64,000 nucleotides of DNA from the NCBI GenBank assembly GCA_013314755.1, contig JABUFA010000010.1, positions 42,270 to 106,269 on the forward strand, given 5' to 3'. The position numbers and the translations under genes were made by a program. Shown here in pieces: positions 1 through 64,000 of the stretch; the first letter of the stretch is position 1, and the number at the start of each line of letters is the position of its first letter. Origin of the DNA: Chthonomonadia bacterium (GTDB taxonomy: Bacteria; Armatimonadota; HRBIN16). Under the pieces are notes generated by a model. The model had not been told where the DNA came from and did no database searches. It saw only the letters and a list, made by a program, of their open reading frames with translations.

Positions 1-219
1 CGCACCATCCGCGAGAACATCCAATGGATAGGGCACTTCCACACCGCCGGCAACCCGGGGCGCAACGACATGGATGAAACGCAGGAGCTGTATTATCCTG
101 CCATCGCACGCGCCATCAAGGAGACAGGCTACGACCGCTGGGTGGGGCACGAGTTCATCCCCAAAGGCAACGATACCTTCGCCGCTCTGCGCCGGGCATA
201 CGAACAGTTCAAGGTGTAA
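1..219 (+). CDS. Hydroxypyruvate isomerase-like TIM-barrel protein, C-terminal part
   Basis: The reading frame is open from base 1 and ends at TAA 217-219, so only the last 72 residues are present. The residues [11 protein letters not shown] and the later GHEFIP resemble the C-terminal part of the hydroxypyruvate isomerase (Hyi) group of the xylose-isomerase-like TIM-barrel superfamily, which interconverts hydroxypyruvate and tartronate semialdehyde or acts on related small sugars. The start lies outside the window. It converges on a sugar ABC importer, which fits a carbohydrate role but does not prove one. The exact substrate cannot be read from this fragment. Confidence 0.75.
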
Positions 220-223
220 GAGA

Positions 224-248
224 GATGGGGCGCACGCCGCGCCCCATC
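224..248. terminator. Hairpin between convergent genes
   Basis: A perfect 10-bp stem (GATGGGGCGC / GCGCCCCATC) with a 5-nt loop sits between the stop codons of two convergent genes, so it could end transcripts from both sides. No long T-run follows on the plus strand; on the minus strand a short AGTTTT precedes it. Function is inferred from position. Confidence 0.55.
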
Positions 249-252
249 AAAA

Positions 253-1074
253 CTATCCCTTCACCGCACCGGCTGTCAGCCCCGCGATGAACTCCTTCTG
301 CAACAGCATGAACAGCACAATCACCGGGAGCACGCTCAGGAACGTGCCTGCCATCAGCGTGCCGTACTGCTGTTGGTAAAGCCCCACCAGCTGGTTGAGC
401 GCGATGGGCAGGGTGAACCGGTCGGTATTATGCAGGATAATCTGGGGCCAGAGGAAGCTGTTCCACGTGCCCATGAAGCTGATGAGGCAGAACGCGCCAA
501 TCATCGGGCGGGAGATGGGCATCACGATGTCCCAGTAGATGCGGAACTCGGAACAGCCGTCAATGCGCGCCGCGTGCAGGAGCTCATCGGGAACCTGCAG
601 GATGGACTGGCGGAACAGGAAGATGCCGAACACGCTGACCGCACCCGGGATAATAAGCCCTGCGTAGCTGTCCACCAGCCCCATGCGATAGATGAGCTCG
701 TACAGCGGTGCCATCAGCACCTGTCCGGGAAGCATCATCGTGGAGAGCATCAGGATCATGATGGCTTTTTTGCCCTTAAAGTCATATTTCGCCAGCGCAA
801 ACCCCGCCAGCGAGGAGAAGAACAACTGCACAATCACCATCGTGGTGGCGACGAAGGTGCTGTTAATCATGTAGCGATGGAAGGGCACGGTGTTGAACAG
901 GTCGCGGAAGTTGAACGTGCTGAGGCGCGGCGCAAAGAAGGTGTAGTGGAACAGGTCATCCGGCGATTTCAGCGTCGCTGCCACCAGCCACACCATGGGC
1001 GTCAGCGTCAGCGCGGCAAACGCCAGCAGGAACAGGTTCACCAGCACCCGAAGCACCCGATAGAACAGCTTCAT
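253..1074 (-). CDS. Carbohydrate ABC transporter permease (MalG type)
   Basis: Inner-membrane permease of a binding-protein-dependent sugar importer, 273 residues. I chose the ATG at 1074 because it overlaps the stop of the upstream permease gene (ATGA) and gives a protein starting MKLFYRVLRV with a first membrane segment; the longer ORF in the track is read-through of the other frame. The EAA loop that contacts the ATPase is visible near the C-terminal half (ARIDGCSEFRIYWDIVMP). It forms an operon with the second permease and the binding protein. No ATP-binding subunit is present, so the importer probably uses an ATPase encoded elsewhere, as many sugar ABC systems do. Confidence 0.9.
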   Translation of the reverse strand: MKLFYRVLRVLVNLFLLAFAALTLTPMVWLVAATLKSPDDLFHYTFFAPRLSTFNFRDLFNTVPFHRYMINSTFVATTMVIVQLFFSSLAGFALAKYDFKGKKAIMILMLSTMMLPGQVLMAPLYELIYRMGLVDSYAGLIIPGAVSVFGIFLFRQSILQVPDELLHAARIDGCSEFRIYWDIVMPISRPMIGAFCLISFMGTWNSFLWPQIILHNTDRFTLPIALNQLVGLYQQQYGTLMAGTFLSVLPVIVLFMLLQKEFIAGLTAGAVKG

Positions 1075-2018
1075 CAGTCGGCACCTCCCTTCCACGCGCC
1101 TGTCACGCGCATCTGGAACAGGCTGATTATCAGCACGCCCAGCGCCAGCGTCCAGCCGACCGTTGAGGCGTATCCCAGGTCCCCCGTCACAAAGCCCGTT
1201 TGATACAGATACATAACGATGGTCAGCCCAGCCTGGTCGGGACCGGCGGAGTTGTTGAGCATAATCCACGGCAGCTCAAACAGCTGGAACGAGCCGATGG
1301 TGCTCATCACCAGCACGAACACCGCCACGGGCTTGATGCCGGGCAGGGTGACCGCCCAGAACTGATGCCAGGCGTTGGCGCCGTCCACCGTTGCCGCTTC
1401 ATAGAGGTCTTTATCCACCGCCTGCAGCGCCGCCAGAAAGTAGACCATATTAAAGCCCACATACATCCACAGCGAGGTCAGCACCAGCGCGGGCATCACC
1501 AGATCGGGGTTGGACAGCCACTTGGTATCGGTCGGAATGCCTGCGATGAAGTGCAGGAAGCGGTTGACCAGACCGTATTGCGGGATGAACAGCACGCTGA
1601 ACAGCACGCCCACGAACACCTGCCCCAGCAGGTTGGGCGAGAAGAAGGCGAGCCGCAGGAGCTCGCGTCCCTTGACCCAGAGACTGTTCAACAGCAGAGC
1701 CAGCCCCAGGCTCATCGGTAGCTGCAGGAACACCGACCAGAAGGCGAACACCGCTGTATTCCACACCGCCTTGTGGAAGTCGGGGTCTGAAAACAGGAAC
1801 GCGAAATTCTGCAGCCCTACGAATACCGCGCTTTTGGGACCGTTGGTCACATAGAACGAGAGCAGGAGGCTTTTGACGATTGGGTACACGCCGAAGGTGG
1901 CGAACAGGATGAGGAAGGGTGATACGAACAGATAGGGCGCCAGCCGGTGCTGCAGAACGAACCAGCGCGAGGTTCGCGGGGCGCGTACGATGCTTATTTC
2001 GGTTTCTCGGGTTGCCAT
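1074..2018 (-). CDS. Carbohydrate ABC transporter permease (MalF type)
   Basis: Inner-membrane permease, 314 residues, partner of the MalG-type protein encoded next. It has a cytoplasmic N-terminus, a first membrane segment around residues 30-50 (LFVSPFLILFATFGVYPIV) and an EAA loop (EAATVDGANAWHQFWAVTLP) that docks the ATPase. Its stop overlaps the next start by one base, and only one base separates its start from the stop of the binding-protein gene, so the three are very likely co-transcribed and coupled. The substrate is a sugar or oligosaccharide by family, but its identity cannot be read. Confidence 0.9.
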   Translation of the reverse strand: MATRETEISIVRAPRTSRWFVLQHRLAPYLFVSPFLILFATFGVYPIVKSLLLSFYVTNGPKSAVFVGLQNFAFLFSDPDFHKAVWNTAVFAFWSVFLQLPMSLGLALLLNSLWVKGRELLRLAFFSPNLLGQVFVGVLFSVLFIPQYGLVNRFLHFIAGIPTDTKWLSNPDLVMPALVLTSLWMYVGFNMVYFLAALQAVDKDLYEAATVDGANAWHQFWAVTLPGIKPVAVFVLVMSTIGSFQLFELPWIMLNNSAGPDQAGLTIVMYLYQTGFVTGDLGYASTVGWTLALGVLIISLFQMRVTGAWKGGAD

Positions 2019-2019
2019 T

Positions 2020-3345
2020 TCAGTAAGGATTCCTCCGCATCAGACGGCGCACTTCATCTGCGCTCTGTTTCAGCCGCTTGCGTACAAACTCTTCGAAGCC
2101 CCGGTCGCCGTGCGTTTTGTAGTATTGCACACATGCCACCAGCGCTTCGCTGAGCTTGCCCTTAGCGGTTGCCACGAATGGACTGGTGTACTGGAAGGGC
2201 ACATGCGGCGCGAGTTCGGCGTACAGTTTGCCGAGAGGCTGATTACTCCAGTAGGGTCGGGGTTCGCTGTAGGCAGGATGGTCCCATGCCTCTTTCAGGG
2301 CGGGCAGGATGTTGGTATCGCGGAACCGCTGGGCGAGGTCTTCCTTGTTCAGGTAAAGGTGCAGAGCGAACTCCCAGGCGAGGTCGGGGTTTTTGCAGTG
2401 TTTGGTGATGCCGATCATGGTGCCTCCCCAGGTGCTGGTGCGTCTGCCGCCCGGATACACGGCAGGCAGGGGCATCAACGCCATCTTGCCGCGCATCTTG
2501 GGCACGTCCACCTCAATGGTTTTGGAACGCCAGTCAGGCGCAATCATGCACAGGAAGTAACCATCCTCCACCGCTTTGGTGAAAATCTGCCCGCCGCCCA
2601 GGTCGCTGGCGATGCGGTTGGGTCCGGCGACCAGCGGCACGTAAAAGAGCATGGTCTGCACGGCGATTTCGTTGTCCATGATGCAGTTGCCCTGCGGGTC
2701 AAACAGCCCGCCGCCTCGCTGGTAGAGCAGGGGCTCGAAGCGGCTGGATTCGCTGTCGGGCAGTTCCAGCATGTACCGTTTGCCGGGAATGGTCACCTTG
2801 CGTCCAACGGCGATAAAGTCGTCCCAGGTTTTTATCTTGTTTGGGTCAATGCCGAGCTGTTCAAACAGGTCGCGGCGGTATGCAAGCATCACGGGGTGTA
2901 CATCGTGTGGAAGCCCAAAGATGCGCCCGCGGCTGGTGTAGGGGGCGAAGCGTGCCTGCACCATGCGGTCGTACAGCCCCGATTGCTTGATACGGTCGGT
3001 CAGGTCCAGGAAGCCGACATCCTTGAGCGGTCCGCGGAAGAAGCTGCCCGCCGCGCTGATTTCTACCTCTACCAGGTCGGGCACGTCGAGGTCGGACAGG
3101 AACGCTGCCTGCAGTCGCGACGTGACCGCCTGCCAGGAAACCAGTTGCAGGTCGATTTTGACGCCCGGATGCTTCGCCTCGAAGGCGGGTATCGCCTGCT
3201 TGTAGGCGTCGTAGTGCGTTTTGGCGAAGGTCCACATCACCAGCGTGGCTTGTGGACGCCTTGCGGGATTGAAAGCCAACCACAGCCCCGACAGGATAGA
3301 GAGAACCAGCATGCTTAGCGCCGCCGGTCCATAAGGGAATCGCAT
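2020..3345 (-). CDS. Sugar ABC transporter substrate-binding protein
   Basis: First gene of the importer operon, 441 residues, belonging to the extracellular solute-binding family 1 type. After one hydrophobic N-terminal segment (about residues 8-26) comes the typical opening of the mature fold with the word FEAKHPGVKIDL. No lipobox cysteine follows the hydrophobic segment, so the protein is probably anchored by that segment or released, rather than being a lipoprotein. The ATG at 3345 has a good ribosome site (GGGAGGG, 5-nt spacing). It captures a carbohydrate outside the membrane and delivers it to the two permeases. Confidence 0.88.
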   Translation of the reverse strand: MRFPYGPAALSMLVLSILSGLWLAFNPARRPQATLVMWTFAKTHYDAYKQAIPAFEAKHPGVKIDLQLVSWQAVTSRLQAAFLSDLDVPDLVEVEISAAGSFFRGPLKDVGFLDLTDRIKQSGLYDRMVQARFAPYTSRGRIFGLPHDVHPVMLAYRRDLFEQLGIDPNKIKTWDDFIAVGRKVTIPGKRYMLELPDSESSRFEPLLYQRGGGLFDPQGNCIMDNEIAVQTMLFYVPLVAGPNRIASDLGGGQIFTKAVEDGYFLCMIAPDWRSKTIEVDVPKMRGKMALMPLPAVYPGGRRTSTWGGTMIGITKHCKNPDLAWEFALHLYLNKEDLAQRFRDTNILPALKEAWDHPAYSEPRPYWSNQPLGKLYAELAPHVPFQYTSPFVATAKGKLSEALVACVQYYKTHGDRGFEEFVRKRLKQSADEVRRLMRRNPY

Positions 3346-3366
3346 GACAGCCCTCCCACTAACAAT

Positions 3367-3376
3367 GAAAGCTTTC
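3367..3376. promoter_or_regulatory. Palindrome upstream of the sugar importer
   Basis: GAAAGCTTTC is a 10-bp perfect palindrome about 20 nt upstream of the binding-protein start. Short palindromes at such places are often operators of LacI-type sugar regulators, but the usual central CG is absent and no regulator gene is nearby. A weak -10-like TAAAAT lies further upstream on the minus strand. Weak call. Confidence 0.2.
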
Positions 3377-3448
3377 CATCCGAAGATTTTACCTTTTCAG
3401 AGGCGGTTTCCTGCATTTAATCGTTTAAGAAGTGCGGAGAGGGGAAGT

Positions 3449-3547
3449 GTTATCCTGAACGAAGGGGCTCGCTGTATTGTCATCCTGGATGGAGTGAAGG
3501 GTCTTAGCAAAGAGGTGTTCTCCTGCGCTTCGCAGGACGGAAACACC
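3449..3547. repeat. Degenerate ATCCTGAGCGAAG-type interspersed repeat
   Basis: Two neighbouring segments, TATCCTGAACGAAGG (from 3451) and TCATCCTGGATGGAGTGAAG (from 3480), look like decayed copies of the TCATCCTGAGCGAAGCGAAGG repeat seen between genes in several thermophilic and other bacteria. The same stretch ends in a hairpin (GGTGTT outer arm at 3514-3519, TCCTGCG/CGCAGGA inner stem, AACACC at 3542-3547) just before the leuC promoter. The 250 bases between the sugar operon and leuC hold no credible gene. Confidence 0.45.
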
Positions 3548-3564
3548 ACACCTACCGTCGTGCA

Positions 3565-3573
3565 TGGTATAAT
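3565..3573 (+). promoter_or_regulatory. Extended -10 promoter of leuCD
   Basis: TGGTATAAT is a perfect extended -10 element; no good -35 is visible 17 bases upstream, as is common with extended -10 promoters. Transcription would start near 3580, giving a very short leader that begins just before the AAAGGAGGA ribosome site. Confidence 0.65.
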
Positions 3574-3597
3574 AAAATCCCAAAGGAGGAGATGCCT

Positions 3598-5028
3598 ATG
3601 CCCACTCTGTTCGAGAAAATCTGGAACGCTCACGTCGTCCACGAAGAACCTGGGCGACCGGCACTGCTATATATTGACCGCCACTTCGTGCACGAGGTGA
3701 CCTCTCCGCAGGCGTTTGACGGCTTGCGCCAGGCGGGGCGCAGGGTGCGCCGTCCTGACCTGACCTTCGCCACGATGGACCACAACGTGCCCACCGATAA
3801 TCGGTGGAACATCACCGACCCCATCTCGGCGAAGCAGATTGAGGTCCTGCGCAGGAACTGTCAGGAGTTCGGCATCACCCTGTTCGATCTGGATAGCGAG
3901 GACAACGGCATCGTGCATGTAATCGGTCCCGAGCTGGGAATCACCCTGCCCGGCTTGACCATCGTGTGCGGCGACAGTCACACCTCCACGCACGGTGCGT
4001 TCGGTGCGCTGGCGTTTGGCATTGGCACCTCAGAAGTTGAGCATGTGCTGGCGACGCAGACCCTGCCTCAGACCAAACCCTTGACCATGGCGATTCGCCT
4101 GGAGGGCAAGCGTCCGCTGGGTGTGACCGCCAAAGACCTGATTCTGGGCATCATCGGGCGCATTGGCGCGGGCGGAGGCACTGGCTGTGTGGTGGAGTAC
4201 ATGGGCGAAGCCATTCGCGCCCTGAGCATGGAAGAGCGGTTGACGATATGCAACATGTCCATTGAAGCAGGCGCTCGCGCGGGCATGATTGCCCCTGACG
4301 AGACCACCTTCGCCTATCTGGAAGGCAGGCGATATGCCCCACAGGGCAAACAGTTCGAGCGGGCGGTCGCTTACTGGCAGACTTTGCCGTCCGACCCCGA
4401 TGCGCGGTTTGACCGCGAGGTGCAATTCGACGTCTCTACGTTCGCGCCGCAGGTGACCTGGGGCACCAGCCCCGAACAGGTGGTGGACGTGACCGGTTGT
4501 GTGCCAGACCCGGCTTCCTTCGCCGACGAGACCAAAGCCCGTGCTGCCGAACGCGCCCTGCAGTACATGGGGCTGAAGCCGGGCACACCCATTCAGGAGA
4601 TTAAGGTGGACAGGGTGTTCATTGGCTCGTGCACCAACGGCAGGCTGAGCGATTTGCGCGCAGCGGCGGCAGTGGTCAAGGGCAAAAAGGTCGCGCCCCA
4701 TGTGCGGGCGATGGTGGTTCCCGGCTCACAGCGAGTGAAGAAGATGGCGGAAGAGGAGGGACTGCACGAGATTTTCATTCAGGCAGGCTTCGAGTGGCGC
4801 GACTCGGGATGCAGTATGTGCTTGGGCATGAACCCCGACATCCTGATGCCCGGTGAGCGTTCCGCTTCCACCAGCAACCGCAACTTCGAGGGGCGACAGG
4901 GACGCGGCGGACGCACCCACCTGGTCAGCCCCCAGATGGCGGCGGCTGCGGCTATTGCCGGACACTTTGTGGACATCCGCGAGTGGTACCGAGAAGGCAA
5001 AATCGCTGAGGAGGTTCTGCGCCCATGA
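3598..5028 (+). CDS. leuC: 3-isopropylmalate dehydratase large subunit
   Basis: Catalyses, with LeuD, the isomerisation of 2-isopropylmalate to 3-isopropylmalate in leucine synthesis; cytoplasmic 4Fe-4S enzyme. Of two in-frame ATGs (3592, 3598) I prefer 3598: it lies 8 nt from the GGAGG site and gives the family opening [13 protein letters not shown]. The protein is 476 residues, normal for the bacterial long form. The cluster-binding cysteines are visible at about 345 (GSCTNGR) and at 405 and 408 (CSMC). The active-site region [13 protein letters not shown] is intact. The stop overlaps the leuD start (ATGA), so the pair is translationally coupled. Confidence 0.97.
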
Positions 5029-5642
5029 AACCGTTCGAGAAGCTCACCGCGCTGGTGGCTCCGCTCGACCAGCCGAACGTAGATACCGACCAGATTGTGC
5101 CCAAGCAGTTTCTGAAGCGGGTGGAGCGCACGGGCTTTGGGCAGTTCCTGTTCTATGACTGGCGGTTCCAGCCCGACGGCTCACCGAACCCCGACTTCGT
5201 GCTGAACCAGCCGCGCTATCAGGGGGCGCAAATCCTGCTGACCCGCGAGAACTTCGGCTGCGGCTCCAGCCGCGAACACGCCCCGTGGGCACTGCTGGAC
5301 TACGGCTTCCGGGTGCTGATTGCCCCCTCCTTCGCGGACATCTTCAGGACAAACTGCTTCAAGAACGGTATCCTGCCTGTGGAACTGCCTGCGGAGGTGG
5401 TGGATGACCTTTTCCGCCGCGTCTACGCGCAGGAGGGCTATCAGCTGACGGTGGACCTTCAGGAGCAAACCATCACTGGCGAGGATGGCTTTGTCGCCCG
5501 TTTCGAGATAGACCCCTTCCGCAAGAAGTGCCTGCTGGAAGGACTGGACGACATCGGGCTGACGCTACAGTACGAGCACAAGATTGCGGAATACGAGGCG
5601 ACGCACCGCGAACCCTGGCAGGCTGCCATCGCAGGGAGATAA
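5025..5642 (+). CDS. leuD: 3-isopropylmalate dehydratase small subunit
   Basis: Small subunit of isopropylmalate isomerase, 205 residues, the length of the E. coli-type (long) form rather than the roughly 165-residue archaeal type. The swivelling-domain motif [14 protein letters not shown] is intact at about residues 75-90, and the N-terminus [17 protein letters not shown] is typical. It overlaps leuC by 4 bases. No leuA or leuB is in the window, so the rest of the pathway is encoded elsewhere. Confidence 0.97.
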
Positions 5643-5703
5643 CCCGCACACGCCATGTGGTAAAATATGGTCGACTGTTGCATGGTGACATGGAGAATCT
5701 GCG

Positions 5704-6462
5704 ATGCCCATTACACCTGCCGATATTGACGCTTTTATTGAGCTCCTGCGCCAGGACCCCGCGCTGAGACAGCGCGTCTTCGCCGCGATTGCTCCTGAGG
5801 AGTTTCTGGCTCTGCCGGCGAAGGTAGACCGGCTGGCGGGTGAGGTGTCCGCTTCGCGCACAGCCTCTGAGGAGCGGTTCGCGCGCATTGAAGCGATTCT
5901 CGAACGGCTGGCAGAGAGCCAATCGCGCACCGAAGCCGAAATCGCCGAACTGCGCAAAGCAATAGACCTGTTCCGACAGGCGGCGCAGGAGCGGTTCCAG
6001 AAGCTGGAGGACGAGTGGGCAAAACTGCTCGGCAGGTATCTGGAAGAACAGTACGCAAAACACATTTACTCTTATTTCGGACATGTTCTGTGCAGGATGC
6101 GCTTGCTCACACCGAGCGATATTGATGACCTCGTACGCCCTGCGCTGACTATCGCGGAGGTGAAAGACCTCTTCCTGGCGGACATCATCGCGCGGGGGCG
6201 CCTCCTCGAACAGCCCGACCAGCAGGTCTATCTGGTCATGGAAGTCTCCCGCACGATAGACGAAAGCGACGTCGCACGCGCCAGACGCCGCGCCGACCTG
6301 ATGCGCAAAGCGGGGCTACCCTGCGTAGCGGCCGTTGGCGGCGAGCAAATTACGGAGGCAGGGCGTCTGGAGGCGGAGCACTCACAGGTTCTGTGCATGT
6401 TGGACGGTAATCTGGAGGGAGACTGGCAAGAATCGCTGGCGCGCTCACTGCAGGAGGGATAG
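5704..6462 (+). CDS. Coiled-coil protein with PD-(D/E)XK-like C-terminal domain
   Basis: 252-residue cytoplasmic protein of unknown role. Residues about 40-110 form a long charged heptad-rich coiled coil (RLAGEVSASRTASEERFARI onward). The C-terminal half (about 120-245) looks like the restriction-endonuclease-like fold found next to such coiled coils in many thermophile and cyanobacterial proteins (DUF3782-like): FLADIIARGR, then strand YLVMEVSRTI, then a helix rich in Arg and the strand PCVAAVGGE. The usual catalytic E-x-K is E-V-S here, so nuclease activity is doubtful. A weak TAAAAT box lies upstream. Family assignment is tentative. Confidence 0.55.
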   Translation: MPITPADIDAFIELLRQDPALRQRVFAAIAPEEFLALPAKVDRLAGEVSASRTASEERFARIEAILERLAESQSRTEAEIAELRKAIDLFRQAAQERFQKLEDEWAKLLGRYLEEQYAKHIYSYFGHVLCRMRLLTPSDIDDLVRPALTIAEVKDLFLADIIARGRLLEQPDQQVYLVMEVSRTIDESDVARARRRADLMRKAGLPCVAAVGGEQITEAGRLEAEHSQVLCMLDGNLEGDWQESLARSLQEG

Positions 6463-6506
6463 CTGCCCGCAGGGAATCCCCGTATACACTTCAACGTGTA
6501 GAGGGG

Positions 6507-8840
6507 GTGTATGCATTGCGGGCAATGCTGATTGTGTTTCTCACCGCAGGTGTCTCATCGGTCGCTTTCCCGGAAGTGGTGCTGGTGCGCGCGAGCAAGC
6601 CTCAGGCGGTCATCGTGGCGCCTGCTCAACCCCAGGGCGACCTTGCTTCAGCCATCGCTGACCTTCGCCTGTACCTTGAGAAGATGAGCGGAGCGCGTCT
6701 GCAGGTTGTTCAGGAGGCTGACCGGGCGCGCCCGGCGATAATACTGCGCACCGGAGCTACCGGGCTTTCCAGAGCAGGCTACCGTATCCACACCGAAGAC
6801 AATCGGCTGGTTATTGAAGGCGCAACCGACGCCGGGCTGGTGAACGGCATCTACGGCTTTCTGGAAGACCACCTGGGCATCCACTGGTATATTCCGGGCG
6901 AGCTGGGCGAATATGTGCCTCGGCGCAGAGACGTAGTAGTACGTGCGCTGGACGAAACGCGCGAGCCGGCAATCCCCAGCGTCACTGGCTTCGGCGGCTA
7001 CCAGGCGGACCCACCCAAAGGCGCAGAGTGGAAGCGACGCAACCGATTGAACGGCTTTGAACCCTACTGGCACAGCCACAACTGGGAAGGCATTATCCCG
7101 TCCAGCGAAGCGTCGCGCCATCCCGAATGGTTCGCGCTGATAGACGGCGAGCACAAATGGCAGCTCTGCACCACCCATCCCGAGGTCATCCGCATCGCCA
7201 TTCAGCGGGTGCTGGAATACTTTGAAAAGAACCCCCAGGCGAAAACTTTCTCCCTCTCACCCAACGATTACGGCAAGTTCTGCCAGTGCGAGCGGTGCCG
7301 TGCGCTGGACCAGCAGATAGGTGTGGACACCTTTGCGCCGGGGGGACAGTTTACTGACCGGCTGGTGTATTTCTTCAACCAGATTGCGGAAGAGGTGGCG
7401 AAGCGCTATCCCGATAAACTGCTCTGCTTCTATGCCTACCTCACCCACACCGAGCCGCCCCAAAAGATAAAGCCTCATCCGAATCTGATGCCCGTGATTT
7501 GCCACACGCCGTGGGAGTTCTGTCATGCGCACCCCGTCACCGCCGATTGTGAGCCGGGCAGACGGTTTCGGCAGATTGTTCTGCGCTGGCGCGATCTGTG
7601 CCCGCACGTGGGCATCTACGACTATTACGGGCACTGGCAGTGGTTCGGGCAGTGGCCGCTGGTGCATACGTTGAAAACCGACATCCCCTTTTACGCCAAG
7701 CTGGGCATTGAACACCTCAACAGCGAAACGCACGACGACTGGTGGACACAGCCTCTGAACATCCTTGCCGCGGTCAAGCTGGTGTGGAACCCCCAGCTGG
7801 ATACCGACGCGCTGATACGCGACTTCTGCCAGCACCTGTTTGCCGAATCCGCCGAGCCGGTGCGCCGGTACTTTACTCTGTACCAGCAGCTGATGGCGAA
7901 CATCCCTCTGGACGCCTACGCGAATCACGAGGACTGGTGGGTCTATCCCTCCGCGCAGGCGATGGAGGAGGGTCGGCGCTTGCTGGAGGAGGCGTTCAGG
8001 CTGGCACGCTCAGAGGCAGTGAAGGAACGGGTGCGCCGGCTTCAGGTTGGGCATCAGGTGTACCTCCTGCAGTGGCAATCGGCAACTGCTCGGAGGGCGG
8101 GCAAAGTCATGCAGGCGTACGACGCCGACCTGCAGTTTGCTCAGCTGGTTCAACAGATGAAGCACAGTGGTCCGCGCGATGTCATTGACCTGTGGCTGGC
8201 GGAGCACGAGAGCGGACAGCGTGCCAGCGAAGCGCAGGCGTTTGTGGAGCTGTTGAACAACGCCGGCTACACCACCGCGCAGGCACGGGAAGAGGCTCTG
8301 CGCCGCGCGGAAGCGGAACCCATCGCCTTCGCCCGCGATCTGGGCTTCATCACCGAGTGGCTGGTGCTTGGTCCCTTCCGATGCCAGCAGGGCGCGTTAG
8401 ACCAGCCGGATATTCCCGTACAGGCGATAGAGCCGGGACAGAAAGCAGAGACGCTGGCAGGTTCCAGAGAGTGGCAGAAGGTGAGCGTCAACCAGCCTCT
8501 GGGGGTGCTGGACCTGCGTGCCCTGTTCACCAGAGAGCCATGGGTCAGCGCGTACGCCGCGTGCTGGGTGCAGTTGCCCGGTCCCGCACCAATCAGTCTG
8601 CGCGTGGGAAGCAATGACGGCGCGGCGGTGTGGCTGGATGGCAGGCTCATCCTGTGCTCGGATGTGCCCAGAGGGCTTCAGCTGGACCAGGACCGGGTGT
8701 CCGTCGCCGGCGGAGGCAGTAAATGGTATCTGCTGGTGGTGAAGGTCATCAACCACGCGAACCTGTGGAAGCTTGCCGTGCGCTTCACCGACCTGGCAGG
8801 GCGCCCCCTGCAGGTTCCCACTAGCACAACGCCGCCATAG
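6507..8840 (+). CDS. Secreted DUF4838 protein, glycoside-hydrolase-like
   Basis: 777-residue exported protein. The frame opens at GTG 6507, but TTG 6516 has better spacing from the GAGGGG site and gives the same signal peptide (MLIVFLTAGVSSVAF), so the start is uncertain by a few codons. Residues about 25-145 resemble the N-terminal domain of alpha-glucuronidase-like enzymes (LRLYLEKMSGA, then YGFLEDHLGIHWYIPG). The middle (about 180-470) is DUF4838, a TIM-barrel-like domain with FSLSPNDYGKFCQCERCRAL. The C-terminal 150 residues look like an all-beta binding module with LRVGSNDGAAVWLDG. Probably acts on plant-type or other polysaccharide outside the cytoplasm; the reaction is unknown. Confidence 0.8.
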   Translation: MYALRAMLIVFLTAGVSSVAFPEVVLVRASKPQAVIVAPAQPQGDLASAIADLRLYLEKMSGARLQVVQEADRARPAIILRTGATGLSRAGYRIHTEDNRLVIEGATDAGLVNGIYGFLEDHLGIHWYIPGELGEYVPRRRDVVVRALDETREPAIPSVTGFGGYQADPPKGAEWKRRNRLNGFEPYWHSHNWEGIIPSSEASRHPEWFALIDGEHKWQLCTTHPEVIRIAIQRVLEYFEKNPQAKTFSLSPNDYGKFCQCERCRALDQQIGVDTFAPGGQFTDRLVYFFNQIAEEVAKRYPDKLLCFYAYLTHTEPPQKIKPHPNLMPVICHTPWEFCHAHPVTADCEPGRRFRQIVLRWRDLCPHVGIYDYYGHWQWFGQWPLVHTLKTDIPFYAKLGIEHLNSETHDDWWTQPLNILAAVKLVWNPQLDTDALIRDFCQHLFAESAEPVRRYFTLYQQLMANIPLDAYANHEDWWVYPSAQAMEEGRRLLEEAFRLARSEAVKERVRRLQVGHQVYLLQWQSATARRAGKVMQAYDADLQFAQLVQQMKHSGPRDVIDLWLAEHESGQRASEAQAFVELLNNAGYTTAQAREEALRRAEAEPIAFARDLGFITEWLVLGPFRCQQGALDQPDIPVQAIEPGQKAETLAGSREWQKVSVNQPLGVLDLRALFTREPWVSAYAACWVQLPGPAPISLRVGSNDGAAVWLDGRLILCSDVPRGLQLDQDRVSVAGGGSKWYLLVVKVINHANLWKLAVRFTDLAGRPLQVPTSTTPP

Positions 8841-8875
8841 GGAGCGCACCGAAGAGGATTCCGCCCCCAGATTCG

Positions 8876-9210
8876 CCTCTCCCCGCATCGGGGAGAGGCT
8901 GGGAGAGGGGTCGGCTCACCAGGAGGTTCGCCCTCCAGATGGGGCATCAGCGGGAGAGGGGTTCTCCCCCGCTTGCGGGGAAGTCGGGTGGGGCTGTTTT
9001 GCTTCTCAGCGGGCAACCACAAGAGTTGCCCCTACAGACGGCTCACCGGGAGGTTCGCCCTCCAATCTTGTGGAAATGTTATCCTCTGGAGGGCGAGGCT
9101 GCGGACGAGCCTTTTTCCCTCTCCTTGTGGGAGAGGGTCAGGGTGAGGGCTTTTCCTACAGGTGGGCTGTCTTGCGTCGGGAAAAGGGGTTCCCTCCCAG
9201 AGGGCGAGAT
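8876..9210. repeat. Palindromic repeat mosaic, copy 1
   Basis: The gap between convergent genes is filled by modules that recur elsewhere in the window: hairpin CCTCTCCCC-N5-GGGGAGAGG (8876-8898, module B); GGCTCACCAGGAGGTTCGCC (8913-8937, A); CTCCCCCGCTTGCGGGGAAG (8964-8996, C); GGGCAAC-N7-GTTGCCC (9011-9035, D); a second A (9040-9064); A inverted (9087-9111); and CCCTCTCCTTGTGGGAGAGGG with a GTGAGGGC tail (9117-9150, E). Most modules are themselves inverted repeats. ORFs called through this stretch are artefacts of the repeats. Confidence 0.85.
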
Positions 9211-9219
9211 AGCAGACAA

Positions 9220-12200
9220 CTACCCGCTTCCCGCGCCAAGAAGGTCGCGCTCTACCCACGTCCGTACCTCATGGAGCAGATATTCAAACTCCTTCAACAT
9301 CTGCTTGTGCTCTTCCCAGCCCAGTACACGCGCCAGCACACGCAGTTCCCACTCCTCATCGGGTATCACATCGCGCGGCATACCATGACGCAGGGTGAGG
9401 ATATTGCGCACGCGGCTCCACAGCTGGTATGCCTCTCCGGCGTTGCGGCTGTCGGCGGGCGAAACGAGCGATATCATGCGCAGGGCGTGCAGGGCGGACA
9501 GAGTGCTGGTATGGCGGATGCTCCGATGCTGTTTGCCCACGCGCAGCTGCCAGGTCTGCACCGTGAACTCGATATCCACCATTCCGCCATGTCCCAGTTT
9601 CACGTCGCGCCAGCGGTGTTCGGGCTTCAGCCGTTCCGCCTCCACGCGGCGTTTGATGTGTCGGATGGACTCCAGCTCCTCGTCGCTCAGTCCGCGCGCG
9701 TACACCACCTCGTTCTGCACCATTTCGCTCCATGCTTCGCCAACCGCTCGGTCTCCGGCGATGGGGCGTGCTTTAATCAGTGCCTGTCGCTCCCACGTTT
9801 CGCCGCGGGTCAGGTAGTACTGGCGGTAGTCGTCCACCGTGCGTACAATCGCCCCGAAGCGCCCCTCGGGACGCAGGCGAGCGTCCACCTCGAAGGGCAC
9901 ATCCTGCGCCTGAATCGCCCGGCACATCTGCAGGAACTCCTCGCACATCTTCGCGGTGACCGCGTAAGCCTCCGAGTGGGAAACGTTGTCCGGGTGCTGG
10001 AACACGAACAGGATATCGGCGTCGGAGGCGTAGCCCATCTCCCAGCCGCCCAGCTTGCCCATGCCGATAACGGCTACCGAACGCAACACCTCTTCCCATT
10101 CGGGATGCTGTTCGGTCGCGCGCGCCTGCGTTATCTGAAGGATGCATTCCAGCACCGCCTCTGTCAGGTGTGTCAGGTCGCGAGCGGTGTCGGCGCCACG
10201 TGCCTCGCCCCACACGTCCCGCGCGGCGATACGCAGGCGTTCCCGTCGGATATAAGAGGCTATCGCCTGAACGACACGCTCGGTATTGCCGCGCGATGCG
10301 CCCAATCGCCCCTGCAGTTCGGTAAGCATCTGTTCGCGCGTTTTGGGTTCGCTGGCGATAATCTCCTCGCTGAAGAGGGTATCCAGCAGTTCCTGGTGTG
10401 CGCTCAACAGGCGCATCGTCGGGGGGCTGACGCCTGCCAGTTCCACCAGTCGGCGCAATACTTCGGGGCTATCGGCAAAGGCGGTGTACAGCTGCGCCCG
10501 GTTAGGCACTGCCAGCGCGAGCGTTTCAATGCCCAGCAGGGCGTCGTCGGGCGAGGGGCTTCGCGAGGCGTAGGTAATCAGCATGGGCGCGATGCGCAGA
10601 AAACTCTGACGCATGGCAGGGCTTGCCGCGCCGCGCGCCACCGAATGCGCCTCCTCGCCTCCTTCAATGCCCGCATCGGTTCCGGTGAGCGGAATCTGCA
10701 GGAGCCGCAGGGCAGAGGTCGGGTCGCGGAAACCTGCCTCCTGCAGGTGTTCAAGCACCTTTTGCTGGGCGCGGGGGTCATCCAGGGTGTTTAGCAGGTC
10801 GCGCAGGGTGCTTTCCTGCTGTTCCATCATGCGGTCGCCCGCGTCGCCGTAAAAGATTCGCAGGAAGATTTCCCGCACCTGGGCGCGCACCCGGTTGTAG
10901 GTTTCCAGAAAATACTCTGCGTTCTCAAAGCCCATCCGCCGGGCAAGCAGTTCCAGCTGGCGTGGAGCGGTGGGGAGCTTCTGGGTCTGTTGCTCGTAGA
11001 GAATCTGCAGGCGGTGCTCCACCGTGCGCAGGAAGCAGTAGCTTTCTCGCAGGATAATGGCTTCTTCGGGGGTCAGGAAGCCTTCCCGGCGCAGCCTCTG
11101 CAGGGCCTCCAGCGTGTTACCTGTGCGCACGGAAGGGTGCTGACCGCCCACCAGCAGTTGAAGCAGTTGCACCGCGAACTCAATATCACGGATGCCCCCC
11201 TCGCCGATTTTGACGTTAGTATCGCTCTCGCCGGCAAGAGCGGCTTTCTGCTCCAGTCGGCGTTTGTTGTGGCGAATGTCCTCTGCCCACTCGGCGGGAA
11301 TATAGCTCTGGTAGATGTACTCCTCCGCCATGCGGGTAAACGCCTCGCCCACGCGGGGGTCGCCCGCCACGAATCGCGCCTTAATCAGCGCCTGCCGCTC
11401 CCAGGTCTCCGCCCAGCTTTCGTAGTAGTGGCGGTAACTGCTCAGCGAGCGGCTGGGCGCACCGTATCTGCCCTCCGGGCGCAGGCGCAGGTCCACGCGA
11501 AACACAAAGCCCCGTTCGGTGTTGCGTGCCAGCACGTTCACAATCTCCTGCGCCAGGCGTTCGGCATACTGGGCGCCGGTCAGCCTGCCGCTAACGCCCA
11601 CCTCATCGTCGTGCACGAAGATAAGGTCTATATCCGATGAGTAGTTCAGCTCCCTTCCGCCCAGCTTGCCCATGCCAATCACCGCGAAGGCGGGCGTGCC
11701 GGTCATCCCATAACGCTGGGCAAGCTCCTCGTGCGCGATTTCGTACGCCACCTGCACACAGGCGTCGGCAAAGTCGCTGAAAGCACGCGCCACCTCCGGC
11801 AGATCAAGCACGCCCAGAATGTCCATCACGCCGATGCGCAGTACCTCCCGCTGTTTATAGCGGCGCATGGCGTCTATCTTCATGCCGTAGGAGGTGCAGG
11901 TGCGCAGGAGATTGCGCAGGTCGCGATAGTGCTGTGGGGCGGTTTTGGGGCGACGGCGCAGGCTGGGGTCGGAGAAAAACTCGAAATACTCCGGGTTGCG
12001 AATCAGGATTTCGGAGAAGAACTGGCTGGTGGCGCATACGGTGAAGAAGATTTCCAGCACGGTGGGGTTCTCGGCAAGGAAGCGGTAGTAGGGCAATCGG
12101 TTGGCAAGGTTTGCCTGCCAGCGTTCAAAGTTATTCAGCGCCATGTCGGGGTCGGGCGACAGCTTCATCGCCTGTAGAAGGTGAGGAAGCATCTGGTCGA

Positions 12201-12330
12201 AGGCTTCGGCATGGGGACCCCAGCCGCGCAGGATTTCGAAGATGGTACGCGCCCTCTGCAGTTCGCGGATGCCCAGCTCCTGCAACTGCGCGTCGGTCAG
12301 GTGGTCCAGAGGGTTTCCCGGTTGTTCCAT
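9220..12330 (-). CDS. glnE: Glutamine synthetase adenylyltransferase/deadenylylase
   Basis: Bifunctional enzyme that attaches AMP to and removes it from glutamine synthetase in response to nitrogen status; cytoplasmic, 1036 residues. Two nucleotidyltransferase cores are visible: GMGKLGGRELNYSSDIDLIF at about residues 216-235 and GMGKLGGWEMGYASDADILF at about 757-777, each with the two metal-binding aspartates, matching the removing and adding halves of the family. I place the start at ATG 12330 (MEQPGNPLDHL), with a GAGGAG site that overlaps the end of der; the longer ORF in the track runs antisense-free into der. It follows der by 7 bases and is probably co-transcribed. Confidence 0.95.
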   Translation of the reverse strand: MEQPGNPLDHLTDAQLQELGIRELQRARTIFEILRGWGPHAEAFDQMLPHLLQAMKLSPDPDMALNNFERWQANLANRLPYYRFLAENPTVLEIFFTVCATSQFFSEILIRNPEYFEFFSDPSLRRRPKTAPQHYRDLRNLLRTCTSYGMKIDAMRRYKQREVLRIGVMDILGVLDLPEVARAFSDFADACVQVAYEIAHEELAQRYGMTGTPAFAVIGMGKLGGRELNYSSDIDLIFVHDDEVGVSGRLTGAQYAERLAQEIVNVLARNTERGFVFRVDLRLRPEGRYGAPSRSLSSYRHYYESWAETWERQALIKARFVAGDPRVGEAFTRMAEEYIYQSYIPAEWAEDIRHNKRRLEQKAALAGESDTNVKIGEGGIRDIEFAVQLLQLLVGGQHPSVRTGNTLEALQRLRREGFLTPEEAIILRESYCFLRTVEHRLQILYEQQTQKLPTAPRQLELLARRMGFENAEYFLETYNRVRAQVREIFLRIFYGDAGDRMMEQQESTLRDLLNTLDDPRAQQKVLEHLQEAGFRDPTSALRLLQIPLTGTDAGIEGGEEAHSVARGAASPAMRQSFLRIAPMLITYASRSPSPDDALLGIETLALAVPNRAQLYTAFADSPEVLRRLVELAGVSPPTMRLLSAHQELLDTLFSEEIIASEPKTREQMLTELQGRLGASRGNTERVVQAIASYIRRERLRIAARDVWGEARGADTARDLTHLTEAVLECILQITQARATEQHPEWEEVLRSVAVIGMGKLGGWEMGYASDADILFVFQHPDNVSHSEAYAVTAKMCEEFLQMCRAIQAQDVPFEVDARLRPEGRFGAIVRTVDDYRQYYLTRGETWERQALIKARPIAGDRAVGEAWSEMVQNEVVYARGLSDEELESIRHIKRRVEAERLKPEHRWRDVKLGHGGMVDIEFTVQTWQLRVGKQHRSIRHTSTLSALHALRMISLVSPADSRNAGEAYQLWSRVRNILTLRHGMPRDVIPDEEWELRVLARVLGWEEHKQMLKEFEYLLHEVRTWVERDLLGAGSG

Positions 12331-12337
12331 CGGCTCC

Positions 12338-13714
12338 TCAGTCGGTTCGGTGTTTGCCCGTGGCTTCGCGCACTTCCATGCGAATGGGTGTGCCCTCCAG
12401 CGGGAACTGCTGGCGTATCTGGTTCTCCAGATAGCGCAGGTACGAGAAATGCACAATGTCCGGGTCGTTCACAAACAGCACGACCGTTGGCGGTTTCACC
12501 GAGGGCATGGTGGCGTAGTAGACCTTCAGCATCTTGCCTTTCCGGCTGTAGGGTCGGGCGTCCACGGCATCATGAATCAGGCGGTTCAGCACGCCGGTGG
12601 GAATACGATGGGCGTGCGCCTCCGCCGCTTCGAGCGCGGTATCCACCACCGCAGGAACGCCCATTCCCGTCAGCGCGCTGGTGAACACCAGCGGTGCGAA
12701 GTGCAGGAACGGACACTCCTTGCGGAAGATGCGGGTGAAGTCCATCATCAGCGTCTTGCTGGTCGGGTTCTTCATCAGGTCCCATTTGTTCACCACCACC
12801 ACGCAGGCGCGTCCCTCTTCCACCGCGTAGCCCCCCACGCGCTTGTCACCGTCGGTAACACCTTCCGGTCCGTCCAGCACCAGCAGAGCAACGTCGCACC
12901 GCTTAATCGCCTTCTGAGCGCGGAGCACGCTGTAGTACTCCACCGAGCCCTGCACCTTGCCCGGTCGGCGGATACCCGCGGTGTCGATGAGCACCATCTT
13001 CTGCCCGTCGCGCTCGAAGGGGGTATCAATGGCGTCACGGGTGGTGCCGGGGATTTCGCTAACAATCACGCGCGGCGCACCCAGAATAGCGTTCACCAGC
13101 GAGGATTTGCCCACATTCGGTCTGCCCACGATGGCGAGCTTGATGGTGGTGTCCTCTTCCTCGGCGGGGGTGGCGGGCGGAAGAAGTTCAATGACCCGGT
13201 CGAGCACCTCCGCGACACCGTGCCCGTGCACGGCGGAGATGGTAAATACCTCATCCCAGCCCAGCGCGTAGAACTCGGCGGCATCGGCTTCTCGTCTGGT
13301 GTTGTCTACCTTGTTGGCGACCAGCAGGACGGGTTTGGTGGTGGTGCGAAGCACGTCCGCCAGCTCCTCATCGGCGGGGGTAACGCCCTCTATGGCGTCC
13401 ACCATGAACAGAATCACGTCCGCTTCCTCAATAGCGGATAGAGCCTGAATGCGCACTTGGGTGATGAGCGGGTCGCTGTCTTCCAGCAGTACGCCGCCCG
13501 TATCCACCACCTGAAAGGCACGCCCGCGCCATTCGGCTTCACCGTACAGGCGGTCGCGGGTGATACCGGGGGTATCCTCCACAATCGCCACGCGCCTTCC
13601 TACCAGGCGATTGAACAGGGTGGACTTGCCCACGTTCGGGCGACCGACAATCGCCACAGTGGGCAAACGCATCTGCTGGGGTTCACCGATGGTCTGTACA
13701 GAGGTTTTCTCCAT
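12338..13714 (-). CDS. der: Ribosome-assembly GTPase Der (EngA)
   Basis: Double-GTPase factor for 50S subunit maturation, 458 residues from ATG 13714. Two complete G domains are present, each opening with AIVGRPNVGKS (about residues 20 and 193), with DTPGITRD and EIPGTTRDAI switch regions and NKVD/NKWD guanine-specificity motifs; the C-terminal KH-like domain ends the protein. No strong ribosome site precedes any of the candidate starts (13768, 13714, 13672); the last gives MRLPTVAIVGRPN, closest to the usual family start, so the true start may be there. Followed closely by glnE. Confidence 0.95.
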   Translation of the reverse strand: MEKTSVQTIGEPQQMRLPTVAIVGRPNVGKSTLFNRLVGRRVAIVEDTPGITRDRLYGEAEWRGRAFQVVDTGGVLLEDSDPLITQVRIQALSAIEEADVILFMVDAIEGVTPADEELADVLRTTTKPVLLVANKVDNTRREADAAEFYALGWDEVFTISAVHGHGVAEVLDRVIELLPPATPAEEEDTTIKLAIVGRPNVGKSSLVNAILGAPRVIVSEIPGTTRDAIDTPFERDGQKMVLIDTAGIRRPGKVQGSVEYYSVLRAQKAIKRCDVALLVLDGPEGVTDGDKRVGGYAVEEGRACVVVVNKWDLMKNPTSKTLMMDFTRIFRKECPFLHFAPLVFTSALTGMGVPAVVDTALEAAEAHAHRIPTGVLNRLIHDAVDARPYSRKGKMLKVYYATMPSVKPPTVVLFVNDPDIVHFSYLRYLENQIRQQFPLEGTPIRMEVREATGKHRTD

Positions 13715-13911
13715 AGTGGACACCGCTAAAGAGGATACCACAAAAAGCGTGCGCAGGCAACACAACATGGAATCTGGTATCTGTTTGGTATTTGTACTCC
13801 GTTGCTACCCTCCAGTTTTTTCGCCAGTTTCACGATAATTCAGCATGAGGGACATCCGGCTAACCGGCGCAGATATGGAAGGATTCCTCATACTAAACGA
13901 GGTGGCAACCC

Positions 13912-15120
13912 ATGGCTGTTTGGAAGGGTGTTTTCAACAAACAGGGCATCGTTGGGCTGGACATGGGCAGTTACACCATCAAGGCGGTGCAGGTAGAACC
14001 TACCCGCACCGGATGGAGGCTGTTGCAGATTGCCCAGTGTCCCACCCCTCCCGATTCGATTCGGGATGGGGTCATCGTTCAGCCCGAAGAGGTGGCGTCC
14101 GCCATCAAGCGGCTCTTGCGAGAGAACGCTTTTCGTGCCTCTGCAGCCGTTACGGCTGTTGCAGGTGCGCCGGTTATTGTCAGGCAGGTCACCCTGCCCA
14201 AAATGACCGAGGCGATGCTTCGCAAGACCATCCGCTACGAAGCAAGCAAGTATGTTTCCACTTCGGTCGAGGACAGCTACATTGACTTTGAAATCCTCGG
14301 TGACCTGGACAGTCATCAGGGGGAGGGTGAACAGGCAGAGAGGCAGATGCAGGTTCTGCTGGTGGTGGCGCCGCGTGAGATGGTAGATGCACAGGTTCGT
14401 ACCTTAGAGCTCGCTGGGCTGGAAGCGGTGGCGATTGAAGTCGAAGCCTTCGCACTGTATCGGGCTCTGTTCGAAATCAACAGGGTGGCTATGGCGAATC
14501 TGGCAGAAGCTCCCGCGGCGTTTGCCGACATCGGCGCCTCTGCGACCAACCTGTACATCGTTTCCGGGGAAAGCTTCTTCCTGACTCGAACCATTCCCAT
14601 CGCCGGCGACGCCTTCACGCAGACGGTGCAGTCGTTACTGCACTGCAGCTGGTCGGAGGCGGAGCGGTTCAAACGGACGCTGGACCTGCGCCATCTGCTC
14701 AAGCGACGCAGCTCCCGGTCACGTGCTTCTGTAGAAGAAGCGGATGTCGCCGGAGAGAGCGTCGGAGGCTCTCAGGAAGAGGCGGTGCTAAAGGCTCTGC
14801 AGGGGCAGGTGGACGAGCTTCTGCGCGAGGTTCGTCGCTCGCTCCACTACTATCAGTCGCAGTTCCCGGAGGGCAGTCCGCAGGGGCAGGTTGGCAGGAT
14901 TGTCATCACCGGAGGCAGTTCGCAGCTCGGTGGTTTCGCCGAGTATGCTTCGGCGAGGCTGGGTCTGGAGATCGAGCCAGGCGACCCCTTCAACAATCCC
15001 GACTTCGACACTGCGCACATCTCTGCCGAAGCCCTGCAAATGTTCACGCCCGCGCTGGGCATTGCGGTGGGGCTGGCGGTGCGTGAGGCGTTCGCGGAAC
15101 GACAGCGTCACGCCGCCTGA
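13912..15120 (+). CDS. pilM: Type IV pilus inner-membrane platform protein PilM
   Basis: Cytoplasmic actin-like ATPase-fold protein that binds the N-terminus of PilN and links the alignment complex to the pilus motors; 402 residues. The N-terminus IVGLDMGSYTIKAVQV is the phosphate-1 region, FADIGASATNLYIV is phosphate 2, and IVITGGSSQLGGFAEY is the adenosine region. About 35 residues rich in Arg, Ser and Glu are inserted near position 255-295 (after FKRTLDLRHLL), which seems longer than usual. First gene of a nine-gene pilus operon; ATG 13912 follows an AACGAGGTGG-type ribosome site. Confidence 0.93.
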   Translation: MAVWKGVFNKQGIVGLDMGSYTIKAVQVEPTRTGWRLLQIAQCPTPPDSIRDGVIVQPEEVASAIKRLLRENAFRASAAVTAVAGAPVIVRQVTLPKMTEAMLRKTIRYEASKYVSTSVEDSYIDFEILGDLDSHQGEGEQAERQMQVLLVVAPREMVDAQVRTLELAGLEAVAIEVEAFALYRALFEINRVAMANLAEAPAAFADIGASATNLYIVSGESFFLTRTIPIAGDAFTQTVQSLLHCSWSEAERFKRTLDLRHLLKRRSSRSRASVEEADVAGESVGGSQEEAVLKALQGQVDELLREVRRSLHYYQSQFPEGSPQGQVGRIVITGGSSQLGGFAEYASARLGLEIEPGDPFNNPDFDTAHISAEALQMFTPALGIAVGLAVREAFAERQRHAA

Positions 15121-15146
15121 CCAGCACGGGCAAAGGAGGTACTGGT

Positions 15147-15752
15147 ATGCCACTGATTAACATGATATCGGAACGCAGACGGCAACAGGCGCAGCTGATT
15201 CGTCGGCGCAAGCAGTTGCTGACCGTCCTGCTGATAGAGGTGGGCGTGCTGGCGAGCCTGTTCTCGTTCCTGACCCTGGGCACGATGTCGCTACAGGCGC
15301 GGCTACAGCGCGCTCAACGCGAGATCGAGCGGCTACAGCCTACCCTGGATGCCATCGCCAAAATCGAGCGCGAAACCCAGGCGTTAATGCCTAAACTGCG
15401 CACGCTCACGGAAGCACAGGAGCATACCCGGCGCTGGTACGCGACCATCAACGGCATCGCGCGATGTCTGCCTGCCGATGTGTGGCTGACCGGTATCAGC
15501 AGTACGCAGGTGCAGGATACCGAGAAGAAAGGTCAGACCACCGTCATTACCCTGACCGGCTCCACCCTCAGCCAGCAACAGGTCGGAGAGATGATGCTTC
15601 GCCTGAACACCATTCCCACCTTTGAAAAGGTGGAACTGCACTTCACGCAGCAGCGCAGTTACAACAACTTCGAGACGGTGGACTTCGAGGTGGCTGCAAG
15701 GGTGCAAACGCCGGCTACGGAGGAGGGCAAAGATGAAACTGGCAGTTCCTAG
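15147..15752 (+). CDS. pilN: Type IV pilus assembly protein PilN
   Basis: 201-residue bitopic inner-membrane protein of the alignment complex. The short cytoplasmic tail begins MPLINMISERR, the conserved region that docks into PilM (family consensus INLLP). A membrane helix follows at about residues 25-50, then a coiled coil and a periplasmic ferredoxin-like domain (LPADVWLTGIS and onward). The start has an AAAGGAGG site. It overlaps pilO by 20 bases. Confidence 0.9.
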   Translation: MPLINMISERRRQQAQLIRRRKQLLTVLLIEVGVLASLFSFLTLGTMSLQARLQRAQREIERLQPTLDAIAKIERETQALMPKLRTLTEAQEHTRRWYATINGIARCLPADVWLTGISSTQVQDTEKKGQTTVITLTGSTLSQQQVGEMMLRLNTIPTFEKVELHFTQQRSYNNFETVDFEVAARVQTPATEEGKDETGSS

Positions 15753-16371
15753 TGGAGGCGGCACCAGGGTCTTACACGGTCTGGTGACCATCTGCATCGT
15801 CGCGCTGCTGGCAGGGGCAGGGGTCATCTACTGGCAGTACACGAGCTACTCCGAATTGCAAACACGGGTGCAGGCGGCAGAGAAGCAGGTTGAGGAGAAT
15901 CGCACCATTGCCCAGCGTCTGGGAAGTGCTCAGGAACAGTATACCAATATTTCCCAGAAGCTCCAGCATCTGGAGCTGTCGGTCAGCGAGCGGGCATATA
16001 TTCCCACTCTGCTCAAGCAGCTGGAGACCACCGCAAAATCGCATCGCCTGAAGGTGCTGTCGGTGCGTCCGACGAACGCCCAGCCTCAGCCCAAAGCGCA
16101 AAGCGAGGACGAGGAGAAGAAGAAAGAGGAGAAGAAAAAGCCCGCCGAGCCTTACGAAAAGCAGGTGATAGACGTCTCGGTGCAGGGGCAGTTCTGGGAT
16201 GTCATGCGCTTTACCGAAGACCTCACCCGCTTCCCCAAGATTCTGGCGGTAGAGCGTGTGCAGCTGCGCCCGCGCCAGCGCAAAGACCCCGGTGACCCCT
16301 TCGAGGTGGAAGCGCAATTTACCCTGACCGCCTTCATCTTCCGCAGTGGGGAAGGAGGTGCTTCGCAATGA
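15733..16371 (+). CDS. pilO: Type IV pilus assembly protein PilO
   Basis: 212-residue partner of PilN in the periplasmic alignment complex. I place the start at ATG 15733, just after AGGAGGGC and inside the end of pilN; the ORF in the track begins earlier in a frame that is shadow there. A membrane helix (about 14-36) is followed by a coiled coil and the ferredoxin-like domain. A very charged Glu/Lys stretch (EDEEKKKEEKKK, about residues 118-130) sits in the middle of the periplasmic part, unusual in composition and likely a flexible loop. The stop overlaps pilP (ATGA). Confidence 0.9.
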   Translation: MKLAVPSGGGTRVLHGLVTICIVALLAGAGVIYWQYTSYSELQTRVQAAEKQVEENRTIAQRLGSAQEQYTNISQKLQHLELSVSERAYIPTLLKQLETTAKSHRLKVLSVRPTNAQPQPKAQSEDEEKKKEEKKKPAEPYEKQVIDVSVQGQFWDVMRFTEDLTRFPKILAVERVQLRPRQRKDPGDPFEVEAQFTLTAFIFRSGEGGASQ

Positions 16372-17000
16372 AAAAGCTGGACCGCAAGCAGATGCAACAG
16401 GTCATCGTGCTGGGCGTTCTGTTCCTGGCAGCGATGGGCTACGCGGGGTATCAGCTGTTCTTCTCTGGCTCTACCGGTGCCAGCACGAAAACATCTTCGG
16501 CGACGACGCAGGCACAACCTGCTGAAGATAACCAGCAGGCGACCACCGAGCCGGAATGGCTCACCGCGTCTGGTCCGGCACGTGACCCGTTTGTGATACC
16601 GCCCCAGTTCGATAATCTGAGACAGCAGGCCCGGGCGCAGAACGTGCGCGTCAATCCCCCGCGCGTGGCGTCAGCACCCAGCCTCAGCGCTCTGCCGCCG
16701 ATGCCGGTGATGCCCGTTTCGGGAGGTTCAGGTAACGCGTCTCAGCCTCCTGAGAAAGTCGCCAGCACTCCCACCGAGCAACCGGAGGCTCAGCCGAACA
16801 TCACGGTCACGGGCGTGGTGGTAGGTGCATATCCGGTGGCGATACTGCGCACGGATGGGGGTGATCAGCGCATCGTCAAGCCGGGGCACTCGCTGGAAGG
16901 CGGGTACATTCTGCGCGAGGTATCGCGAGAAGGAATCGTTCTTGAGAAAGACGGCAAGACTGTGACCTTGCGTCCGGGAGGTAATACGAATGCAAAGTAG
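16368..17000 (+). CDS. pilP: PilP-like periplasmic pilus assembly protein
   Basis: 210 residues: an N-terminal membrane anchor (about 10-33; no lipobox cysteine), a long Pro/Ser/Gln-rich linker, and a C-terminal beta domain (about 148-205: ITVTGVVVGAYPVAILRTDG then GHSLEGGYILREV), which matches the homology region that PilP and GspC use to bind the secretin. It bridges the PilNO complex and PilQ. Gene order and overlap with pilO (4 bases) and pilQ (11 bases) support the call more strongly than sequence alone. Confidence 0.8.
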   Translation: MKKLDRKQMQQVIVLGVLFLAAMGYAGYQLFFSGSTGASTKTSSATTQAQPAEDNQQATTEPEWLTASGPARDPFVIPPQFDNLRQQARAQNVRVNPPRVASAPSLSALPPMPVMPVSGGSGNASQPPEKVASTPTEQPEAQPNITVTGVVVGAYPVAILRTDGGDQRIVKPGHSLEGGYILREVSREGIVLEKDGKTVTLRPGGNTNAK

Positions 17001-19347
17001 AACCATCTCTCCGTTCGTCACATTACTGCTCGTGCTGGGTGTTGCCGCCGTCGTGCACGCCGCGCCCAGCACCAAGAGCGTGCAGGTGAAGTTCGTTCAG
17101 AACGACGCCTTTTTCCAGGTGGTCATGCAGTTCAGCGCACCTGTGAACACGCCCGGGGTGCATTTCTACGGCAAACGCGGCTGGGTTTACGTGGATGTGC
17201 CCGCGGGTCTGATAGGCAAGGCAAAATACGAGCGCGTGCGCAGTGGTGGTATCCTGTGGGCACGCTACGGCTGGTACAAAGCACGACCGCCCATCACCCG
17301 CATCTGGGTGGCAACCAGCGAGCGGCGGCCGGCGCAGATTACGCGGCAGGACGACGGCAGAACGCTGGTGCTGACGGTGTGGAAACAGGGACGCTCTCCC
17401 GAGGCCGACCCGGTGCAGCCAGCGATTGCTATCCCCCAGAACACCCGGGCGCCGCAGGATGCACCAAAGCCAGCGATGGCTCCTGCACAGCCTGCTCAGG
17501 AAGCCAAACCTACAAAGCCGACGATGGCCGCGGCACAGCCTGCCAGAGATGCCGAACCCACAAAACCTGCGCCTGCTGAGGCGAAGCCGCAAACTCAGCC
17601 TCCGGCGAGTGAAGGAGCGACCGCTTCGCCCCAGCCGCAGAAGTCCGAGGTAGAGCAGGCACAAGCCCCGGCAGACGAGGCGAAATCGGAAGGCGTCCAG
17701 GTGGCGCAGCTGCCCGAGTCGAAGCCGAGCCTGCCTCGCCAGCCTGCGGCAGGGGGAACGCGCATTGCCTCCGCGCCTCCGCGCCCGGCAGCACCCCAGG
17801 TGACAGTGGACTTCGTGGGCGCCGAGATTGCGGACGTGCTGAAAGCGCTCTCTCTGCAAACGCAGACCAACATCGTCACCAGCCCTGATGTGAAAGGCAC
17901 GGTGACCGTCAGCCTCGCCGGGGTGGGCGTGGAAGAGGCGCTGGACCTGGTGACCCGGCTCAGCGGCTATCGCTACGCCAAACTGGGCAACACCTATGTG
18001 GTGGCAACTCCGCAGGGACTTCAGAACCTGCTGAGCGGCACGCAGACCACCACGCCTTCGCCGCGCATCACGCAGATAGTCGCCTATCGTTACGCCGACC
18101 CAAACAGCCTGGGCAAGGTGCTTCAGGAGCAGGCTCCGGGTGTGCAGGTGTCGTGGAACCTGACCAGCGTTCAGCCCACCGAAAAGGGCACCGGCACGAA
18201 GGTGGCGCTGGTGTCGGGGACGGAGGCAGAGGTGCGCACCGCCACCGAGCTGATTGAAATGATAGACAGCACCCTCAGCAAATCCGCACAGGACATGGTG
18301 GTGGACATCTACATTGTGAAGCACGCTTCGCCGACCGACCTGCGCACCATCGTATCGGAGCTGGTGCCGGAAGTGAGCATCATCATGGGACCGCGCCCCG
18401 GTTTCAACCTGCTGGCGCCCGCGCCTCTGGGCGATTCGGCAGGGCGTAGCGTGGGCAAGGAAGGCTTGGACCAGGCGCTGCAGGGCGGCGGTGGATCCGG
18501 CGGCGGACAGCAGGCTGGCGGCAACCAGCAGGGCGGTGGCAAAGAGGATGCCTCCGTTGACCAGCAGGTCAACACGCTCATCCTGACCGGACCGCGTTCT
18601 GCGGTGGAGCGGGCGAAGGAGGCTCTGGCGCGCATCGACGTCGCGCCTCCTCAGGTGTTGATCGAGGCACGGGTGGTGGAAATCAGCACCGATGTGGACA
18701 ACACGCTGGGCGTGCTGTGGGACTTCACCAACACCAAAGCCAACTTCAGCCTGAGCACCCCGAACCCGCCGGACCGGGGCAACTTCGGCACCATCGTGTT
18801 CGGGCGGTTGACGCGCGACGCCATCGGCATCAGCGCGAAGCTGGATGCACTGTTCAAAGACAACAAGGCACGCCTGCTGGCGAATCCCAAACTGCTGGTG
18901 CTGAACGCCAAGCAGGCGCAGATATTCATCGGCGATGAGGTGCGCTACATCGAAAGCGTGCAGTCCACGCAGAACGGTGTGAGCGTGACCACCGGCAAGG
19001 TGAACGTAGGCATCCAGCTGAACGTGGTGGCGAAGGCGAACCCGGATGGCGACATCAGCCTGCAGATTCACCCCGAAGTCAGCCTCATTACTGGCTTCCT
19101 GAAGACGCCTGTCGGTGGCGAGATACCCCAGGTGTCCCGCCGTTTCGCCGACAGCGCGGTGCGCCTGCGCAATGGTGAGACGCTGGTCATCGGCGGTCTG
19201 ATTTCCCAGCGCGACCTGAAGCTGGTGCAGAAAGTGCCACTGCTGGGAGACCTGCCGGTGCTGGGCTATCTATTCAAGCAGACGAACACCAAGCGCAGCA
19301 ATTCCGAGATAATGGTCTTCCTGACCGCCAGTCTGTGGAAAGAATAG
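16990..19347 (+). CDS. pilQ: Type IV pilus secretin PilQ
   Basis: Outer-membrane gated channel for the pilus fibre, 785 residues. Order: signal peptide (1-25, ending VVHA-AP); AMIN-like beta domain (about 30-130), which in relatives binds peptidoglycan; a Pro/Ala/Lys-rich linker (about 135-260) with imperfect repeats of PTKPTMAAAQPA; an STN/N0 domain (VTVDFVGAEIADVLKALSLQ); N1-type domains (about 350-560) interrupted by a Gly/Gln-rich loop near 500-520; and the secretin core ending VPLLGDLPVLGYLFKQ. Last of the five co-transcribed pilMNOPQ genes. The long antisense ORF here is a shadow. Confidence 0.95.
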   Translation: MQSRTISPFVTLLLVLGVAAVVHAAPSTKSVQVKFVQNDAFFQVVMQFSAPVNTPGVHFYGKRGWVYVDVPAGLIGKAKYERVRSGGILWARYGWYKARPPITRIWVATSERRPAQITRQDDGRTLVLTVWKQGRSPEADPVQPAIAIPQNTRAPQDAPKPAMAPAQPAQEAKPTKPTMAAAQPARDAEPTKPAPAEAKPQTQPPASEGATASPQPQKSEVEQAQAPADEAKSEGVQVAQLPESKPSLPRQPAAGGTRIASAPPRPAAPQVTVDFVGAEIADVLKALSLQTQTNIVTSPDVKGTVTVSLAGVGVEEALDLVTRLSGYRYAKLGNTYVVATPQGLQNLLSGTQTTTPSPRITQIVAYRYADPNSLGKVLQEQAPGVQVSWNLTSVQPTEKGTGTKVALVSGTEAEVRTATELIEMIDSTLSKSAQDMVVDIYIVKHASPTDLRTIVSELVPEVSIIMGPRPGFNLLAPAPLGDSAGRSVGKEGLDQALQGGGGSGGGQQAGGNQQGGGKEDASVDQQVNTLILTGPRSAVERAKEALARIDVAPPQVLIEARVVEISTDVDNTLGVLWDFTNTKANFSLSTPNPPDRGNFGTIVFGRLTRDAIGISAKLDALFKDNKARLLANPKLLVLNAKQAQIFIGDEVRYIESVQSTQNGVSVTTGKVNVGIQLNVVAKANPDGDISLQIHPEVSLITGFLKTPVGGEIPQVSRRFADSAVRLRNGETLVIGGLISQRDLKLVQKVPLLGDLPVLGYLFKQTNTKRSNSEIMVFLTASLWKE

Positions 19348-19368
19348 ATTGGGGATACAGGGTGTGAT

Positions 19369-19408
19369 GGAGGGTGAGCCGCGATGCTCCACGTCGCACT
19401 CACCCTCC
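19369..19408. terminator. Intergenic hairpin between pilQ and pilB
   Basis: GGAGGGTGAG and CTCACCCTCC form a perfect 10-bp stem; GCGA and TCGC inside the 20-base loop can extend it. It lies 22 bases after the pilQ stop and 59 before pilB. No T-run follows, so it may be an RNA-stability or processing element separating two parts of the operon rather than a strict terminator. Confidence 0.45.
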
Positions 19409-19466
19409 GCTCTTCTCGCAAGAAAGGGGCGGGTATTGTTGCTCGCCAGGGGACAAGGCAGTAGCG

Positions 19467-21191
19467 ATGGCATCCACAACCGGTGAGATATTCGTACAGG
19501 CAGGGCTGATTACCCGCGAGCAACTCGCGATGGCGATTGAAAAGCAGAAACAGCTGCAATCGCACGAGAACATCGGTGAGTTGCTGGTGGATATGGGGCT
19601 GATTACCGAACGCGACCGCGTCCGGTGCATGGGCGAGCACTGGGGCGTGGCGTATGTGGACTTGTCACAACAGCCTCCTGACCCTGAAGCGCTGAAACTG
19701 CTGGCACAGGACATCGCCCGCCGGTTCAAGGCGGTTCCCATCAACATCAACAACGGACGCCTGACGGTGGCGATGGTCAACCCCCTGGACATCTTCGCCA
19801 TCGACGAAATCCGCCTTATCACCGGCAAGGACGTAGAGCCGGTCATCGCCACCGAAGAGGACGTGCTGAACGCACTGAACTCCGCTTATCGCCAGGAGAC
19901 AGCGGTGACCGACGTCCTGAGCCAGGTGGTGCGCGAGATAGACGACTCCCAGATAGCCGTGCAGAGCGCGTCCCGCAGTGATGAGGAAGAGAACCTCAGC
20001 GTGGAACAGCTGCGCGAGATGAGCGAGGACGCGCCCGTGGTGCGCCTGGCGAACCTCATCATCACCAAAGCCATTCAGGACAAAGCCAGCGATATCCATA
20101 TTGAACCCGCCAAAGAGTATGTGAAGGTGCGTTATCGTATTGACGGTATCATGCAGGATGCCATGGTATTGCCCAAGCGGGTGCAGGCTTCGCTCATCAG
20201 CCGTTTCAAAATCATGGCGGATATGGACATTGCCGAAAAGCGCGTGCCCCAGGATAACCGAATCTCCGCGGTGATAGACGGCAAGAGCTACGATTTCCGC
20301 GTGTCCACCCTGCCGTCCGTTCATGGCGAGAAGGTGGTTATGCGTGTGCTGGACCGAAGCAGTATCACGGTGGACTTCCATAAGCTCGGTATGCTTCCCC
20401 ACACGCTGGAAATGTTTGAGGCGATGATAACCCGTACATATGGAATAATCCTTGTGACGGGACCGACAGGCTCGGGTAAATCCACCACGCTGTACTCGGT
20501 GCTGTCCAAGCTCAATTCGGGCGAGAAGAACATTTTGACAATTGAAGACCCGGTGGAATACGAGCTGCAGGGGCTGACCCAGGTCAACGTGAACCCCAGA
20601 GCGGGCATGACCTTCGCGGCGGGACTGCGTGCGATGCTTCGCCAGGACCCGGACATCATCATGGTCGGCGAGATTCGCGACGCCGAGACCGCCATCATCG
20701 CCATTGAAGCGGCGTTAACGGGTCACCTGGTGCTGTCCACCCTGCACACCAACGACGCGCCGGGCGCGGTGGCGCGATTGCTGGATATGGGCGTGGAGCC
20801 GTTTCTGATTGCCTCTTCGCTGGTGGGGGTACTGGCTCAGCGTCTGCTTCGCACCATCTGTTCAAAGTGCAAGGAGCCTTATGTGCCGCCGCGCGATGCC
20901 ATGCAGAGGCTGGGCATGAACCTTGACGGGCATTTCAACGTGACCTTTTACCGAGGGCGTGGCTGTGATGTCTGCAAGGGAACCGGCTACAAGGGGCGCA
21001 CCGGCATCTACGAGCTGATGCCGGTTACCGATAAGGTACGTGAGCTGATTCTGGCGCGGGCATCGTCCTACGCCATTCGCGAAGCGGCCATCGAGGCGGG
21101 AATGCGCACTCTGCGCGAGGATGCCATGCAGAAAATCCTGCTGGGCATCACCACACTGGAAGAATCGTTGCGAGTCATCTACTCAGGCTGA
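19467..21191 (+). CDS. pilB: Type IV pilus extension ATPase PilB
   Basis: Hexameric cytoplasmic ATPase that drives pilus assembly, 574 residues from ATG 19467 (the ORF in the track begins in the hairpin region without support). An MshEN/GspE N-terminal domain occupies about residues 1-150 (FVQAGLITREQLAMAI, a fold that in some relatives binds cyclic-di-GMP). Walker A GPTGSGKSTT is at about 331-340 and Walker B IIMVGEIRD at about 396-404. Four zinc cysteines are seen as CSKC (about 465) and CDVC (about 498), the signature that separates PilB/GspE from PilT. Confidence 0.94.
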   Translation: MASTTGEIFVQAGLITREQLAMAIEKQKQLQSHENIGELLVDMGLITERDRVRCMGEHWGVAYVDLSQQPPDPEALKLLAQDIARRFKAVPININNGRLTVAMVNPLDIFAIDEIRLITGKDVEPVIATEEDVLNALNSAYRQETAVTDVLSQVVREIDDSQIAVQSASRSDEEENLSVEQLREMSEDAPVVRLANLIITKAIQDKASDIHIEPAKEYVKVRYRIDGIMQDAMVLPKRVQASLISRFKIMADMDIAEKRVPQDNRISAVIDGKSYDFRVSTLPSVHGEKVVMRVLDRSSITVDFHKLGMLPHTLEMFEAMITRTYGIILVTGPTGSGKSTTLYSVLSKLNSGEKNILTIEDPVEYELQGLTQVNVNPRAGMTFAAGLRAMLRQDPDIIMVGEIRDAETAIIAIEAALTGHLVLSTLHTNDAPGAVARLLDMGVEPFLIASSLVGVLAQRLLRTICSKCKEPYVPPRDAMQRLGMNLDGHFNVTFYRGRGCDVCKGTGYKGRTGIYELMPVTDKVRELILARASSYAIREAAIEAGMRTLREDAMQKILLGITTLEESLRVIYSG

Positions 21192-21218
21192 AAACCATAA
21201 CGTATCGGAGGTAGATAG

Positions 21219-22094
21219 ATGGGTTCACAGGTAGGGGTATATCCGAAATCGCCCCAGGAAGTGGTGCAGAGCGTCGGCGAGATAGCCATGATTCCGCAGG
21301 TGGTGATGAAGGTGCTGGATATGACCAGCAACACCCGCGCCACCACACAGGAACTGGAAGAGGTTATCGGGCAGGATCAGGGTTTGACCAGCAAGGTGTT
21401 GACGCTGGCGAACTCCTCTTACTATGGGTTACCCCGTCGGGTCAGCTCCCTGCGCGAGGCGGTAATGTTTCTGGGCTTCCGCGCCGTGCGCAACATCGCC
21501 ATGACGGCATCATGCTACAACATGTTTATCGGCAAATCCGACAGCCAGAGCCTTCTGAAACGGCGCATCTGGAAGCATTCGGTGGACACTTCCCTGCTCA
21601 CGCGCTTGGTCTGCTCCTATGCGCCCGATGTGGTGCCCGACGAGGCGTTCGCCGCCGGCTTACTGCATGATATCGGCAAGGCGGTGCTGGAGCAGTACTA
21701 CCCGCAAGCCATGATACAGGTGGTGCAGACGGCAGAACGGTTAGCCATCCGACACCACGAGGCAGAGGAGCAGATTCTGGGCTTCAACCATGCAGACGTT
21801 GGGCTGGCGCTTGCCATTCACTGGAACCTGCCCACCGCGCTGGCGGAGGCAATCGGCTACCACCATTACATCTCCGCTGCGATGACCGCGCCCAAGCTGG
21901 TCGCAGTGGTGGCGATAGCCAGCGACATCTCCAACATGCTGGAAGATAGTATCAGTGACGAGCTTTGGGAAGCTGTTATCAGTCGGGAGGCGATGCAAAC
22001 GCTGGGCATATTACCCGAGCAGATAGAAGCTCTGCTTGCCGGGTGCAGGGTAGAGGCAGAGCGCAGTGCAGGACTGCACAACATGGCAGCCTGA
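21219..22094 (+). CDS. HDOD-domain protein within the pilus operon
   Basis: 291 residues, almost all one HDOD domain (about 15-215): VVMKVLDMTSNTRATTQELE, LANSSYYGLPRRVSSLREAV and the degenerate HD motif LLHDIGK, then a YHH motif near 225. HDOD proteins are signalling or scaffold modules in motility and cyclic-di-GMP networks; most lack phosphodiesterase activity. It sits between pilB and pilT with gaps of 27 and 16 bases, so it is surely co-transcribed and probably tunes pilus motor choice or twitching. The partner is not known. Confidence 0.88.
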   Translation: MGSQVGVYPKSPQEVVQSVGEIAMIPQVVMKVLDMTSNTRATTQELEEVIGQDQGLTSKVLTLANSSYYGLPRRVSSLREAVMFLGFRAVRNIAMTASCYNMFIGKSDSQSLLKRRIWKHSVDTSLLTRLVCSYAPDVVPDEAFAAGLLHDIGKAVLEQYYPQAMIQVVQTAERLAIRHHEAEEQILGFNHADVGLALAIHWNLPTALAEAIGYHHYISAAMTAPKLVAVVAIASDISNMLEDSISDELWEAVISREAMQTLGILPEQIEALLAGCRVEAERSAGLHNMAA

Positions 22095-22110
22095 CAGGAG
22101 GTGAATTTGC

Positions 22111-23322
22111 ATGGAGCACGGCAACATGCGACAGATAATGGACATTGAGGACCTGGTGCCGCTGGAGGACGAAGGCTATCCAGCCCACTCCCCGGAGAGG
22201 GCACCGGTAGCCGTTGAAGGGGAAGCAGGTCACTCCACCGACGGGGAAACTCTTCCCATCGACGAGGTGCATATTGATGACCTTCTGCGCATGACCGTGG
22301 AGAAGGGCGGTTCCGACCTGCACCTGTCTGTCGGGTTGCCGCCGATGGTGCGGGTGGACGGACGGCTCTATCCGCTACCCTTTGACCCGTTGAACCCGCG
22401 TGACATTCAGCGGCTGGTATACGACATCCTGACTGGCGAGCAGATACAGAAGTTTGAAAAAACGAAGGAGCTGGACTTCTCGTATGGCGTGAAGGATGTG
22501 GGCAGGTTCCGCTTCAATGTGTACCGACAGCGCGGCTCGGTGGGATGCGCGATGCGTGCCATCCCCTCCGCCATCCCCACGCTGGAGCAGCTGCGCCTGC
22601 CGACCATCCTGCGCGACCTGACCCGGCGCCACAGCGGGCTGATTCTGGTCACCGGACCCACCGGCTCTGGGAAGTCTACCACCATCGCGTCCATGATTGA
22701 CGTGATTAACACCGAGCGCAACTGCCATATCATAACCATCGAGGACCCGATTGAATACCTGCACTCGCACAAGAACAGCATGGTCAATCAGCGCGAGCTG
22801 GGCACGGATACCGACTCGTTCCACAACGCCCTGCGCGCCGTTCTGCGCGAAGACCCGGACGTGATTCTGGTGGGCGAAATGCGCGACCTGGAGACCATTC
22901 GCGCGGCACTGACGCTGGCAGAGACCGGACACCTGGTGTTTGCCACCCTGCACACGCGCAACGCCCCACAGACGATAGACCGTGTGGTGGACGTGTTTCC
23001 CCCAGAACAGCAGGAGCAGATACGCATCCAGCTGGCAAACACCCTGGAGGCGGTTATCGCCCAACAACTCCTGCCGATGCTGGGAGGCGGGCGCGTGGCA
23101 GCAATAGAGATTATGATTGCCACCCCTGCTATCCGCAACCTGATTCGGGAAGGCAAGGTACACCAGATTTATTCCATCATGGAGACCAGCGCGCAGCAGG
23201 GAATGCAGACGATGGACCGTGCACTGGCTGACCTGCACCTTAACGGGCTGGTCTCGTTTGAAGAAGCGGCAATACGCTGTATCGACCGGGAGAACTTCAT
23301 GCGGTTTATACAGGCGCAATAA
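22111..23322 (+). CDS. pilT: Type IV pilus retraction ATPase PilT
   Basis: Cytoplasmic motor that depolymerises pili, 403 residues. The canonical PilT body starts near residue 50 (IDDLLRMTVEKGGSDLHLSV); the first 50 residues are an extra acidic extension. Walker A GPTGSGKSTT is near 182, ASP box IEDPIEYLH near 212, Walker B VILVGEMRD near 252. No tetracysteine motif, which fits PilT rather than PilB. The start ATG 22111 follows GGAGGTGA. Only one retraction ATPase gene is in the operon. Confidence 0.94.
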   Translation: MEHGNMRQIMDIEDLVPLEDEGYPAHSPERAPVAVEGEAGHSTDGETLPIDEVHIDDLLRMTVEKGGSDLHLSVGLPPMVRVDGRLYPLPFDPLNPRDIQRLVYDILTGEQIQKFEKTKELDFSYGVKDVGRFRFNVYRQRGSVGCAMRAIPSAIPTLEQLRLPTILRDLTRRHSGLILVTGPTGSGKSTTIASMIDVINTERNCHIITIEDPIEYLHSHKNSMVNQRELGTDTDSFHNALRAVLREDPDVILVGEMRDLETIRAALTLAETGHLVFATLHTRNAPQTIDRVVDVFPPEQQEQIRIQLANTLEAVIAQQLLPMLGGGRVAAIEIMIATPAIRNLIREGKVHQIYSIMETSAQQGMQTMDRALADLHLNGLVSFEEAAIRCIDRENFMRFIQAQ

Positions 23323-23340
23323 ACAAGGAGAGTGAGGACA

Positions 23341-24558
23341 ATGCCCCAGTTCATATACAGTGCTGTGGACCCATCCGGGCGCACCCTGCGCGGCGTGATG
23401 CAGGCTGACAGCGAGCAGCTGGTGCTGGCATGGCTGCATGAACAGCATTACCACGTGCTCAGCGTTCAGCCGAAGCGACAGGGCTTAAGCCTGACTGCAC
23501 TCAAGGAGCTGAACCGCTCCAAAAAGGTCAAACTGCTGGAGCTGGTGATGTTCAGCCGCCAGTTCGCCACGATGATTGATGCCGGTATTCCCATCCTGAA
23601 GAGCCTCGACGCGCTGGAAACGCAGGCGAAAAACCCTGTCCTGCGCGAGGTCATCGGGGCGGTGCGACAGGATGTGAAGGGCGGCATGTCGCTGGCTGAC
23701 GCGCTCAGCAAGCACCCGCACGTGTTCTCCAAGCTCTACGTCAATATGGTACGCGCCGCAGAGTTGGGCGGTATTCTGGACCAGATACTCGACCGCTTAG
23801 CGCAGTTCCTGGAAAAGGAGCTGGAAATCCGCCAGAAGATTAAATCGGCGATGATGTACCCTGTGCTGGTGCTGATATTCTCCGTGGTGATGGTGTTCGC
23901 GCTGTTCACGTTCGTGCTACCGCGCTTCAAAGAGATTTTCGAAAGCATGAACGTGAAGATGCCCGCCGCCACGCAGTTTCTGTTCAGCCTTAGCGACTAT
24001 GCGGTGGCTTACTGGTACGTGCCGCCCGCCCTGCTGGTGGGCACGCTCCTGTTCATCAAGCAGTACGGGAGGAACCCCAAAGGACGATACCAGATTGACC
24101 TGGTGAAACTGCGAGTGCCCATCATCGGCGACCTGGTGCTGAAGATGAGCATCTCGCGGTTCGCGCGCACGTTTGGCGTGCTGATTGCCAGCGGCGTCTC
24201 CATGATGCGTTCGCTGGAGATTGTCGCCGAGACCGCCGGCAACAGCGTGCTGGCCGGCGCGATTGATCAGGCACGCAACGCCGTGCGCGAGGGACAAAAG
24301 CTGAGTGCTCCGCTCGGCGCCAGCGGATTGTTCCCCACCATGGTAACGCACATGATCGATGTGGGCGAGGAGACCGGTCGCCTCAGCGATATGCTGGTGA
24401 AGGTTTCCGACTTCTACGAGAAGGAGGTGGACGCCACCGTTAAGGGCTTGACCTCCATGATTGAACCTATGCTGATTATCTTCCTGGGCGTCGTGGTGGG
24501 GTTCATTGCCATCTCGGTGATGACGCCTATCTTCACGCTGGTCAGCAGCATCAACTGA
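23341..24558 (+). CDS. pilC: Type IV pilus inner-membrane platform protein PilC
   Basis: Polytopic membrane protein that connects the motors to the growing fibre, 405 residues from ATG 23341 (MPQFIYSAVDPSGR; AGGAGAGTGAGG upstream). Two GspF-type cytoplasmic domains (about 70-190 and 275-395) each begin with FSRQFATMIDAGIPI or FARTFGVLIASGVSM, separated by membrane helices. The protein ends with a hydrophobic helix (IIFLGVVVGFIAISVMTPIF). Last gene of the pilus operon; no pilin or prepilin peptidase gene is in the window. Confidence 0.94.
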   Translation: MPQFIYSAVDPSGRTLRGVMQADSEQLVLAWLHEQHYHVLSVQPKRQGLSLTALKELNRSKKVKLLELVMFSRQFATMIDAGIPILKSLDALETQAKNPVLREVIGAVRQDVKGGMSLADALSKHPHVFSKLYVNMVRAAELGGILDQILDRLAQFLEKELEIRQKIKSAMMYPVLVLIFSVVMVFALFTFVLPRFKEIFESMNVKMPAATQFLFSLSDYAVAYWYVPPALLVGTLLFIKQYGRNPKGRYQIDLVKLRVPIIGDLVLKMSISRFARTFGVLIASGVSMMRSLEIVAETAGNSVLAGAIDQARNAVREGQKLSAPLGASGLFPTMVTHMIDVGEETGRLSDMLVKVSDFYEKEVDATVKGLTSMIEPMLIIFLGVVVGFIAISVMTPIFTLVSSIN

Positions 24559-24570
24559 TGTCGCCATCTG

Positions 24571-24596
24571 GAGCGCGGAAGCTCGCTTCCGCGCTC
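24571..24596. terminator. Bidirectional terminator after the pilus operon
   Basis: GAGCGCGGAAG and CTTCCGCGCTC form a perfect 11-bp stem with a 4-base loop, between the convergent pilC and Rrf2 genes. There is no clear T-run on either side. Confidence 0.6.
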
Positions 24597-24600
24597 TGGC

Positions 24601-25023
24601 TCACTCCTCGCACAGCACACCATCTTCGCCCGCTTCCGCGATGATGTCGCTGAGCGTGGTGCTGCGGAACGACTGTTCTACCAGCTCCCATGCATTGTCC
24701 AGCCGCTGGTGTAAGGGGCACAGCTTTTCACGATGCGCTTTCAGTTTCAACGGGCAGGAGGTAATGCGCGGAATCGGGTCTACCGCCTGCACAACCTCAT
24801 AGACAGTGATCTCCTCTGCGGGTTTTGCCAGTGTGAACCCTCCGCCCAACCCTCGGCGCGAGGTAATCAAACCCGCTTTGCTTAAACTCTGCAGAACCTT
24901 CGCCAGATAGCCCATCGGCACACGGGTAATGCGGGCAATTTGCTGATTGGTGTGCGGACGGTCAGGCTCCTGAGCCAGATACACCATTGCCCGCAAGGCA
25001 TACTCTGCCGTCTGCGAAATCAT
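24601..25023 (-). CDS. Rrf2-family transcriptional regulator
   Basis: 140-residue winged-helix repressor or sensor. The start at 25023 gives the classic MISQTAEYALRAMVYLA opening and has a GAGGAG site. The recognition helix region LAKVLQSLSKAGLITSRRG and the GGGFTLAKP wing are clear. The C-terminal part keeps cysteines in a CPLKLKAHREKLCPLH arrangement that could hold an iron-sulfur cluster or react directly, as in NsrR/IscR relatives, although the usual three-cysteine spacing is not exact. It is transcribed divergently from an NO reductase operon; the shared control region implies it senses NO and controls that operon. Confidence 0.88.
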   Translation of the reverse strand: MISQTAEYALRAMVYLAQEPDRPHTNQQIARITRVPMGYLAKVLQSLSKAGLITSRRGLGGGFTLAKPAEEITVYEVVQAVDPIPRITSCPLKLKAHREKLCPLHQRLDNAWELVEQSFRSTTLSDIIAEAGEDGVLCEE

Positions 25024-25048
25024 TTTTTCTCCTCCACAATAGCAGACC

Positions 25049-25078
25049 TTGACATCTATTTTATCACAGCGGTATAAT
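25049..25078 (+). promoter_or_regulatory. Promoter of the NO reductase operon
   Basis: TTGACA (25049-25054) and TATAAT (25073-25078) match both consensus boxes exactly with an 18-base spacer. Transcription would start near 25085, immediately before the palindrome. The strong core boxes suggest that control is by repression. Confidence 0.8.
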
Positions 25079-25086
25079 AAAAGCAA
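25058..25086 (-). promoter_or_regulatory. Promoter of the Rrf2 gene
   Basis: On the minus strand TTGCTT (25086-25081) and TAAAAT (25063-25058) are 17 bases apart. The boxes interleave with those of the plus-strand promoter, so the two promoters probably compete or share control. Confidence 0.6.
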
Positions 25087-25114
25087 ACTGGATAAAAATA
25101 TCTTATTATCCAGT
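25087..25114. promoter_or_regulatory. Candidate Rrf2 operator
   Basis: A perfect 9-bp inverted repeat, ACTGGATAA-N10-TTATCCAGT, with an AT-rich centre. It covers the predicted start of the NO reductase transcript and abuts the -35 box of the Rrf2 gene, so one bound dimer could repress both. AT-rich dyads of this span are usual for Rrf2 proteins such as NsrR; the half-site here is not one I can match to a characterised member. Confidence 0.65.
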
Positions 25115-25137
25115 AAATTCTAAAGGAGGAGACGAAG

Positions 25138-27429
25138 ATGCGATACACCAAACTCTGGTTCGGGCTGGCAGCCGTGGTTATCTTCTCCTTTGCCGTGCTG
25201 GGATACTACGGCTTTGAGATATATCAGCAGGCTCCACCGATTCCCCGTCGCGTGGTGACTACCGAAGGGGAAGTGCTGTTTACCCGCGAGCAGATTCTGC
25301 AGGGACAGAACGTCTGGCAGTCGATGGGCGGTCAGGAAGTCGGCTCCATCTGGGGACACGGTGCGTACGTCGCGCCTGACTGGTCAGCAGACTGGTTGCA
25401 CCGCGAGGCAGTGGCGATGCTGGACATTCTGGCGCAACAGCGATACGGTGTTCCGTATACCAGGCTTTCCGCTGAACAGCAGGCTCCTCTCCGGGAGCGG
25501 GTAAAGCGAGAAATCCGCACGAACACCTATGACCCTCAGACGGGCGACATCGTGGTTTCGCCGTTGCGGGCGCAGGCAATCCGCGCCGTCAGCGCACACT
25601 ACTCTGCTCTGTTCGGCAACGACTTGAACCTGCAAACCCTGCGTGAGGACTACGCGATTCCACCCAACAGCGTGCCCGACCCTCAGCGTCGCTCAGCGAT
25701 GAACGCCTTCTTCTTTTGGACAGCATGGGCTTGTGGCACGAATCGCCCCGGAAGCGACATCACCTACACCAACAACTGGCCCCACGAGCCTCTGATTGAC
25801 AACCATCCCACCAGCGCGATTGTGCTGTGGTCTATCATCAGCGTTTTCGCCCTGCTGGCGGGCGTTGGCGGGATGGTTTGGTACTTTGCCGCACGCCGTC
25901 AGGAGGGAGAAGAGGCTCCTGTGCCTGAGGAGAACCCTCTGCATGGGCTGAAAGTAACGCCGTCCATGCGTGCTACCATCAAGTACTTCTGGGTGGTGGC
26001 GGCGCTGTTTCTGGCGCAGGTGGTTTTCGGCATCCTCACTGCCCACTACGGTGTGGAAGGTCTCAGCTTCTTCGGCATCCCGCTGGCAAAGTATCTGCCC
26101 TATGCGGTGGTGCGCACCTGGCATGTGCAGCTGGGCATCTTCTGGATAGCCACCGCTTGGCTGGCGACGGGACTCTTCGTGGCGCCGGCGGTATCGGGCT
26201 ATGAGCCAAAGTTCCAGAAACTGGGGGTTAACCTGCTGTTCACAGCCCTGCTGGTGCTCGTTGTGGGTTCAATGGCTGGACAGTGGCTCTCGATCCAGCA
26301 GCGCATGGGACTGGACGTCAGCTTCTGGTTCGGGCACCAGGGCTATGAGTATGTAGACCTCGGCCGCTTCTGGCAGATTCTCCTGCTGGCGGGGCTGTTC
26401 CTGTGGTTAGGGCTGGTGGGACGTGCTCTGTTGCCTGCCCTGCGTGCACGTTCCGACAGCCGCAGCCTGCTGGCGCTGTTCCTGATGTCGGCGCTGGCAA
26501 TCGGCTCGTTCTATGGTGCGGGCTTGATGTGGGGTCGCCACACGCACCTGGCGATGGCGGAGTACTGGCGCTGGTGGGTGGTGCACCTGTGGGTAGAGGG
26601 CTTCTTCGAGGTGTTTGCCACCGCGGTTATCGCCTTCCTGTTCAGCCGGATGGGACTGGTGAAGGTAACGACCGCTACCAGTGCAGCGCTGTTCACCGCC
26701 ACAATCTACCTGACCGGTGGCATCATCGGCACGATGCACCACCTGTACTTCACCGGCACACCGACTGCAGTGCTCGCCTGGGGCGCGACTTTCAGCGCAC
26801 TGGAGATTGTGCCGCTGGTGCTGGTGGGGTACGAGGCTTACGAGAACCTGAAACTGAGCACCATTCGCCCCTGGGTGCAGGCGTTTCGGATGCCCATCCT
26901 GTTCTTCGTGGGCGTGGCGTTCTGGAACATGGTGGGCGCGGGGCTGTTCGGCTTTCTGATTAACCCACCAATCGCTCTGTACTACATGCAGGGATTGAAC
27001 ACCACGCCGGTACATGGGCATACCGCCCTGTTCGGGGTGTATGGACTGCTCGGGCTGGGCTTGATGCTCTTCTGCCTGCGTGCCTTCACCATGCACCGCG
27101 AATGGGACACTAGAACTCTGCGGTTCGCCTTCTGGTCGATGAACATCGGGCTGTCGCTGATGGTTCTGCTGAGCCTGTTGCCCATCGGGCTTCTGCAGGC
27201 GGTGGCGAGCATTGACCAGGGGCTGTGGTATGCACGCTCGGCGGAGTTTCTCCAGCAGCCGCTGTTGCAGACGCTTCGCTGGATGCGTGCGATTGGCGAT
27301 ACCGTCTTCACCGTCGGTACGGTCGCATTCGCCTGGTTCGTTGCTGGCTTGCACACCGGCTGGTCGCTTAAACCGGTGGAGGAAAAAGTTCCGGTATCGC
27401 GCGAGCACGAACCAGTACTTAGCAACTGA
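25138..27429 (+). CDS. norZ: Quinol-dependent nitric oxide reductase
   Basis: Membrane enzyme reducing two NO to N2O with electrons from quinol, 763 residues. It is a single-chain qNOR: the N-terminal region (about 1-230) is the NorC-like extra-cytoplasmic part between two membrane helices but has no CxxCH haem-c site, and the rest is the 12-helix NorB-like core. Core ligands are visible: WHVQLGIFW, the iron-B group VHLWVEGFFE and GTMHHLYFTG, and the haem ligands in VHGHTALFG. The start has a strong AAAGGAGGAGA site. First gene of the NO-stress operon; probably for detoxification since no nitrite reductase is nearby. Confidence 0.94.
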   Translation: MRYTKLWFGLAAVVIFSFAVLGYYGFEIYQQAPPIPRRVVTTEGEVLFTREQILQGQNVWQSMGGQEVGSIWGHGAYVAPDWSADWLHREAVAMLDILAQQRYGVPYTRLSAEQQAPLRERVKREIRTNTYDPQTGDIVVSPLRAQAIRAVSAHYSALFGNDLNLQTLREDYAIPPNSVPDPQRRSAMNAFFFWTAWACGTNRPGSDITYTNNWPHEPLIDNHPTSAIVLWSIISVFALLAGVGGMVWYFAARRQEGEEAPVPEENPLHGLKVTPSMRATIKYFWVVAALFLAQVVFGILTAHYGVEGLSFFGIPLAKYLPYAVVRTWHVQLGIFWIATAWLATGLFVAPAVSGYEPKFQKLGVNLLFTALLVLVVGSMAGQWLSIQQRMGLDVSFWFGHQGYEYVDLGRFWQILLLAGLFLWLGLVGRALLPALRARSDSRSLLALFLMSALAIGSFYGAGLMWGRHTHLAMAEYWRWWVVHLWVEGFFEVFATAVIAFLFSRMGLVKVTTATSAALFTATIYLTGGIIGTMHHLYFTGTPTAVLAWGATFSALEIVPLVLVGYEAYENLKLSTIRPWVQAFRMPILFFVGVAFWNMVGAGLFGFLINPPIALYYMQGLNTTPVHGHTALFGVYGLLGLGLMLFCLRAFTMHREWDTRTLRFAFWSMNIGLSLMVLLSLLPIGLLQAVASIDQGLWYARSAEFLQQPLLQTLRWMRAIGDTVFTVGTVAFAWFVAGLHTGWSLKPVEEKVPVSREHEPVLSN

Positions 27430-27443
27430 GGAGGTTACACGAG

Positions 27444-27764
27444 GTGGCTAACCCATATCTGTTCCTGACAGACCTGGCACAGCAGGTGGAAATCCCGCAG
27501 GATGGTATCCTGAGCCGCACGCTGTATCAGGATGAGCATGTGAAGGTAGTGCTCTTTGGGTTCGACAAAGGGCAGGACCTTTCCGAACACACGGCGTCTA
27601 TGCCCGCTCTGCTCCATTTTGTGCAGGGTGAGGCGACGCTCACGCTGGGGTCTGAAGAACGCATCGCCACCGCCGGCACCTGGGTCTACATGACACCGAA
27701 CCTGCCCCACAGTGTGGTGGCAAAGACGCCAGTGGTGATGCTGTTGATACTTCTCAGGCAATAA
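27444..27764 (+). CDS. Small cupin protein of the NO-stress operon
   Basis: 106-residue single cupin domain. The metal-binding pattern is partial: HTASMPALLHFVQGEATL in motif 1 and PNLPHSV in motif 2. It begins with GTG 27444 after GGAGG, 14 bases after norZ, and is followed 18 bases later by the RIC gene, so it belongs to the same transcript. Cupins of this size are frequent beside NO reductase and RIC genes, but what this one does is not established. Confidence 0.75.
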   Translation: MANPYLFLTDLAQQVEIPQDGILSRTLYQDEHVKVVLFGFDKGQDLSEHTASMPALLHFVQGEATLTLGSEERIATAGTWVYMTPNLPHSVVAKTPVVMLLILLRQ

Positions 27765-27782
27765 CACAAGGAGGAAGAGACG

Positions 27783-28502
27783 ATGGCAAACATTGACCTA
27801 AGTACCACTGTAGCGCAGCTGGTCATCGAGAAGCCGGCACGCGCCCGGGTCTTCGAACAGCTGGACATTGACTACTGCTGTGGTGGCAAGAAACCCCTTC
27901 GGCAGGCTTGCGAGGAGAAGGGAGTGAACGTGGACGAGGTGGTGCAGCGACTGCTACAGGTAGAAGAGAACAGCGAAGCCGAAGAGCGCGATTGGTCGCA
28001 GGCGACGCTCACCGAGCTGTGCGAGCACATCGTGCAGACGCACCACGAGTATCTGCGCCAGGAGCTGCCTCGTCTGAGCGAACTGGCACGCAAGGTGGCA
28101 GATGCCCATCGCGAACGACATCCCGAGTGGGACGAGGTGCGCGAGGTTTACGAGAGTCTGCGCTTTGAACTGCAACTGCACATGCAGAAAGAGGAGCACG
28201 TGCTGTTCCCCGCCATCATGCAGATGGAGCAGGCGAACGCCCCTCTGCGCTTCCACTTCGGCACGGTGGCGAACCCCATCCGCATGATGGAGTATGAGCA
28301 CGACAACGCGGCGGAAGCCCTGCGGAGGCTGCGTCATCTCACCAATGGATACACCCCTGCCGAGGATGCCTGTCCGACCACCCGCGCCCTGCTGGACTCG
28401 CTGCAGGCTCTGGAGAAGGACCTGTATCTGCACATCCACAAGGAGAACAACATCCTGCACCCGCGCGCTATCGCGCTGGAGGAGCAGCTCCTCAGGCGGT
28501 AG
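27783..28502 (+). CDS. ric: Iron-sulfur cluster repair di-iron protein (RIC/ScdA/YtfE)
   Basis: Cytoplasmic di-iron protein that repairs iron-sulfur clusters damaged by NO or oxidants, 239 residues. The N-terminal DUF542 domain has the CC motif (DIDYCCGGKKPL, about residues 28-39). The C-terminal hemerythrin-like domain supplies the iron ligands: HIVQTHHEYL, MQKEEHVLFPAI, MEYEHDNA and HIHKENNILHPRA. A good AGGAGG site precedes the ATG. Together with norZ and the Rrf2 regulator this is a complete NO detoxification and repair unit. Confidence 0.93.
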   Translation: MANIDLSTTVAQLVIEKPARARVFEQLDIDYCCGGKKPLRQACEEKGVNVDEVVQRLLQVEENSEAEERDWSQATLTELCEHIVQTHHEYLRQELPRLSELARKVADAHRERHPEWDEVREVYESLRFELQLHMQKEEHVLFPAIMQMEQANAPLRFHFGTVANPIRMMEYEHDNAAEALRRLRHLTNGYTPAEDACPTTRALLDSLQALEKDLYLHIHKENNILHPRAIALEEQLLRR

Positions 28503-28512
28503 CTGTTGTGTC

Positions 28513-28542
28513 CTGCAGGGGGCGCGGCTGCGCCCCCTGCAG
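28513..28542 (+). terminator. Terminator of the NO-stress operon
   Basis: CTGCAGGGGGCGC and GCGCCCCCTGCAG form a perfect 13-bp GC-rich stem with a GGCT loop, 10 bases after the ric stop. The following AAAACGTTCTC is not T-rich; the element also faces the convergent ybaK gene. Confidence 0.65.
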
Positions 28543-28598
28543 CAAAACGTTCTCAATCCAGGCAAGCCGCTTGCGTTTCTCGCTGCGAGAGTATCCTT

Positions 28599-29069
28599 TC
28601 ATTTCGCCGCCTGTGCGATGTTTGCGACCTTGGGCTGTACCAGCCGCTCGAAGTCCTGATAAGCCATCCGAATCACTTCGATATGGGAACCCGCGTTAAA
28701 GGCAATCTCCTCATCTTCGCACAGGCTGGCGTCGGCATACACCTCCATGCCGTAAAGGTTGCCGAAGGGCGGCATCGCGCCCGTCTCACACTCGGGGAAC
28801 AGGTACTGGAACTCCTGTTCGGTGGCGAGTTCGGCTTTCTGGGCGCCTGATGCCTGTTTGAGGGCATCCAGGTCCACTTTGCGGGTAGCGGGCAAAACCG
28901 CCATCGCCATCTTGCCGTCCAGCTTGACCACCACCGTCTTGGCGAACTCTTTACCGCGGATGTGGGTAGAGGCGGCGACCTCCTGGGCGGTGTAGGCGCG
29001 CGAGTGGGTGATGCTGATGTACTTCACGTTGTGGCTGTCCAGAAACTCTTTCAATTTTTGTGCAGGCAT
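28599..29069 (-). CDS. YbaK/EbsC-type aminoacyl-tRNA deacylase
   Basis: 156-residue editing enzyme that removes wrongly attached amino acids from tRNA, in this family typically Cys or Ala from tRNA-Pro. The conserved lysine region KEFAKTVVVKLDG and the GAMPPFGNL loop are both present. The start at 29069 (MPAQKLKEFLD) has a GGAGGTA site; the longer ORF in the track runs into the upstream repeat. Which mischarged tRNA it clears cannot be told from sequence. It is a stand-alone gene with its own promoter. Confidence 0.88.
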   Translation of the reverse strand: MPAQKLKEFLDSHNVKYISITHSRAYTAQEVAASTHIRGKEFAKTVVVKLDGKMAMAVLPATRKVDLDALKQASGAQKAELATEQEFQYLFPECETGAMPPFGNLYGMEVYADASLCEDEEIAFNAGSHIEVIRMAYQDFERLVQPKVANIAQAAK

Positions 29070-29106
29070 GGTCGTACCTCCTGTCCTGCAGGGTGCTGAC
29101 ATCAGT

Positions 29107-29135
29107 ATAGTAATATAAAAAGCCAAAACCGTCAA
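29107..29135 (-). promoter_or_regulatory. Promoter of the ybaK-like gene
   Basis: On the minus strand TTGACG (29135-29130) and TACTAT (29112-29107) are 17 bases apart, giving a start about 30 bases before the ATG. Confidence 0.55.
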
Positions 29136-29143
29136 GCCAGATT

Positions 29144-29375
29144 CCTCCCCGCCTGCGGGGAGGTCAGGTGGGGCTGTCCTGTTTGTCATTGGGCAACCAC
29201 AAGGGGGTGCCCCTACAAACAAGGTTCGCCCTCCAATTCGGCGGATAGGTCATCGTCTGGAGGGCGAGGCTCCTGCCGAGCCGTTTTGCCCTTTCCTTGT
29301 GGGAGAGGGTCAGGGTAAGGGCTTTCCAAGAGCATCGCCTCTCCCCGCGTCGGGGAGAGGTTGGGGGAGGGGTTA
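29144..29375. repeat. Palindromic repeat mosaic, copy 2
   Basis: Modules in order: C (CCTCCCC-N6-GGGGAGG, 29144-29163, with the GTCAGGTGGGGCTGTCC tail), D (GGGCAACCACAAGGGGGTGC, 29191-29216), a short A (29221-29235), inverted A (TGGAGGGCGAGGCTCCTGCC, 29258-29282), E (about 29289-29321) and B (29338-29360). The order C-D-A-inverted A-E is the same as in copy 1, so these modules move or duplicate as a block. The stretch between ybaK and the next gene contains nothing else. Confidence 0.85.
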
Positions 29376-29388
29376 GCCCACCAACTGA

Positions 29389-32300
29389 TTACCACGTAAT
29401 CTCCCAGACCACCACCCCATGCGCGGGGATGCTCATCCGGCGTTCAAAGCGAGAGGGCACTGCCTGCGTCTTTCCTGTATCCTCTGCTCCCGAAATCTCC
29501 TTCAACTGTACCTGCCTGCCAGTAACGCCGTACGCCGAAGGGTTGAATCGCATCGCTGCCGTCACCGGCTGGTCCGCGACATTGATGAAGAACAGCACCA
29601 GCCGTTTCTGTTCCCGGAGCTGCCACGCGCCGGTATACACAGCGGGCGCACTGACCCACCACTCGCCTTCCCACTGCCAGTCGGCGCGGACGGTGGGAAT
29701 GTTCCCCTGCAGCCTGGGGGGGCGTGCCATCTCACCGTAGGTGAAGAACTGCCGATACCGCCAGCGCAACTGCACCATCTGACGCAGGAAGCGCGCGCTG
29801 ACCTCTTCGCGCACGATGTTGGGGTCTATCCAGCCGATTTGCTCGCCGAACACCAGCTGCTGGGCGGACTTCATGCGCAGGGCAAGGTCTCTGGTGTCTC
29901 CCCCGCGGTAGGCACGCCCGAACATCTGTATCGCCTGCGAGTAGACGGCGGGAAAGACGGGAACCTGCCCCTCGTACTGCCAGTGCCACGTCAGGTAGCC
30001 GTCAAACCACGCGATGAACGGTTCGGCGTTGCACTCGGTGGTCAGGGCGCGGTCGGCGGGCATCTCCTGCCGAATCCGTTCCAGCATCTGCCAGTAGCCC
30101 TCGTTCCACCAGTGCCCACCGCCCAGCGGATGCCCGTGCGTGGGGTCAAAACAGAGCACCGGCGGCGCCGCGGCGACCTGATCAATGTACACCGCGTTCA
30201 CGCCGTACTCGCTGAAGAGGCGAAGTACTATCTCACGCACCTTGTTCTGCCATAATTCGGTCGTCGGGCACATGACCGCGAGGCGTACAGGACTGCCGTC
30301 CGCCTCCTTGCTCCCGTATATCTCGGTGTAGGGGGTTCCGTTTTCGTCTTTGGTGGCAGCGGGTTTCGCCACCGTACTGAACTGGAAGTCCTCCATGCCC
30401 CTGTCGCGCGTATCCCAGAGCCGACCGTTGATATAGGGCATGACGAACACGCCCGCCGCCTTTAGCCGCTGAACGCCCTCCCCAAAGCCCGGCTTGACGG
30501 GGAAGTAGTGCGGATAGTCGTTATCAAAAGGTATCTGGTGCCAGTAGTACCAGTGAAAGCCTATCGGCACGCCGCAGTATTTGGCGAACTCTTCCACCGG
30601 AGGCACCACCTCCTGCGCTCCACCGCTCGCCAGTGACCAGGCGGGCAGGTCGCGCATCCATTCGCGGAAGGTTTTCAGCGGGCGGGGAGCCGTCCATGCA
30701 CTCACATTCTGCAGGCGAGAGGAGGTGTTTGCTCCCCGGGGATACCATCGCGCCTCCCGAATCACCCACTGGCGGTAGATCCGCGCTGCGTCGTACCAGT
30801 CGCCACGCAGTAATTGCCACACCGCCTGCCCACTGAGGGTGAAAGAGTTGCCCGCTCTGCCCATGTTGGGCACAGGGATATCGAAGAGCAGATGTACACT
30901 GCGCTGGGCGGGCTGACCGCGCAAGCCAAGCTCTTTGGTGCTGCCCATGGGGTCGTGCAGGGCGAAGTACAAGCCCGTGGGGCGCGGAGACTCCGCATAC
31001 GCCGCCATGAACTGCATACTGCACCAGCCGTTCGGGTAGGTGCTGTGGTAGCTGAACTCGCGCCGCCATACGCCTTTCTGTATCTCGCCCGGACCGCGCG
31101 GGAACAGCACCGTTGCTTCCTCGCCCGGCTCCGCCACTGCCACCTGCGGGAAGGTAACCCGCCACAGACTCCACTGCTGACTCGTGTTCTGCACCTGCAG
31201 GTTCCAGCGGATGGCGTGCTGGCGGCTGTCGGTCTGCGCCTGTGCGGTAACGCTGAGACCGGCAAAGCGGGTGTCGCCGGGATTGCTCCACCTCAGTGTG
31301 AAGCCACTGCGTGACTTCTCTACCCTCACCTCCTGCCAGCCGTCCCCGGCGTGCAGGGCGGTCGTTTCCCGCGTCTGGGGGGCTCTCAGCGTCAGTGTGA
31401 AAAGGGGCGGATTGTCCCCAGCAAGCAGTTCGCGCTCGCGAAGCAGGTCGTACAGGCTCTGCAGGCGAATACCTCCGCTCGTTCGTTCAAGCACGATTCC
31501 CATGTCGCCAGCAGTAAACTGAAACCATCCTTCGGGCAGGTTCCCGGCAAGCATCCTTTCGACATCCGAAAATCTGCCCTGCGCTTCCAGGCGTTCCGCG
31601 AGGGCTAACGCCCACAGCCCCCTCTGGCGTTCGCGTCCCCGCAGGCGCAAGACCTTTTGTCGAAACGCCTCCATCCGCCCACGTAACGCTGGTGTAGTGA
31701 CCACCGACGCGACGTGAGGACCATACTGCCGGGACGCCTGCCGGATGGCTTGAACCGGGTCGTCCGCGGAACCAATCCACAGCCATGTGCTCACCTGCAG
31801 GTACGTGCTGTCCCAGCTCTGCCAGGTGGAGTGCAGGTAGGTGCCGTATGCGCCGCGGCCATCATGGATAATCAGGGGCTGTGCCCACATGCCGATGGCG
31901 TTCCGTCCGTCCAGCAGGGCGCCCCACCCGTCCAGTCGGACGCTTCCACCATCGGCGACCAGAGGCTCCTGCCGGAGCGGCTCGCCGCCCGCCCACCGGG
32001 TGAAGCTGGTATCGGGGAAGTTCAGCTCCAGAAAGTGGAATTCGTCCCAGGCGAAGGGCGTCTTCTGATGTATCCGCGCGGTCACGTAAGCCAGAGGCAA
32101 ACGCTTGAACACAAACCAGTGGTACACCGCTTCCGGCTCCGAAGGGGGACGCCTCCCTCCCTGCTGGCAGTAACGCGCCCGCACCCGCACAACGGTGCAA
32201 ATCTCACCATCCGACACCACCTCGGCGCGGGCGGAGGGGTCAAAGCGCAGATGGAAACTGCCCAGTTCGCGGTGATGCACCCTGTCGTTCCACACAAAGG

Positions 32301-32733
32301 TATCAAACCGCTTCCCGCTCCGGCGGAACAGGATGGCGGAAGGGTATCCCGCCTGTCGGCTGTCGGTAAAAAGCATCTCGAAGTGTTCGCTGGATACACT
32401 GGATGCGGGCTTGGAGGTGGAATCTGCTCTCTGCAGGCGCAACTGCATCTTCCAGTCGCCCGCGCCGGGCAGCTGCGCCACCAGCGTTCCCATAGCCCCA
32501 TCATCATCGGGCACAAACTGCACGGGGATGGGCTTCCCACCCGGGGTCACGAATGCGCTGAGTGCCATAGAACCTTTCGTCCTGATAAAAGGTTGAAGGT
32601 TCACGCGGGCAACTACCAGTCCATGCGAAGGGACACCACGAGCAATCCATATCGCCTCTTCTGCCGATACCGTCGTCATACCTGCCTCCATCAATATCCA
32701 CAGTGTGACCAGTGTGCGTACCATCCGTGTCAT
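29389..32733 (-). CDS. Secreted DUF6259-type glycoside-hydrolase-like protein
   Basis: 1114-residue exported protein. The ATG at 32733 has a GGAGGA site and opens a signal peptide (MTRMVRTLVTLWIL and onward, cut after VSA); earlier codons in the ORF are not coding. The N-terminal 650 residues look all-beta. Residues about 700-1000 look like a TIM barrel of the DUF6259 type, with GFHWYYWHQIPF, VFVMPYINGRLWD, AVYIDQVAAAP and ALTTECNAEPF, where the Asp and Glu are candidate catalytic acids. The C-terminal 100 residues are another beta domain. It likely degrades a complex glycan, but no substrate is known to me. Followed 130 bases upstream by a GH172-type gene on the same strand. Confidence 0.78.
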   Translation of the reverse strand: MTRMVRTLVTLWILMEAGMTTVSAEEAIWIARGVPSHGLVVARVNLQPFIRTKGSMALSAFVTPGGKPIPVQFVPDDDGAMGTLVAQLPGAGDWKMQLRLQRADSTSKPASSVSSEHFEMLFTDSRQAGYPSAILFRRSGKRFDTFVWNDRVHHRELGSFHLRFDPSARAEVVSDGEICTVVRVRARYCQQGGRRPPSEPEAVYHWFVFKRLPLAYVTARIHQKTPFAWDEFHFLELNFPDTSFTRWAGGEPLRQEPLVADGGSVRLDGWGALLDGRNAIGMWAQPLIIHDGRGAYGTYLHSTWQSWDSTYLQVSTWLWIGSADDPVQAIRQASRQYGPHVASVVTTPALRGRMEAFRQKVLRLRGRERQRGLWALALAERLEAQGRFSDVERMLAGNLPEGWFQFTAGDMGIVLERTSGGIRLQSLYDLLRERELLAGDNPPLFTLTLRAPQTRETTALHAGDGWQEVRVEKSRSGFTLRWSNPGDTRFAGLSVTAQAQTDSRQHAIRWNLQVQNTSQQWSLWRVTFPQVAVAEPGEEATVLFPRGPGEIQKGVWRREFSYHSTYPNGWCSMQFMAAYAESPRPTGLYFALHDPMGSTKELGLRGQPAQRSVHLLFDIPVPNMGRAGNSFTLSGQAVWQLLRGDWYDAARIYRQWVIREARWYPRGANTSSRLQNVSAWTAPRPLKTFREWMRDLPAWSLASGGAQEVVPPVEEFAKYCGVPIGFHWYYWHQIPFDNDYPHYFPVKPGFGEGVQRLKAAGVFVMPYINGRLWDTRDRGMEDFQFSTVAKPAATKDENGTPYTEIYGSKEADGSPVRLAVMCPTTELWQNKVREIVLRLFSEYGVNAVYIDQVAAAPPVLCFDPTHGHPLGGGHWWNEGYWQMLERIRQEMPADRALTTECNAEPFIAWFDGYLTWHWQYEGQVPVFPAVYSQAIQMFGRAYRGGDTRDLALRMKSAQQLVFGEQIGWIDPNIVREEVSARFLRQMVQLRWRYRQFFTYGEMARPPRLQGNIPTVRADWQWEGEWWVSAPAVYTGAWQLREQKRLVLFFINVADQPVTAAMRFNPSAYGVTGRQVQLKEISGAEDTGKTQAVPSRFERRMSIPAHGVVVWEITW

Positions 32734-32863
32734 GAGTGTTTCCTCCGATCGGCTTTCCGCAAGGTTCCGCACAGAATGGCAAAACACCCTCCCAGAGCAT
32801 CTTCCTCTCTGGTATTCGGGACAGGGCAGGGGAGTCCTTCCCGGAAGGGTCGCCCCGCCCCGC

Positions 32864-34396
32864 CTACCGTTCCACACGAAACTGGACAAACGAGACGACG
32901 GCGTTCGCGCCCTCCTTCAGGTTTTCCATCACCACTGGGATGACGCCTGCCCCTGTGTCATCCGGTGTTATCTGCACCTCTATCCATCTGCCCGCCTGAA
33001 AGCCTTCAAAGACTCCCACCTCTCTTTCCCCGACGGTTATCTTCTGCTTTCGTCCGCCGGCGAAGTTATCCGGGTCTATGATGAAGAGCCTCAGCGTTCC
33101 CTTCGTCTGCCTGGGGCACAGGATGTCCAATCTCAACTGTTTCCATCCTGCCCAGCAGTGATTGATTTCGCCCTGCCAGAGAACCGGCGAGTGAAACGAG
33201 TAGCCTTCCCTCCACCGATAGTCCCAGCCCTCCTCCACGAACTCGACGTCTCCACCGGGATGACCACAGCGCAGGCTCAGAGTTATTCCCTCCGCCCTGT
33301 ACCTCTGGGCTACTTTCTCCTTTTCCGCAATCTGAGCGGCATCGGGAGAGGGCAGGCGAAGCGCATAGGCGGGCAGAGGCGGAATCGGTAAATGCGGTTC
33401 GGTTTGATACCAGTAGACGGTTGTGGAAAACTCCAGCGTGTGCGCAGGCTGGGAGAACATCTGCCTGAAGCTCGGATGTTCGTTCTTACCAAAACCGATA
33501 GCTACCTTCAGCGACCTGGTGAACGAGACCCGGTCGTCTATCAGGAACTTGTAGGCAAACGCGCCGGTCTTGTAGTAAAGGTGCCAGCCTCTGTACAGGA
33601 ATAGGCTCTTCTCTTCGGGGAAACCCCACGAAAAGCCGAAGCCATCTTCCATGCCCTGCCACTCGATGGACGGTTCGTTCTCACCGTCGATGTAAAACTT
33701 CACGTTCTGGTCAACCGGATATCCAACGCCCCCGGGAGACACGCCCCGCACCGTCACATTCAATCCCACCAGGTGTCCTCTGCCTTCCGCCTCCAGGGCG
33801 ATATAGTCCCTTCTGCCGAGAAGTATCTTTTCCTGCTTCCAACCAGCATGGAAGTACAGGGCGTCGCGCGGCAAAGACTTCACGGAGCGCCACATCGCGT
33901 AGAAATAGCAGGGAGCGTAAGAGTGAATCGCCTCCTCCGGGATGTGTTCGTCATCGAAGTGCAGAACAATGCGCGCGGACTTCCTGAAGGGCATCGGAAA
34001 GTAAGCGTTCCATCCCCGCTTCTTATCCACCAGCACGGTATCTAACTCCTCCATCGTGCCATTTGGGTCGCAGAAGAAGTCCACGAGGGGCACATTAACG
34101 CTGGGTTCCTTCTCTCCATCCCAGTAGATGCGCATTACCACACTTCTGTCCATCTTCATCCTCTCGGGGAGGGCGAAGTGGAGCATCGTGATGATGCCCG
34201 GTCCCTTCAAATCGGCGATAACGACCTCTCTTCGGGTAAACCGTTTGTCTTCGGGGTTTTCCCACCAGAGGGCGTTGACTGCCTTCGTTTCGCCGGGAAT
34301 GGGTGAGAAGAGGGAAGAGATGTCGGGGGAGCGCAGCTCCTGACCGAAGGAAAGCGAAGCGAACAGCAGAAGCAGGAAGGGTACTGCCTTTCGCAT
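32864..34396 (-). CDS. Secreted GH172-family (DUF2961) protein
   Basis: 510-residue exported enzyme. The start at 34396 gives a signal peptide (MRKAVPFLLLLFASLSFG) and a GAGGTGAT site. Residues about 25-360 are the DUF2961 domain, now classified as glycoside hydrolase family 172, whose known members cleave fructofuranosides or D-arabinofuranosides: KAVNALWWENPEDKRFTRRE, GPGIITMLHFALP, LVDFFCDPNGT. The remaining 130 residues form a second beta domain, probably for binding. It has one promoter-distal neighbour, the DUF6259 protein, and the two are likely used on the same polysaccharide. The exact substrate cannot be read. Confidence 0.85.
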   Translation of the reverse strand: MRKAVPFLLLLFASLSFGQELRSPDISSLFSPIPGETKAVNALWWENPEDKRFTRREVVIADLKGPGIITMLHFALPERMKMDRSVVMRIYWDGEKEPSVNVPLVDFFCDPNGTMEELDTVLVDKKRGWNAYFPMPFRKSARIVLHFDDEHIPEEAIHSYAPCYFYAMWRSVKSLPRDALYFHAGWKQEKILLGRRDYIALEAEGRGHLVGLNVTVRGVSPGGVGYPVDQNVKFYIDGENEPSIEWQGMEDGFGFSWGFPEEKSLFLYRGWHLYYKTGAFAYKFLIDDRVSFTRSLKVAIGFGKNEHPSFRQMFSQPAHTLEFSTTVYWYQTEPHLPIPPLPAYALRLPSPDAAQIAEKEKVAQRYRAEGITLSLRCGHPGGDVEFVEEGWDYRWREGYSFHSPVLWQGEINHCWAGWKQLRLDILCPRQTKGTLRLFIIDPDNFAGGRKQKITVGEREVGVFEGFQAGRWIEVQITPDDTGAGVIPVVMENLKEGANAVVSFVQFRVER

Positions 34397-34483
34397 GGTT
34401 ATCACCTCTTGTTGGGTCTTGCTTTTTCGCCCCCCATTATACGCCATTCCTGCAAAAAAGCCGCGATTTTGAACGCTTAGCCC

Positions 34484-34535
34484 AAAAAAGCTGTCTACCT
34501 CGCTCCTGTACAAACCGAATCGGAGGTAGACAGCT
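34484..34535 (-). terminator. Rho-independent terminator after the YdjC gene
   Basis: On the minus strand AGCTGTCTACCTC and GAGGTAGACAGCT form a perfect 13-bp stem with a 21-base loop, followed by a run of six T. It separates the YdjC gene from the GH172 gene, so those are probably separate transcripts. Confidence 0.8.
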
Positions 34536-34563
34536 CAGCCGTGACAAAAACGCAGCGCCTCTG

Positions 34564-35451
34564 CTACGAAGCGCGGCGTCCTTTGCGCTGAAGGTCGCGG
34601 ATTACGCGCCAGCCAATCAGCTTCACGTCCTGCTCCTTCAGAATGCGCCGAACCTCCGCGTCAGTGGTGAACAGCCGAAACTCCTCCGCGCGGTCTTTCC
34701 ACGAGCCGGCGATATGCTGCATCTCTTCGGTGGGCAGGGCAGGGTGGATATACAGCTCCGTCACGCCCGGCTTTAGCTCGCGGAGCATCCGCTTCCAGTA
34801 CTGAGCCACGCTTTCGCCCGGCTTGCGACCGCCGTGTATCAGGTAATCGGGAAACAGGATGCCCTGGTCCAGCACCTTCTGGCGCATATCGGGATAGCCG
34901 AACTGTGCCAGCAGCTCCTGTGAACCCATGCGCACCGGCAGATTGAACTCCTTCGCCAGCGGCACGTATACCTCGTAGAAGTATTTGTCGCTGTACTGCA
35001 GGGTCCCCATGTGCGAGTCCAGATGAGTGATGTCGATGCCGTTGTCTATTGCCATCTGTATCTGGGCGCGTGCTTCAATCATCGCCTGTTCAGGGGTGGC
35101 ATGCGCGTACACCTCCGGCACGTCGCTCCACAGGTAACCCTTCGGGTCAATCAGCCCTTTCAACTTGCACCGGTCGCCCACAGGACCCCACCGATAATAC
35201 TTCCACTCACTGGTGTGGGTCAGGTGGATGCCGAAGTCGGCTTTGGGGTGCGTGCGGGCATACTCGGCGATGTGCAAGAACCACGGGCACGGAACCATGA
35301 TGGAGCCGGTGGTAATCAACCCTTTCTCCATGCCCTGAATTGTCGCCTGATTGGCCGCATAGCTCATGCCCACATCGTCGGCGTTCACAATCAGCACTTT
35401 GTCCGTTGGCTTAAAGCCCAGTTTGACAGCAAGCGTCTCTGCCTGTGCCAT
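34564..35451 (-). CDS. YdjC/ChbG-type carbohydrate deacetylase
   Basis: 295-residue cytoplasmic metal-dependent deacetylase-like protein. VNADDVGMS near residue 23 carries the catalytic and metal-binding aspartates; FGIHLTHTSEW and LDSHMGTL supply the metal histidines; YIHPALPTEEM is the late histidine motif. Relatives remove acetyl groups from chitobiose or other oligosaccharides. The neighbouring cupin gene ends 16 bases upstream, so they are co-transcribed. The substrate is not known. Confidence 0.88.
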   Translation of the reverse strand: MAQAETLAVKLGFKPTDKVLIVNADDVGMSYAANQATIQGMEKGLITTGSIMVPCPWFLHIAEYARTHPKADFGIHLTHTSEWKYYRWGPVGDRCKLKGLIDPKGYLWSDVPEVYAHATPEQAMIEARAQIQMAIDNGIDITHLDSHMGTLQYSDKYFYEVYVPLAKEFNLPVRMGSQELLAQFGYPDMRQKVLDQGILFPDYLIHGGRKPGESVAQYWKRMLRELKPGVTELYIHPALPTEEMQHIAGSWKDRAEEFRLFTTDAEVRRILKEQDVKLIGWRVIRDLQRKGRRAS

Positions 35452-35467
35452 GTTGAACCTCCCTCCG

Positions 35468-35821
35468 TTATCGGCAACAGGGTTGTTGAACGGGAATCAT
35501 GCACAGCAATCGCAGGGGGTCCTGCCCGGTGTTGACGAAAGTGTGCAGTTCATCGGGTGGCACAAAGATTGCATCTCCCGCCCGGAAGGGGTGTACCTCG
35601 TTTTGCCCGCGCAGTTCGCCTTCTCCGCTCAGGATGAACACCTCGTGCTCCCAGGGATGCTGATGCAGGGGAGTATTGCCGCCGGGAGCAATTTCGAACA
35701 GACGCATGGCGAAGGTCGGTGCGCCGTCGCGGTCGGTGATCAGCTCCTTGATACTGGCTCCGCGTGCCCCTTCAGTGGTGACGGGTTGAAACGCTACCTC
35801 AGACGATGGTATCACTTTCAT
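35468..35821 (-). CDS. Cupin-domain protein
   Basis: 117-residue single-domain cupin starting at ATG 35821 with a GGGAGG site. The metal-binding pattern is well kept: HQHPWEHEVFIL with G-E-G (motif 1) and PPDELHTFVN (motif 2), so it most likely binds a metal. Such small cupins include sugar isomerases and dioxygenase-like enzymes; the exact role is unknown. Sits directly before the YdjC deacetylase, which hints at a role in the same sugar pathway. Confidence 0.8.
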   Translation of the reverse strand: MKVIPSSEVAFQPVTTEGARGASIKELITDRDGAPTFAMRLFEIAPGGNTPLHQHPWEHEVFILSGEGELRGQNEVHPFRAGDAIFVPPDELHTFVNTGQDPLRLLCMIPVQQPCCR

Positions 35822-35852
35822 CTTCGTTGCCTCCCAGCAGAGATTTCGATAC

Positions 35853-35884
35853 AAAAAACGGCTCCTCCTGCAGAGGAAGAGCCG
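35853..35884 (-). terminator. Rho-independent terminator after the P-II-like gene
   Basis: On the minus strand CGGCTCTTCCT and AGGAGGAGCCG form an 11-bp stem (one G-T pair) with a CTGC loop, followed by six T. It lies between the P-II-like gene and the cupin gene, so the former is a single-gene transcript or partly attenuates the cupin-ydjC pair. Confidence 0.8.
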
Positions 35885-35902
35885 CTGGCTTGCGCAAGGG
35901 GG

Positions 35903-36199
35903 CTACAGCAGGATTTCTGCAGGCATGGCGAACACGCGAAGAGCCGGCTTGCGCCGCTCCTCAAAACTATCCACCATCTGTTTCAGCTTCTCGGTAACCT
36001 GTTGCGCCATGTCCTCCGACATCACGCTCAGGAAGACGGTGTTCTGTCCGGGCATGATGGGCGAGCCCAATCGTCTGCCTGTTTCGCCCACGCCCGACAC
36101 CCCCGAGTAGCGCGTGTAACCGGGCACGTGCACCTCATCAAGCACCTTGACCACCCGGTAGTCAATGCCCGTCTCGCACACAATCATAAGCATCTTCAT
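35903..36199 (-). CDS. P-II-like small protein (PG0541-like)
   Basis: 98-residue protein with a ferredoxin-like alpha/beta pattern of the P-II signalling superfamily. The opening MKMLMIVCETGIDYRVVKVLDE, the central PGYTRYSGVSGVG and the end LRVFAMPAEILL match the group often annotated as PG0541 transporter-associated protein. Members usually sit beside RND-type efflux genes; here no transporter is adjacent. It may regulate a transporter or respond to a metal or nucleotide. The ligand is unknown. Confidence 0.7.
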   Translation of the reverse strand: MKMLMIVCETGIDYRVVKVLDEVHVPGYTRYSGVSGVGETGRRLGSPIMPGQNTVFLSVMSEDMAQQVTEKLKQMVDSFEERRKPALRVFAMPAEILL

Positions 36200-36310
36200 G
36201 GCGCCATCCTCCTCTCGAAACCTTACCCTGCGAGCACGGAAAGAAGTATCGGCAATAGATGCTATCCATATTGAATCCTATCACCAACAGCGGAGGTTGT
36301 CAACAACAGC

Positions 36311-36340
36311 TTGCAGGTCAACCCCTGCTTATGGTATACT
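36311..36340 (+). promoter_or_regulatory. Promoter of miaA-hfq
   Basis: TTGCAG (36311-36316) and TATACT (36335-36340) are 18 bases apart, with a TGG extension before the -10 box. It would give a leader of about 40 bases before miaA. Confidence 0.55.
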
Positions 36341-36387
36341 GGGTTGCGCAAAAGTGTTGTACCTTGTCAAGTTGCAAGACGGAGCCA

Positions 36388-37332
36388 ATGAGCGAGTTCC
36401 TGCCCGATGTGCTGGCTATAGTGGGTCCAACCGCCACCGGCAAGACCGACGTGGGCATGTTGCTGGCGCAGTGGTTGGATGGAGAGATTATCTCTGCGGA
36501 TTGCATGGCGGTGTATCAGGGGATGGATATCGGCACCGCCAAGCCTCCACCCGAACAGAGAGCGCACGTGCGCTTCCACCTGATAGATGTCTGTCGCCCG
36601 GATGAGCCTTTTAGCGTAGCAAGGTTCCAGCAGATGGCGCTCGAGGCGATAGAGCAGATTCGCGAGCGAGGGAGGTTGCCGCTGGTGGTAGGCGGCACAG
36701 GGCTGTATGTGAAAGCCCTGCTGGACGGATTCCAGATTCCCCCCACCGCGGCGAACGAGGCGCTGCGGCGCGAACTCTGGCAGGAGGTGAAGCGAAAGGG
36801 CAGTGCGTGCCTGCATGCACGTCTGCAGGAGGTAGACCCACAGTCGGCATCCCGAATCCACCCCAACGATGCGGTGCGCATCATCCGTGCGCTGGAGGTA
36901 TACTTTGTTACCGGTCAGCCCATCTCGCAGTGGCAGAGACGCCAGCCGCCCCCACAAATAGGCAGAGCGCGTCGGTTTGGCTTGACCATGCCGCGCGACC
37001 TGCTGTACCGCCGGATCAACGAACGGGTGGAAGCGATGATTGCCCGGGGCTGGCTGGACGAGGTGCGCCGGCTGATGGAAGCTGGCTACTCGCCCGACCT
37101 GCCGGCGATGCGCTCACTGGGCTACGCGGAGCTGGTACAGGTGGTTCAGGGCAGGATGACGCTCGCTGAGGCGATCCCGTTGATACAACGTGAAACACGG
37201 CGCTTCGCCAAGCGTCAATTAACATGGTTCCGCGCCGACAAACAGATTGAATGGATAGATGCTTCGCAGGGCGCCGAGCACGCGGCGCGGCAAATCATGG
37301 AGCGACTGCGAAGCGAACGAACACACACTTGA
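36388..37332 (+). CDS. miaA: tRNA dimethylallyltransferase
   Basis: Adds a dimethylallyl group to N6 of adenosine 37 of tRNAs reading codons that begin with U; cytoplasmic, 314 residues. The P-loop GPTATGKTD is near residue 13, [19 protein letters not shown] is the substrate-recognition loop, and [15 protein letters not shown] is intact. I place the start at ATG 36388 (GGAG 5 bases upstream); the longer frame lacks support. The next gene is hfq, the same order as in many bacteria, which supports both calls. Confidence 0.96.
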
Positions 37333-37363
37333 TGGATTTTGGGATGGAGGGGAGCCTAAGACA

Positions 37364-37669
37364 ATGGCAAAGACTCAAATCAACTTGCAGGATGTTTTTT
37401 TGAACCAGGTGCGCAAGGAGAACATTGCCGTCACCATCTACCTGATTGGAGGCGTACAACTGCGCGGGTTGGTTCGCGGCTTCGATGCCTTCACGGTGCT
37501 GCTCGACAGTCCGGGCAAGCCCACCCAGCTGGTGTACAAACATGCGATTACCTCGGTAGTGCCTTCGCGACCGGTCTCTACCTATCGCCCGCCGGATGCC
37601 GCAGCGCGAGCGGTCAGCACGCCTGCCGAGGGTGCAGAAGCCAGCGAGACCCCTTCTGAAAACGCCTGA
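37364..37669 (+). CDS. hfq: RNA chaperone Hfq
   Basis: Ring-forming RNA chaperone that pairs small RNAs with messengers, 101 residues. The Sm fold is clear: [39 protein letters not shown] (Sm1) and [14 protein letters not shown] (Sm2), although the usual YKHAIST triplet reads YKHAITS. The last 30 residues are a disordered Ala/Ser/Glu tail. The start ATG 37364 is 32 bases after miaA and follows GGAGGGGA. Its presence implies Hfq-dependent small RNAs in this organism. Confidence 0.94.
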
Positions 37670-37790
37670 GCACTCGCTGGATGTAACGCAAGCCCCATCA
37701 GCACAGATGTCCGCAGGGGATTGTTCCGCCTGGGCAGGCAGGCAATCTCCTGCGCGTGCAAACCAGACAGGAGGTTGATAAGAGCGTAAG

Positions 37791-38627
37791 GTGCAGTTCA
37801 CCAAAATGCATGGGATTGGCAACGACTTCGTGGTGCTGGATTGCCTGAAGTCGGAGATTGCCGAGGAGAGCCTGCCCGACCTGGCACGTCGCCTGTGTGA
37901 CCGCCGGTTCGGCATCGGCTCCGATGGGTTGATTCTGGTGTTGCCCTCACGGGTGGCGCACCTGCGGATGCGGATGTTCAACCCCGACGGTAGCGAGGCG
38001 GAGATGTGCGGAAACGGCATCCGCTGTTTCGCCAAATACGCCTACGACCGCAAACACGTCACCAGCACCCAGATGAACGTCGAAACACTGGCAGGAGTAA
38101 AACCGCTGAAGCTGAACGTTCAGGGCGGCAAGGTCACTTCCGTCGCGGTGGATATGGGTGTGCCGCGCCTCCAGCCGCAGGAGATACCCGTTCGCGTGGA
38201 AGGCGATAGCGTCATCGGCTATCCCCTGCGGGTGGCAGGTAAGAAGCTGGAGTTCACCGCCGTCTCCATGGGCAATCCCCATGCGGTCATCTTTCTGGAT
38301 AATGTCGCCGCGTTCCCTGTGGAGAAGGTCGGTCCCGAAATAGAGCACCATAAACTGTTCCCCAAGCGCACCAACGTGCAGTTTGTGCAGGTGGTGAACA
38401 CGCACGAAATCATCCTGCGCACCTGGGAGCGTGGAGCGGGCTTGACGCTCGCCTGCGGCACGGGAGCCTGTGCCTCGGTGGTGGCAGGTGCACTGAATAA
38501 ACTGACCAGCAGAGATGTGCTGGTACATCTGCCCGGCGGTGACCTGCAGGTGGAGTGGCTGGGCGACGGGCGCGTGTTGATGACGGGTCCAGCTACCGAA
38601 GTGTTCGTCGGAGAGATTGAAATCTAA
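37791..38627 (+). CDS. dapF: Diaminopimelate epimerase
   Basis: Converts LL- to meso-diaminopimelate for lysine and peptidoglycan; cytoplasmic, 278 residues. The opening TKMHGIGNDFVVLD is typical, and both active-site cysteines are present in EMCGNGIRCFAKYA and ACGTGACASVV. It starts with GTG 37791; an AGGAGG lies 18 bases upstream and a weaker TAAG closer. The next gene, dapL, makes its substrate, so this gene pair completes meso-DAP synthesis from tetrahydrodipicolinate. Confidence 0.96.
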   Translation: MQFTKMHGIGNDFVVLDCLKSEIAEESLPDLARRLCDRRFGIGSDGLILVLPSRVAHLRMRMFNPDGSEAEMCGNGIRCFAKYAYDRKHVTSTQMNVETLAGVKPLKLNVQGGKVTSVAVDMGVPRLQPQEIPVRVEGDSVIGYPLRVAGKKLEFTAVSMGNPHAVIFLDNVAAFPVEKVGPEIEHHKLFPKRTNVQFVQVVNTHEIILRTWERGAGLTLACGTGACASVVAGALNKLTSRDVLVHLPGGDLQVEWLGDGRVLMTGPATEVFVGEIEI

Positions 38628-38646
38628 GGCGAAGGAGGAGAGAGTT

Positions 38647-39819
38647 TTGCCAGCACGTGCATCGCGTTTAGATAAGACCCCGCCCTATCTTTTCGGTGAG
38701 ATTGCCAAGCTGAAGGCAAAGGCGCTGGCAGAAGGGCGCGACCTGATAGACTTCGGCATCGGCGACCCCGACCAGCCGACCCCACGCGACATTATTGACC
38801 ATCTCTACGAGGCGGCAAAGGACCCCGCCACCCACCGCTACGACGAAACGCCCTATGGCGAGCCGTTCTTCCTGCAGGCGGTGGCGGAGTGGTATCGTCG
38901 CCGATATGGAGTGTCGGTGGACCCGGACGGGGAGGTTCTACTGCTCATCGGTTCCAAAGAGGGACTGGCTCACCTCGCCTGGGCATACATCGATCCGGGA
39001 GACATCGCCCTCGTGCCCGACCCGGCGTACACGGTGTATGCGATTAACACGCGCATGGCAGGCGGCGAGACCTTCACCATGCCCCTCAAGCGCGAAAACG
39101 GCTTCCTGCCAGACCTTTCGGCTGTCCCTTCGGATGTTGCCAGACGTGCCAAACTGCTGTTCCTGAACTATCCAAACAACCCCACCGGCGCGGTCGCCAC
39201 GTGCGAGTTCTACCAGGAGGCGGTGCAGTTTGCGCGGGAGTACGACATCCTCCTGGTCAACGACGCGGCGTATTCGGAGGTGGTGTACGACGGCTACCGC
39301 CATCCCAGCCTCCTGCAGATGGAGGGCGCGAAAGATGTGGCGATAGAGTTCAATTCGCTGTCCAAGATGTTCAACATGACGGGCTGGCGTATCGGCTTTG
39401 CGGCGGGCAACCGCGACGCCATCGCCAACCTGAACAAGATGAAATCGTACGTGGACAGCAAGCAGTTCGCTGCCATCTCGCGCGCCGGGGCATACGCCCT
39501 GCTGTACGCCGACAATACACCGACCCTGAATCTTTACCAGAAGCGTCGCGATATTCTGGTGGAAGGACTGCAGGCAATCGGCTGGGACGTGCAAAAGCCC
39601 AAAGCCACCTTTTACGTGTGGGTTCCCACGCCCGGCGGGATGTCGTCCATTGAGTTCGCCAAGCAATTGCTGGAGCGGGCGGGCATTCTGGCGATACCGG
39701 GCATCGGCTACGGCGAGCATGGCGAGGGGTACGTGCGCTTCTCCATCACCGTCAGCGGCGACCACCACGGCGAGCGGGTAGAAGAAGCGGTACGCCGCAT
39801 CCGCGAACAGTTCGGATAG
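38647..39819 (+). CDS. dapL: LL-diaminopimelate aminotransferase
   Basis: PLP enzyme that converts tetrahydrodipicolinate to LL-DAP in one step, bypassing the succinylase and acetylase routes; 390 residues. The TTG at 38647 is 6 bases from a perfect AAGGAGGAG site and is a better start than the TTG at 38617. The fold-type-I features are clear: FGIGDPDQPTP, NYPNNPTGA and SLSKMFNMTGWRIGFAAGN with the PLP lysine. Substrate call rests on similarity to DapL-type aminotransferases and the adjacent dapF; a broader aminotransferase role is the alternative. Confidence 0.9.
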   Translation: MPARASRLDKTPPYLFGEIAKLKAKALAEGRDLIDFGIGDPDQPTPRDIIDHLYEAAKDPATHRYDETPYGEPFFLQAVAEWYRRRYGVSVDPDGEVLLLIGSKEGLAHLAWAYIDPGDIALVPDPAYTVYAINTRMAGGETFTMPLKRENGFLPDLSAVPSDVARRAKLLFLNYPNNPTGAVATCEFYQEAVQFAREYDILLVNDAAYSEVVYDGYRHPSLLQMEGAKDVAIEFNSLSKMFNMTGWRIGFAAGNRDAIANLNKMKSYVDSKQFAAISRAGAYALLYADNTPTLNLYQKRRDILVEGLQAIGWDVQKPKATFYVWVPTPGGMSSIEFAKQLLERAGILAIPGIGYGEHGEGYVRFSITVSGDHHGERVEEAVRRIREQFG

Positions 39820-39832
39820 TTGACACTGTTTG

Positions 39833-40204
39833 AACCTAACCCCCAGCCCCTTCCCTGCGAGGGAAGGGGCGCATCGCCTCTCCCCGCGTCGGGGAGAGGT
39901 TGGGAGAGGGGTTTGAACATCGCAACCTAACCCCTAATGACACCCGCGAGAGGGCAGGGGAGCCAGATTCCTCCCCGCCTGCGGGGAGGTTAGGAGGGGC
40001 TGTGTTTGGAGTTGCCAGCCCCCCTGTCGTCCCCCCGCAAACAGGGGGACATTCCCTCTCCTTGTGGGAGAGGGTCAGGGTGAGGGCTTCTTTCGGCATC
40101 ACCTCTCCCCGCGTCGGGGAGAGGTCGGGAGAGGGGGGTACAACGAGGCTCCCGCCGAGCCGTCTCTCCCCTCGCCTCATGGGAGAGGGGACGGGGGTGA
40201 GGGC
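39833..40204. repeat. Palindromic repeat mosaic, copy 3
   Basis: Modules in order: G (AACCTAACCCCCAGCCCCTT, hairpin CCCCTTCCC-N5-GGGAAGGGG, 39833-39869), B (39877-39899), C (39970-39989), F (CCCCC-N9-GGGGG, about 40031-40049), E (40054-40087), B (40102-40124), inverted A (40145-40161) and a variant of E (40166-40204). Lies between two genes on the same strand, so these elements are not confined to transcript ends. Confidence 0.85.
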
Positions 40205-40278
40205 TTATAGGGGGCTTTTCCGCTTCGCGAGAGGAATACCTCTTCACTTCGCGTCTTCTCTCCTCCCAAGATTTCCTG

Positions 40279-40284
40279 TAAAAT
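40279..40284 (+). promoter_or_regulatory. -10 box immediately before the antiporter gene
   Basis: TAAAAT lies only 6 bases before the ATG at 40291 and would start the transcript at or next to the start codon. No ribosome site precedes the ATG. This is consistent with a leaderless messenger; no good -35 box is seen. Confidence 0.4.
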
Positions 40285-40290
40285 GAAAGC

Positions 40291-41952
40291 ATGGCAACAC
40301 TCGCTCACCCGCTTTTTCTGGCTATCAGCGCCACCATTGTCGCCGCACTGCTGGGCGGGGCAGTGGCGCACCGTCTGCGCCTGCCGGTCATCATCGGCTA
40401 TATCAGCGCAGGGGTTCTGCTGGGAGCCCTGAATCCCGTTCTGCGTATAGACACCGCCACCGTGCATACCATTTCCGAGTTCGGCGTGGCGTTGATGATG
40501 TTTGTGGTGGGGGTGGAGCTCTCTCTGCGTGACCTGCTTCGTTCTGGGGTGAGGCTGGTGATGGCAGGCACGGCGCAAATCGGGCTTTCCATCCTGCTGG
40601 GCTATGGGTTGATGAGTCTGCTGGGATGGGGCTGGTTCCCCGCGCTGATTGCCGGCTGTGTGGTGGCAATGAGCAGTACCGTGGTGATGATACGCCTGTA
40701 TGAACGACAGGGCGACGTGGGCAGCACCGCCTCCGTGCTGGCAATGGGTATTGCCATTACCCAGGACCTCGCGCTGGTGGTGCTAGTGGGGATGCTTCCG
40801 GTGCTGGCAGATTTCACCCCCGAACGAATCTCCGCGCTGGGCGGCACATTGCTTCGCTCGGTGCTGGTGCTGGTAGCGACCGGTGTGCTGGCGACACGGC
40901 TTATCCCTGCCCTGTTGCGCTATGCCGTTCAATGGAACTCGCGCGAACTGTTCCTGCTGATGGCAATCAGTCTCTGTTTCGGCACCGCTCTGGGCACGCA
41001 CGCGATGGGTTTTTCTATGGCACTGGGCGCGTTTCTCACCGGCTTAATCATCGGCGAGTCCGAGTACAGCCAGCAGATTATCGCCGAGGTCGTGCCCATT
41101 CGCGATGTGTTCGCCATCTTCTTCTTTGTGTCGCTGGGCATGTTAGTGGAGCCCTCGGCGCTGGCGTCGCAATGGGTTCAGGTGCTTCTGTTACTGGTGC
41201 TGATTGTGCTGGGCAAGGCACTGCTCATCGCCGGGTTGATTCGGTTCATCGGCTTTCCGGTGCGCATTGCGGTCACGGTGGGGCTGTCGCTGGCGCAGAT
41301 TGGCGAGTTCTCGTTCGTGATTGCCGAAATGGCTCGCGCGAAGGGCTGGTACAGCATGGAGCAGTACAACACCATCCTGCTGGCGTCGGTGATTTCTCTG
41401 CTCCTGTCGCCCCTGCTGTTTGCGCTCTCTCCAGCTATCTCTCGCGTGGCGATGCGTTTCGTTCGGGGCGAGCGGTTCCGCGAACTGCGCGAAGAGGTTC
41501 AGGTGCACCGCAGTGTGATGCGCGACCACGTGATCCTGTGCGGCTTTGGCAGGGTGGGTAGCCGGGTGGCACAGCACCTGCTGGGGCGCAAAGTGCCCGT
41601 GGTGGTAATTGACCTGAACCCCGAAAGCATTATCCGCGCACGTCACCTGGGCATTCCTACCATCTACGGCGACGCAGAGGCGCGAGAGGTTCTGCATCTG
41701 GCAAACCCGCATACCGCCACCATCGCCATCCTCACCATGCCCGAAAGCAGCAGCGCCATGGTGACCGCACGGCGGTTGAAAGAGATTAATCCCCATCTGA
41801 CCGTGCTGGCACGCACGCATGACGAGCACAAAATCGCCGACCTCAAACGCTGTGGGGTAGACTACGTGGTGTTCGCCGAGGAAGAGACCGCGCATGTCAT
41901 CGTAAGGCTGGCGCTGGGTTCGGTAGTGCGTAAGGGCGAGTGGGAAGGTTAA
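40291..41952 (+). CDS. CPA2-family cation/proton antiporter with RCK domain (KefB-like)
   Basis: 553-residue inner-membrane K+ or Na+/H+ antiporter-type protein. Residues about 1-385 are the 12- to 13-helix exchanger (HRLRLPVIIGYISAGVLLG near the N-terminus). The TrkA-N/RCK domain at about 410-530 has the nucleotide-binding glycines HVILCGFGRVGSRVAQHLL and the acidic residue after strand 2 (VVVIDLNPE), so it is likely gated by NAD(H) or a similar ligand. No RCK-C domain follows. The ion cannot be told from sequence. Confidence 0.88.
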   Translation: MATLAHPLFLAISATIVAALLGGAVAHRLRLPVIIGYISAGVLLGALNPVLRIDTATVHTISEFGVALMMFVVGVELSLRDLLRSGVRLVMAGTAQIGLSILLGYGLMSLLGWGWFPALIAGCVVAMSSTVVMIRLYERQGDVGSTASVLAMGIAITQDLALVVLVGMLPVLADFTPERISALGGTLLRSVLVLVATGVLATRLIPALLRYAVQWNSRELFLLMAISLCFGTALGTHAMGFSMALGAFLTGLIIGESEYSQQIIAEVVPIRDVFAIFFFVSLGMLVEPSALASQWVQVLLLLVLIVLGKALLIAGLIRFIGFPVRIAVTVGLSLAQIGEFSFVIAEMARAKGWYSMEQYNTILLASVISLLLSPLLFALSPAISRVAMRFVRGERFRELREEVQVHRSVMRDHVILCGFGRVGSRVAQHLLGRKVPVVVIDLNPESIIRARHLGIPTIYGDAEAREVLHLANPHTATIAILTMPESSSAMVTARRLKEINPHLTVLARTHDEHKIADLKRCGVDYVVFAEEETAHVIVRLALGSVVRKGEWEG

Positions 41953-42028
41953 AGCGCAGGTAGGAAAAACCGTCCCCAGTCGCCAAACTCCATCACAGAG
42001 ACACTATCCGCAAAGGAGGCTGAGCACA

Positions 42029-43111
42029 ATGCCCGCCCTTTTTGGAAGGAACATCAGCGTCGGTGAGTTATTGCAGAAGGTCGGTGACATCTCACAGGTC
42101 GCCCGGGTGAAGCCGGTTCGCCTGATAGAGGGTGTAGAGGACGGAGTGCTGGGTTTTGACTTCATGACCGGGAGCGGTTTGACCTTCAGCGTGCTGGCAA
42201 GCCGGGGGATGGACATCTCCGCCGCCCATTACAGAGGCAAGCCGCTGGCGTGGCGCTCTGCCACCGGCGACGCCCATCCCTACACCTACGAGCCGGAGAA
42301 GTTCGGCTGGTTGAGGGGGTTCTACGGTGGGCTGGTGACCACCTGCGGCTACAGCACGATGGGCTTCCCCAGCGAGGATGACGGACAGCAGCTGGGCTTG
42401 CACGGACGCGCCTCCTACACGCCCGCCTACCACCTTTCATGGGGTGGCGAATGGCACGGTGAAGATTACGTGCTGTTCGCGCAGGGCAAACTGCGTGAGG
42501 CGATTGTGTTCGGCGAGAACCTTGAGCTGACCCGGCGCATTGAAACGCAGCTGGGGGCAACGTGGCTTCGCATCCATGATGTGGTGAAAAACCTGGGCTA
42601 CAAGCGCACGCCGCACATGATTCTGTACCACATCAACCTGGGATTTCCTGTTGTGGACGAGGGGGCGGAGGTGGTTCTGCCCAGCAAGGAGGTGACCCCA
42701 CGCACGGAGATAGCCGCGAAGGATATCGATATCTGGAACCGGCTGATTGCGCCCACGCCCGGATTTTTCGAGCAGGTGTATTTCCACACCATGGGCGCGA
42801 AGGGGGATGGCACGGTGCTCTGCGGCATCGTCAATCGCGCCTGCGAGGGAGGCTACGGCGTGTATGTGCGCTACAACCGCAACCATCTGCCCTACTTCAC
42901 CCAGTGGAAGATGATGGGACAGGGCGAATATGTGGTCGGTCTGGAGCCGGGCAATGCGCTGGTGCAGGGACGTGTGGAAGAGCGCGCTGCTGGGCGCCTG
43001 CAGTACCTGGAGCCTGGCGAAACGCGGGAGTATACGGTGGAAATCGGCGTACTGGACGGCGCCGAAGCAATCGCCCGCTTTGAGGAGGAGGTGAAGGAAT
43101 GCGCCATGTGA
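42029..43111 (+). CDS. DUF4432 aldose-1-epimerase-like protein
   Basis: 360-residue protein of the galactose-mutarotase-like beta-sandwich superfamily, DUF4432 branch. Typical features are VLASRGMDISAAHYRG, the GGLVTTCGYSTMG region and LGLHGRASYTPAYHL, with histidines in the places used by sugar mutarotases. Some relatives interconvert anomers or epimers of rare sugars. Its 3' end overlaps the GH29 gene by 13 bases, so it probably handles the sugar released by that enzyme. A clear AAGGAGG site precedes ATG 42029. Confidence 0.8.
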   Translation: MPALFGRNISVGELLQKVGDISQVARVKPVRLIEGVEDGVLGFDFMTGSGLTFSVLASRGMDISAAHYRGKPLAWRSATGDAHPYTYEPEKFGWLRGFYGGLVTTCGYSTMGFPSEDDGQQLGLHGRASYTPAYHLSWGGEWHGEDYVLFAQGKLREAIVFGENLELTRRIETQLGATWLRIHDVVKNLGYKRTPHMILYHINLGFPVVDEGAEVVLPSKEVTPRTEIAAKDIDIWNRLIAPTPGFFEQVYFHTMGAKGDGTVLCGIVNRACEGGYGVYVRYNRNHLPYFTQWKMMGQGEYVVGLEPGNALVQGRVEERAAGRLQYLEPGETREYTVEIGVLDGAEAIARFEEEVKECAM

Positions 43112-44859
43112 TGTTCTGTCTGTGCTTCACTCTGTGCTTGCTGGGGCAGGTGCTGGCTCAGCCGCAGGGCGAGACGCCTGAGCAATTCGCGAAGCGTACC
43201 CGCTGGTGGCGTGAGGCGAAGTTCGGCATGTTCATCCACTGGGGAATCTACGCCGTGCCCGCCGACGCCACCGACCTGCAGGGGCGCAAAACCATCGCCG
43301 AATGGTATCTGAGCAACAAGCAGATGCAGGTGCGCGATTACGAAAAGTTCGCCCAGCAGTTCAACCCGGTGCAGTTCAACGCCCGTGAGTGGGTGCGCAT
43401 GGCAAAGGAGGCGGGCATGAAGTACATCGTGATTACCAGCAAACATCACGATGGCTTCTGCATGTTTGATACCAAACTGACCGACTATAACATCGTCAAA
43501 GCCACACCCTTCGGGCGCGACCCGATGAAAGAGCTTGCTGAAGAGTGCAAGAGACAGGGCATCCGACTGTGCTTCTACTACTCCATCATGGACTGGCATC
43601 ACCCGGACTATCTGCCTCGCCGCCCCTGGGAACGCAATGTGCGCCCCGCCGAAGGCGCCGACCTGAACCGCTATATCGATTTCATGAAGGGGCAGCTGCG
43701 CGAACTGCTGACCAACTACGGACCGATTGGCGTGCTGTGGTTTGATGGGGGCTGGGAGCATAACGCCCAGGCGTTGCGCTCCGCCGAAGTGAACGCCTTC
43801 ATCCGTCAGCTTCAGCCTTCCATCCTGATTAACGACCGCAATCACCTGCCAGAAGACTTCTCCACCCCAGAACAGACCATCCCCGCAGGCGCATTGCCGG
43901 GCGGACGCCTGTGGGAAACCTGTATGACCATCAACGACACCTGGGGCTATGCCAAAAACGACACCAACTGGAAATCGGCGGAGGACCTGATACGCAAACT
44001 GTGCGACATCGCACACAAGGGGGGAAACTTCCTGCTGAACGTCGGTCCCACCGCCGAGGGCACGTTCCCCGAGCCGATTGTGGAACGCCTCCAGCGTATC
44101 GGGCAGTGGATGGAGGTCAACGGCAGGAGCATCTACGGCACCACCCAGAGCCCCTTCCGCACCCTTTCGTTCAATGGACGCTGTACGCAGAAGGGCAACA
44201 CCCTCTATCTGCACGTCTTCGAGTGGGGCGAGGGCGACCTGCGGCTCGAGGGGCTGGAGACCAAAGTTTTGAGCGCACGCGCCCTGCTTGGCAACGAACC
44301 GCTGAAGGTGCGCACCGAGCGCGTGGAAGGCGACGAGGGCTATACCGTGGTGTACATCTCCAAACCGAAACGCCTGGACCCCGCCGCCACGGTGGTTGAA
44401 CTGAAGCTGGCTGGCGCGCCGGTCGTAAAGCGGGTGACGACAGTGGTTAAACCCGACGCCCGTGGTGTGCTGGTCTGCCACGCGCGTGACGCCGAAGTGC
44501 AGGGTCAAACCGCACGCTACGAACAGGGCGATGGCAAGGACAATATCGGCTTCTGGACCGTGCCCACCGATTACGTGACGTGGAACGTCAGCGTACCCCA
44601 GGTCGGTTTCTACAGGGTGACCGTCACCTATGCCTGTCCTCCTGAAAACGCGGGGAGCCGTTTCAGCGTGGGCATCGAGGGCGGACGAAGAGTAGAAGGC
44701 ACGGTGGAGCCGACCGGCTCGTGGACGGCTTTTCGCGACTTCACGCTGGGCGAGCTGTTTCTGCGTGCAGGCAGGCATACCCTGTCGATACGGGTCACCC
44801 AGATGCCCCGTGGGGCGGTGATGAACCTGCAAAAGGTGGTGCTGGAACCTGCGAAATAG
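43099..44859 (+). CDS. Secreted GH29 alpha-L-fucosidase
   Basis: 586-residue exported glycosidase that releases alpha-L-fucose. A signal peptide (1-20, ending VLAQ) is followed by the GH29 barrel: KFGMFIHWGIYAVPA, ITSKHHDGFCMFDT, and the nucleophile aspartate in GVLWFDGGWE near residue 214-223. The general acid cannot be placed from sequence. A beta-sandwich domain follows at about 350-440, and the last 120 residues (VGFYRVTVTYACPPENAG onward) resemble a carbohydrate-binding module. Sits between the DUF4432 gene and a GH38 gene; together they suit a fucose- and mannose-containing glycan. Confidence 0.9.
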   Translation: MRHVMFCLCFTLCLLGQVLAQPQGETPEQFAKRTRWWREAKFGMFIHWGIYAVPADATDLQGRKTIAEWYLSNKQMQVRDYEKFAQQFNPVQFNAREWVRMAKEAGMKYIVITSKHHDGFCMFDTKLTDYNIVKATPFGRDPMKELAEECKRQGIRLCFYYSIMDWHHPDYLPRRPWERNVRPAEGADLNRYIDFMKGQLRELLTNYGPIGVLWFDGGWEHNAQALRSAEVNAFIRQLQPSILINDRNHLPEDFSTPEQTIPAGALPGGRLWETCMTINDTWGYAKNDTNWKSAEDLIRKLCDIAHKGGNFLLNVGPTAEGTFPEPIVERLQRIGQWMEVNGRSIYGTTQSPFRTLSFNGRCTQKGNTLYLHVFEWGEGDLRLEGLETKVLSARALLGNEPLKVRTERVEGDEGYTVVYISKPKRLDPAATVVELKLAGAPVVKRVTTVVKPDARGVLVCHARDAEVQGQTARYEQGDGKDNIGFWTVPTDYVTWNVSVPQVGFYRVTVTYACPPENAGSRFSVGIEGGRRVEGTVEPTGSWTAFRDFTLGELFLRAGRHTLSIRVTQMPRGAVMNLQKVVLEPAK

Positions 44860-44932
44860 CGGATGTGGGGCAGGGTATCCTGCCCCCGGCGTCCAAATGG
44901 ATACACCAGCGTTGACACGAAAGGGGATGGCG

Positions 44933-47900
44933 ATGACGGAGCGAACCTGCACCTATGTGGTGCCCGGATTCCACTCGGATGTGGTGTGGCTGGAAGACCA
45001 GCGTGACTACGCGGTGAGCCTGCTGGGCGATATGCACCAGAACCTGCAGATCCTGCGTGTGGACCCGCATTACGGCGTGTTTCTGCACGAGCTGACCTAC
45101 CTGAAGCCCTATCTGGACACGCACCCGGAGGCACTGCCGGAAGTACGCCGCTGGATTGCGGAAGGACGCATCGGCACGGGCGGCTCGCACAGCCAGCCGA
45201 CCGAAACGGTCATCGGCGGTGAGGGCATCGTGCGCAACATCCTGTACGGTCGCTGGTATCACGAGGGCGTGCTGGGCGATCAGCCGTGGATATATATGCC
45301 CTGGGACGTGTTCGGGCACAGCGCACAGCTGGGGCAAATCCTGCGCAAATCACGTTTTCGGGGATGCATCTGGAGCAAGGATATTCGGGGCGCGCTGGCG
45401 GTGTTCTGGCATCTTGCGCTGGACGGCGAGCCGCTTCTGTTCAAGCGCATGGGCTACTGGTTCCCCAGCAGTGATCCCGAAACCTTCCTGCGGGCGATTG
45501 ACGACTTCTTCCAGGAGATGCGCTCGTTAGGATTCACCGCCGACTGCCGGCTGGACTGTGTGGATTTCAAGCCGCCCACCGCATGGATAGCCGGGCGCTG
45601 CAAGGAGCTGGCGGAGCGCGAGCACGCGGTCATCATCAGCGGGATCGGACATGAGCAGTGGTTCGAACACGCCTTACGCCAGCATGAGGAGCGCACGGTC
45701 TCCATCCCCGTCACGTCGCGCGATTACGAGTGGCATCATCAGGGAACGGGGCTGTCGCGCATCGAGCTCAAAATCGCCAACCGACTGGCAGAGCAGAGCC
45801 TGCATCAGGCAGAGTTCTTCGCCACGGTGGCACACCTGCTGGGCGCGGAATACCCAGACAAGGCAATAGATAAGGCGTGGCGGCAGGTGCTGTTCAATCA
45901 GCATCATGATGGCATCGCCGGACCATCCTGTGACCGGTCGTATCTGGATATGATGGCGGGCTTCCGCAACGCGCTGGAGCTGGCTCATGACGTGCGCACC
46001 CGCAGTCTGCGCTACATCTGCGACCAGACCGACACCGCTTACACCGCCCCGCCGCCCACCGTCATCGCCCTGCAGGTGCACAACGCGCTCAACTGGAGCC
46101 GAACCGACGCCGTTCGCGTGAAGCTGCGCTTCCCCAAGCCCGTCAACGGCTTTCGCATCGAGGACGCGGAGGGGAATGTTGTGCCCTGCCAACTGGAATC
46201 GCCCACCCTGCCGCGCCTGCCTCTGAGCGAAGCGGAGGTCACCCTGCTGGCAAGGAACATTCCGCCGATGGGCTTCCGCACCTATCGCGTGGTAGAGACC
46301 GATACCCTGCCGCCAACTCCTAAACTCATACCGGGATATACCATTGAGAACGAGTTCTTCCGCGTGACCGCCGACCCGCAGCTGGGCGGTGGACTGAGCA
46401 GTATCTATGACAAAGTGGCCGGGCGTGAGGTGCTGAACCTGCAGGCGGGACCCGGCAACGAGATTGTCGCCCTGCTGGAAAAGGCAGATCGTCCCGAACC
46501 TGCGTGGGAATGTTACACGCTGGGACCGAAGTGGTTCTCGCGCGACTACGCGGCGAACGTGCAGGCATGGCAGGGACCGGTACAGTCCCGCCTGGTGATA
46601 CGGGGCGAGATGCGTTCCTGCGAGCGCGAGCAGACGGTGATGCTGACGACGGGCATACGTCGCATTGACTTCGCTACCCAGCTGCAGCGCTACCGCGGCG
46701 AAAACGAGCTGTTTGTGGTCACCTTCCCGGTGAATGTGACGAACGCCGAACCCGTCTTTGAGGAGCGTTACGGAGCCATCACCAAGCGCAAGAGCAAAGG
46801 CAAGATGGATTTCCGCTTCCACCAGTGGCGCAACTTCTCGGAGTGCGGCGCACGCCACGCCTGCCAGTGGGTGGACCTTTCGGGCGCGGCATGGATACGC
46901 TTTGCCGATGGACAGCGACGCCCCTTCGGGATGTGCCATCTGGTGACCTCACACCATCCTGCCAGCCTGCAAGCGGCTTATGCCCTGCAACGTGCGCTCA
47001 TCCGCAAAGGCGTGCCCTGCACTCCTGTGTACGACGACTTTGACGCCCCGCGCCGGCTGGGATTGCCGATTGAAGATACCATCCTGCCCCTGCCCGACAA
47101 TCCCAACGAAGACCTGTCGCTGGGCATGTCCTTCCGCGTGGTGTTCAGCCTGAACGGGGATAACGCCTACCTATCCGACCTGCTTGCCCGCCTGCCGGAG
47201 GCGCAGGCTGAGCGGTTACGGGCGATCCTGCAGGAGGGACAGGGCATTGCGCTGGTGGAAGACCCCGATATGCCCGATGGCTGGCAGCCTCTGCCGGTGC
47301 TGGTGCTCTCGGCGCGGGATGAGGCGTCCCTGCAGGAGATGGTTGGGCAGATTGTGGCTCAGCTGGAGCAGACCGCTACCGTTTCCCTGCCCGCCAGCGC
47401 GAATCTGGTAGCGCATCCTTTGCCCACCGATGACTACGGCGTGACGCTGGTGAACACGGGCAACGTGCTGAACTCGGTGGAAAACGACAATACGATGGTG
47501 CTTTTCCTGATGCACACCGCCGCCTGGGGCGGCACGCCCTGGGGCAAACCCGACCGATTGCCCTTCGTGTTCATCCCCGAACACAAAACGCATCTGTTCC
47601 GTTACAGCCTGTATCCCCATGCTGGCGACTGGCGCCAGGCGCAGGTTGCACGGGTCGGCTGGGAGGTGAACAACCCCCTGCAGACGGTGCAGGGGATGCT
47701 TCACGCCGGACCGCTTCCGCTGGACTACTCGTTCCTGCAAGCAGAGGCGAAAGAGGCGATACTGACCGCCTTCAAGCCGGCGGATAACCCGACGGGACGC
47801 TTCGAATCTCATCCAGTGAACGCCGAGAGCGCAGGGGTGGTGGTGCGCCTGTATGACCCGACGGGGTTTGGGGATACGGTACGCCTGCGCTGGCATACGG

Positions 47901-48745
47901 GCATCACCGCGGCGCATCGCGCGAACCTGCTGGAGGAACCGATGGAGGAGCTGTCCTTGCAGGATGACTCGGTACAAGCCTCGCTGGACAGTTTCGCCAT
48001 AGAGACCTTCCTGTTGAAGCCGAAGCCCTTTACCCCGAAGGGCGGTCAGCGTGTGCTGGGAGCGACGGCGGAGCCTGTTCAACCGGTGTATGTGCGCTAC
48101 TGGCAGCACAACCTGGGCGCCGACCCCATCGGCTATCTGCCGGTAGCGGTGAGCCTGCGCGGCGAGGTGAAAACGGGTATCCACATCCGCCAGGGCGGCG
48201 TTACCATCAACACCCTGGAGGTAGGCGTGGTCAACAACCTGCGCGACCGCAACGCCACCGGCACGATTCGCCTGCTGGTTCCCGACGGCTGGCACACCGT
48301 ACCTGCGGAGATTCCTTTCGACCTGCCCGCCGGCGCATCGCAGGTATGGAAGGTGCTACTGTGCTTCGACACCCCCCGGCGCACGGGGGTAGTGCGTGCA
48401 CAGATGGAGTGGGATGGACAGACGTTTGAGGATATTCTGGAGGTTGGGCGCGAGTACTTCCCCGAGTGGGAGGTACGTGTGGAGCGTAACGCCTTAGTGG
48501 TGCGCCTGCGCAACGGCACGGATGACCTGATAAGCGGTGCAGTGCAGGTGATTACCCCACTGGAGACATGGGGCGACGCGGTTGGCATGTATCGCCTGAT
48601 CGCTGGAGGCAACCACACCCAGGGCTTCAGCCTTCCCCCTGACGGGCGCACAGAGATACGCTTTGAGGGCGAACGCCCACCCGGCAGAGGCTTCATCATC
48701 GTCAAGGTGATGGCACACGGCAGGGTGGAGTACCGGATGGTGTAG
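44933..48745 (+). CDS. GH38-family alpha-mannosidase-like enzyme
   Basis: 1270-residue protein without a signal peptide. I choose ATG 44933 (MTERTCTYVVPGFH), six bases from AAGGGG; the longer ORF lacks a site. The GH38 zinc and catalytic features are present: HSD near residue 13 (usual HND), the nucleophile aspartate in MPWDVFGHSAQL near 122-133, and NQHHDGIAGPS near 322. The long C-terminal part is the all-beta region usual in this family, here about 200 residues longer than in short bacterial members. The N-terminus is unusual (HSDVVWL in place of HNDVGW), so substrate preference may be shifted. Confidence 0.85.
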   Translation: MTERTCTYVVPGFHSDVVWLEDQRDYAVSLLGDMHQNLQILRVDPHYGVFLHELTYLKPYLDTHPEALPEVRRWIAEGRIGTGGSHSQPTETVIGGEGIVRNILYGRWYHEGVLGDQPWIYMPWDVFGHSAQLGQILRKSRFRGCIWSKDIRGALAVFWHLALDGEPLLFKRMGYWFPSSDPETFLRAIDDFFQEMRSLGFTADCRLDCVDFKPPTAWIAGRCKELAEREHAVIISGIGHEQWFEHALRQHEERTVSIPVTSRDYEWHHQGTGLSRIELKIANRLAEQSLHQAEFFATVAHLLGAEYPDKAIDKAWRQVLFNQHHDGIAGPSCDRSYLDMMAGFRNALELAHDVRTRSLRYICDQTDTAYTAPPPTVIALQVHNALNWSRTDAVRVKLRFPKPVNGFRIEDAEGNVVPCQLESPTLPRLPLSEAEVTLLARNIPPMGFRTYRVVETDTLPPTPKLIPGYTIENEFFRVTADPQLGGGLSSIYDKVAGREVLNLQAGPGNEIVALLEKADRPEPAWECYTLGPKWFSRDYAANVQAWQGPVQSRLVIRGEMRSCEREQTVMLTTGIRRIDFATQLQRYRGENELFVVTFPVNVTNAEPVFEERYGAITKRKSKGKMDFRFHQWRNFSECGARHACQWVDLSGAAWIRFADGQRRPFGMCHLVTSHHPASLQAAYALQRALIRKGVPCTPVYDDFDAPRRLGLPIEDTILPLPDNPNEDLSLGMSFRVVFSLNGDNAYLSDLLARLPEAQAERLRAILQEGQGIALVEDPDMPDGWQPLPVLVLSARDEASLQEMVGQIVAQLEQTATVSLPASANLVAHPLPTDDYGVTLVNTGNVLNSVENDNTMVLFLMHTAAWGGTPWGKPDRLPFVFIPEHKTHLFRYSLYPHAGDWRQAQVARVGWEVNNPLQTVQGMLHAGPLPLDYSFLQAEAKEAILTAFKPADNPTGRFESHPVNAESAGVVVRLYDPTGFGDTVRLRWHTGITAAHRANLLEEPMEELSLQDDSVQASLDSFAIETFLLKPKPFTPKGGQRVLGATAEPVQPVYVRYWQHNLGADPIGYLPVAVSLRGEVKTGIHIRQGGVTINTLEVGVVNNLRDRNATGTIRLLVPDGWHTVPAEIPFDLPAGASQVWKVLLCFDTPRRTGVVRAQMEWDGQTFEDILEVGREYFPEWEVRVERNALVVRLRNGTDDLISGAVQVITPLETWGDAVGMYRLIAGGNHTQGFSLPPDGRTEIRFEGERPPGRGFIIVKVMAHGRVEYRMV

Positions 48746-48817
48746 GGGATGATGACACGTTTCTTTTCGTGTATACTTAGATGAGGAAGGACGATTCACT
48801 GCTAAAGGGAGGGACAC

Positions 48818-49951
48818 ATGCTTCAACCGTCTCTGTTCGAGCAAGAAACTACTTTGGAGAACCCTGACTTTTTGACGAAACAGATAATTACTCAGATAGG
48901 CAACAAAAGATCTTTGCTTCCGTACATTGCTGAAGCGGTAAGTATTGTTAAGCGTCGTCTTGGTAAATCGAAAATTGTATCACTGGATGGTTTTGCAGGA
49001 TCAGGTATCGTTTCACGAATGTTGAAGTCTCAGTCCAGTTTTCTCATCGCTAATGACATTGAAGATTACTCTACAACTACATGCCGATGTTATTTAACCA
49101 ACCGTAGCGAGGTTGATATCGACACCCTGCAGGACATTGTGAATGAAATGAATCAAAGGGTATTGAGGGATGATTTTTCTCCAGGGTTCATCGAAGAATT
49201 ATACGCGCCTCGTGACGAGAACAATATCACTGCAAGTGACAGGGTCTTCTACACCCGGGAAAATGCGCGGCGTATAGACAATTATCGTCGTATGATAGAC
49301 GAGTACCCCGAAGAGTACCGCGACCTGTTGCTCGGGCCGCTACTGCATGAGGCATCTGTACATGCTAATACAGCAGGAGTGTTCAAAGGGTTTTACAAAG
49401 ATAGACAAACAGGTATCGGATGCTTTGGGGGTACAAACCGAGATGCCTTATCGCGCATTCTCGCTCCTATCACTATGGAGGTGCCTGTTCTTAGCAGGTT
49501 TGAGTGCATTGTTCGCGTGACTCAAAATGACGCCAACAAGCTGATAAAATCTATTGACGAGGTAGACTTGGCATATTACGACCCACCGTATAACCAGCAT
49601 CCATACGGTTCTAATTATTTCATGTTGAACCTGATTGTGCGCTACCAGCGTCCCACCAAGCTCAGCAAAGTATCCGGTATCCCCGAGGATTGGAAGAGGT
49701 CGGGATACAATGTGCGATCAAAATGTTACCATCTACTACGCGATCTACTTCTGCACACTCCAGCAAAGTTCATCCTCTTGTCTTATAACAACGAGGGGTT
49801 TATCTCTGTGGAACAAATTCATTCGCTTCTGAGCCATATCGGCTCCTTCCAGAGTATTGAGATACCTTACACTGTATTCAGAGGATGTCGAAACATCCAC
49901 AAGCGACATGTAAGGGTCACTGAGTATCTGTTTCTGATTGAGAGGAGGTAG
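48818..49951 (+). CDS. DNA adenine-N6 methyltransferase of a type II R-M system
   Basis: 377-residue D12-class methyltransferase that protects host DNA. Motif X QIGNKRSLLPYI is near residue 26-38, motif I LDGFAGSGIVS near 56-66, and the catalytic motif IV DPPYN near 253-257, the order seen in the alpha group of N6-adenine enzymes. The gene and its partner are visibly AT-richer than the neighbours and lack the Arg/Ala-rich codon bias around them. The start ATG 48818 follows AAGGGAGG. It ends 6 bases before the nuclease gene. Confidence 0.88.
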   Translation: MLQPSLFEQETTLENPDFLTKQIITQIGNKRSLLPYIAEAVSIVKRRLGKSKIVSLDGFAGSGIVSRMLKSQSSFLIANDIEDYSTTTCRCYLTNRSEVDIDTLQDIVNEMNQRVLRDDFSPGFIEELYAPRDENNITASDRVFYTRENARRIDNYRRMIDEYPEEYRDLLLGPLLHEASVHANTAGVFKGFYKDRQTGIGCFGGTNRDALSRILAPITMEVPVLSRFECIVRVTQNDANKLIKSIDEVDLAYYDPPYNQHPYGSNYFMLNLIVRYQRPTKLSKVSGIPEDWKRSGYNVRSKCYHLLRDLLLHTPAKFILLSYNNEGFISVEQIHSLLSHIGSFQSIEIPYTVFRGCRNIHKRHVRVTEYLFLIERR

Positions 49952-49957
49952 ACAGGG

Positions 49958-50692
49958 TTGGCAAAAAAAGAGCAGCTGAGGCGAGTGCGAACAGGCACCG
50001 TCATAAATCTGTCTGCTAAAAAGCAGGAGACCACACTGGGCAGAGCTCTAAGAAGAACCGAGGCGATAATCAGGGGAAAGTTTCCTAGTGTGCAACTGAT
50101 ACACGAGTCTCAATGGTTTCTAAAAGATATCATAGTTAAGCTTCGTACTCTGTATCCAGATATCGATTTTTGTTACTACTTTGAGACATCCAACATGAAA
50201 CCAGATGGAGGAATACTCTCTATTCTGGACAAAGAAGAGAACAAGTACCCTATTCTAATTGCAGAGGTGAAAAATCAAGGCACGAACGTCCTGCGCATTC
50301 AGGAAGGGTTGGAACCACAGGCAAGAGGCAACGCCATAGAAAGACTTGGTAAGAATGTAATCGGCTTTCGTACCGCTTTGATCAACGAAGGCATCTTTCC
50401 CTTCGTTTGTTTTGGTGAAGGATGTGACTTTGCAGAAGATAGCAGTATCCTTGACAGGGTAGTAACGATAGCTATGTTTGGCAAGCTGAATAAAACCTAT
50501 TTGGTGAATGAAGGTCCAGTGGGAGAGTTTAAGCGCGGGAGCTTCTATTTCAGGGAACAGCCCTGGAGCGAGGATGAGATGGTATCGGTTATGTCAGACA
50601 TTGCCACCCGCAGCATATACTACTACTTTTCCAGATATGGAGAGCAGAGGTTCAATGTAAACGAGACGCCAGATACTGAGATGCCGCCATAA
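49958..50692 (+). CDS. EcoRI-like type II restriction endonuclease
   Basis: 244-residue nuclease. The block KPDGGILSI, then PILIAEVKNQG, then ARGNAIERLGKN matches EcoRI, which I recall as IKPDGGIVEV, VVLVAEAKHQG and AAGNAIERSHKN. The catalytic PD...E-x-K (here D in KPDGG, E-V-K) and the arginine of NAIER, which in EcoRI contacts the inner adenines, are all kept. EcoRI is 277 residues, so this is somewhat shorter at both ends. Recognition is predicted to share the AATT centre, with GAATTC or a near relative most likely, but the outer bases cannot be told. The start is TTG 49958. Confidence 0.9.
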   Translation: MAKKEQLRRVRTGTVINLSAKKQETTLGRALRRTEAIIRGKFPSVQLIHESQWFLKDIIVKLRTLYPDIDFCYYFETSNMKPDGGILSILDKEENKYPILIAEVKNQGTNVLRIQEGLEPQARGNAIERLGKNVIGFRTALINEGIFPFVCFGEGCDFAEDSSILDRVVTIAMFGKLNKTYLVNEGPVGEFKRGSFYFREQPWSEDEMVSVMSDIATRSIYYYFSRYGEQRFNVNETPDTEMPP

Positions 50693-50764
50693 AAACCTAC
50701 AACCTTTCCAACTTGACATTCTTGCAGGGAAGAGGACGGGCGTTAGGTGGTTTTCAGACAGGTC

Positions 50765-51005
50765 TACCTGACCTCCCCGCAGGTGGAAAGAGATGTCCCC
50801 CTGCTTGCGGGGGGCGACAGGAAGGCTGATACCTCAAACGGCTCGGCGGGAGCCTCGCCCTCCAGAGTGGAAACCCCTCTCCCAACCTCTCCCCGACGCG
50901 CGATAGCCCCACCTGACCTCCCCGCAGGCGGGGAGGAATCTGGTGCCCCTTCCCTCGCAGGGAAGGGGCTGGGGGTTAGGTTCACAACGACTCGGCGGGA
51001 CCGAG
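50765..51005. repeat. Palindromic repeat mosaic, copy 4
   Basis: Lies just after the R-M cassette, between convergent genes. Modules: truncated C (50765-50786), F (GTCCCCCTGCTTGCGGGGGG, from 50795), a linker GGCTGATACCTCAAACGGCT, A (50840-50864), a decayed inverted B (50871-50904), inverted C (50907-50940) and inverted G (50946-50982). The F-linker-A order is shared with copy 6. The whole mosaic is largely in the opposite orientation to copies 1-3. Confidence 0.85.
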
Positions 51006-51024
51006 ACTCACTGAAAAGCCATAC

Positions 51025-52170
51025 CTACCCAATCGCCTGCAGTTCCTTCTCTAACGTCTCGCGGTAGGTGGGGTCGTCTTCGTCGATCTTTTCCAGCACC
51101 GACTTCAGCAGGTTGATGTAGCCGATGTCGGTGGGGTTCATGCCGTACAGCAGAGCCAGGTAGCAGCTCACCCAGTCGCCGAAGTAGATGGCATACAGCA
51201 TCCGCGCCAGCAGGCTCTGCCCTTCGGCAAAGAACTCGTGCACGTCGGCGGCGCGGGCGAACAACCGTTTGGTGGTCTCCACACGCGCCACGATTTTCGG
51301 TCGCTCTGCATGGTCGCGCAGAAGCACCACCGCCAGGTTCGGCACCTGCTGTTTGGCAAGCACCCAGCCCAGGATTTCGTTGTGGTTCATTTCGGGGTAG
51401 CCGTTGGAATAGGCGTGAATCTTGGTGTTCTCGTTCAGCTGCGTCTTCCAGCGGAAAGCCACCACCGTAGAGTACGCCTGCGAGCCGTAGATGATGGGCA
51501 GCTTGCCGTATAGCTTGGCAGCCATCTGCTTCGCCGGGTTCTTTTCAAAGGGCACATCTGCCTTCCATGCTTCACGTGCCTGTTCCAGCAGGTTGATGGC
51601 GTTCAGCAGGTCGCCCGTGGGGTCGCGCCGAATCACGCCCGCTTTGTGCACCGCCAACAGCATGGGGATGAACATATATCCCATCGCACTGCGCGGGGGC
51701 TGTCCCTTGGGGATGAACGCTACCGGCGTGCCGTAGTGGGCGGCGCGCTGTGCCAGTTCCCCGCCGCTGGTCACGCAGGCAAGCAGTGCGCCCCGGTCCT
51801 GGGCGTCCTCAAACGCGCTCAGCGTCTCCTCCGTGTTGCCCGAGTAGCTGGCGGCAATCACCAGCGTGTGGTCGTTAACGAAGGCGGGCATCTGGTAGTC
51901 GCGATTGACCACCAGAGGCATCTCCCCGTTATCTTCCACCAGCACGCGCAGGAGGTCGCCTCCAACGGCAGAGCCTCCCAGTCCCGTCACCACGACGTTC
52001 TGGATGGGAACGCGCGGGGTGGGGGGATTGAACTGTCGGGCAATATCCAGCGCCTTTCGGCACTGCTGAGGAAACTCGTCCACAAGAGGTATCATATTCT
52101 GAGCATCCAGCGCGGAACGGCGAGCCGCATCATCCAGCACGCTGGGGTCAATAGCCATCCGTTCGGACAT
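51025..52170 (-). CDS. Bifunctional phosphoglucose/phosphomannose isomerase
   Basis: 381-residue cytoplasmic enzyme of the PGI/PMI family, linking fructose-6-phosphate with both glucose-6- and mannose-6-phosphate. The SIS domain carries VVTGLGGSAVGGDLLR near residues 58-73 and AASYSGNTEETLSAFED near 105; the family-specific region NHNEILGW is present. The start at 52170 has a GAGGAGG site. It could feed the mannose and nucleotide-sugar routes implied by the GH38 and polysaccharide genes. Confidence 0.9.
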   Translation of the reverse strand: MSERMAIDPSVLDDAARRSALDAQNMIPLVDEFPQQCRKALDIARQFNPPTPRVPIQNVVVTGLGGSAVGGDLLRVLVEDNGEMPLVVNRDYQMPAFVNDHTLVIAASYSGNTEETLSAFEDAQDRGALLACVTSGGELAQRAAHYGTPVAFIPKGQPPRSAMGYMFIPMLLAVHKAGVIRRDPTGDLLNAINLLEQAREAWKADVPFEKNPAKQMAAKLYGKLPIIYGSQAYSTVVAFRWKTQLNENTKIHAYSNGYPEMNHNEILGWVLAKQQVPNLAVVLLRDHAERPKIVARVETTKRLFARAADVHEFFAEGQSLLARMLYAIYFGDWVSCYLALLYGMNPTDIGYINLLKSVLEKIDEDDPTYRETLEKELQAIG

Positions 52171-52213
52171 GTGTCGGTTCCTCCTCGTCAAAAGGTTGGC
52201 AGACAGAACAAGA

Positions 52214-52235
52214 GGTCGGGCAAGCCTACCCGACC
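52214..52235 (-). terminator. Terminator-like hairpin after rpsR
   Basis: On the minus strand GGTCGGG and CCCGACC pair with an 8-base loop, followed by TCTTGTTCT. It lies 37 bases past the rpsR stop and before the PGI/PMI gene. Moderate call because the tail is weak. Confidence 0.5.
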
Positions 52236-52271
52236 CCCTCCGTATCTATGCGAAAAGGCATCGCAGTACAT

Positions 52272-52502
52272 TCACTCTGCGACAAAGGGAAGCAGAGCCA
52301 GGTGGCGTGCCCGCTTAATCGCCCGTGCCAGCTGGCGCTGGTGTTTGGCGCAGTTACCGCTGGTGCGCCGGGCGATGATTTTGCCTCGCTCGGTGATGTA
52401 GCGGCGCAGGCGGGGCACGTTCTTGTAGTCGATATAGGCGATTTTATCCACGCAGAAGCCGCACACTTTGCGGCGTCGGCGATAGCGCGGTTTACTGGTC
52501 AT
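52272..52502 (-). CDS. rpsR: Small ribosomal subunit protein bS18
   Basis: 76-residue protein that binds 16S rRNA together with S6. The Arg-rich start [12 protein letters not shown], the [21 protein letters not shown] core and [20 protein letters not shown] are fully typical. It is the last gene of rpsF-ssb-rpsR, 12 bases after ssb, with a GGAGGAAATT site. Confidence 0.97.
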
Positions 52503-52514
52503 AATTTCCTCCGT

Positions 52515-53030
52515 TTATTCCTCATCGGTGTCCGCAAAGGGGTCGTATTCGAAATCTTCCTCTTCCGGCAGGTCTTCGTCGGTCAGGAAGGGGTCCTGTA
52601 CCATCTCTGCTGGAGCCGCAGATGCAGGTGGTACGGTACTTCGGGCGGACGGCGTCGCCGTTGTGGTCGTCGCCACAGGCGGTTCCTCTTCAATGGGCTC
52701 CACAGGCTCCTTCGGGCGGTCAAGCCCCGCCAGTCGGTCCACCACCACCTCGTAGGCGCGGCGACGCTCGCCCTGAGGCGAAACCCAGTCGCGCACCTGC
52801 AGGCGCCCCTCCGCCATAATCAACCGTCCTTTTTTCAGGTAGTTGATGGCGAACTCTGCCTGCTGACGCCATGCTACGAGGTCAATGAAGTCGGTTTGCG
52901 ATTCTCCCGTTTCCCGACTGCGCCCACGGTCGACGGCGATTCGCATTCGCGCCAGAGTTATCCCATCTGGCGTGTTGCGGTACTCGGGGTCCCGCACCAG
53001 CCGTCCAATAAGGATAACGCGGTTGTACAT
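52515..53030 (-). CDS. ssb: Single-stranded DNA-binding protein
   Basis: 171-residue OB-fold protein for replication and repair. MYNRVILIGRLVRDPEYR, the DFIDLVAWRQQAEFAINYLKKG core and AEGRLQVRDW are standard. The acidic C-terminal tail (EEEDFEYDPFADTDEE) resembles the partner-binding tip but ends without the usual DDDIPF-type hydrophobic end, so interactions may differ. It sits between rpsF and rpsR, the common bacterial order. Confidence 0.96.
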   Translation of the reverse strand: MYNRVILIGRLVRDPEYRNTPDGITLARMRIAVDRGRSRETGESQTDFIDLVAWRQQAEFAINYLKKGRLIMAEGRLQVRDWVSPQGERRRAYEVVVDRLAGLDRPKEPVEPIEEEPPVATTTTATPSARSTVPPASAAPAEMVQDPFLTDEDLPEEEDFEYDPFADTDEE

Positions 53031-53063
53031 GTTGATTTCCCCTTCCTGAGCGAGAAGTGGTGT

Positions 53064-53555
53064 TTAGCCTTGCTCTTCCGCTGTGCCGGCGACCGCCTCC
53101 TCAGATGGAGCGGGTTGCTCTTCTACGGCTGGCTCCGGTTCGGCTTCAACGCTCTCCTCCTGGGCAGGCTCAGCCTCTGGAGCTGCCTCTTCCGGGGTCT
53201 CCTCTGCCTCTGCGGTTGGCTCTTCTTCGGCAGTTTCCTCTGCAGGAGGTACCGTCAGCACCAGATGCGGTTTATCGTGGCGAATGATGAGATGCCTTAT
53301 CACCTCATCGCTGATTCGGAACAGTCGGTCTAACTCGGCAGGCACCTGCGGGTTGGCGCGGAAGTACATCAACACATAGGTGGCTTCCTGCACCTTGTTG
53401 ATGGGGTAAGCGAGGCGCCGCCGATCCCATTTGCCGGAGTGTTCGATCACTCCGCCTTCGCTTTCTACTACCTGATTGAACCGAGCGATAATCTCTTCCA
53501 GTCGCTCGTCGTCCACGCTGGGGTGGACGAGGTACATCGCTTCATAGAACGGCAC
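53064..53555 (-). CDS. rpsF: Small ribosomal subunit protein bS6, with acidic tail
   Basis: 163-residue S6. I start it at GTG 53555 (PFYEAMYLVHPSVDDERLEE), 10 bases after a perfect GGAGGAG; the longer ORF is unsupported. The S6 fold covers the first 95 residues. The last 65 are almost only Glu, Ala, Pro, Thr and Val, a disordered negatively charged tail; E. coli S6 also has a glutamate tail, but a short one. First gene of the S6-SSB-S18 operon, with its own strong promoter. Confidence 0.95.
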   Translation of the reverse strand: MPFYEAMYLVHPSVDDERLEEIIARFNQVVESEGGVIEHSGKWDRRRLAYPINKVQEATYVLMYFRANPQVPAELDRLFRISDEVIRHLIIRHDKPHLVLTVPPAEETAEEEPTAEAEETPEEAAPEAEPAQEESVEAEPEPAVEEQPAPSEEAVAGTAEEQG

Positions 53556-53638
53556 TGCTGTCTTTCTCCTCCCTCTGGACTGATTTGGCTCCATCATCTC
53601 AGGATGGAGCAGGAAGGGTAGCTGTAAAGCCTCACGTT

Positions 53639-53667
53639 ATTATACTATGCCAGCCAGCTGTTTGCAA
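53639..53667 (-). promoter_or_regulatory. Promoter of rpsF-ssb-rpsR
   Basis: On the minus strand TTGCAA (53667-53662) and TATAAT (53644-53639) are 17 bases apart. The leader of about 75 bases before the GTG could hold the S6:S18 feedback site known in other bacteria, though I do not see its structure clearly. Confidence 0.75.
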
Positions 53668-53700
53668 GGGGTTGTCGCCTCGGGTAGCGCATCATGTCAC

Positions 53701-53838
53701 TCACTCGCTGTCACTCAGCTCCTCCGGGCGATTCAGCAGTTGCTCGATAGCTGGCTTTTGCACACGGGCATCTGGATATCGGTCAATTGCCTCAATCGCT
53801 TCTATGATGTCCCTTAGCCGCTCTTTAGGGTCTCTCAC
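53701..53838 (-). pseudogene. Truncated HEPN-domain (DUF86) partner of the MNT gene
   Basis: Begins with GTG 53838, overlapping the MNT stop (GTGA), after a GGGAGG site. The first 23 residues ([20 protein letters not shown] and onward) match the start of DUF86 HEPN proteins, which are about 110 residues and form RNase toxins countered by MNT antitoxins. The frame ends after 45 residues with no RxxxxH catalytic motif, so the gene is most likely a remnant shortened by deletion next to the rpsF promoter. Confidence 0.6.
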
Positions 53839-54125
53839 AGGGGCACTGCCTCCCGAAGTACACGCTCGCGGATTCGTGCCTTGATCCCGCGTTCTGTCAC
53901 CACATCCACCGGGCATCCGAGCACCTGCTCTAGCTCGTACTGAAGCCCACCCAGGTCAAAAAGACTGCGTCCTGCTTCCATCTCCACAAGGAAGTCGATG
54001 TCACTGTGTTTGTCTGCCTCCCCGCGCGCCACCGACCCAAATATCCGCACGTTACGCGCCCCGTACTTCGCACAGATGCGCAGAATCTCTTCTCGCTTTT
54101 CGCGCAACAGGTTACCATCGGTCAT
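53835..54125 (-). CDS. MNT-type nucleotidyltransferase
   Basis: 96-residue minimal nucleotidyltransferase, usually the antitoxin that adenylylates a HEPN RNase toxin. The active-site block [23 protein letters not shown] has the GS and D-x-D residues intact. The start at 54125 ([14 protein letters not shown]) is preferred to the longer ORF. Its normal HEPN partner is reduced to a fragment, so it may be an orphan now or act on another target. Confidence 0.85.
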
Positions 54126-54249
54126 GGTGTGTCCCCTCTTTTCGGCGTCAATACTGCACCATCCTCCCTGCGATTCTACCACAGAATGGTGCGCCGAGAG
54201 TTTTGAACCTCGCCACTGAAAAGCCGTCAGGCGCGTGCGGGCGTGCGTG

Positions 54250-54279
54250 TTGCAAAATGGACAGAAGCTCCTTTATAAT
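54250..54279 (+). promoter_or_regulatory. Promoter of the mtnP-mtnA-apt operon
   Basis: TTGCAA (54250-54255) and TATAAT (54274-54279) with an 18-base spacer; the predicted start is about 30 bases before mtnP. Confidence 0.7.
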
Positions 54280-54316
54280 GGGCATCGGCAAATCAATCTG
54301 CGTGAAGGGACTGCGT

Positions 54317-55126
54317 ATGAGTAAGGCAAGAGCAGATATCGGTGTGTTTGGCGGGTCAGGCTTTTACCGCTTTCTGGAAAACGTGCAGGAAATCAAGATC
54401 GAAACCCCTTATGGCGCGCCCAGCGACCACATCGCACTCGCAGAGGTGGAAGGCAGGCGCGTGGCGTTTCTGCCACGGCACGGGCGACATCACAGTATCC
54501 CACCCCACCGGATTAACTTCCGGGCGAACCTGTGGGCGATGAAGGAGCTGGGCGTCACGCGCATCATCAGCCCCTTTGCGGCGGGGAGCCTGCAGGCGCA
54601 TATCCACCCCGGCGATTTCGTGGTGGTGGACCAGTACGTGGACCGCACACACGGACGCGCGGATACCTTCTATGAAGGACCGATTGTTACCCATGTCTCG
54701 CCTGCCGACCCCTACTGCCCCACCCTGCGACAGATAGCCATCGACGTCATCCGGGAGCAGGGTATTACCTGTCACGAGCGAGGCACGGTGGTGGTCATCC
54801 AGGGACCGCGCTTCTCCACCAAAGCCGAGAGCCAGTGGTACACCTCGATGGGCTGGGAAGTCATCAGCATGACGCAGTACCCCGAGGCTTATCTGGCTCG
54901 CGAGCTGGCGATGTGCGTGGTGGGCATCTCGCTGATTACCGATTACGACAGCGGGCTGGTGATGGGTGGACAGGTGCCTCCGGTGACCACCAAAGAGGTG
55001 CTGGAGGTGTTCCAGCGCAACTCCGAGCGCATCAAAAACGTGGTGCTGGAGATGATTCGGCGCATCCCCGACACGCGCGAGTGTCCGTGTCCGCACGTGT
55101 TAGACCACGCCCGAATCGAGGTGTAA
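54317..55126 (+). CDS. mtnP: S-methyl-5'-thioadenosine phosphorylase
   Basis: Cytoplasmic enzyme that splits methylthioadenosine, the by-product of polyamine and other SAM reactions, into adenine and methylthioribose-1-phosphate; 269 residues. [14 protein letters not shown] opens the fold, [20 protein letters not shown] is the phosphate-binding region, and [13 protein letters not shown] with [12 protein letters not shown] covers the purine pocket. The start is ATG 54317 (AAGGGA 7 bases before). A purine-nucleoside relative such as methylthioinosine phosphorylase is the alternative, but the adjacent mtnA and apt favour MTA. Confidence 0.92.
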
Positions 55127-55127
55127 G

Positions 55128-56201
55128 ATGCAGATTCGCCCTGTGCGCTGGGACGGCGATGCGCTGGTGCTGATAGACCAGACGCAGCTGCCGCACCGTT
55201 ACGTGGAGGTGCGCTACACCGACTGGCGAGACGTCGCCCAGGCGATTCGGCAGATGGTGGTGCGTGGTGCTCCTGCCATTGGCGCGGCGGCGGCGTGCGG
55301 GCTGGTGCTGGCGGCGCAGTCCATCCCCGTAGCGGAGATGGCTGACTTCCGCGCCGAGTGGCTGAGGGCGGCGGACGTGTTCGCTTCCACACGCCCCACC
55401 GCCGTCAACCTCTTCTGGGCGATTGAGCGCATGAAGCGCGTTCTGCACACCTGCCATACACCCGAATCTGCCCGCCGCCGGCTGAGGCAGGAGAGCGAAG
55501 CGATACTGGAGGAGGACGTGCAGGCAAACCGCGCCATCGGACAGCACGGACAGACACTGATTCCCGATGGGGCGCGAATCCTGACCCACTGCAACGCGGG
55601 GGCACTGGCAACGGTGGGCTATGGCACCGCGCTGGGCGTCATCCGGGCGGCGGTGGAGGCAGGCAAAAAGGTGCACGTGTACGCCGATGAGACCCGTCCG
55701 CGCCTGCAGGGGATGCAGCTTACCGCATGGGAGCTGGTGCAGGAGGGCATTCCCGTCACGGTGATAACCGATAACATGGCAGGGATGCTGATGCGGAGGG
55801 GCGAAATTGATGTGGTGGTGGTCGGGGCAGACCGTATCGCCGCCAACGGTGACGTGGCAAACAAGGTGGGCACTTACAGCGTGGCGGTGCTGGCAAAGTT
55901 TCACGGCATCCCGCTTTATGTGGCTGCGCCCATCTCTACAATTGACCTGTCGGTGGCGGACGGTTCGGGCATCCCGATTGAAGAGCGGGCGCCGGAAGAG
56001 GTAACGCATATCGCGGGTGTGCGCATCGCGCCCGAAGGGGTACGCGTGATTAACCCCGCATTTGATGTCACGCCGGCGGAGCTGGTTCAGGCGATTATCA
56101 CAGAGGAAGGCATTGCCCGTCCGCCGTACACGGTTTCGCTGGCGCAGATGGTCGCAAAACGTTCGGGGGAGGTTTTCGGCGATGGGGGAACTGCTGGCTG
56201 A
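55128..56201 (+). CDS. mtnA: Methylthioribose-1-phosphate isomerase
   Basis: Converts methylthioribose-1-phosphate to methylthioribulose-1-phosphate in methionine salvage; 357 residues, eIF2B-like fold. [33 protein letters not shown] with the catalytic cysteine, [19 protein letters not shown] and [17 protein letters not shown] are all classic. It begins 1 base after mtnP stops and overlaps apt by 20 bases. Later salvage genes (mtnB, C, D) are not in the window, so the route may end in another way. Confidence 0.95.
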
Positions 56202-56706
56202 GAAGCTGATTCGCAATATTCCCGACTTTCCACAGCCCGGGGTGCTGTTCCGCGACATCACACCGGTCCTGCAGAACCCGCAGGCTCTGCGCGAAGTGGT
56301 GGAAAAGATGATAGAGTACGCGCGCAGTCGTGAGCCCGATGTGATTGTGGGCATCGAGTCGCGCGGGTTCGTGTTCGGCATTCCGATTGCCCTGGCGCTG
56401 GGGGTCGGTTTCGTCCCTGTGCGCAAACTGGGCAAACTGCCCTACAAGAAGATAGTGGAAGAGTACGCGCTGGAGTACGGCACCAACGCGATGGAGATAC
56501 ACGTGGACGCCGTACAGCCCGGGCAAAAGGTGGTGATTGTGGACGACCTGCTGGCTACGGGTGGAACGGCAGCAGCGGCGGCGCGTCTGGTGGAACGGCT
56601 CGGCGGTGTGGTAGCCGGTTTCGACTTCCTGATTGAGCTGGAGTTTCTGAAGGGGCGGAAGATGCTGCATGGCTACGACGTATTCACCCTCATCCGGTTC
56701 CCGTAG
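56182..56706 (+). CDS. apt: Adenine phosphoribosyltransferase
   Basis: Joins adenine and PRPP to give AMP; 174 residues from ATG 56182. [20 protein letters not shown] is the typical opening, [14 protein letters not shown] is present, and the PRPP loop [17 protein letters not shown] lies near residues 117-133. In this operon it recovers the adenine made by MtnP. It overlaps both mtnA (20 bases) and the permease gene (38 bases). Confidence 0.95.
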
Positions 56707-58021
56707 CGTGCTTGACCGGCTGTTTGCCCTGCATGAACGCGGCACCTCGGTAGAGCGCGAGGTCATCGCCGGGCTGGCGACGTTCATGACCATGGCGTAC
56801 ATCATCTTTGTGAACCCGCAGATACTCAAAACAGCAGGAATGCCGGTCGAAGCGGTGGCAGCGGCAACCTGCATCGCGGCGGCAATCCCTACCCTCATCA
56901 TGGGCTTGTGGGCAAACTATCCCTTCGCGCTTGCCAGCGGCATGGGCTTGAACGCCGCGCTTGCCATGCAGGCGACGCGCCCGGGCATGGACTGGCAGAC
57001 CATGATGGGCGTCATCGTGGTGGAAGGGGCGATAGTGACCATCCTCGTGCTGACGCGCGTGCGCGAGCAGGTGATGCAGGCTATCCCCATGAACTTGAAA
57101 CGCGCCATCGGCGTGGGCATCGGCATCTTTATCGCCTTTCTGGGACTGCAACACGCGGGATGGGTGCTGAAAGGTCCCGAGGGCGTCGCCCTCACGCACG
57201 GCGCATTTACCTCCAAAGGCACGCTGGTCTCCACGGTCGGCGTGCTGTTGATGATGCTGCTTTTGGCGTTTCGGGTGCGCGGAGCCATCCTGCTGGGCAT
57301 TCTGGGCACGGCGGTTATCGCCGTGATTGCTGACCGACTCACGCCGGGCACGCCCGCGCTGACCACTCTGCCAGAGAGGTGGCTGGCAATACCTGACTTC
57401 TCTACCTTTGGGCAGGCGAACATTCTCGGCGCGCTTCAGCCCGCGCTGGTAGGCGTTATCTTCGCCTTCCTGATTACTGACTTCTTCGACACGATGGGCA
57501 CGGTCATCGGCATCGGAGGGCAGGGGGGCTTTCTTGACGAAAAGGGCAACCTGCCTCGCCTGAACCGGGTATTGCTGACCGACTCGCTGGCGGCGGTGTG
57601 GGGCGGTCTGTGCGGCGCCAGCTCGGTGACCACCTATATCGAAAGCGCAGCCGGCATCAGCGAAGGAGGGCGCACCGGGCTGACGTCGGTGGTGGTCAGC
57701 ATGCTGTTCCTGTTGAGCCTGTTGTTTGCGCCGCTGGTGGGCGTTGTGCCTGCGGTGGCGACCGCTCCCGCGCTGATTATCGTGGGCTACCTGATGATTC
57801 GGGTGGTTCACGAGATGGATTTTGACACGGTGGAGGAGGGCATTCCCGCCTTTCTCACCATGCTTCTCATCCCGTTTACGCAGAGTATTTCCTTCGGCAT
57901 CGGCGTGGGCTTCATCTCGCATGTGGTGGTGATGCTATTGCGCGGCAGGGGACGCGAGGTATCGCCGTGGATGTACGGCATCGCCCTGCTGTTCGCCATC
58001 AGCTTCGCCTGGGGTGGGTAG
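56669..58021 (+). CDS. NCS2-family purine permease (AzgA/PbuG type)
   Basis: 450-residue inner-membrane purine importer, in this branch usually for adenine, guanine or hypoxanthine. MTMAYIIFVNPQIL near residue 40 and FALASGMGLNAALAM near 90 are family signatures, and ITDFFDTMGTVIGIG is the middle substrate-site helix. The ATG at 56669 overlaps apt by 38 bases; GTG 56708 just after the apt stop is an alternative. It completes a unit that salvages adenine made inside and purines from outside. Confidence 0.9.
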   Translation: MATTYSPSSGSRSVLDRLFALHERGTSVEREVIAGLATFMTMAYIIFVNPQILKTAGMPVEAVAAATCIAAAIPTLIMGLWANYPFALASGMGLNAALAMQATRPGMDWQTMMGVIVVEGAIVTILVLTRVREQVMQAIPMNLKRAIGVGIGIFIAFLGLQHAGWVLKGPEGVALTHGAFTSKGTLVSTVGVLLMMLLLAFRVRGAILLGILGTAVIAVIADRLTPGTPALTTLPERWLAIPDFSTFGQANILGALQPALVGVIFAFLITDFFDTMGTVIGIGGQGGFLDEKGNLPRLNRVLLTDSLAAVWGGLCGASSVTTYIESAAGISEGGRTGLTSVVVSMLFLLSLLFAPLVGVVPAVATAPALIIVGYLMIRVVHEMDFDTVEEGIPAFLTMLLIPFTQSISFGIGVGFISHVVVMLLRGRGREVSPWMYGIALLFAISFAWGG

Positions 58022-58046
58022 GGAGCAGCCGAGCCAGACTGCTCCC
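58021..58046. terminator. Hairpin between convergent purine and polysaccharide genes
   Basis: GGGAGCAG and CTGCTCCC form an 8-bp stem with a 10-base loop directly at the permease stop. A second small CTGTA/TACAG stem follows. The convergent UDP-sugar dehydrogenase gene stops at 58055, so it may serve both. Confidence 0.5.
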
Positions 58047-58054
58047 TGTAGCAA

Positions 58055-59362
58055 TTACAGCCTCCAGATATGCGACAGGGAGAACGCCTTCATCGCGTTG
58101 CGCGTGTCCACAATAAGCCTGGCGTTCTCGGCAATCATGCTCCAGTCGTAACTGCTGTGGTCCGCCACAATCACCACGCAGTCCGCCTGCTGAAGCCGCT
58201 CCGGGGTCAACGTCTCGCTTTGCAGGTGCAGGTCCACGTGGTCCTGGACGTGCAGGGTGGGGATATAGGGGTCGTGGTAGCTGACCTTCGCGCCCCGCTG
58301 ATGCAGGATTTCAATAATCTTCAATGCAGGCGACTCGCGCAGGTCTGCCACATCCCGCTTGTAGGTCACGCCCAGTATCAACACGTCCGAGCCGTTGACG
58401 CTCTTGAAGTGCGAGTTGAGCGCATCGTTCACCCGCGAGCACACGTAATAGGGCATACTGTCGTTGATGGTTGCCGACAGCTCCACGAACTTCACATGGA
58501 AGTCGTAGTGTCTTGCCTTCCACGCCAGATAGTAGGGGTCTACGGGAATGCAGTGCCCGCCCAGCCCTGGACCGGGGTAGAAGGTCATGAAGCCGTAGGG
58601 CTTGGTGGACGCGGCGTCGATTACCTCCCACACGTTCAGCCCCATGCGGTTGCACAAGAGAGCCAGCTCGTTCACCAGCGCGATGTTCACGCTGCGGAAG
58701 ACGTTCTCGTAGATTTTGGTCATCTCCGCCGCGGTGGGGGACGAAACAGGGACTAACTGGTCGATAAACGGTTTATAGAACTCGATAGCTAACTGTGTGC
58801 ACTGCTCGGTCAGCCCGCCCACCACTTTGGGCACCTGGCGCAGCTTGAAGCGCTTGTTGCCCGGGTCAATACGTTCCGGCGAGAAGACCAGCGCGAAGTC
58901 CACCCCTGCCCGCAGTCCGGTGGCTTCCAGACGCGGCTGAACCAGCTCCACCGTCGTGCCCGGATAGGTGGTGCTCTCCACGATAATCAGCTGCTCGGCG
59001 CGCAGGGTGCGCGCGATGGAGTCGGTTGCCGCTTCCACTGCGCTCATATCTGGCTCTTTGGCGCGGTTGATGGGCGTCGGCACGCACACCAGCACCACGT
59101 CGCATTCCCGCAGGCGTACGAAATCCGTGGTAGCGGTGAGTTTCCCGTTTTCGATGACGAACTTCCATTCTTCGGGGTCTACATCTTCTATATAGCGCTC
59201 GCCTGCGTTGATGGCTTCAATCTTGCGTCGGTCGATATCAAAGCCAATCACGGAATAGCCTGCCGTTCCTGCGCCCACTGCCATCGGCAAGCCCACGTAG
59301 CCAAGTCCAATGACGCCCACTTTGGCGGTGCGGGATTGTATCCGCTGTCGTAGCTGTTGCAT
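58055..59362 (-). CDS. Nucleotide-sugar dehydrogenase (UDP-GlcNAc/ManNAc 6-dehydrogenase type)
   Basis: 435-residue cytoplasmic enzyme oxidising the C6 of a UDP-sugar to the acid for capsule or exopolysaccharide. NAD site VGVIGLGYVGLPMAV at 14-28, and the catalytic cysteine in GPGLGGHCIPVDPYYL near 270-285. The GGHCIPVDP wording and length suit the WbpA/WecC branch (UDP-GlcNAc or ManNAc), rather than the UDP-glucose branch; the substrate is a family-level inference. Lies 14 bases after rfbB and is co-transcribed with it. Confidence 0.9.
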   Translation of the reverse strand: MQQLRQRIQSRTAKVGVIGLGYVGLPMAVGAGTAGYSVIGFDIDRRKIEAINAGERYIEDVDPEEWKFVIENGKLTATTDFVRLRECDVVLVCVPTPINRAKEPDMSAVEAATDSIARTLRAEQLIIVESTTYPGTTVELVQPRLEATGLRAGVDFALVFSPERIDPGNKRFKLRQVPKVVGGLTEQCTQLAIEFYKPFIDQLVPVSSPTAAEMTKIYENVFRSVNIALVNELALLCNRMGLNVWEVIDAASTKPYGFMTFYPGPGLGGHCIPVDPYYLAWKARHYDFHVKFVELSATINDSMPYYVCSRVNDALNSHFKSVNGSDVLILGVTYKRDVADLRESPALKIIEILHQRGAKVSYHDPYIPTLHVQDHVDLHLQSETLTPERLQQADCVVIVADHSSYDWSMIAENARLIVDTRNAMKAFSLSHIWRL

Positions 59363-59376
59363 CCTTCAGACCTCCT

Positions 59377-60411
59377 TCATTCCTCCTGCCCGGGAGTAAC
59401 CGGTGCACGCCCATGATACCACTGGCTGGCAAATTGCTGATACTCCTTTTTGCTCTTGATTTCCTTCCACCACTCGCTGTGCGAACGGTACCACTCCACC
59501 GTGTGCCTCAGTCCATCCTCGAATCTCCAGCGGGGTGACCATCGCATCTGGCGCAGGCGCGAGGTATCCACTGCATAGCGTCGGTCATGTCCCGGGCGGT
59601 CTGCCACGCTCTGGATCAGCGATACAGATTTGCCCAGTATCTCTACTATCTTTTCGGCAACCTCGCGGTTTTTCAACAGGTTTCCCGCCCCGATGTTGTA
59701 AACGCCCCCCGACTCGCCGTGATGCAGGACAGTATCAATGGCGACGCAGTGGTCTTCCACGTAGATCCAGTCGCGCACCTGCGAGCCGTCACCGTAAAGG
59801 GGCAGGGGACGGTCTTCCAGCGCGTTGGTGATGAAGAGGGGTATCATCTTTTCGGGGTACTGGTTGGGCCCGTAGGTGTTGGAGCCGCGCGTGATGACCG
59901 TATCCAGCCCGTAGGTGGTATGGTATGCCTGCACCAGCAGTTCTGCCGAGGCTTTGCTGGCGGAATAGGGGCTTCGCGGGCGCAGAGGAGCCTCTTCGGT
60001 GGCAAACCCTTCCAGCACCTCGCCGTACACCTCATCGGTGGACACCTGCAGGAAGCGTCTGGAGCCGAACTCTCTGCACGCCTCCAGCAGGACGTATACG
60101 CCATAAACGTCTGTCTGCAGAAAGCTGCCCGGGTTCAGGATGGAGCGGTCGACATGCGTCTCCGCCGCGAAGTTGACCACCCAGTCGTGGTTGCGCACCA
60201 GGTTTCGCACCACCACCGGGTCGCGCACATCGCCGTGATAGAAGGCAAAGCGAGGGTCGCTCATCAGGTCGGCGATGTTGGACAGGCTACCTGCATACGT
60301 CAGCGCATCCAGCACCGTTACCCGATAGTCAGGGTATGTGCAAAGCAGATGCCGCGCGAAGTGGCTTCCGATGAACCCCGCGCCTCCGGTGACCAGAACT
60401 CGCCTCATCAC
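59377..60411 (-). CDS. rfbB: dTDP-glucose 4,6-dehydratase
   Basis: 344-residue short-chain dehydrogenase-type enzyme in the dTDP-rhamnose and deoxysugar route. VTGGAGFIGSHFARHLL is the NAD site, FAAETHVDRSI and STDEVYGEV contain the catalytic Thr and Asp-Glu, and YSASKASAELL contains the Tyr and Lys. The usual partner genes rfbA, C and D are not here. Starts at GTG 60411 or the ATG at 60408; the promoter at 60447 supports either. Confidence 0.93.
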   Translation of the reverse strand: MMRRVLVTGGAGFIGSHFARHLLCTYPDYRVTVLDALTYAGSLSNIADLMSDPRFAFYHGDVRDPVVVRNLVRNHDWVVNFAAETHVDRSILNPGSFLQTDVYGVYVLLEACREFGSRRFLQVSTDEVYGEVLEGFATEEAPLRPRSPYSASKASAELLVQAYHTTYGLDTVITRGSNTYGPNQYPEKMIPLFITNALEDRPLPLYGDGSQVRDWIYVEDHCVAIDTVLHHGESGGVYNIGAGNLLKNREVAEKIVEILGKSVSLIQSVADRPGHDRRYAVDTSRLRQMRWSPRWRFEDGLRHTVEWYRSHSEWWKEIKSKKEYQQFASQWYHGRAPVTPGQEE

Positions 60412-60446
60412 CCAAAAACCTTTCTTGCCAGAGGATTGCAGAGGTC

Positions 60447-60476
60447 ATTATACACGTGTCGGGTGTTTCATCACAA
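60447..60476 (-). promoter_or_regulatory. Promoter of rfbB and the dehydrogenase gene
   Basis: On the minus strand TTGTGA (60476-60471) and TATAAT (60452-60447) with an 18-base spacer, directly between the repeat mosaic and rfbB. Confidence 0.7.
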
Positions 60477-60545
60477 GGGGCGGAGCGTGAACTACCATAT
60501 TCCTCTCCATGTGCAGGGGCGTTAGGTGGGATTGTTTCAGGTGTT

Positions 60546-60951
60546 GTCAGCCCCCCGCACGCAGGGGGACATGTCTCCGCGTCGGGGTTTCAGTAGCGCA
60601 ACGTAACCCCCAGCCCCTTCCCTGCGAGGGAAGGGGAGATTCTCCTCTCCCCGCGTCGGGGAGAGGTTGGGAGAGGGGTTTTCACTTTTTCAGGCGTTGT
60701 CAGCCCCCCGCAAGCAGGGGGACATCCCTCGCCTTGTGAGAGATGGTCAGGGTGAGGGCTTTTGCGGGGAGGTCAGGTGGGGCTGTCCCATGTCAGTGGG
60801 CAACCACAGGGGGTTGCCCCTACGGATGGTTCGTCGGGAGAGACGCCTCTCCCCGCGTCGTGGAGAAGGCGGGAGAGGGGTTATCCTGGAGGGCGAGGCT
60901 CCCGCCGAGCCATGTTTCCCTCTCCTTGTGGGAGAGGGTCAGGGTGAGGGC
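60546..60951. repeat. Palindromic repeat mosaic, copy 5
   Basis: The largest mosaic. Modules in order: F (60546-60571), G (60601-60636), B (60644-60666), a second F (60699-60724), a decayed E (60726-60759), the end of C (60763-60788), D (60798-60823), a decayed B (60846-60882), inverted A (60887-60911) and E (60918-60951). The last two overlap the 3' end of the DUF123 gene. C and D keep the same joining sequence as in copies 1 and 2. Confidence 0.87.
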
Positions 60952-61348
60952 TTCCATTCGGCACACCTGCACCGAGATATACCAGATGCGCCGGGCAGCG
61001 GCAGTCGCTGGAGCCGAATCCGGATGCCACAACCCGCGCCCCACGCGCAGACAGCGTTTGTGCGTTCAGGGCGCATTCCGTGACGTCGGAAGAGGGGTAG
61101 ACGCGAATATCCTGCACCACGGCGTACGGGAGGAAATAATCAATATGCCAGCGCAGGCGTTTCTCGGCACGCAGGTGACGGGCAATGCGCGCACGCAAAC
61201 CGCCCATCGCACTACCGGTGTAGATGTATCTGCCCGCGGGAAAGGTAAACATGCCCAGCCTGCCCACCTGCAGAGTGACCGTTTCCGGCAGCCACAGCAC
61301 CAGCTGGTAGATGCCGGGCGTATTTGGAATGGAGGAAGGGTCAATCAT
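60881..61348 (-). CDS. GIY-YIG/DUF123-domain protein with repeat-derived C-terminus
   Basis: 155 residues. Residues about 10-125 are a DUF123 domain, a GIY-YIG nuclease relative: GIYQLVLWLPE, GRYIYTGSAMGGLRARIARHLR, HIDYFLP and the end GFGSSDCRCPAHLVYL. The family normally ends about there. The last 25 residues (PHPDPLPQGEGNMARREPRP) are translated from modules E and inverted A of the mosaic, which also provide the stop. The gene overlaps rsmG by 8 bases and is co-transcribed with it. Its cellular role is unknown. Confidence 0.8.
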   Translation of the reverse strand: MIDPSSIPNTPGIYQLVLWLPETVTLQVGRLGMFTFPAGRYIYTGSAMGGLRARIARHLRAEKRLRWHIDYFLPYAVVQDIRVYPSSDVTECALNAQTLSARGARVVASGFGSSDCRCPAHLVYLGAGVPNGSPHPDPLPQGEGNMARREPRPPG

Positions 61349-62081
61349 CCTGTTCGGAACCTTTGAACCGCTTGACCTCCCGCAGGACGCGAGCGGTGGA
61401 ACGGGGATACTGCGGTGGGGTGGGTTCCGCTTTTCGTGCCCGCACCAGCAGGTTCACAATGTCCGAGTGGGGCACTGCGACCTGCACGGTGTCGGGTTCT
61501 GCGCCGCCCATTCGCTGTATCTGCTCGCGCGCCTGCTCTACCTCTGCGTGCTGGCTGGGGCGTTTCAGCCATATCGCCATGCCTCCCACGCGCACCAGCG
61601 GAATCGTCCACTCAGCCAGCGCCCACAGGTGCGCCACCGCTCGTGCCGTTGCCACATCAAACCGTTCGCGCAAGCCGGGCTGATGGGCTGCCTCTTCCGC
61701 GCGGGCGTGGATCAGCTCCACGTCGCGAAGGTTTAGCTCCTCGCACAGCGAACGCAGGAAGAGGATAGGGTCGTGGCGCGAATCCAGAAGCGCCAGGCGG
61801 ATTTGCGGGAAGGCGATTTTCAGAGGCAGACCGGGAAAACCTGCACCTGTTCCCACGTCCACCACCTCTGCTCCTGCCTGGGGGCGCCATGCGGTGACCA
61901 GCGTCAACGAGTCCAGAAAGTGGCGGACGACTGCCTCCTCGGGCGGGACGGAGGTCAGGTTCATACGCTGATTGGCTTCATAGAGACGCTGGGCGTAGTG
62001 CTCGAACTGCTCCACCTGCTCCTCATCAAGCACCACACCCAGCACCTCTGCACCCGTGCGCAGGGTCTGTCGCGAAAACAT
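61341..62081 (-). CDS. rsmG: 16S rRNA (guanine-527-N7) methyltransferase RsmG
   Basis: 246-residue SAM enzyme that methylates G527 of 16S rRNA. The N-terminus YAQRLYEANQRMNLTSV, SAM site EVVDVGTGAGFPGLPLKI and the FDVATARAVAHLWALAEW block are typical. No gidA or parA-type neighbours, so it is not in the usual oriC context. The start ATG 62081 follows GGGGGCAG. Followed with an 8-base overlap by the DUF123 gene. Confidence 0.94.
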   Translation of the reverse strand: MFSRQTLRTGAEVLGVVLDEEQVEQFEHYAQRLYEANQRMNLTSVPPEEAVVRHFLDSLTLVTAWRPQAGAEVVDVGTGAGFPGLPLKIAFPQIRLALLDSRHDPILFLRSLCEELNLRDVELIHARAEEAAHQPGLRERFDVATARAVAHLWALAEWTIPLVRVGGMAIWLKRPSQHAEVEQAREQIQRMGGAEPDTVQVAVPHSDIVNLLVRARKAEPTPPQYPRSTARVLREVKRFKGSEQDD

Positions 62082-62102
62082 CTGCCCCCTGTGAAAGGAA
62101 GC

Positions 62103-63260
62103 CTATCGGCGCCTCAACAGCCACGCCAGGCTGGCGATTGCCGACAGCATGGACAGCGCGGTGCCCAGGTTAAACTGCTCGCGCGGCCGTTCGGCAACCA
62201 CAATCTGGTCGTTTGGTTCGAGGTAGATGTCGTCTGCTTTGCCTTCCTCGATTTCGCCGAAGTTCACCTTCAGCGTCTGGCGTTTGGTGGAGCCGGGCAC
62301 AGCACGCAGAATTTTGATGTCCCACTTGCGGGCGAATGGGCTGAAGCCCCCAGCGGCGCCAATCGCCTCACTCAGGCGCATGCGTCCCACCAGCGGCACG
62401 GGACCGGGACGCATCACCCCGCCGAACACCGAAACGGTCACCGATTCCTGCACGGTGGGCACCAGGATGCGGTCGCCGTTCTTCAGCACCACCTGCTTGC
62501 TGGGGTCCTGAGACATGGCTTCGGTGTAGTTGACGGGGATCTCTTCGGTAGAGCCTTCGTGGCGGATGGTGATGCGCATGTTATCCGCGTTGGGCGACAG
62601 TCCACCTACCTGCAGGATGGCCTCCCGGAAAGTGCTTCCCTCCTGAAGCGTCACGGGTCCTGGGCGTGCCACTGCGCCGGTCACATATACGGTCATCATC
62701 TGTTTGGCGGGCACAAGCACCACATCATCTGGCATGATTTCCACGTTTGCGGCAGGGTCACCAAATTTGATGAACCGCTCCAGGTCCAGCGTCATCTCAG
62801 CGGGGGCAGGTTGTTTGCGGGTCAGCTTGATACGCGCCAGGTCGGCGCCCGGTTCAGGCTCTGCTGCCTGGATGACCTCAATCAGGCGGGTGGGGAGGTT
62901 CTCTTTGAGCGGTATCTTGCCTCCTTTGCGCACCGCGCCGGTGACCGTGACATAGCGGGGAAATCGCTCCAGGATCACCACAGTCAGAACCGGGTCTACG
63001 TAGTACTTCTTGAGCATCTCGGTGAGCTTTTTGGTCAGGCTCTCTTCCGTCTCCCCGGCGACCTTGATGGAACCCAGCAGGGGCATCTTGATGTAGCCGT
63101 TGTCGTCTACTTTATATTGCCCGCTGAGGTCCTTATCGCCGACCAGGGTGATGCCCAGTGTATCGCCTGCACCGATGCGGATTGGTTCGCTTTGCGCCAG
63201 CACCGATGGGATAGCCACAGCTATCATCAGCAGGATGAAAAGAATCGTTACACGCTTCAT
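62103..63260 (-). CDS. Wza-like polysaccharide export protein with SLBB domains
   Basis: 385-residue exported protein from ATG 63260. A signal peptide (about 1-22, ending VLAQ) is not followed by a lipobox cysteine. Residues about 25-100 are the poly-export domain (IRIGAGDTLGITLVGDKDL). Three SLBB-like repeats follow, opening at VTVTGAVRKGG (near 106), VYVTGAVARPG (near 202) and VSVFGGVMRPG (near 283). The protein ends in a hydrophobic helix (LGTALSMLSAIASLAWLL), like the C-terminal helix by which Wza crosses the outer membrane. It probably secretes the polymer built with the UDP- and dTDP-sugar enzymes downstream. Confidence 0.88.
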   Translation of the reverse strand: MKRVTILFILLMIAVAIPSVLAQSEPIRIGAGDTLGITLVGDKDLSGQYKVDDNGYIKMPLLGSIKVAGETEESLTKKLTEMLKKYYVDPVLTVVILERFPRYVTVTGAVRKGGKIPLKENLPTRLIEVIQAAEPEPGADLARIKLTRKQPAPAEMTLDLERFIKFGDPAANVEIMPDDVVLVPAKQMMTVYVTGAVARPGPVTLQEGSTFREAILQVGGLSPNADNMRITIRHEGSTEEIPVNYTEAMSQDPSKQVVLKNGDRILVPTVQESVTVSVFGGVMRPGPVPLVGRMRLSEAIGAAGGFSPFARKWDIKILRAVPGSTKRQTLKVNFGEIEEGKADDIYLEPNDQIVVAERPREQFNLGTALSMLSAIASLAWLLRRR

Positions 63261-63338
63261 AGGCGGCGGAACCCCCTTCTTGTGGCTTGAGTATGTGTCC
63301 ACAGGTGTATTGTACCCCTTATTCGAGCAACGATGTTG

Positions 63339-63363
63339 CCCGTGATGCCCGCGCAATCACGGG
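63339..63363. promoter_or_regulatory. Inverted repeat upstream of the Wza-like gene
   Basis: CCCGTGAT and ATCACGGG form a perfect 8-bp dyad with a 9-base spacer, about 80 bases before the Wza-like start and in a region without genes. It could be an operator or a small stem-loop; no regulator is adjacent. Confidence 0.3.
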
Positions 63364-63467
63364 TTTCTGCGATATATTATCGGAATCCGTCGCCGAGTCC
63401 GACAGTGCGTTACCCAGGGAAACCCGCTGGGAACCCTTGCCCTCCACAGGATAACGCATCCACCAAC

Positions 63468-63696
63468 TTGGAGGGCGAACCTCCCGGTGAGCCGACCGTA
63501 GGGGCAACCCCCTGTGGTTGCCCTCTGACTTCCAGCAGGCGGGCAGGAATTGTCCCCCTGCTTGCGGGGGGACCACAGGGGGCTGATACCTCAAACGGCT
63601 CAGCGGGGGATGCGGAGCAAAACCCCTCTCCCAACCTCTCCCCGACGCGGGGAGAGGCGACGCTCTCATGCTGGATGGCGAACCTCCCGGCGAGCC
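63468..63696. repeat. Palindromic repeat mosaic, copy 6
   Basis: Modules: inverted A (63468-63493), inverted D (GTAGGGGCAACCCCCTGTGG, 63498-63523), F (GTCCCCCTGCTTGCGGGGGG, from 63552) with the linker CTGATACCTCAAACGGCTC, inverted B (AACCCCTCTCCCAACCTCTC and hairpin, 63619-63657) and inverted A (63672-63696). This copy lies between divergent genes, so repeats are found in every kind of intergenic setting. Confidence 0.85.
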
Positions 63697-63757
63697 GTCA
63701 ACCTAACCTGAACGGAAAGATTTTTCGAAAAATCCCTCCCAAACAGCCCAAAACCTG

Positions 63758-63786
63758 TTGACTCTGATAAACATACCTGCTATACT
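63758..63786 (+). promoter_or_regulatory. Strong promoter of the last gene
   Basis: TTGACT (63758-63763) and TATACT (63781-63786) with a 17-base spacer. The transcript has a leader of about 80 bases, including a GCTCCC...GGGAGAGC partial stem, before a strong AAAAGGAGGG site. Confidence 0.75.
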
Positions 63787-63873
63787 ATATCCAAAACATA
63801 TAGCACAGCTCCCGCAGTGGGTTTGGGAGAGCCAAGACACTTTCTCAACAACACAAAAGGAGGGTGCTTTAAG

Positions 63874-63990
63874 ATGCTGAGACGCTTTCCGTTTGTGCGT
63901 ACACTCGCAACGGTATGCATCCTGAGCCTCACGGTGCAAATCGCTGCACCAGTCCTCTCCGCTCCCCAATTGGCTGTGCGGGGGGGGTAA
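63874..63990 (+). pseudogene. Secreted protein N-terminus stopped at an 8-G run
   Basis: The ATG at 63874, after AAAAGGAGGG, opens a signal peptide (MLRRFPFVRTLATVCILSLT, cleavage after VLSA). Seventeen bases of coding later a run of eight G is followed directly by TAA, giving only 38 residues. Adding or removing one G opens the frame to the window end (VRGGVKA or VRGGKSDN). So this is either a sequencing error, a frameshifted gene or a phase-variable secreted protein. The rest lies outside the window. The strong promoter and ribosome site argue that it is a real, well-expressed gene. Confidence 0.6.
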
Positions 63991-64000
63991 AAGCGACAAC

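Follow-up and report, generated by a model that had tools for sequence, protein, structure and literature searches.

An NsrR-like Rrf2-family repressor probably clamps two interleaved divergent promoters, that of its own gene, rrf2, and that of norZ, through a pair of operators (O1 and O2), from which NO would release it; this reading is drawn from sequence comparisons. The locus lies in the window, the whole stretch of 64,000 nucleotides that was analysed, which belongs to a 3.95-Mb genome of the phylum Armatimonadota, in a genus that includes Bacterium HR16. The genes concerned are:

24601-25023, minus strand: rrf2, Rrf2-family regulator of 140 amino acids (Pfam Rrf2, E 9e-34)
25138-27429, plus strand: norZ, quinol-type single-subunit NO reductase (qNor) of 763 amino acids (Pfam NorB_cytochrome_c-like, E 6e-77; COX1, E 8e-60)
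27444-27764, plus strand: second gene of the operon, cupin_2 protein of 106 amino acids (Pfam Cupin_2, E 5e-8)
27783-28502, plus strand: third gene (ric), RIC/YtfE/ScdA iron-centre repair protein (TIGR03652, 247 bits against a cut-off of 204.7; ScdA_N and Hemerythrin)

The norZ-cupin-ric genes constitute an NO-removal and repair operon, whose cupin gene is the one found divergent from rrf2 in those members of the genus that have no norZ. Positions 19374-24558 of the window are occupied by type IV pilus/type II secretion genes (two ATPase-like ORFs and a T2SSF/PilC protein), which extend up to rrf2 and are apparently unrelated. The 114 bases between the rrf2 ATG (25023, minus strand) and norZ (25138) contain the following elements:

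25038-25063: operator O2, over the norZ -35 and the rrf2 -10/+1, AGATGTCAAGGTCT on the minus strand (18.3 bits, rank 3 in 64 kb)
25049-25054, plus strand: norZ -35, TTGACA, inside O2
25063-25058, minus strand: rrf2 -10, TAAAAT, 17 nt from the -35 (5/6 consensus matches)
25073-25078, plus strand: norZ -10, TATAAT, after an 18-nt spacer
25086-25081, minus strand: rrf2 -35, TTGCTT, abutting O1 (3/6 consensus matches)
25084-25109: operator O1, register a, core GGATAAAAATATCT (25.7 bits, rank 1 in 64 kb; the window's genus had no part in training the motif)
25087-25114: dyad ACTGGATAA-N10-TTATCCAGT noted earlier, of which 25090-25111 is the core shared by the genus
25092-25117: operator O1, register b, shifted by 8 bp (18.5 bits, rank 2 in 64 kb)
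25122-25132, plus strand: norZ ribosome-binding site AAAGGAGGAGA, assigned from the sequence

The two promoters are interleaved on opposite strands within the same 40 bases, and both are present as the original prediction had given them, that of norZ as TTGACA-18-TATAAT and that of rrf2 as a minus-strand TTGCTT-17-TAAAAT. The norZ promoter matches the consensus at 12 of 12 positions, shuffled sequences being expected to yield 0.5 sites per kb with at least nine matches. In the genus alignment the rrf2 -10 is largely invariant, and the rrf2 -35 reads TTGATT, TTGACT or TTGACC in sister genomes.

The perfect 9-bp dyad that had been proposed as the operator is also there: it has a single match in the window at up to three mismatches and none in 100 shuffles, and a single exact match in the whole genome. 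Its placement has to be amended, as it does abut the rrf2 -35 but occupies about +2 to +30 relative to the norZ start that is expected, downstream of it and not over it. The 9-bp arms were rejected as the conserved unit, since the outer ACT/AGT triplets occur in the window only, the form found in the genus being the 22-bp GGATAAGAATATATTCTTATCC, and two genomes of the genus (G004 and G006) retain the N6 core alone; the conserved operator unit is [AG]GAT-N6-ATC[CT]. When the 64-kb window was scanned, the three best positions, O1a, O1b and O2, all fell within the rrf2–norZ intergene, and the next-best position scored 11.0 bits. O2, which the earlier description lacks, is placed 46 bp (register a) or 54 bp (register b) from O1. 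The site fits the suggested shared control of the divergent promoters, but the picture of one dimer on one dyad does not hold, because O1 has two overlapping registers and a second operator exists.

Within the genus, six of ten genomes contain the 22-bp form, each of them once and in every case at rrf2. O1 and O2 occur at the same positions in six of eight genus genomes; O1 is also present in G006, and in G004 it lies farther upstream, behind an apparent insertion. In the latter genome (locus L009, G004:C124) about 190 bp appear to have been inserted between the promoter/O2 and the rrf2 start, and of O1 only the N6 core is left. Only four of the ten genomes have norZ, and the site is kept at all four of these genes, so that the absence of the dyad upstream of orthologous norZ genes, named beforehand as a refutation, was not observed. 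Moreover, the operator persists where the cupin gene replaces norZ. Being always at rrf2 and retained without norZ, it travels with the regulator gene and not with the reductase gene. In the genus alignment, the columns without variation comprise, among others, the ATAT core and TCC within O1, GTCAAGGT within O2 and the greater part of each -10 hexamer; TGTCAAGGT of O2 is mostly invariant. Part of the conservation of O2 is promoter conservation, since it overlaps the -35 hexamer.

The same operator is found well beyond the genus. The subfamily of the Rrf2 protein is large (at least 540 related stretches in genome contigs), and a palindromic motif search was carried out on the 220 bases upstream of the 77 best rrf2 loci outside the window's genus, the majority of them in Planctomycetota, Acidobacteriota and other Armatimonadota. 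It rendered, de novo, the motif aaAanTTGGATnTnnAnATCCAAntTtt (ca. 19 bits), with the core TTGGATnTnnAnATCCAA. The spacing of GGAT-Nk-ATCC peaked at k=6 (24 seen versus 0.46 expected) and at k=14 (12 versus 0.40), two spacings that result from two registers 8 bp apart (14 = 6 + 8). Among rrf2 genes of the subfamily that had been held out, 9 of 16 carried a site of at least 17 bits, in contrast to 12 other Rrf2 genes, the genome's own paralogues included, which reached at most 7.8 bits; a strong site was missing in 7 of the 16 held-out and in 23 of the 77 training loci. Two or more sites of at least 13 bits were present in 14 of the 77 loci, mostly 44-54 bp apart. The double register of O1 was found again at two loci of other Armatimonadota with a qNor neighbour (L135 and L136), the second of which bears ACAGGATA-N12-TATCCTGT, similar to the long dyad of the window. 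The fact that the motif tracks the subfamily across phyla and is missing before the 12 other Rrf2 genes indicates that the operator belongs to this Rrf2 subfamily.

A genome-wide search was carried out with a sequence-only motif profile (R1) and with patterns, at weak E-values; R1 matched four of the ten genus genomes at E up to 1, and the 22-bp pattern finds six. A search of the genome for the dyad had been put forward as a means of defining a regulon, and the exact dyad yields nothing but its own copy, but the profile adds the narK operon, RIC genes and a globin gene. In the window's genome R1 matches only the rrf2–norZ intergene and the promoter of the narK operon (narK-molybdopterin oxidoreductase-FeS/cytochrome-cytochrome b), with marginal E-values of 0.19-0.46. 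The best genome-wide motif match (G000:C53:185-211; L143, L160) lies directly before this operon, and a site is found there in all three genus genomes that have the operon (25.7, 23.3 and 24.1 bits). The narK promoter is again TTGACA/TATAAT, its -35 letters CCTTGACAyC are the same as those of norZ, and at both promoters the O1 core starts 11-12 bp after TATAAT. Most profile matches in 23 other Armatimonadota genomes are at rrf2, the remaining ones including RIC genes (G082, G089, G096) and a gene for a bacterial-like globin (G087). The RIC promoter of G082 (L164, another family) is not divergent, and has one site over TTGACA and one after TATAAT. The recurrence of the pair there, together with the matching O1 spacing at narK, suggests that an operator over the -35 and another over the start is the layout of target promoters and not an accident of divergence.

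Recurrent rrf2 neighbours among the relatives are qNor, RIC, cupin and protoglobin genes (neighbours were assigned for about half of the 77 distant loci). The predicted regulon would therefore comprise nitrate and NO metabolism and be wider than rrf2 and norZ; as its targets are nitrate/NO genes, the signal is most likely to be NO or a related nitrogen oxide. A copper nitrite reductase was sought in the window's genome and not found. Matches inside reading frames (L178, L185, L182, L187) were left out of the regulon, as were L146 (G004, 12.5 bits, near a multihaem cytochrome gene) and L144 (G008). L186 is a further profile match outside this account, and at L173 (G029:C1:1021966) a strong palindromic copy, TTTGGATATTTCTATCCAAAT, is flanked by a secreted-protein-like gene on one side and an aldo/keto reductase gene on the other, and a link to NO is not evident.

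The regulator itself is a member of the Rrf2 superfamily (PF02082, 116.9 bits vs 30; TIGR00738, 122.4 vs 73.3), but scores below the NCBIfam equivalogs for NsrR (64.1 vs 182 bits) and IscR (60 vs 207 bits). Its AF2 model (pLDDT 90), for which the best Foldseek match is RsrR (6hsd, TM 0.81), predicts a fold like that of RsrR, CymR, IscR and NsrR. The residues of interest for a cluster are E7, R11 and C90-x6-H97-x4-C102-x2-H105, H97 being located between the two cysteines. C-x6-H-x(3-4)-C-x2-H is found in 80 of 80 relatives and E7 in 79; E7 and R11 are invariant in 16 aligned sequences, and as residues alone they correspond to the acidic ligand of NsrR at position 8 and to Arg12, its salt-bridge partner. 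On the other hand, the middle cysteine of NsrR is absent from 79 of the 80 relatives (present in one), so the sensor chemistry is not that of a textbook NsrR, which counts against a plain NsrR reading. RsrR ligates its [2Fe-2S] cluster by two Cys, Glu8 and His12; E7 and the two cysteines align with these, and the position of His12 is taken by R11. In Streptomyces coelicolor NsrR (ScNsrR) three cysteines are joined by Asp8, and Arg12 links to the recognition helix, whereas IscR has C104 and His107 among its ligands (PMC5411485). An Fe-S cluster with mixed Cys/His/Glu ligands is plausible here, since E7/R11 mirror Asp8/Arg12, C102/H105 mirror the IscR pair and H97 lies near the place of the missing cysteine.

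In the mechanism that we infer, which supposes that the protein binds both operators, represses and does not activate, carries such a cluster and has NO as its signal, one or more dimers would, without NO, occupy both O1, which directly follows the norZ -10 and adjoins the rrf2 -35, and O2, which covers the norZ -35 together with the start of rrf2, thus excluding RNA polymerase from both promoters. NO from nitrate respiration or from the environment would damage or nitrosylate the cluster and set the protein free. Expression of norZ-cupin-ric, of the narK/nitrate-reductase-like operon and of the rrf2 gene would then last until the NO is removed. Position alone leaves the sign of the regulation unsettled, because NsrR of Thermus both activates and represses (PMC5748679). 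We nevertheless consider it improbable that the Rrf2 protein is an activator, or a mixed activator and repressor: the Thermus protein, encoded with DUF542 and cupin proteins, activates the norC and nirJ promoters (PMC5748679), but here O1 downstream of the -10 and O2 over the -35 are in polymerase-blocking positions, and a norZ promoter with full consensus hexamers should need no activator. It is also unlikely, though somewhat less so, that the same protein on the same operators responds to redox or Fe-S status, in the manner of RsrR or IscR, the NO genes being one output among others. RsrR, the closest solved relative, is a [2Fe-2S] redox sensor, C102-x2-H105 matches C104-x2-H107 of IscR (PMC5411485), and there is no third cysteine; the unbiased targets (RIC, globin, narK) and the neighbours (qNor, RIC, cupin, protoglobin) are, however, NO/nitrate genes and not genes for NAD(P)H or Fe-S assembly.

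The genome holds three other Rrf2 genes, and the dyad might be read by one of these paralogues or by another unrelated regulator, for instance of the CRP/FNR type; this is very unlikely, as the motif accompanies this rrf2 subfamily from phylum to phylum, is not seen before the 12 other Rrf2 genes and is present with or without norZ. An RNA hairpin in the norZ leader was rejected and has hardly any probability left: a 9-bp stem could form (-9.8 kcal/mol), but its z is only -1.43 and it has no Rfam match, and what is kept is the GGAT/ATCC letters and not pairing alone, G004 having lost the long arms while keeping the N6 core GGATATTCGCATCC.

The repressor reading can be extended to a wider proposal, which we offer tentatively and with somewhat less than even expectation: Armatimonadota, Planctomycetota, Acidobacteriota, Melainabacteria and others may share a widespread and so far undescribed class of Rrf2 repressors that respond to NO. 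Their cluster, with two Cys, His and Glu, would replace that of NsrR with three Cys, and they would clamp promoters over the -35 and the start by way of a composite GGAT/ATCC operator with 8-bp offsets and two spacings. In the literature searched we found no Rrf2 NO regulator described for Planctomycetota or Armatimonadota, and no paper on Rrf2 with Planctomycetes and nitric oxide or on Rrf2 with protoglobin. The results provide a testable regulon and operator code for nitrate/NO metabolism in Planctomycetota and Armatimonadota, and natural variation in the ligands of NsrR, of use in asking how the choice of cluster ligands decides whether an Rrf2 protein responds to NO, redox or iron.

Among known systems, IscR shares the C-x2-H at the third ligand position, but it regulates Fe-S assembly and keeps its middle cysteine, C98, which is absent here, and the score of our protein is far below the IscR cut-offs. 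RsrR of Streptomyces venezuelae is the closest solved relative both by sequence (32-34% identity) and by fold; it likewise has two cysteines, and is thought to repress its own gene and a divergent one from two intervening sites (PMC5015018), although its targets are NAD(P)H/glutamate genes and its site is of the 11-3-11 type. The closest analogue in gene content is NsrR-Th/NsrS/NsrT of Thermus thermophilus, in which an Rrf2 protein goes with DUF542 and cupin proteins in nir/nor control; unlike our system, it has three cysteines, activates norC and binds the palindrome CTTGACC-NN-GGTCATGG (PMC5748679), whereas in the window DUF542 is part of a full RIC protein and the cupin gene lies between norZ and ric. 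With NsrR of Escherichia coli, Bacillus and S. coelicolor the regulator shares the Rrf2 fold, the acidic residue and Arg of helix 1, and predicted autoregulation and NO-detoxification targets (nor, ric/ytfE, globins). As had been remarked of its half-site, however, the operator, [AG]GAT-N6-ATC[CT] with a second register offset by 8 bp, differs from the canonical NsrR motif gATGyAT-N5-ATrCATc (PMC1274295). Since neither this motif nor the three cysteines of NsrR are found, we regard the regulator as probably NsrR-like in function and as a distinct Rrf2 subfamily, not NsrR.
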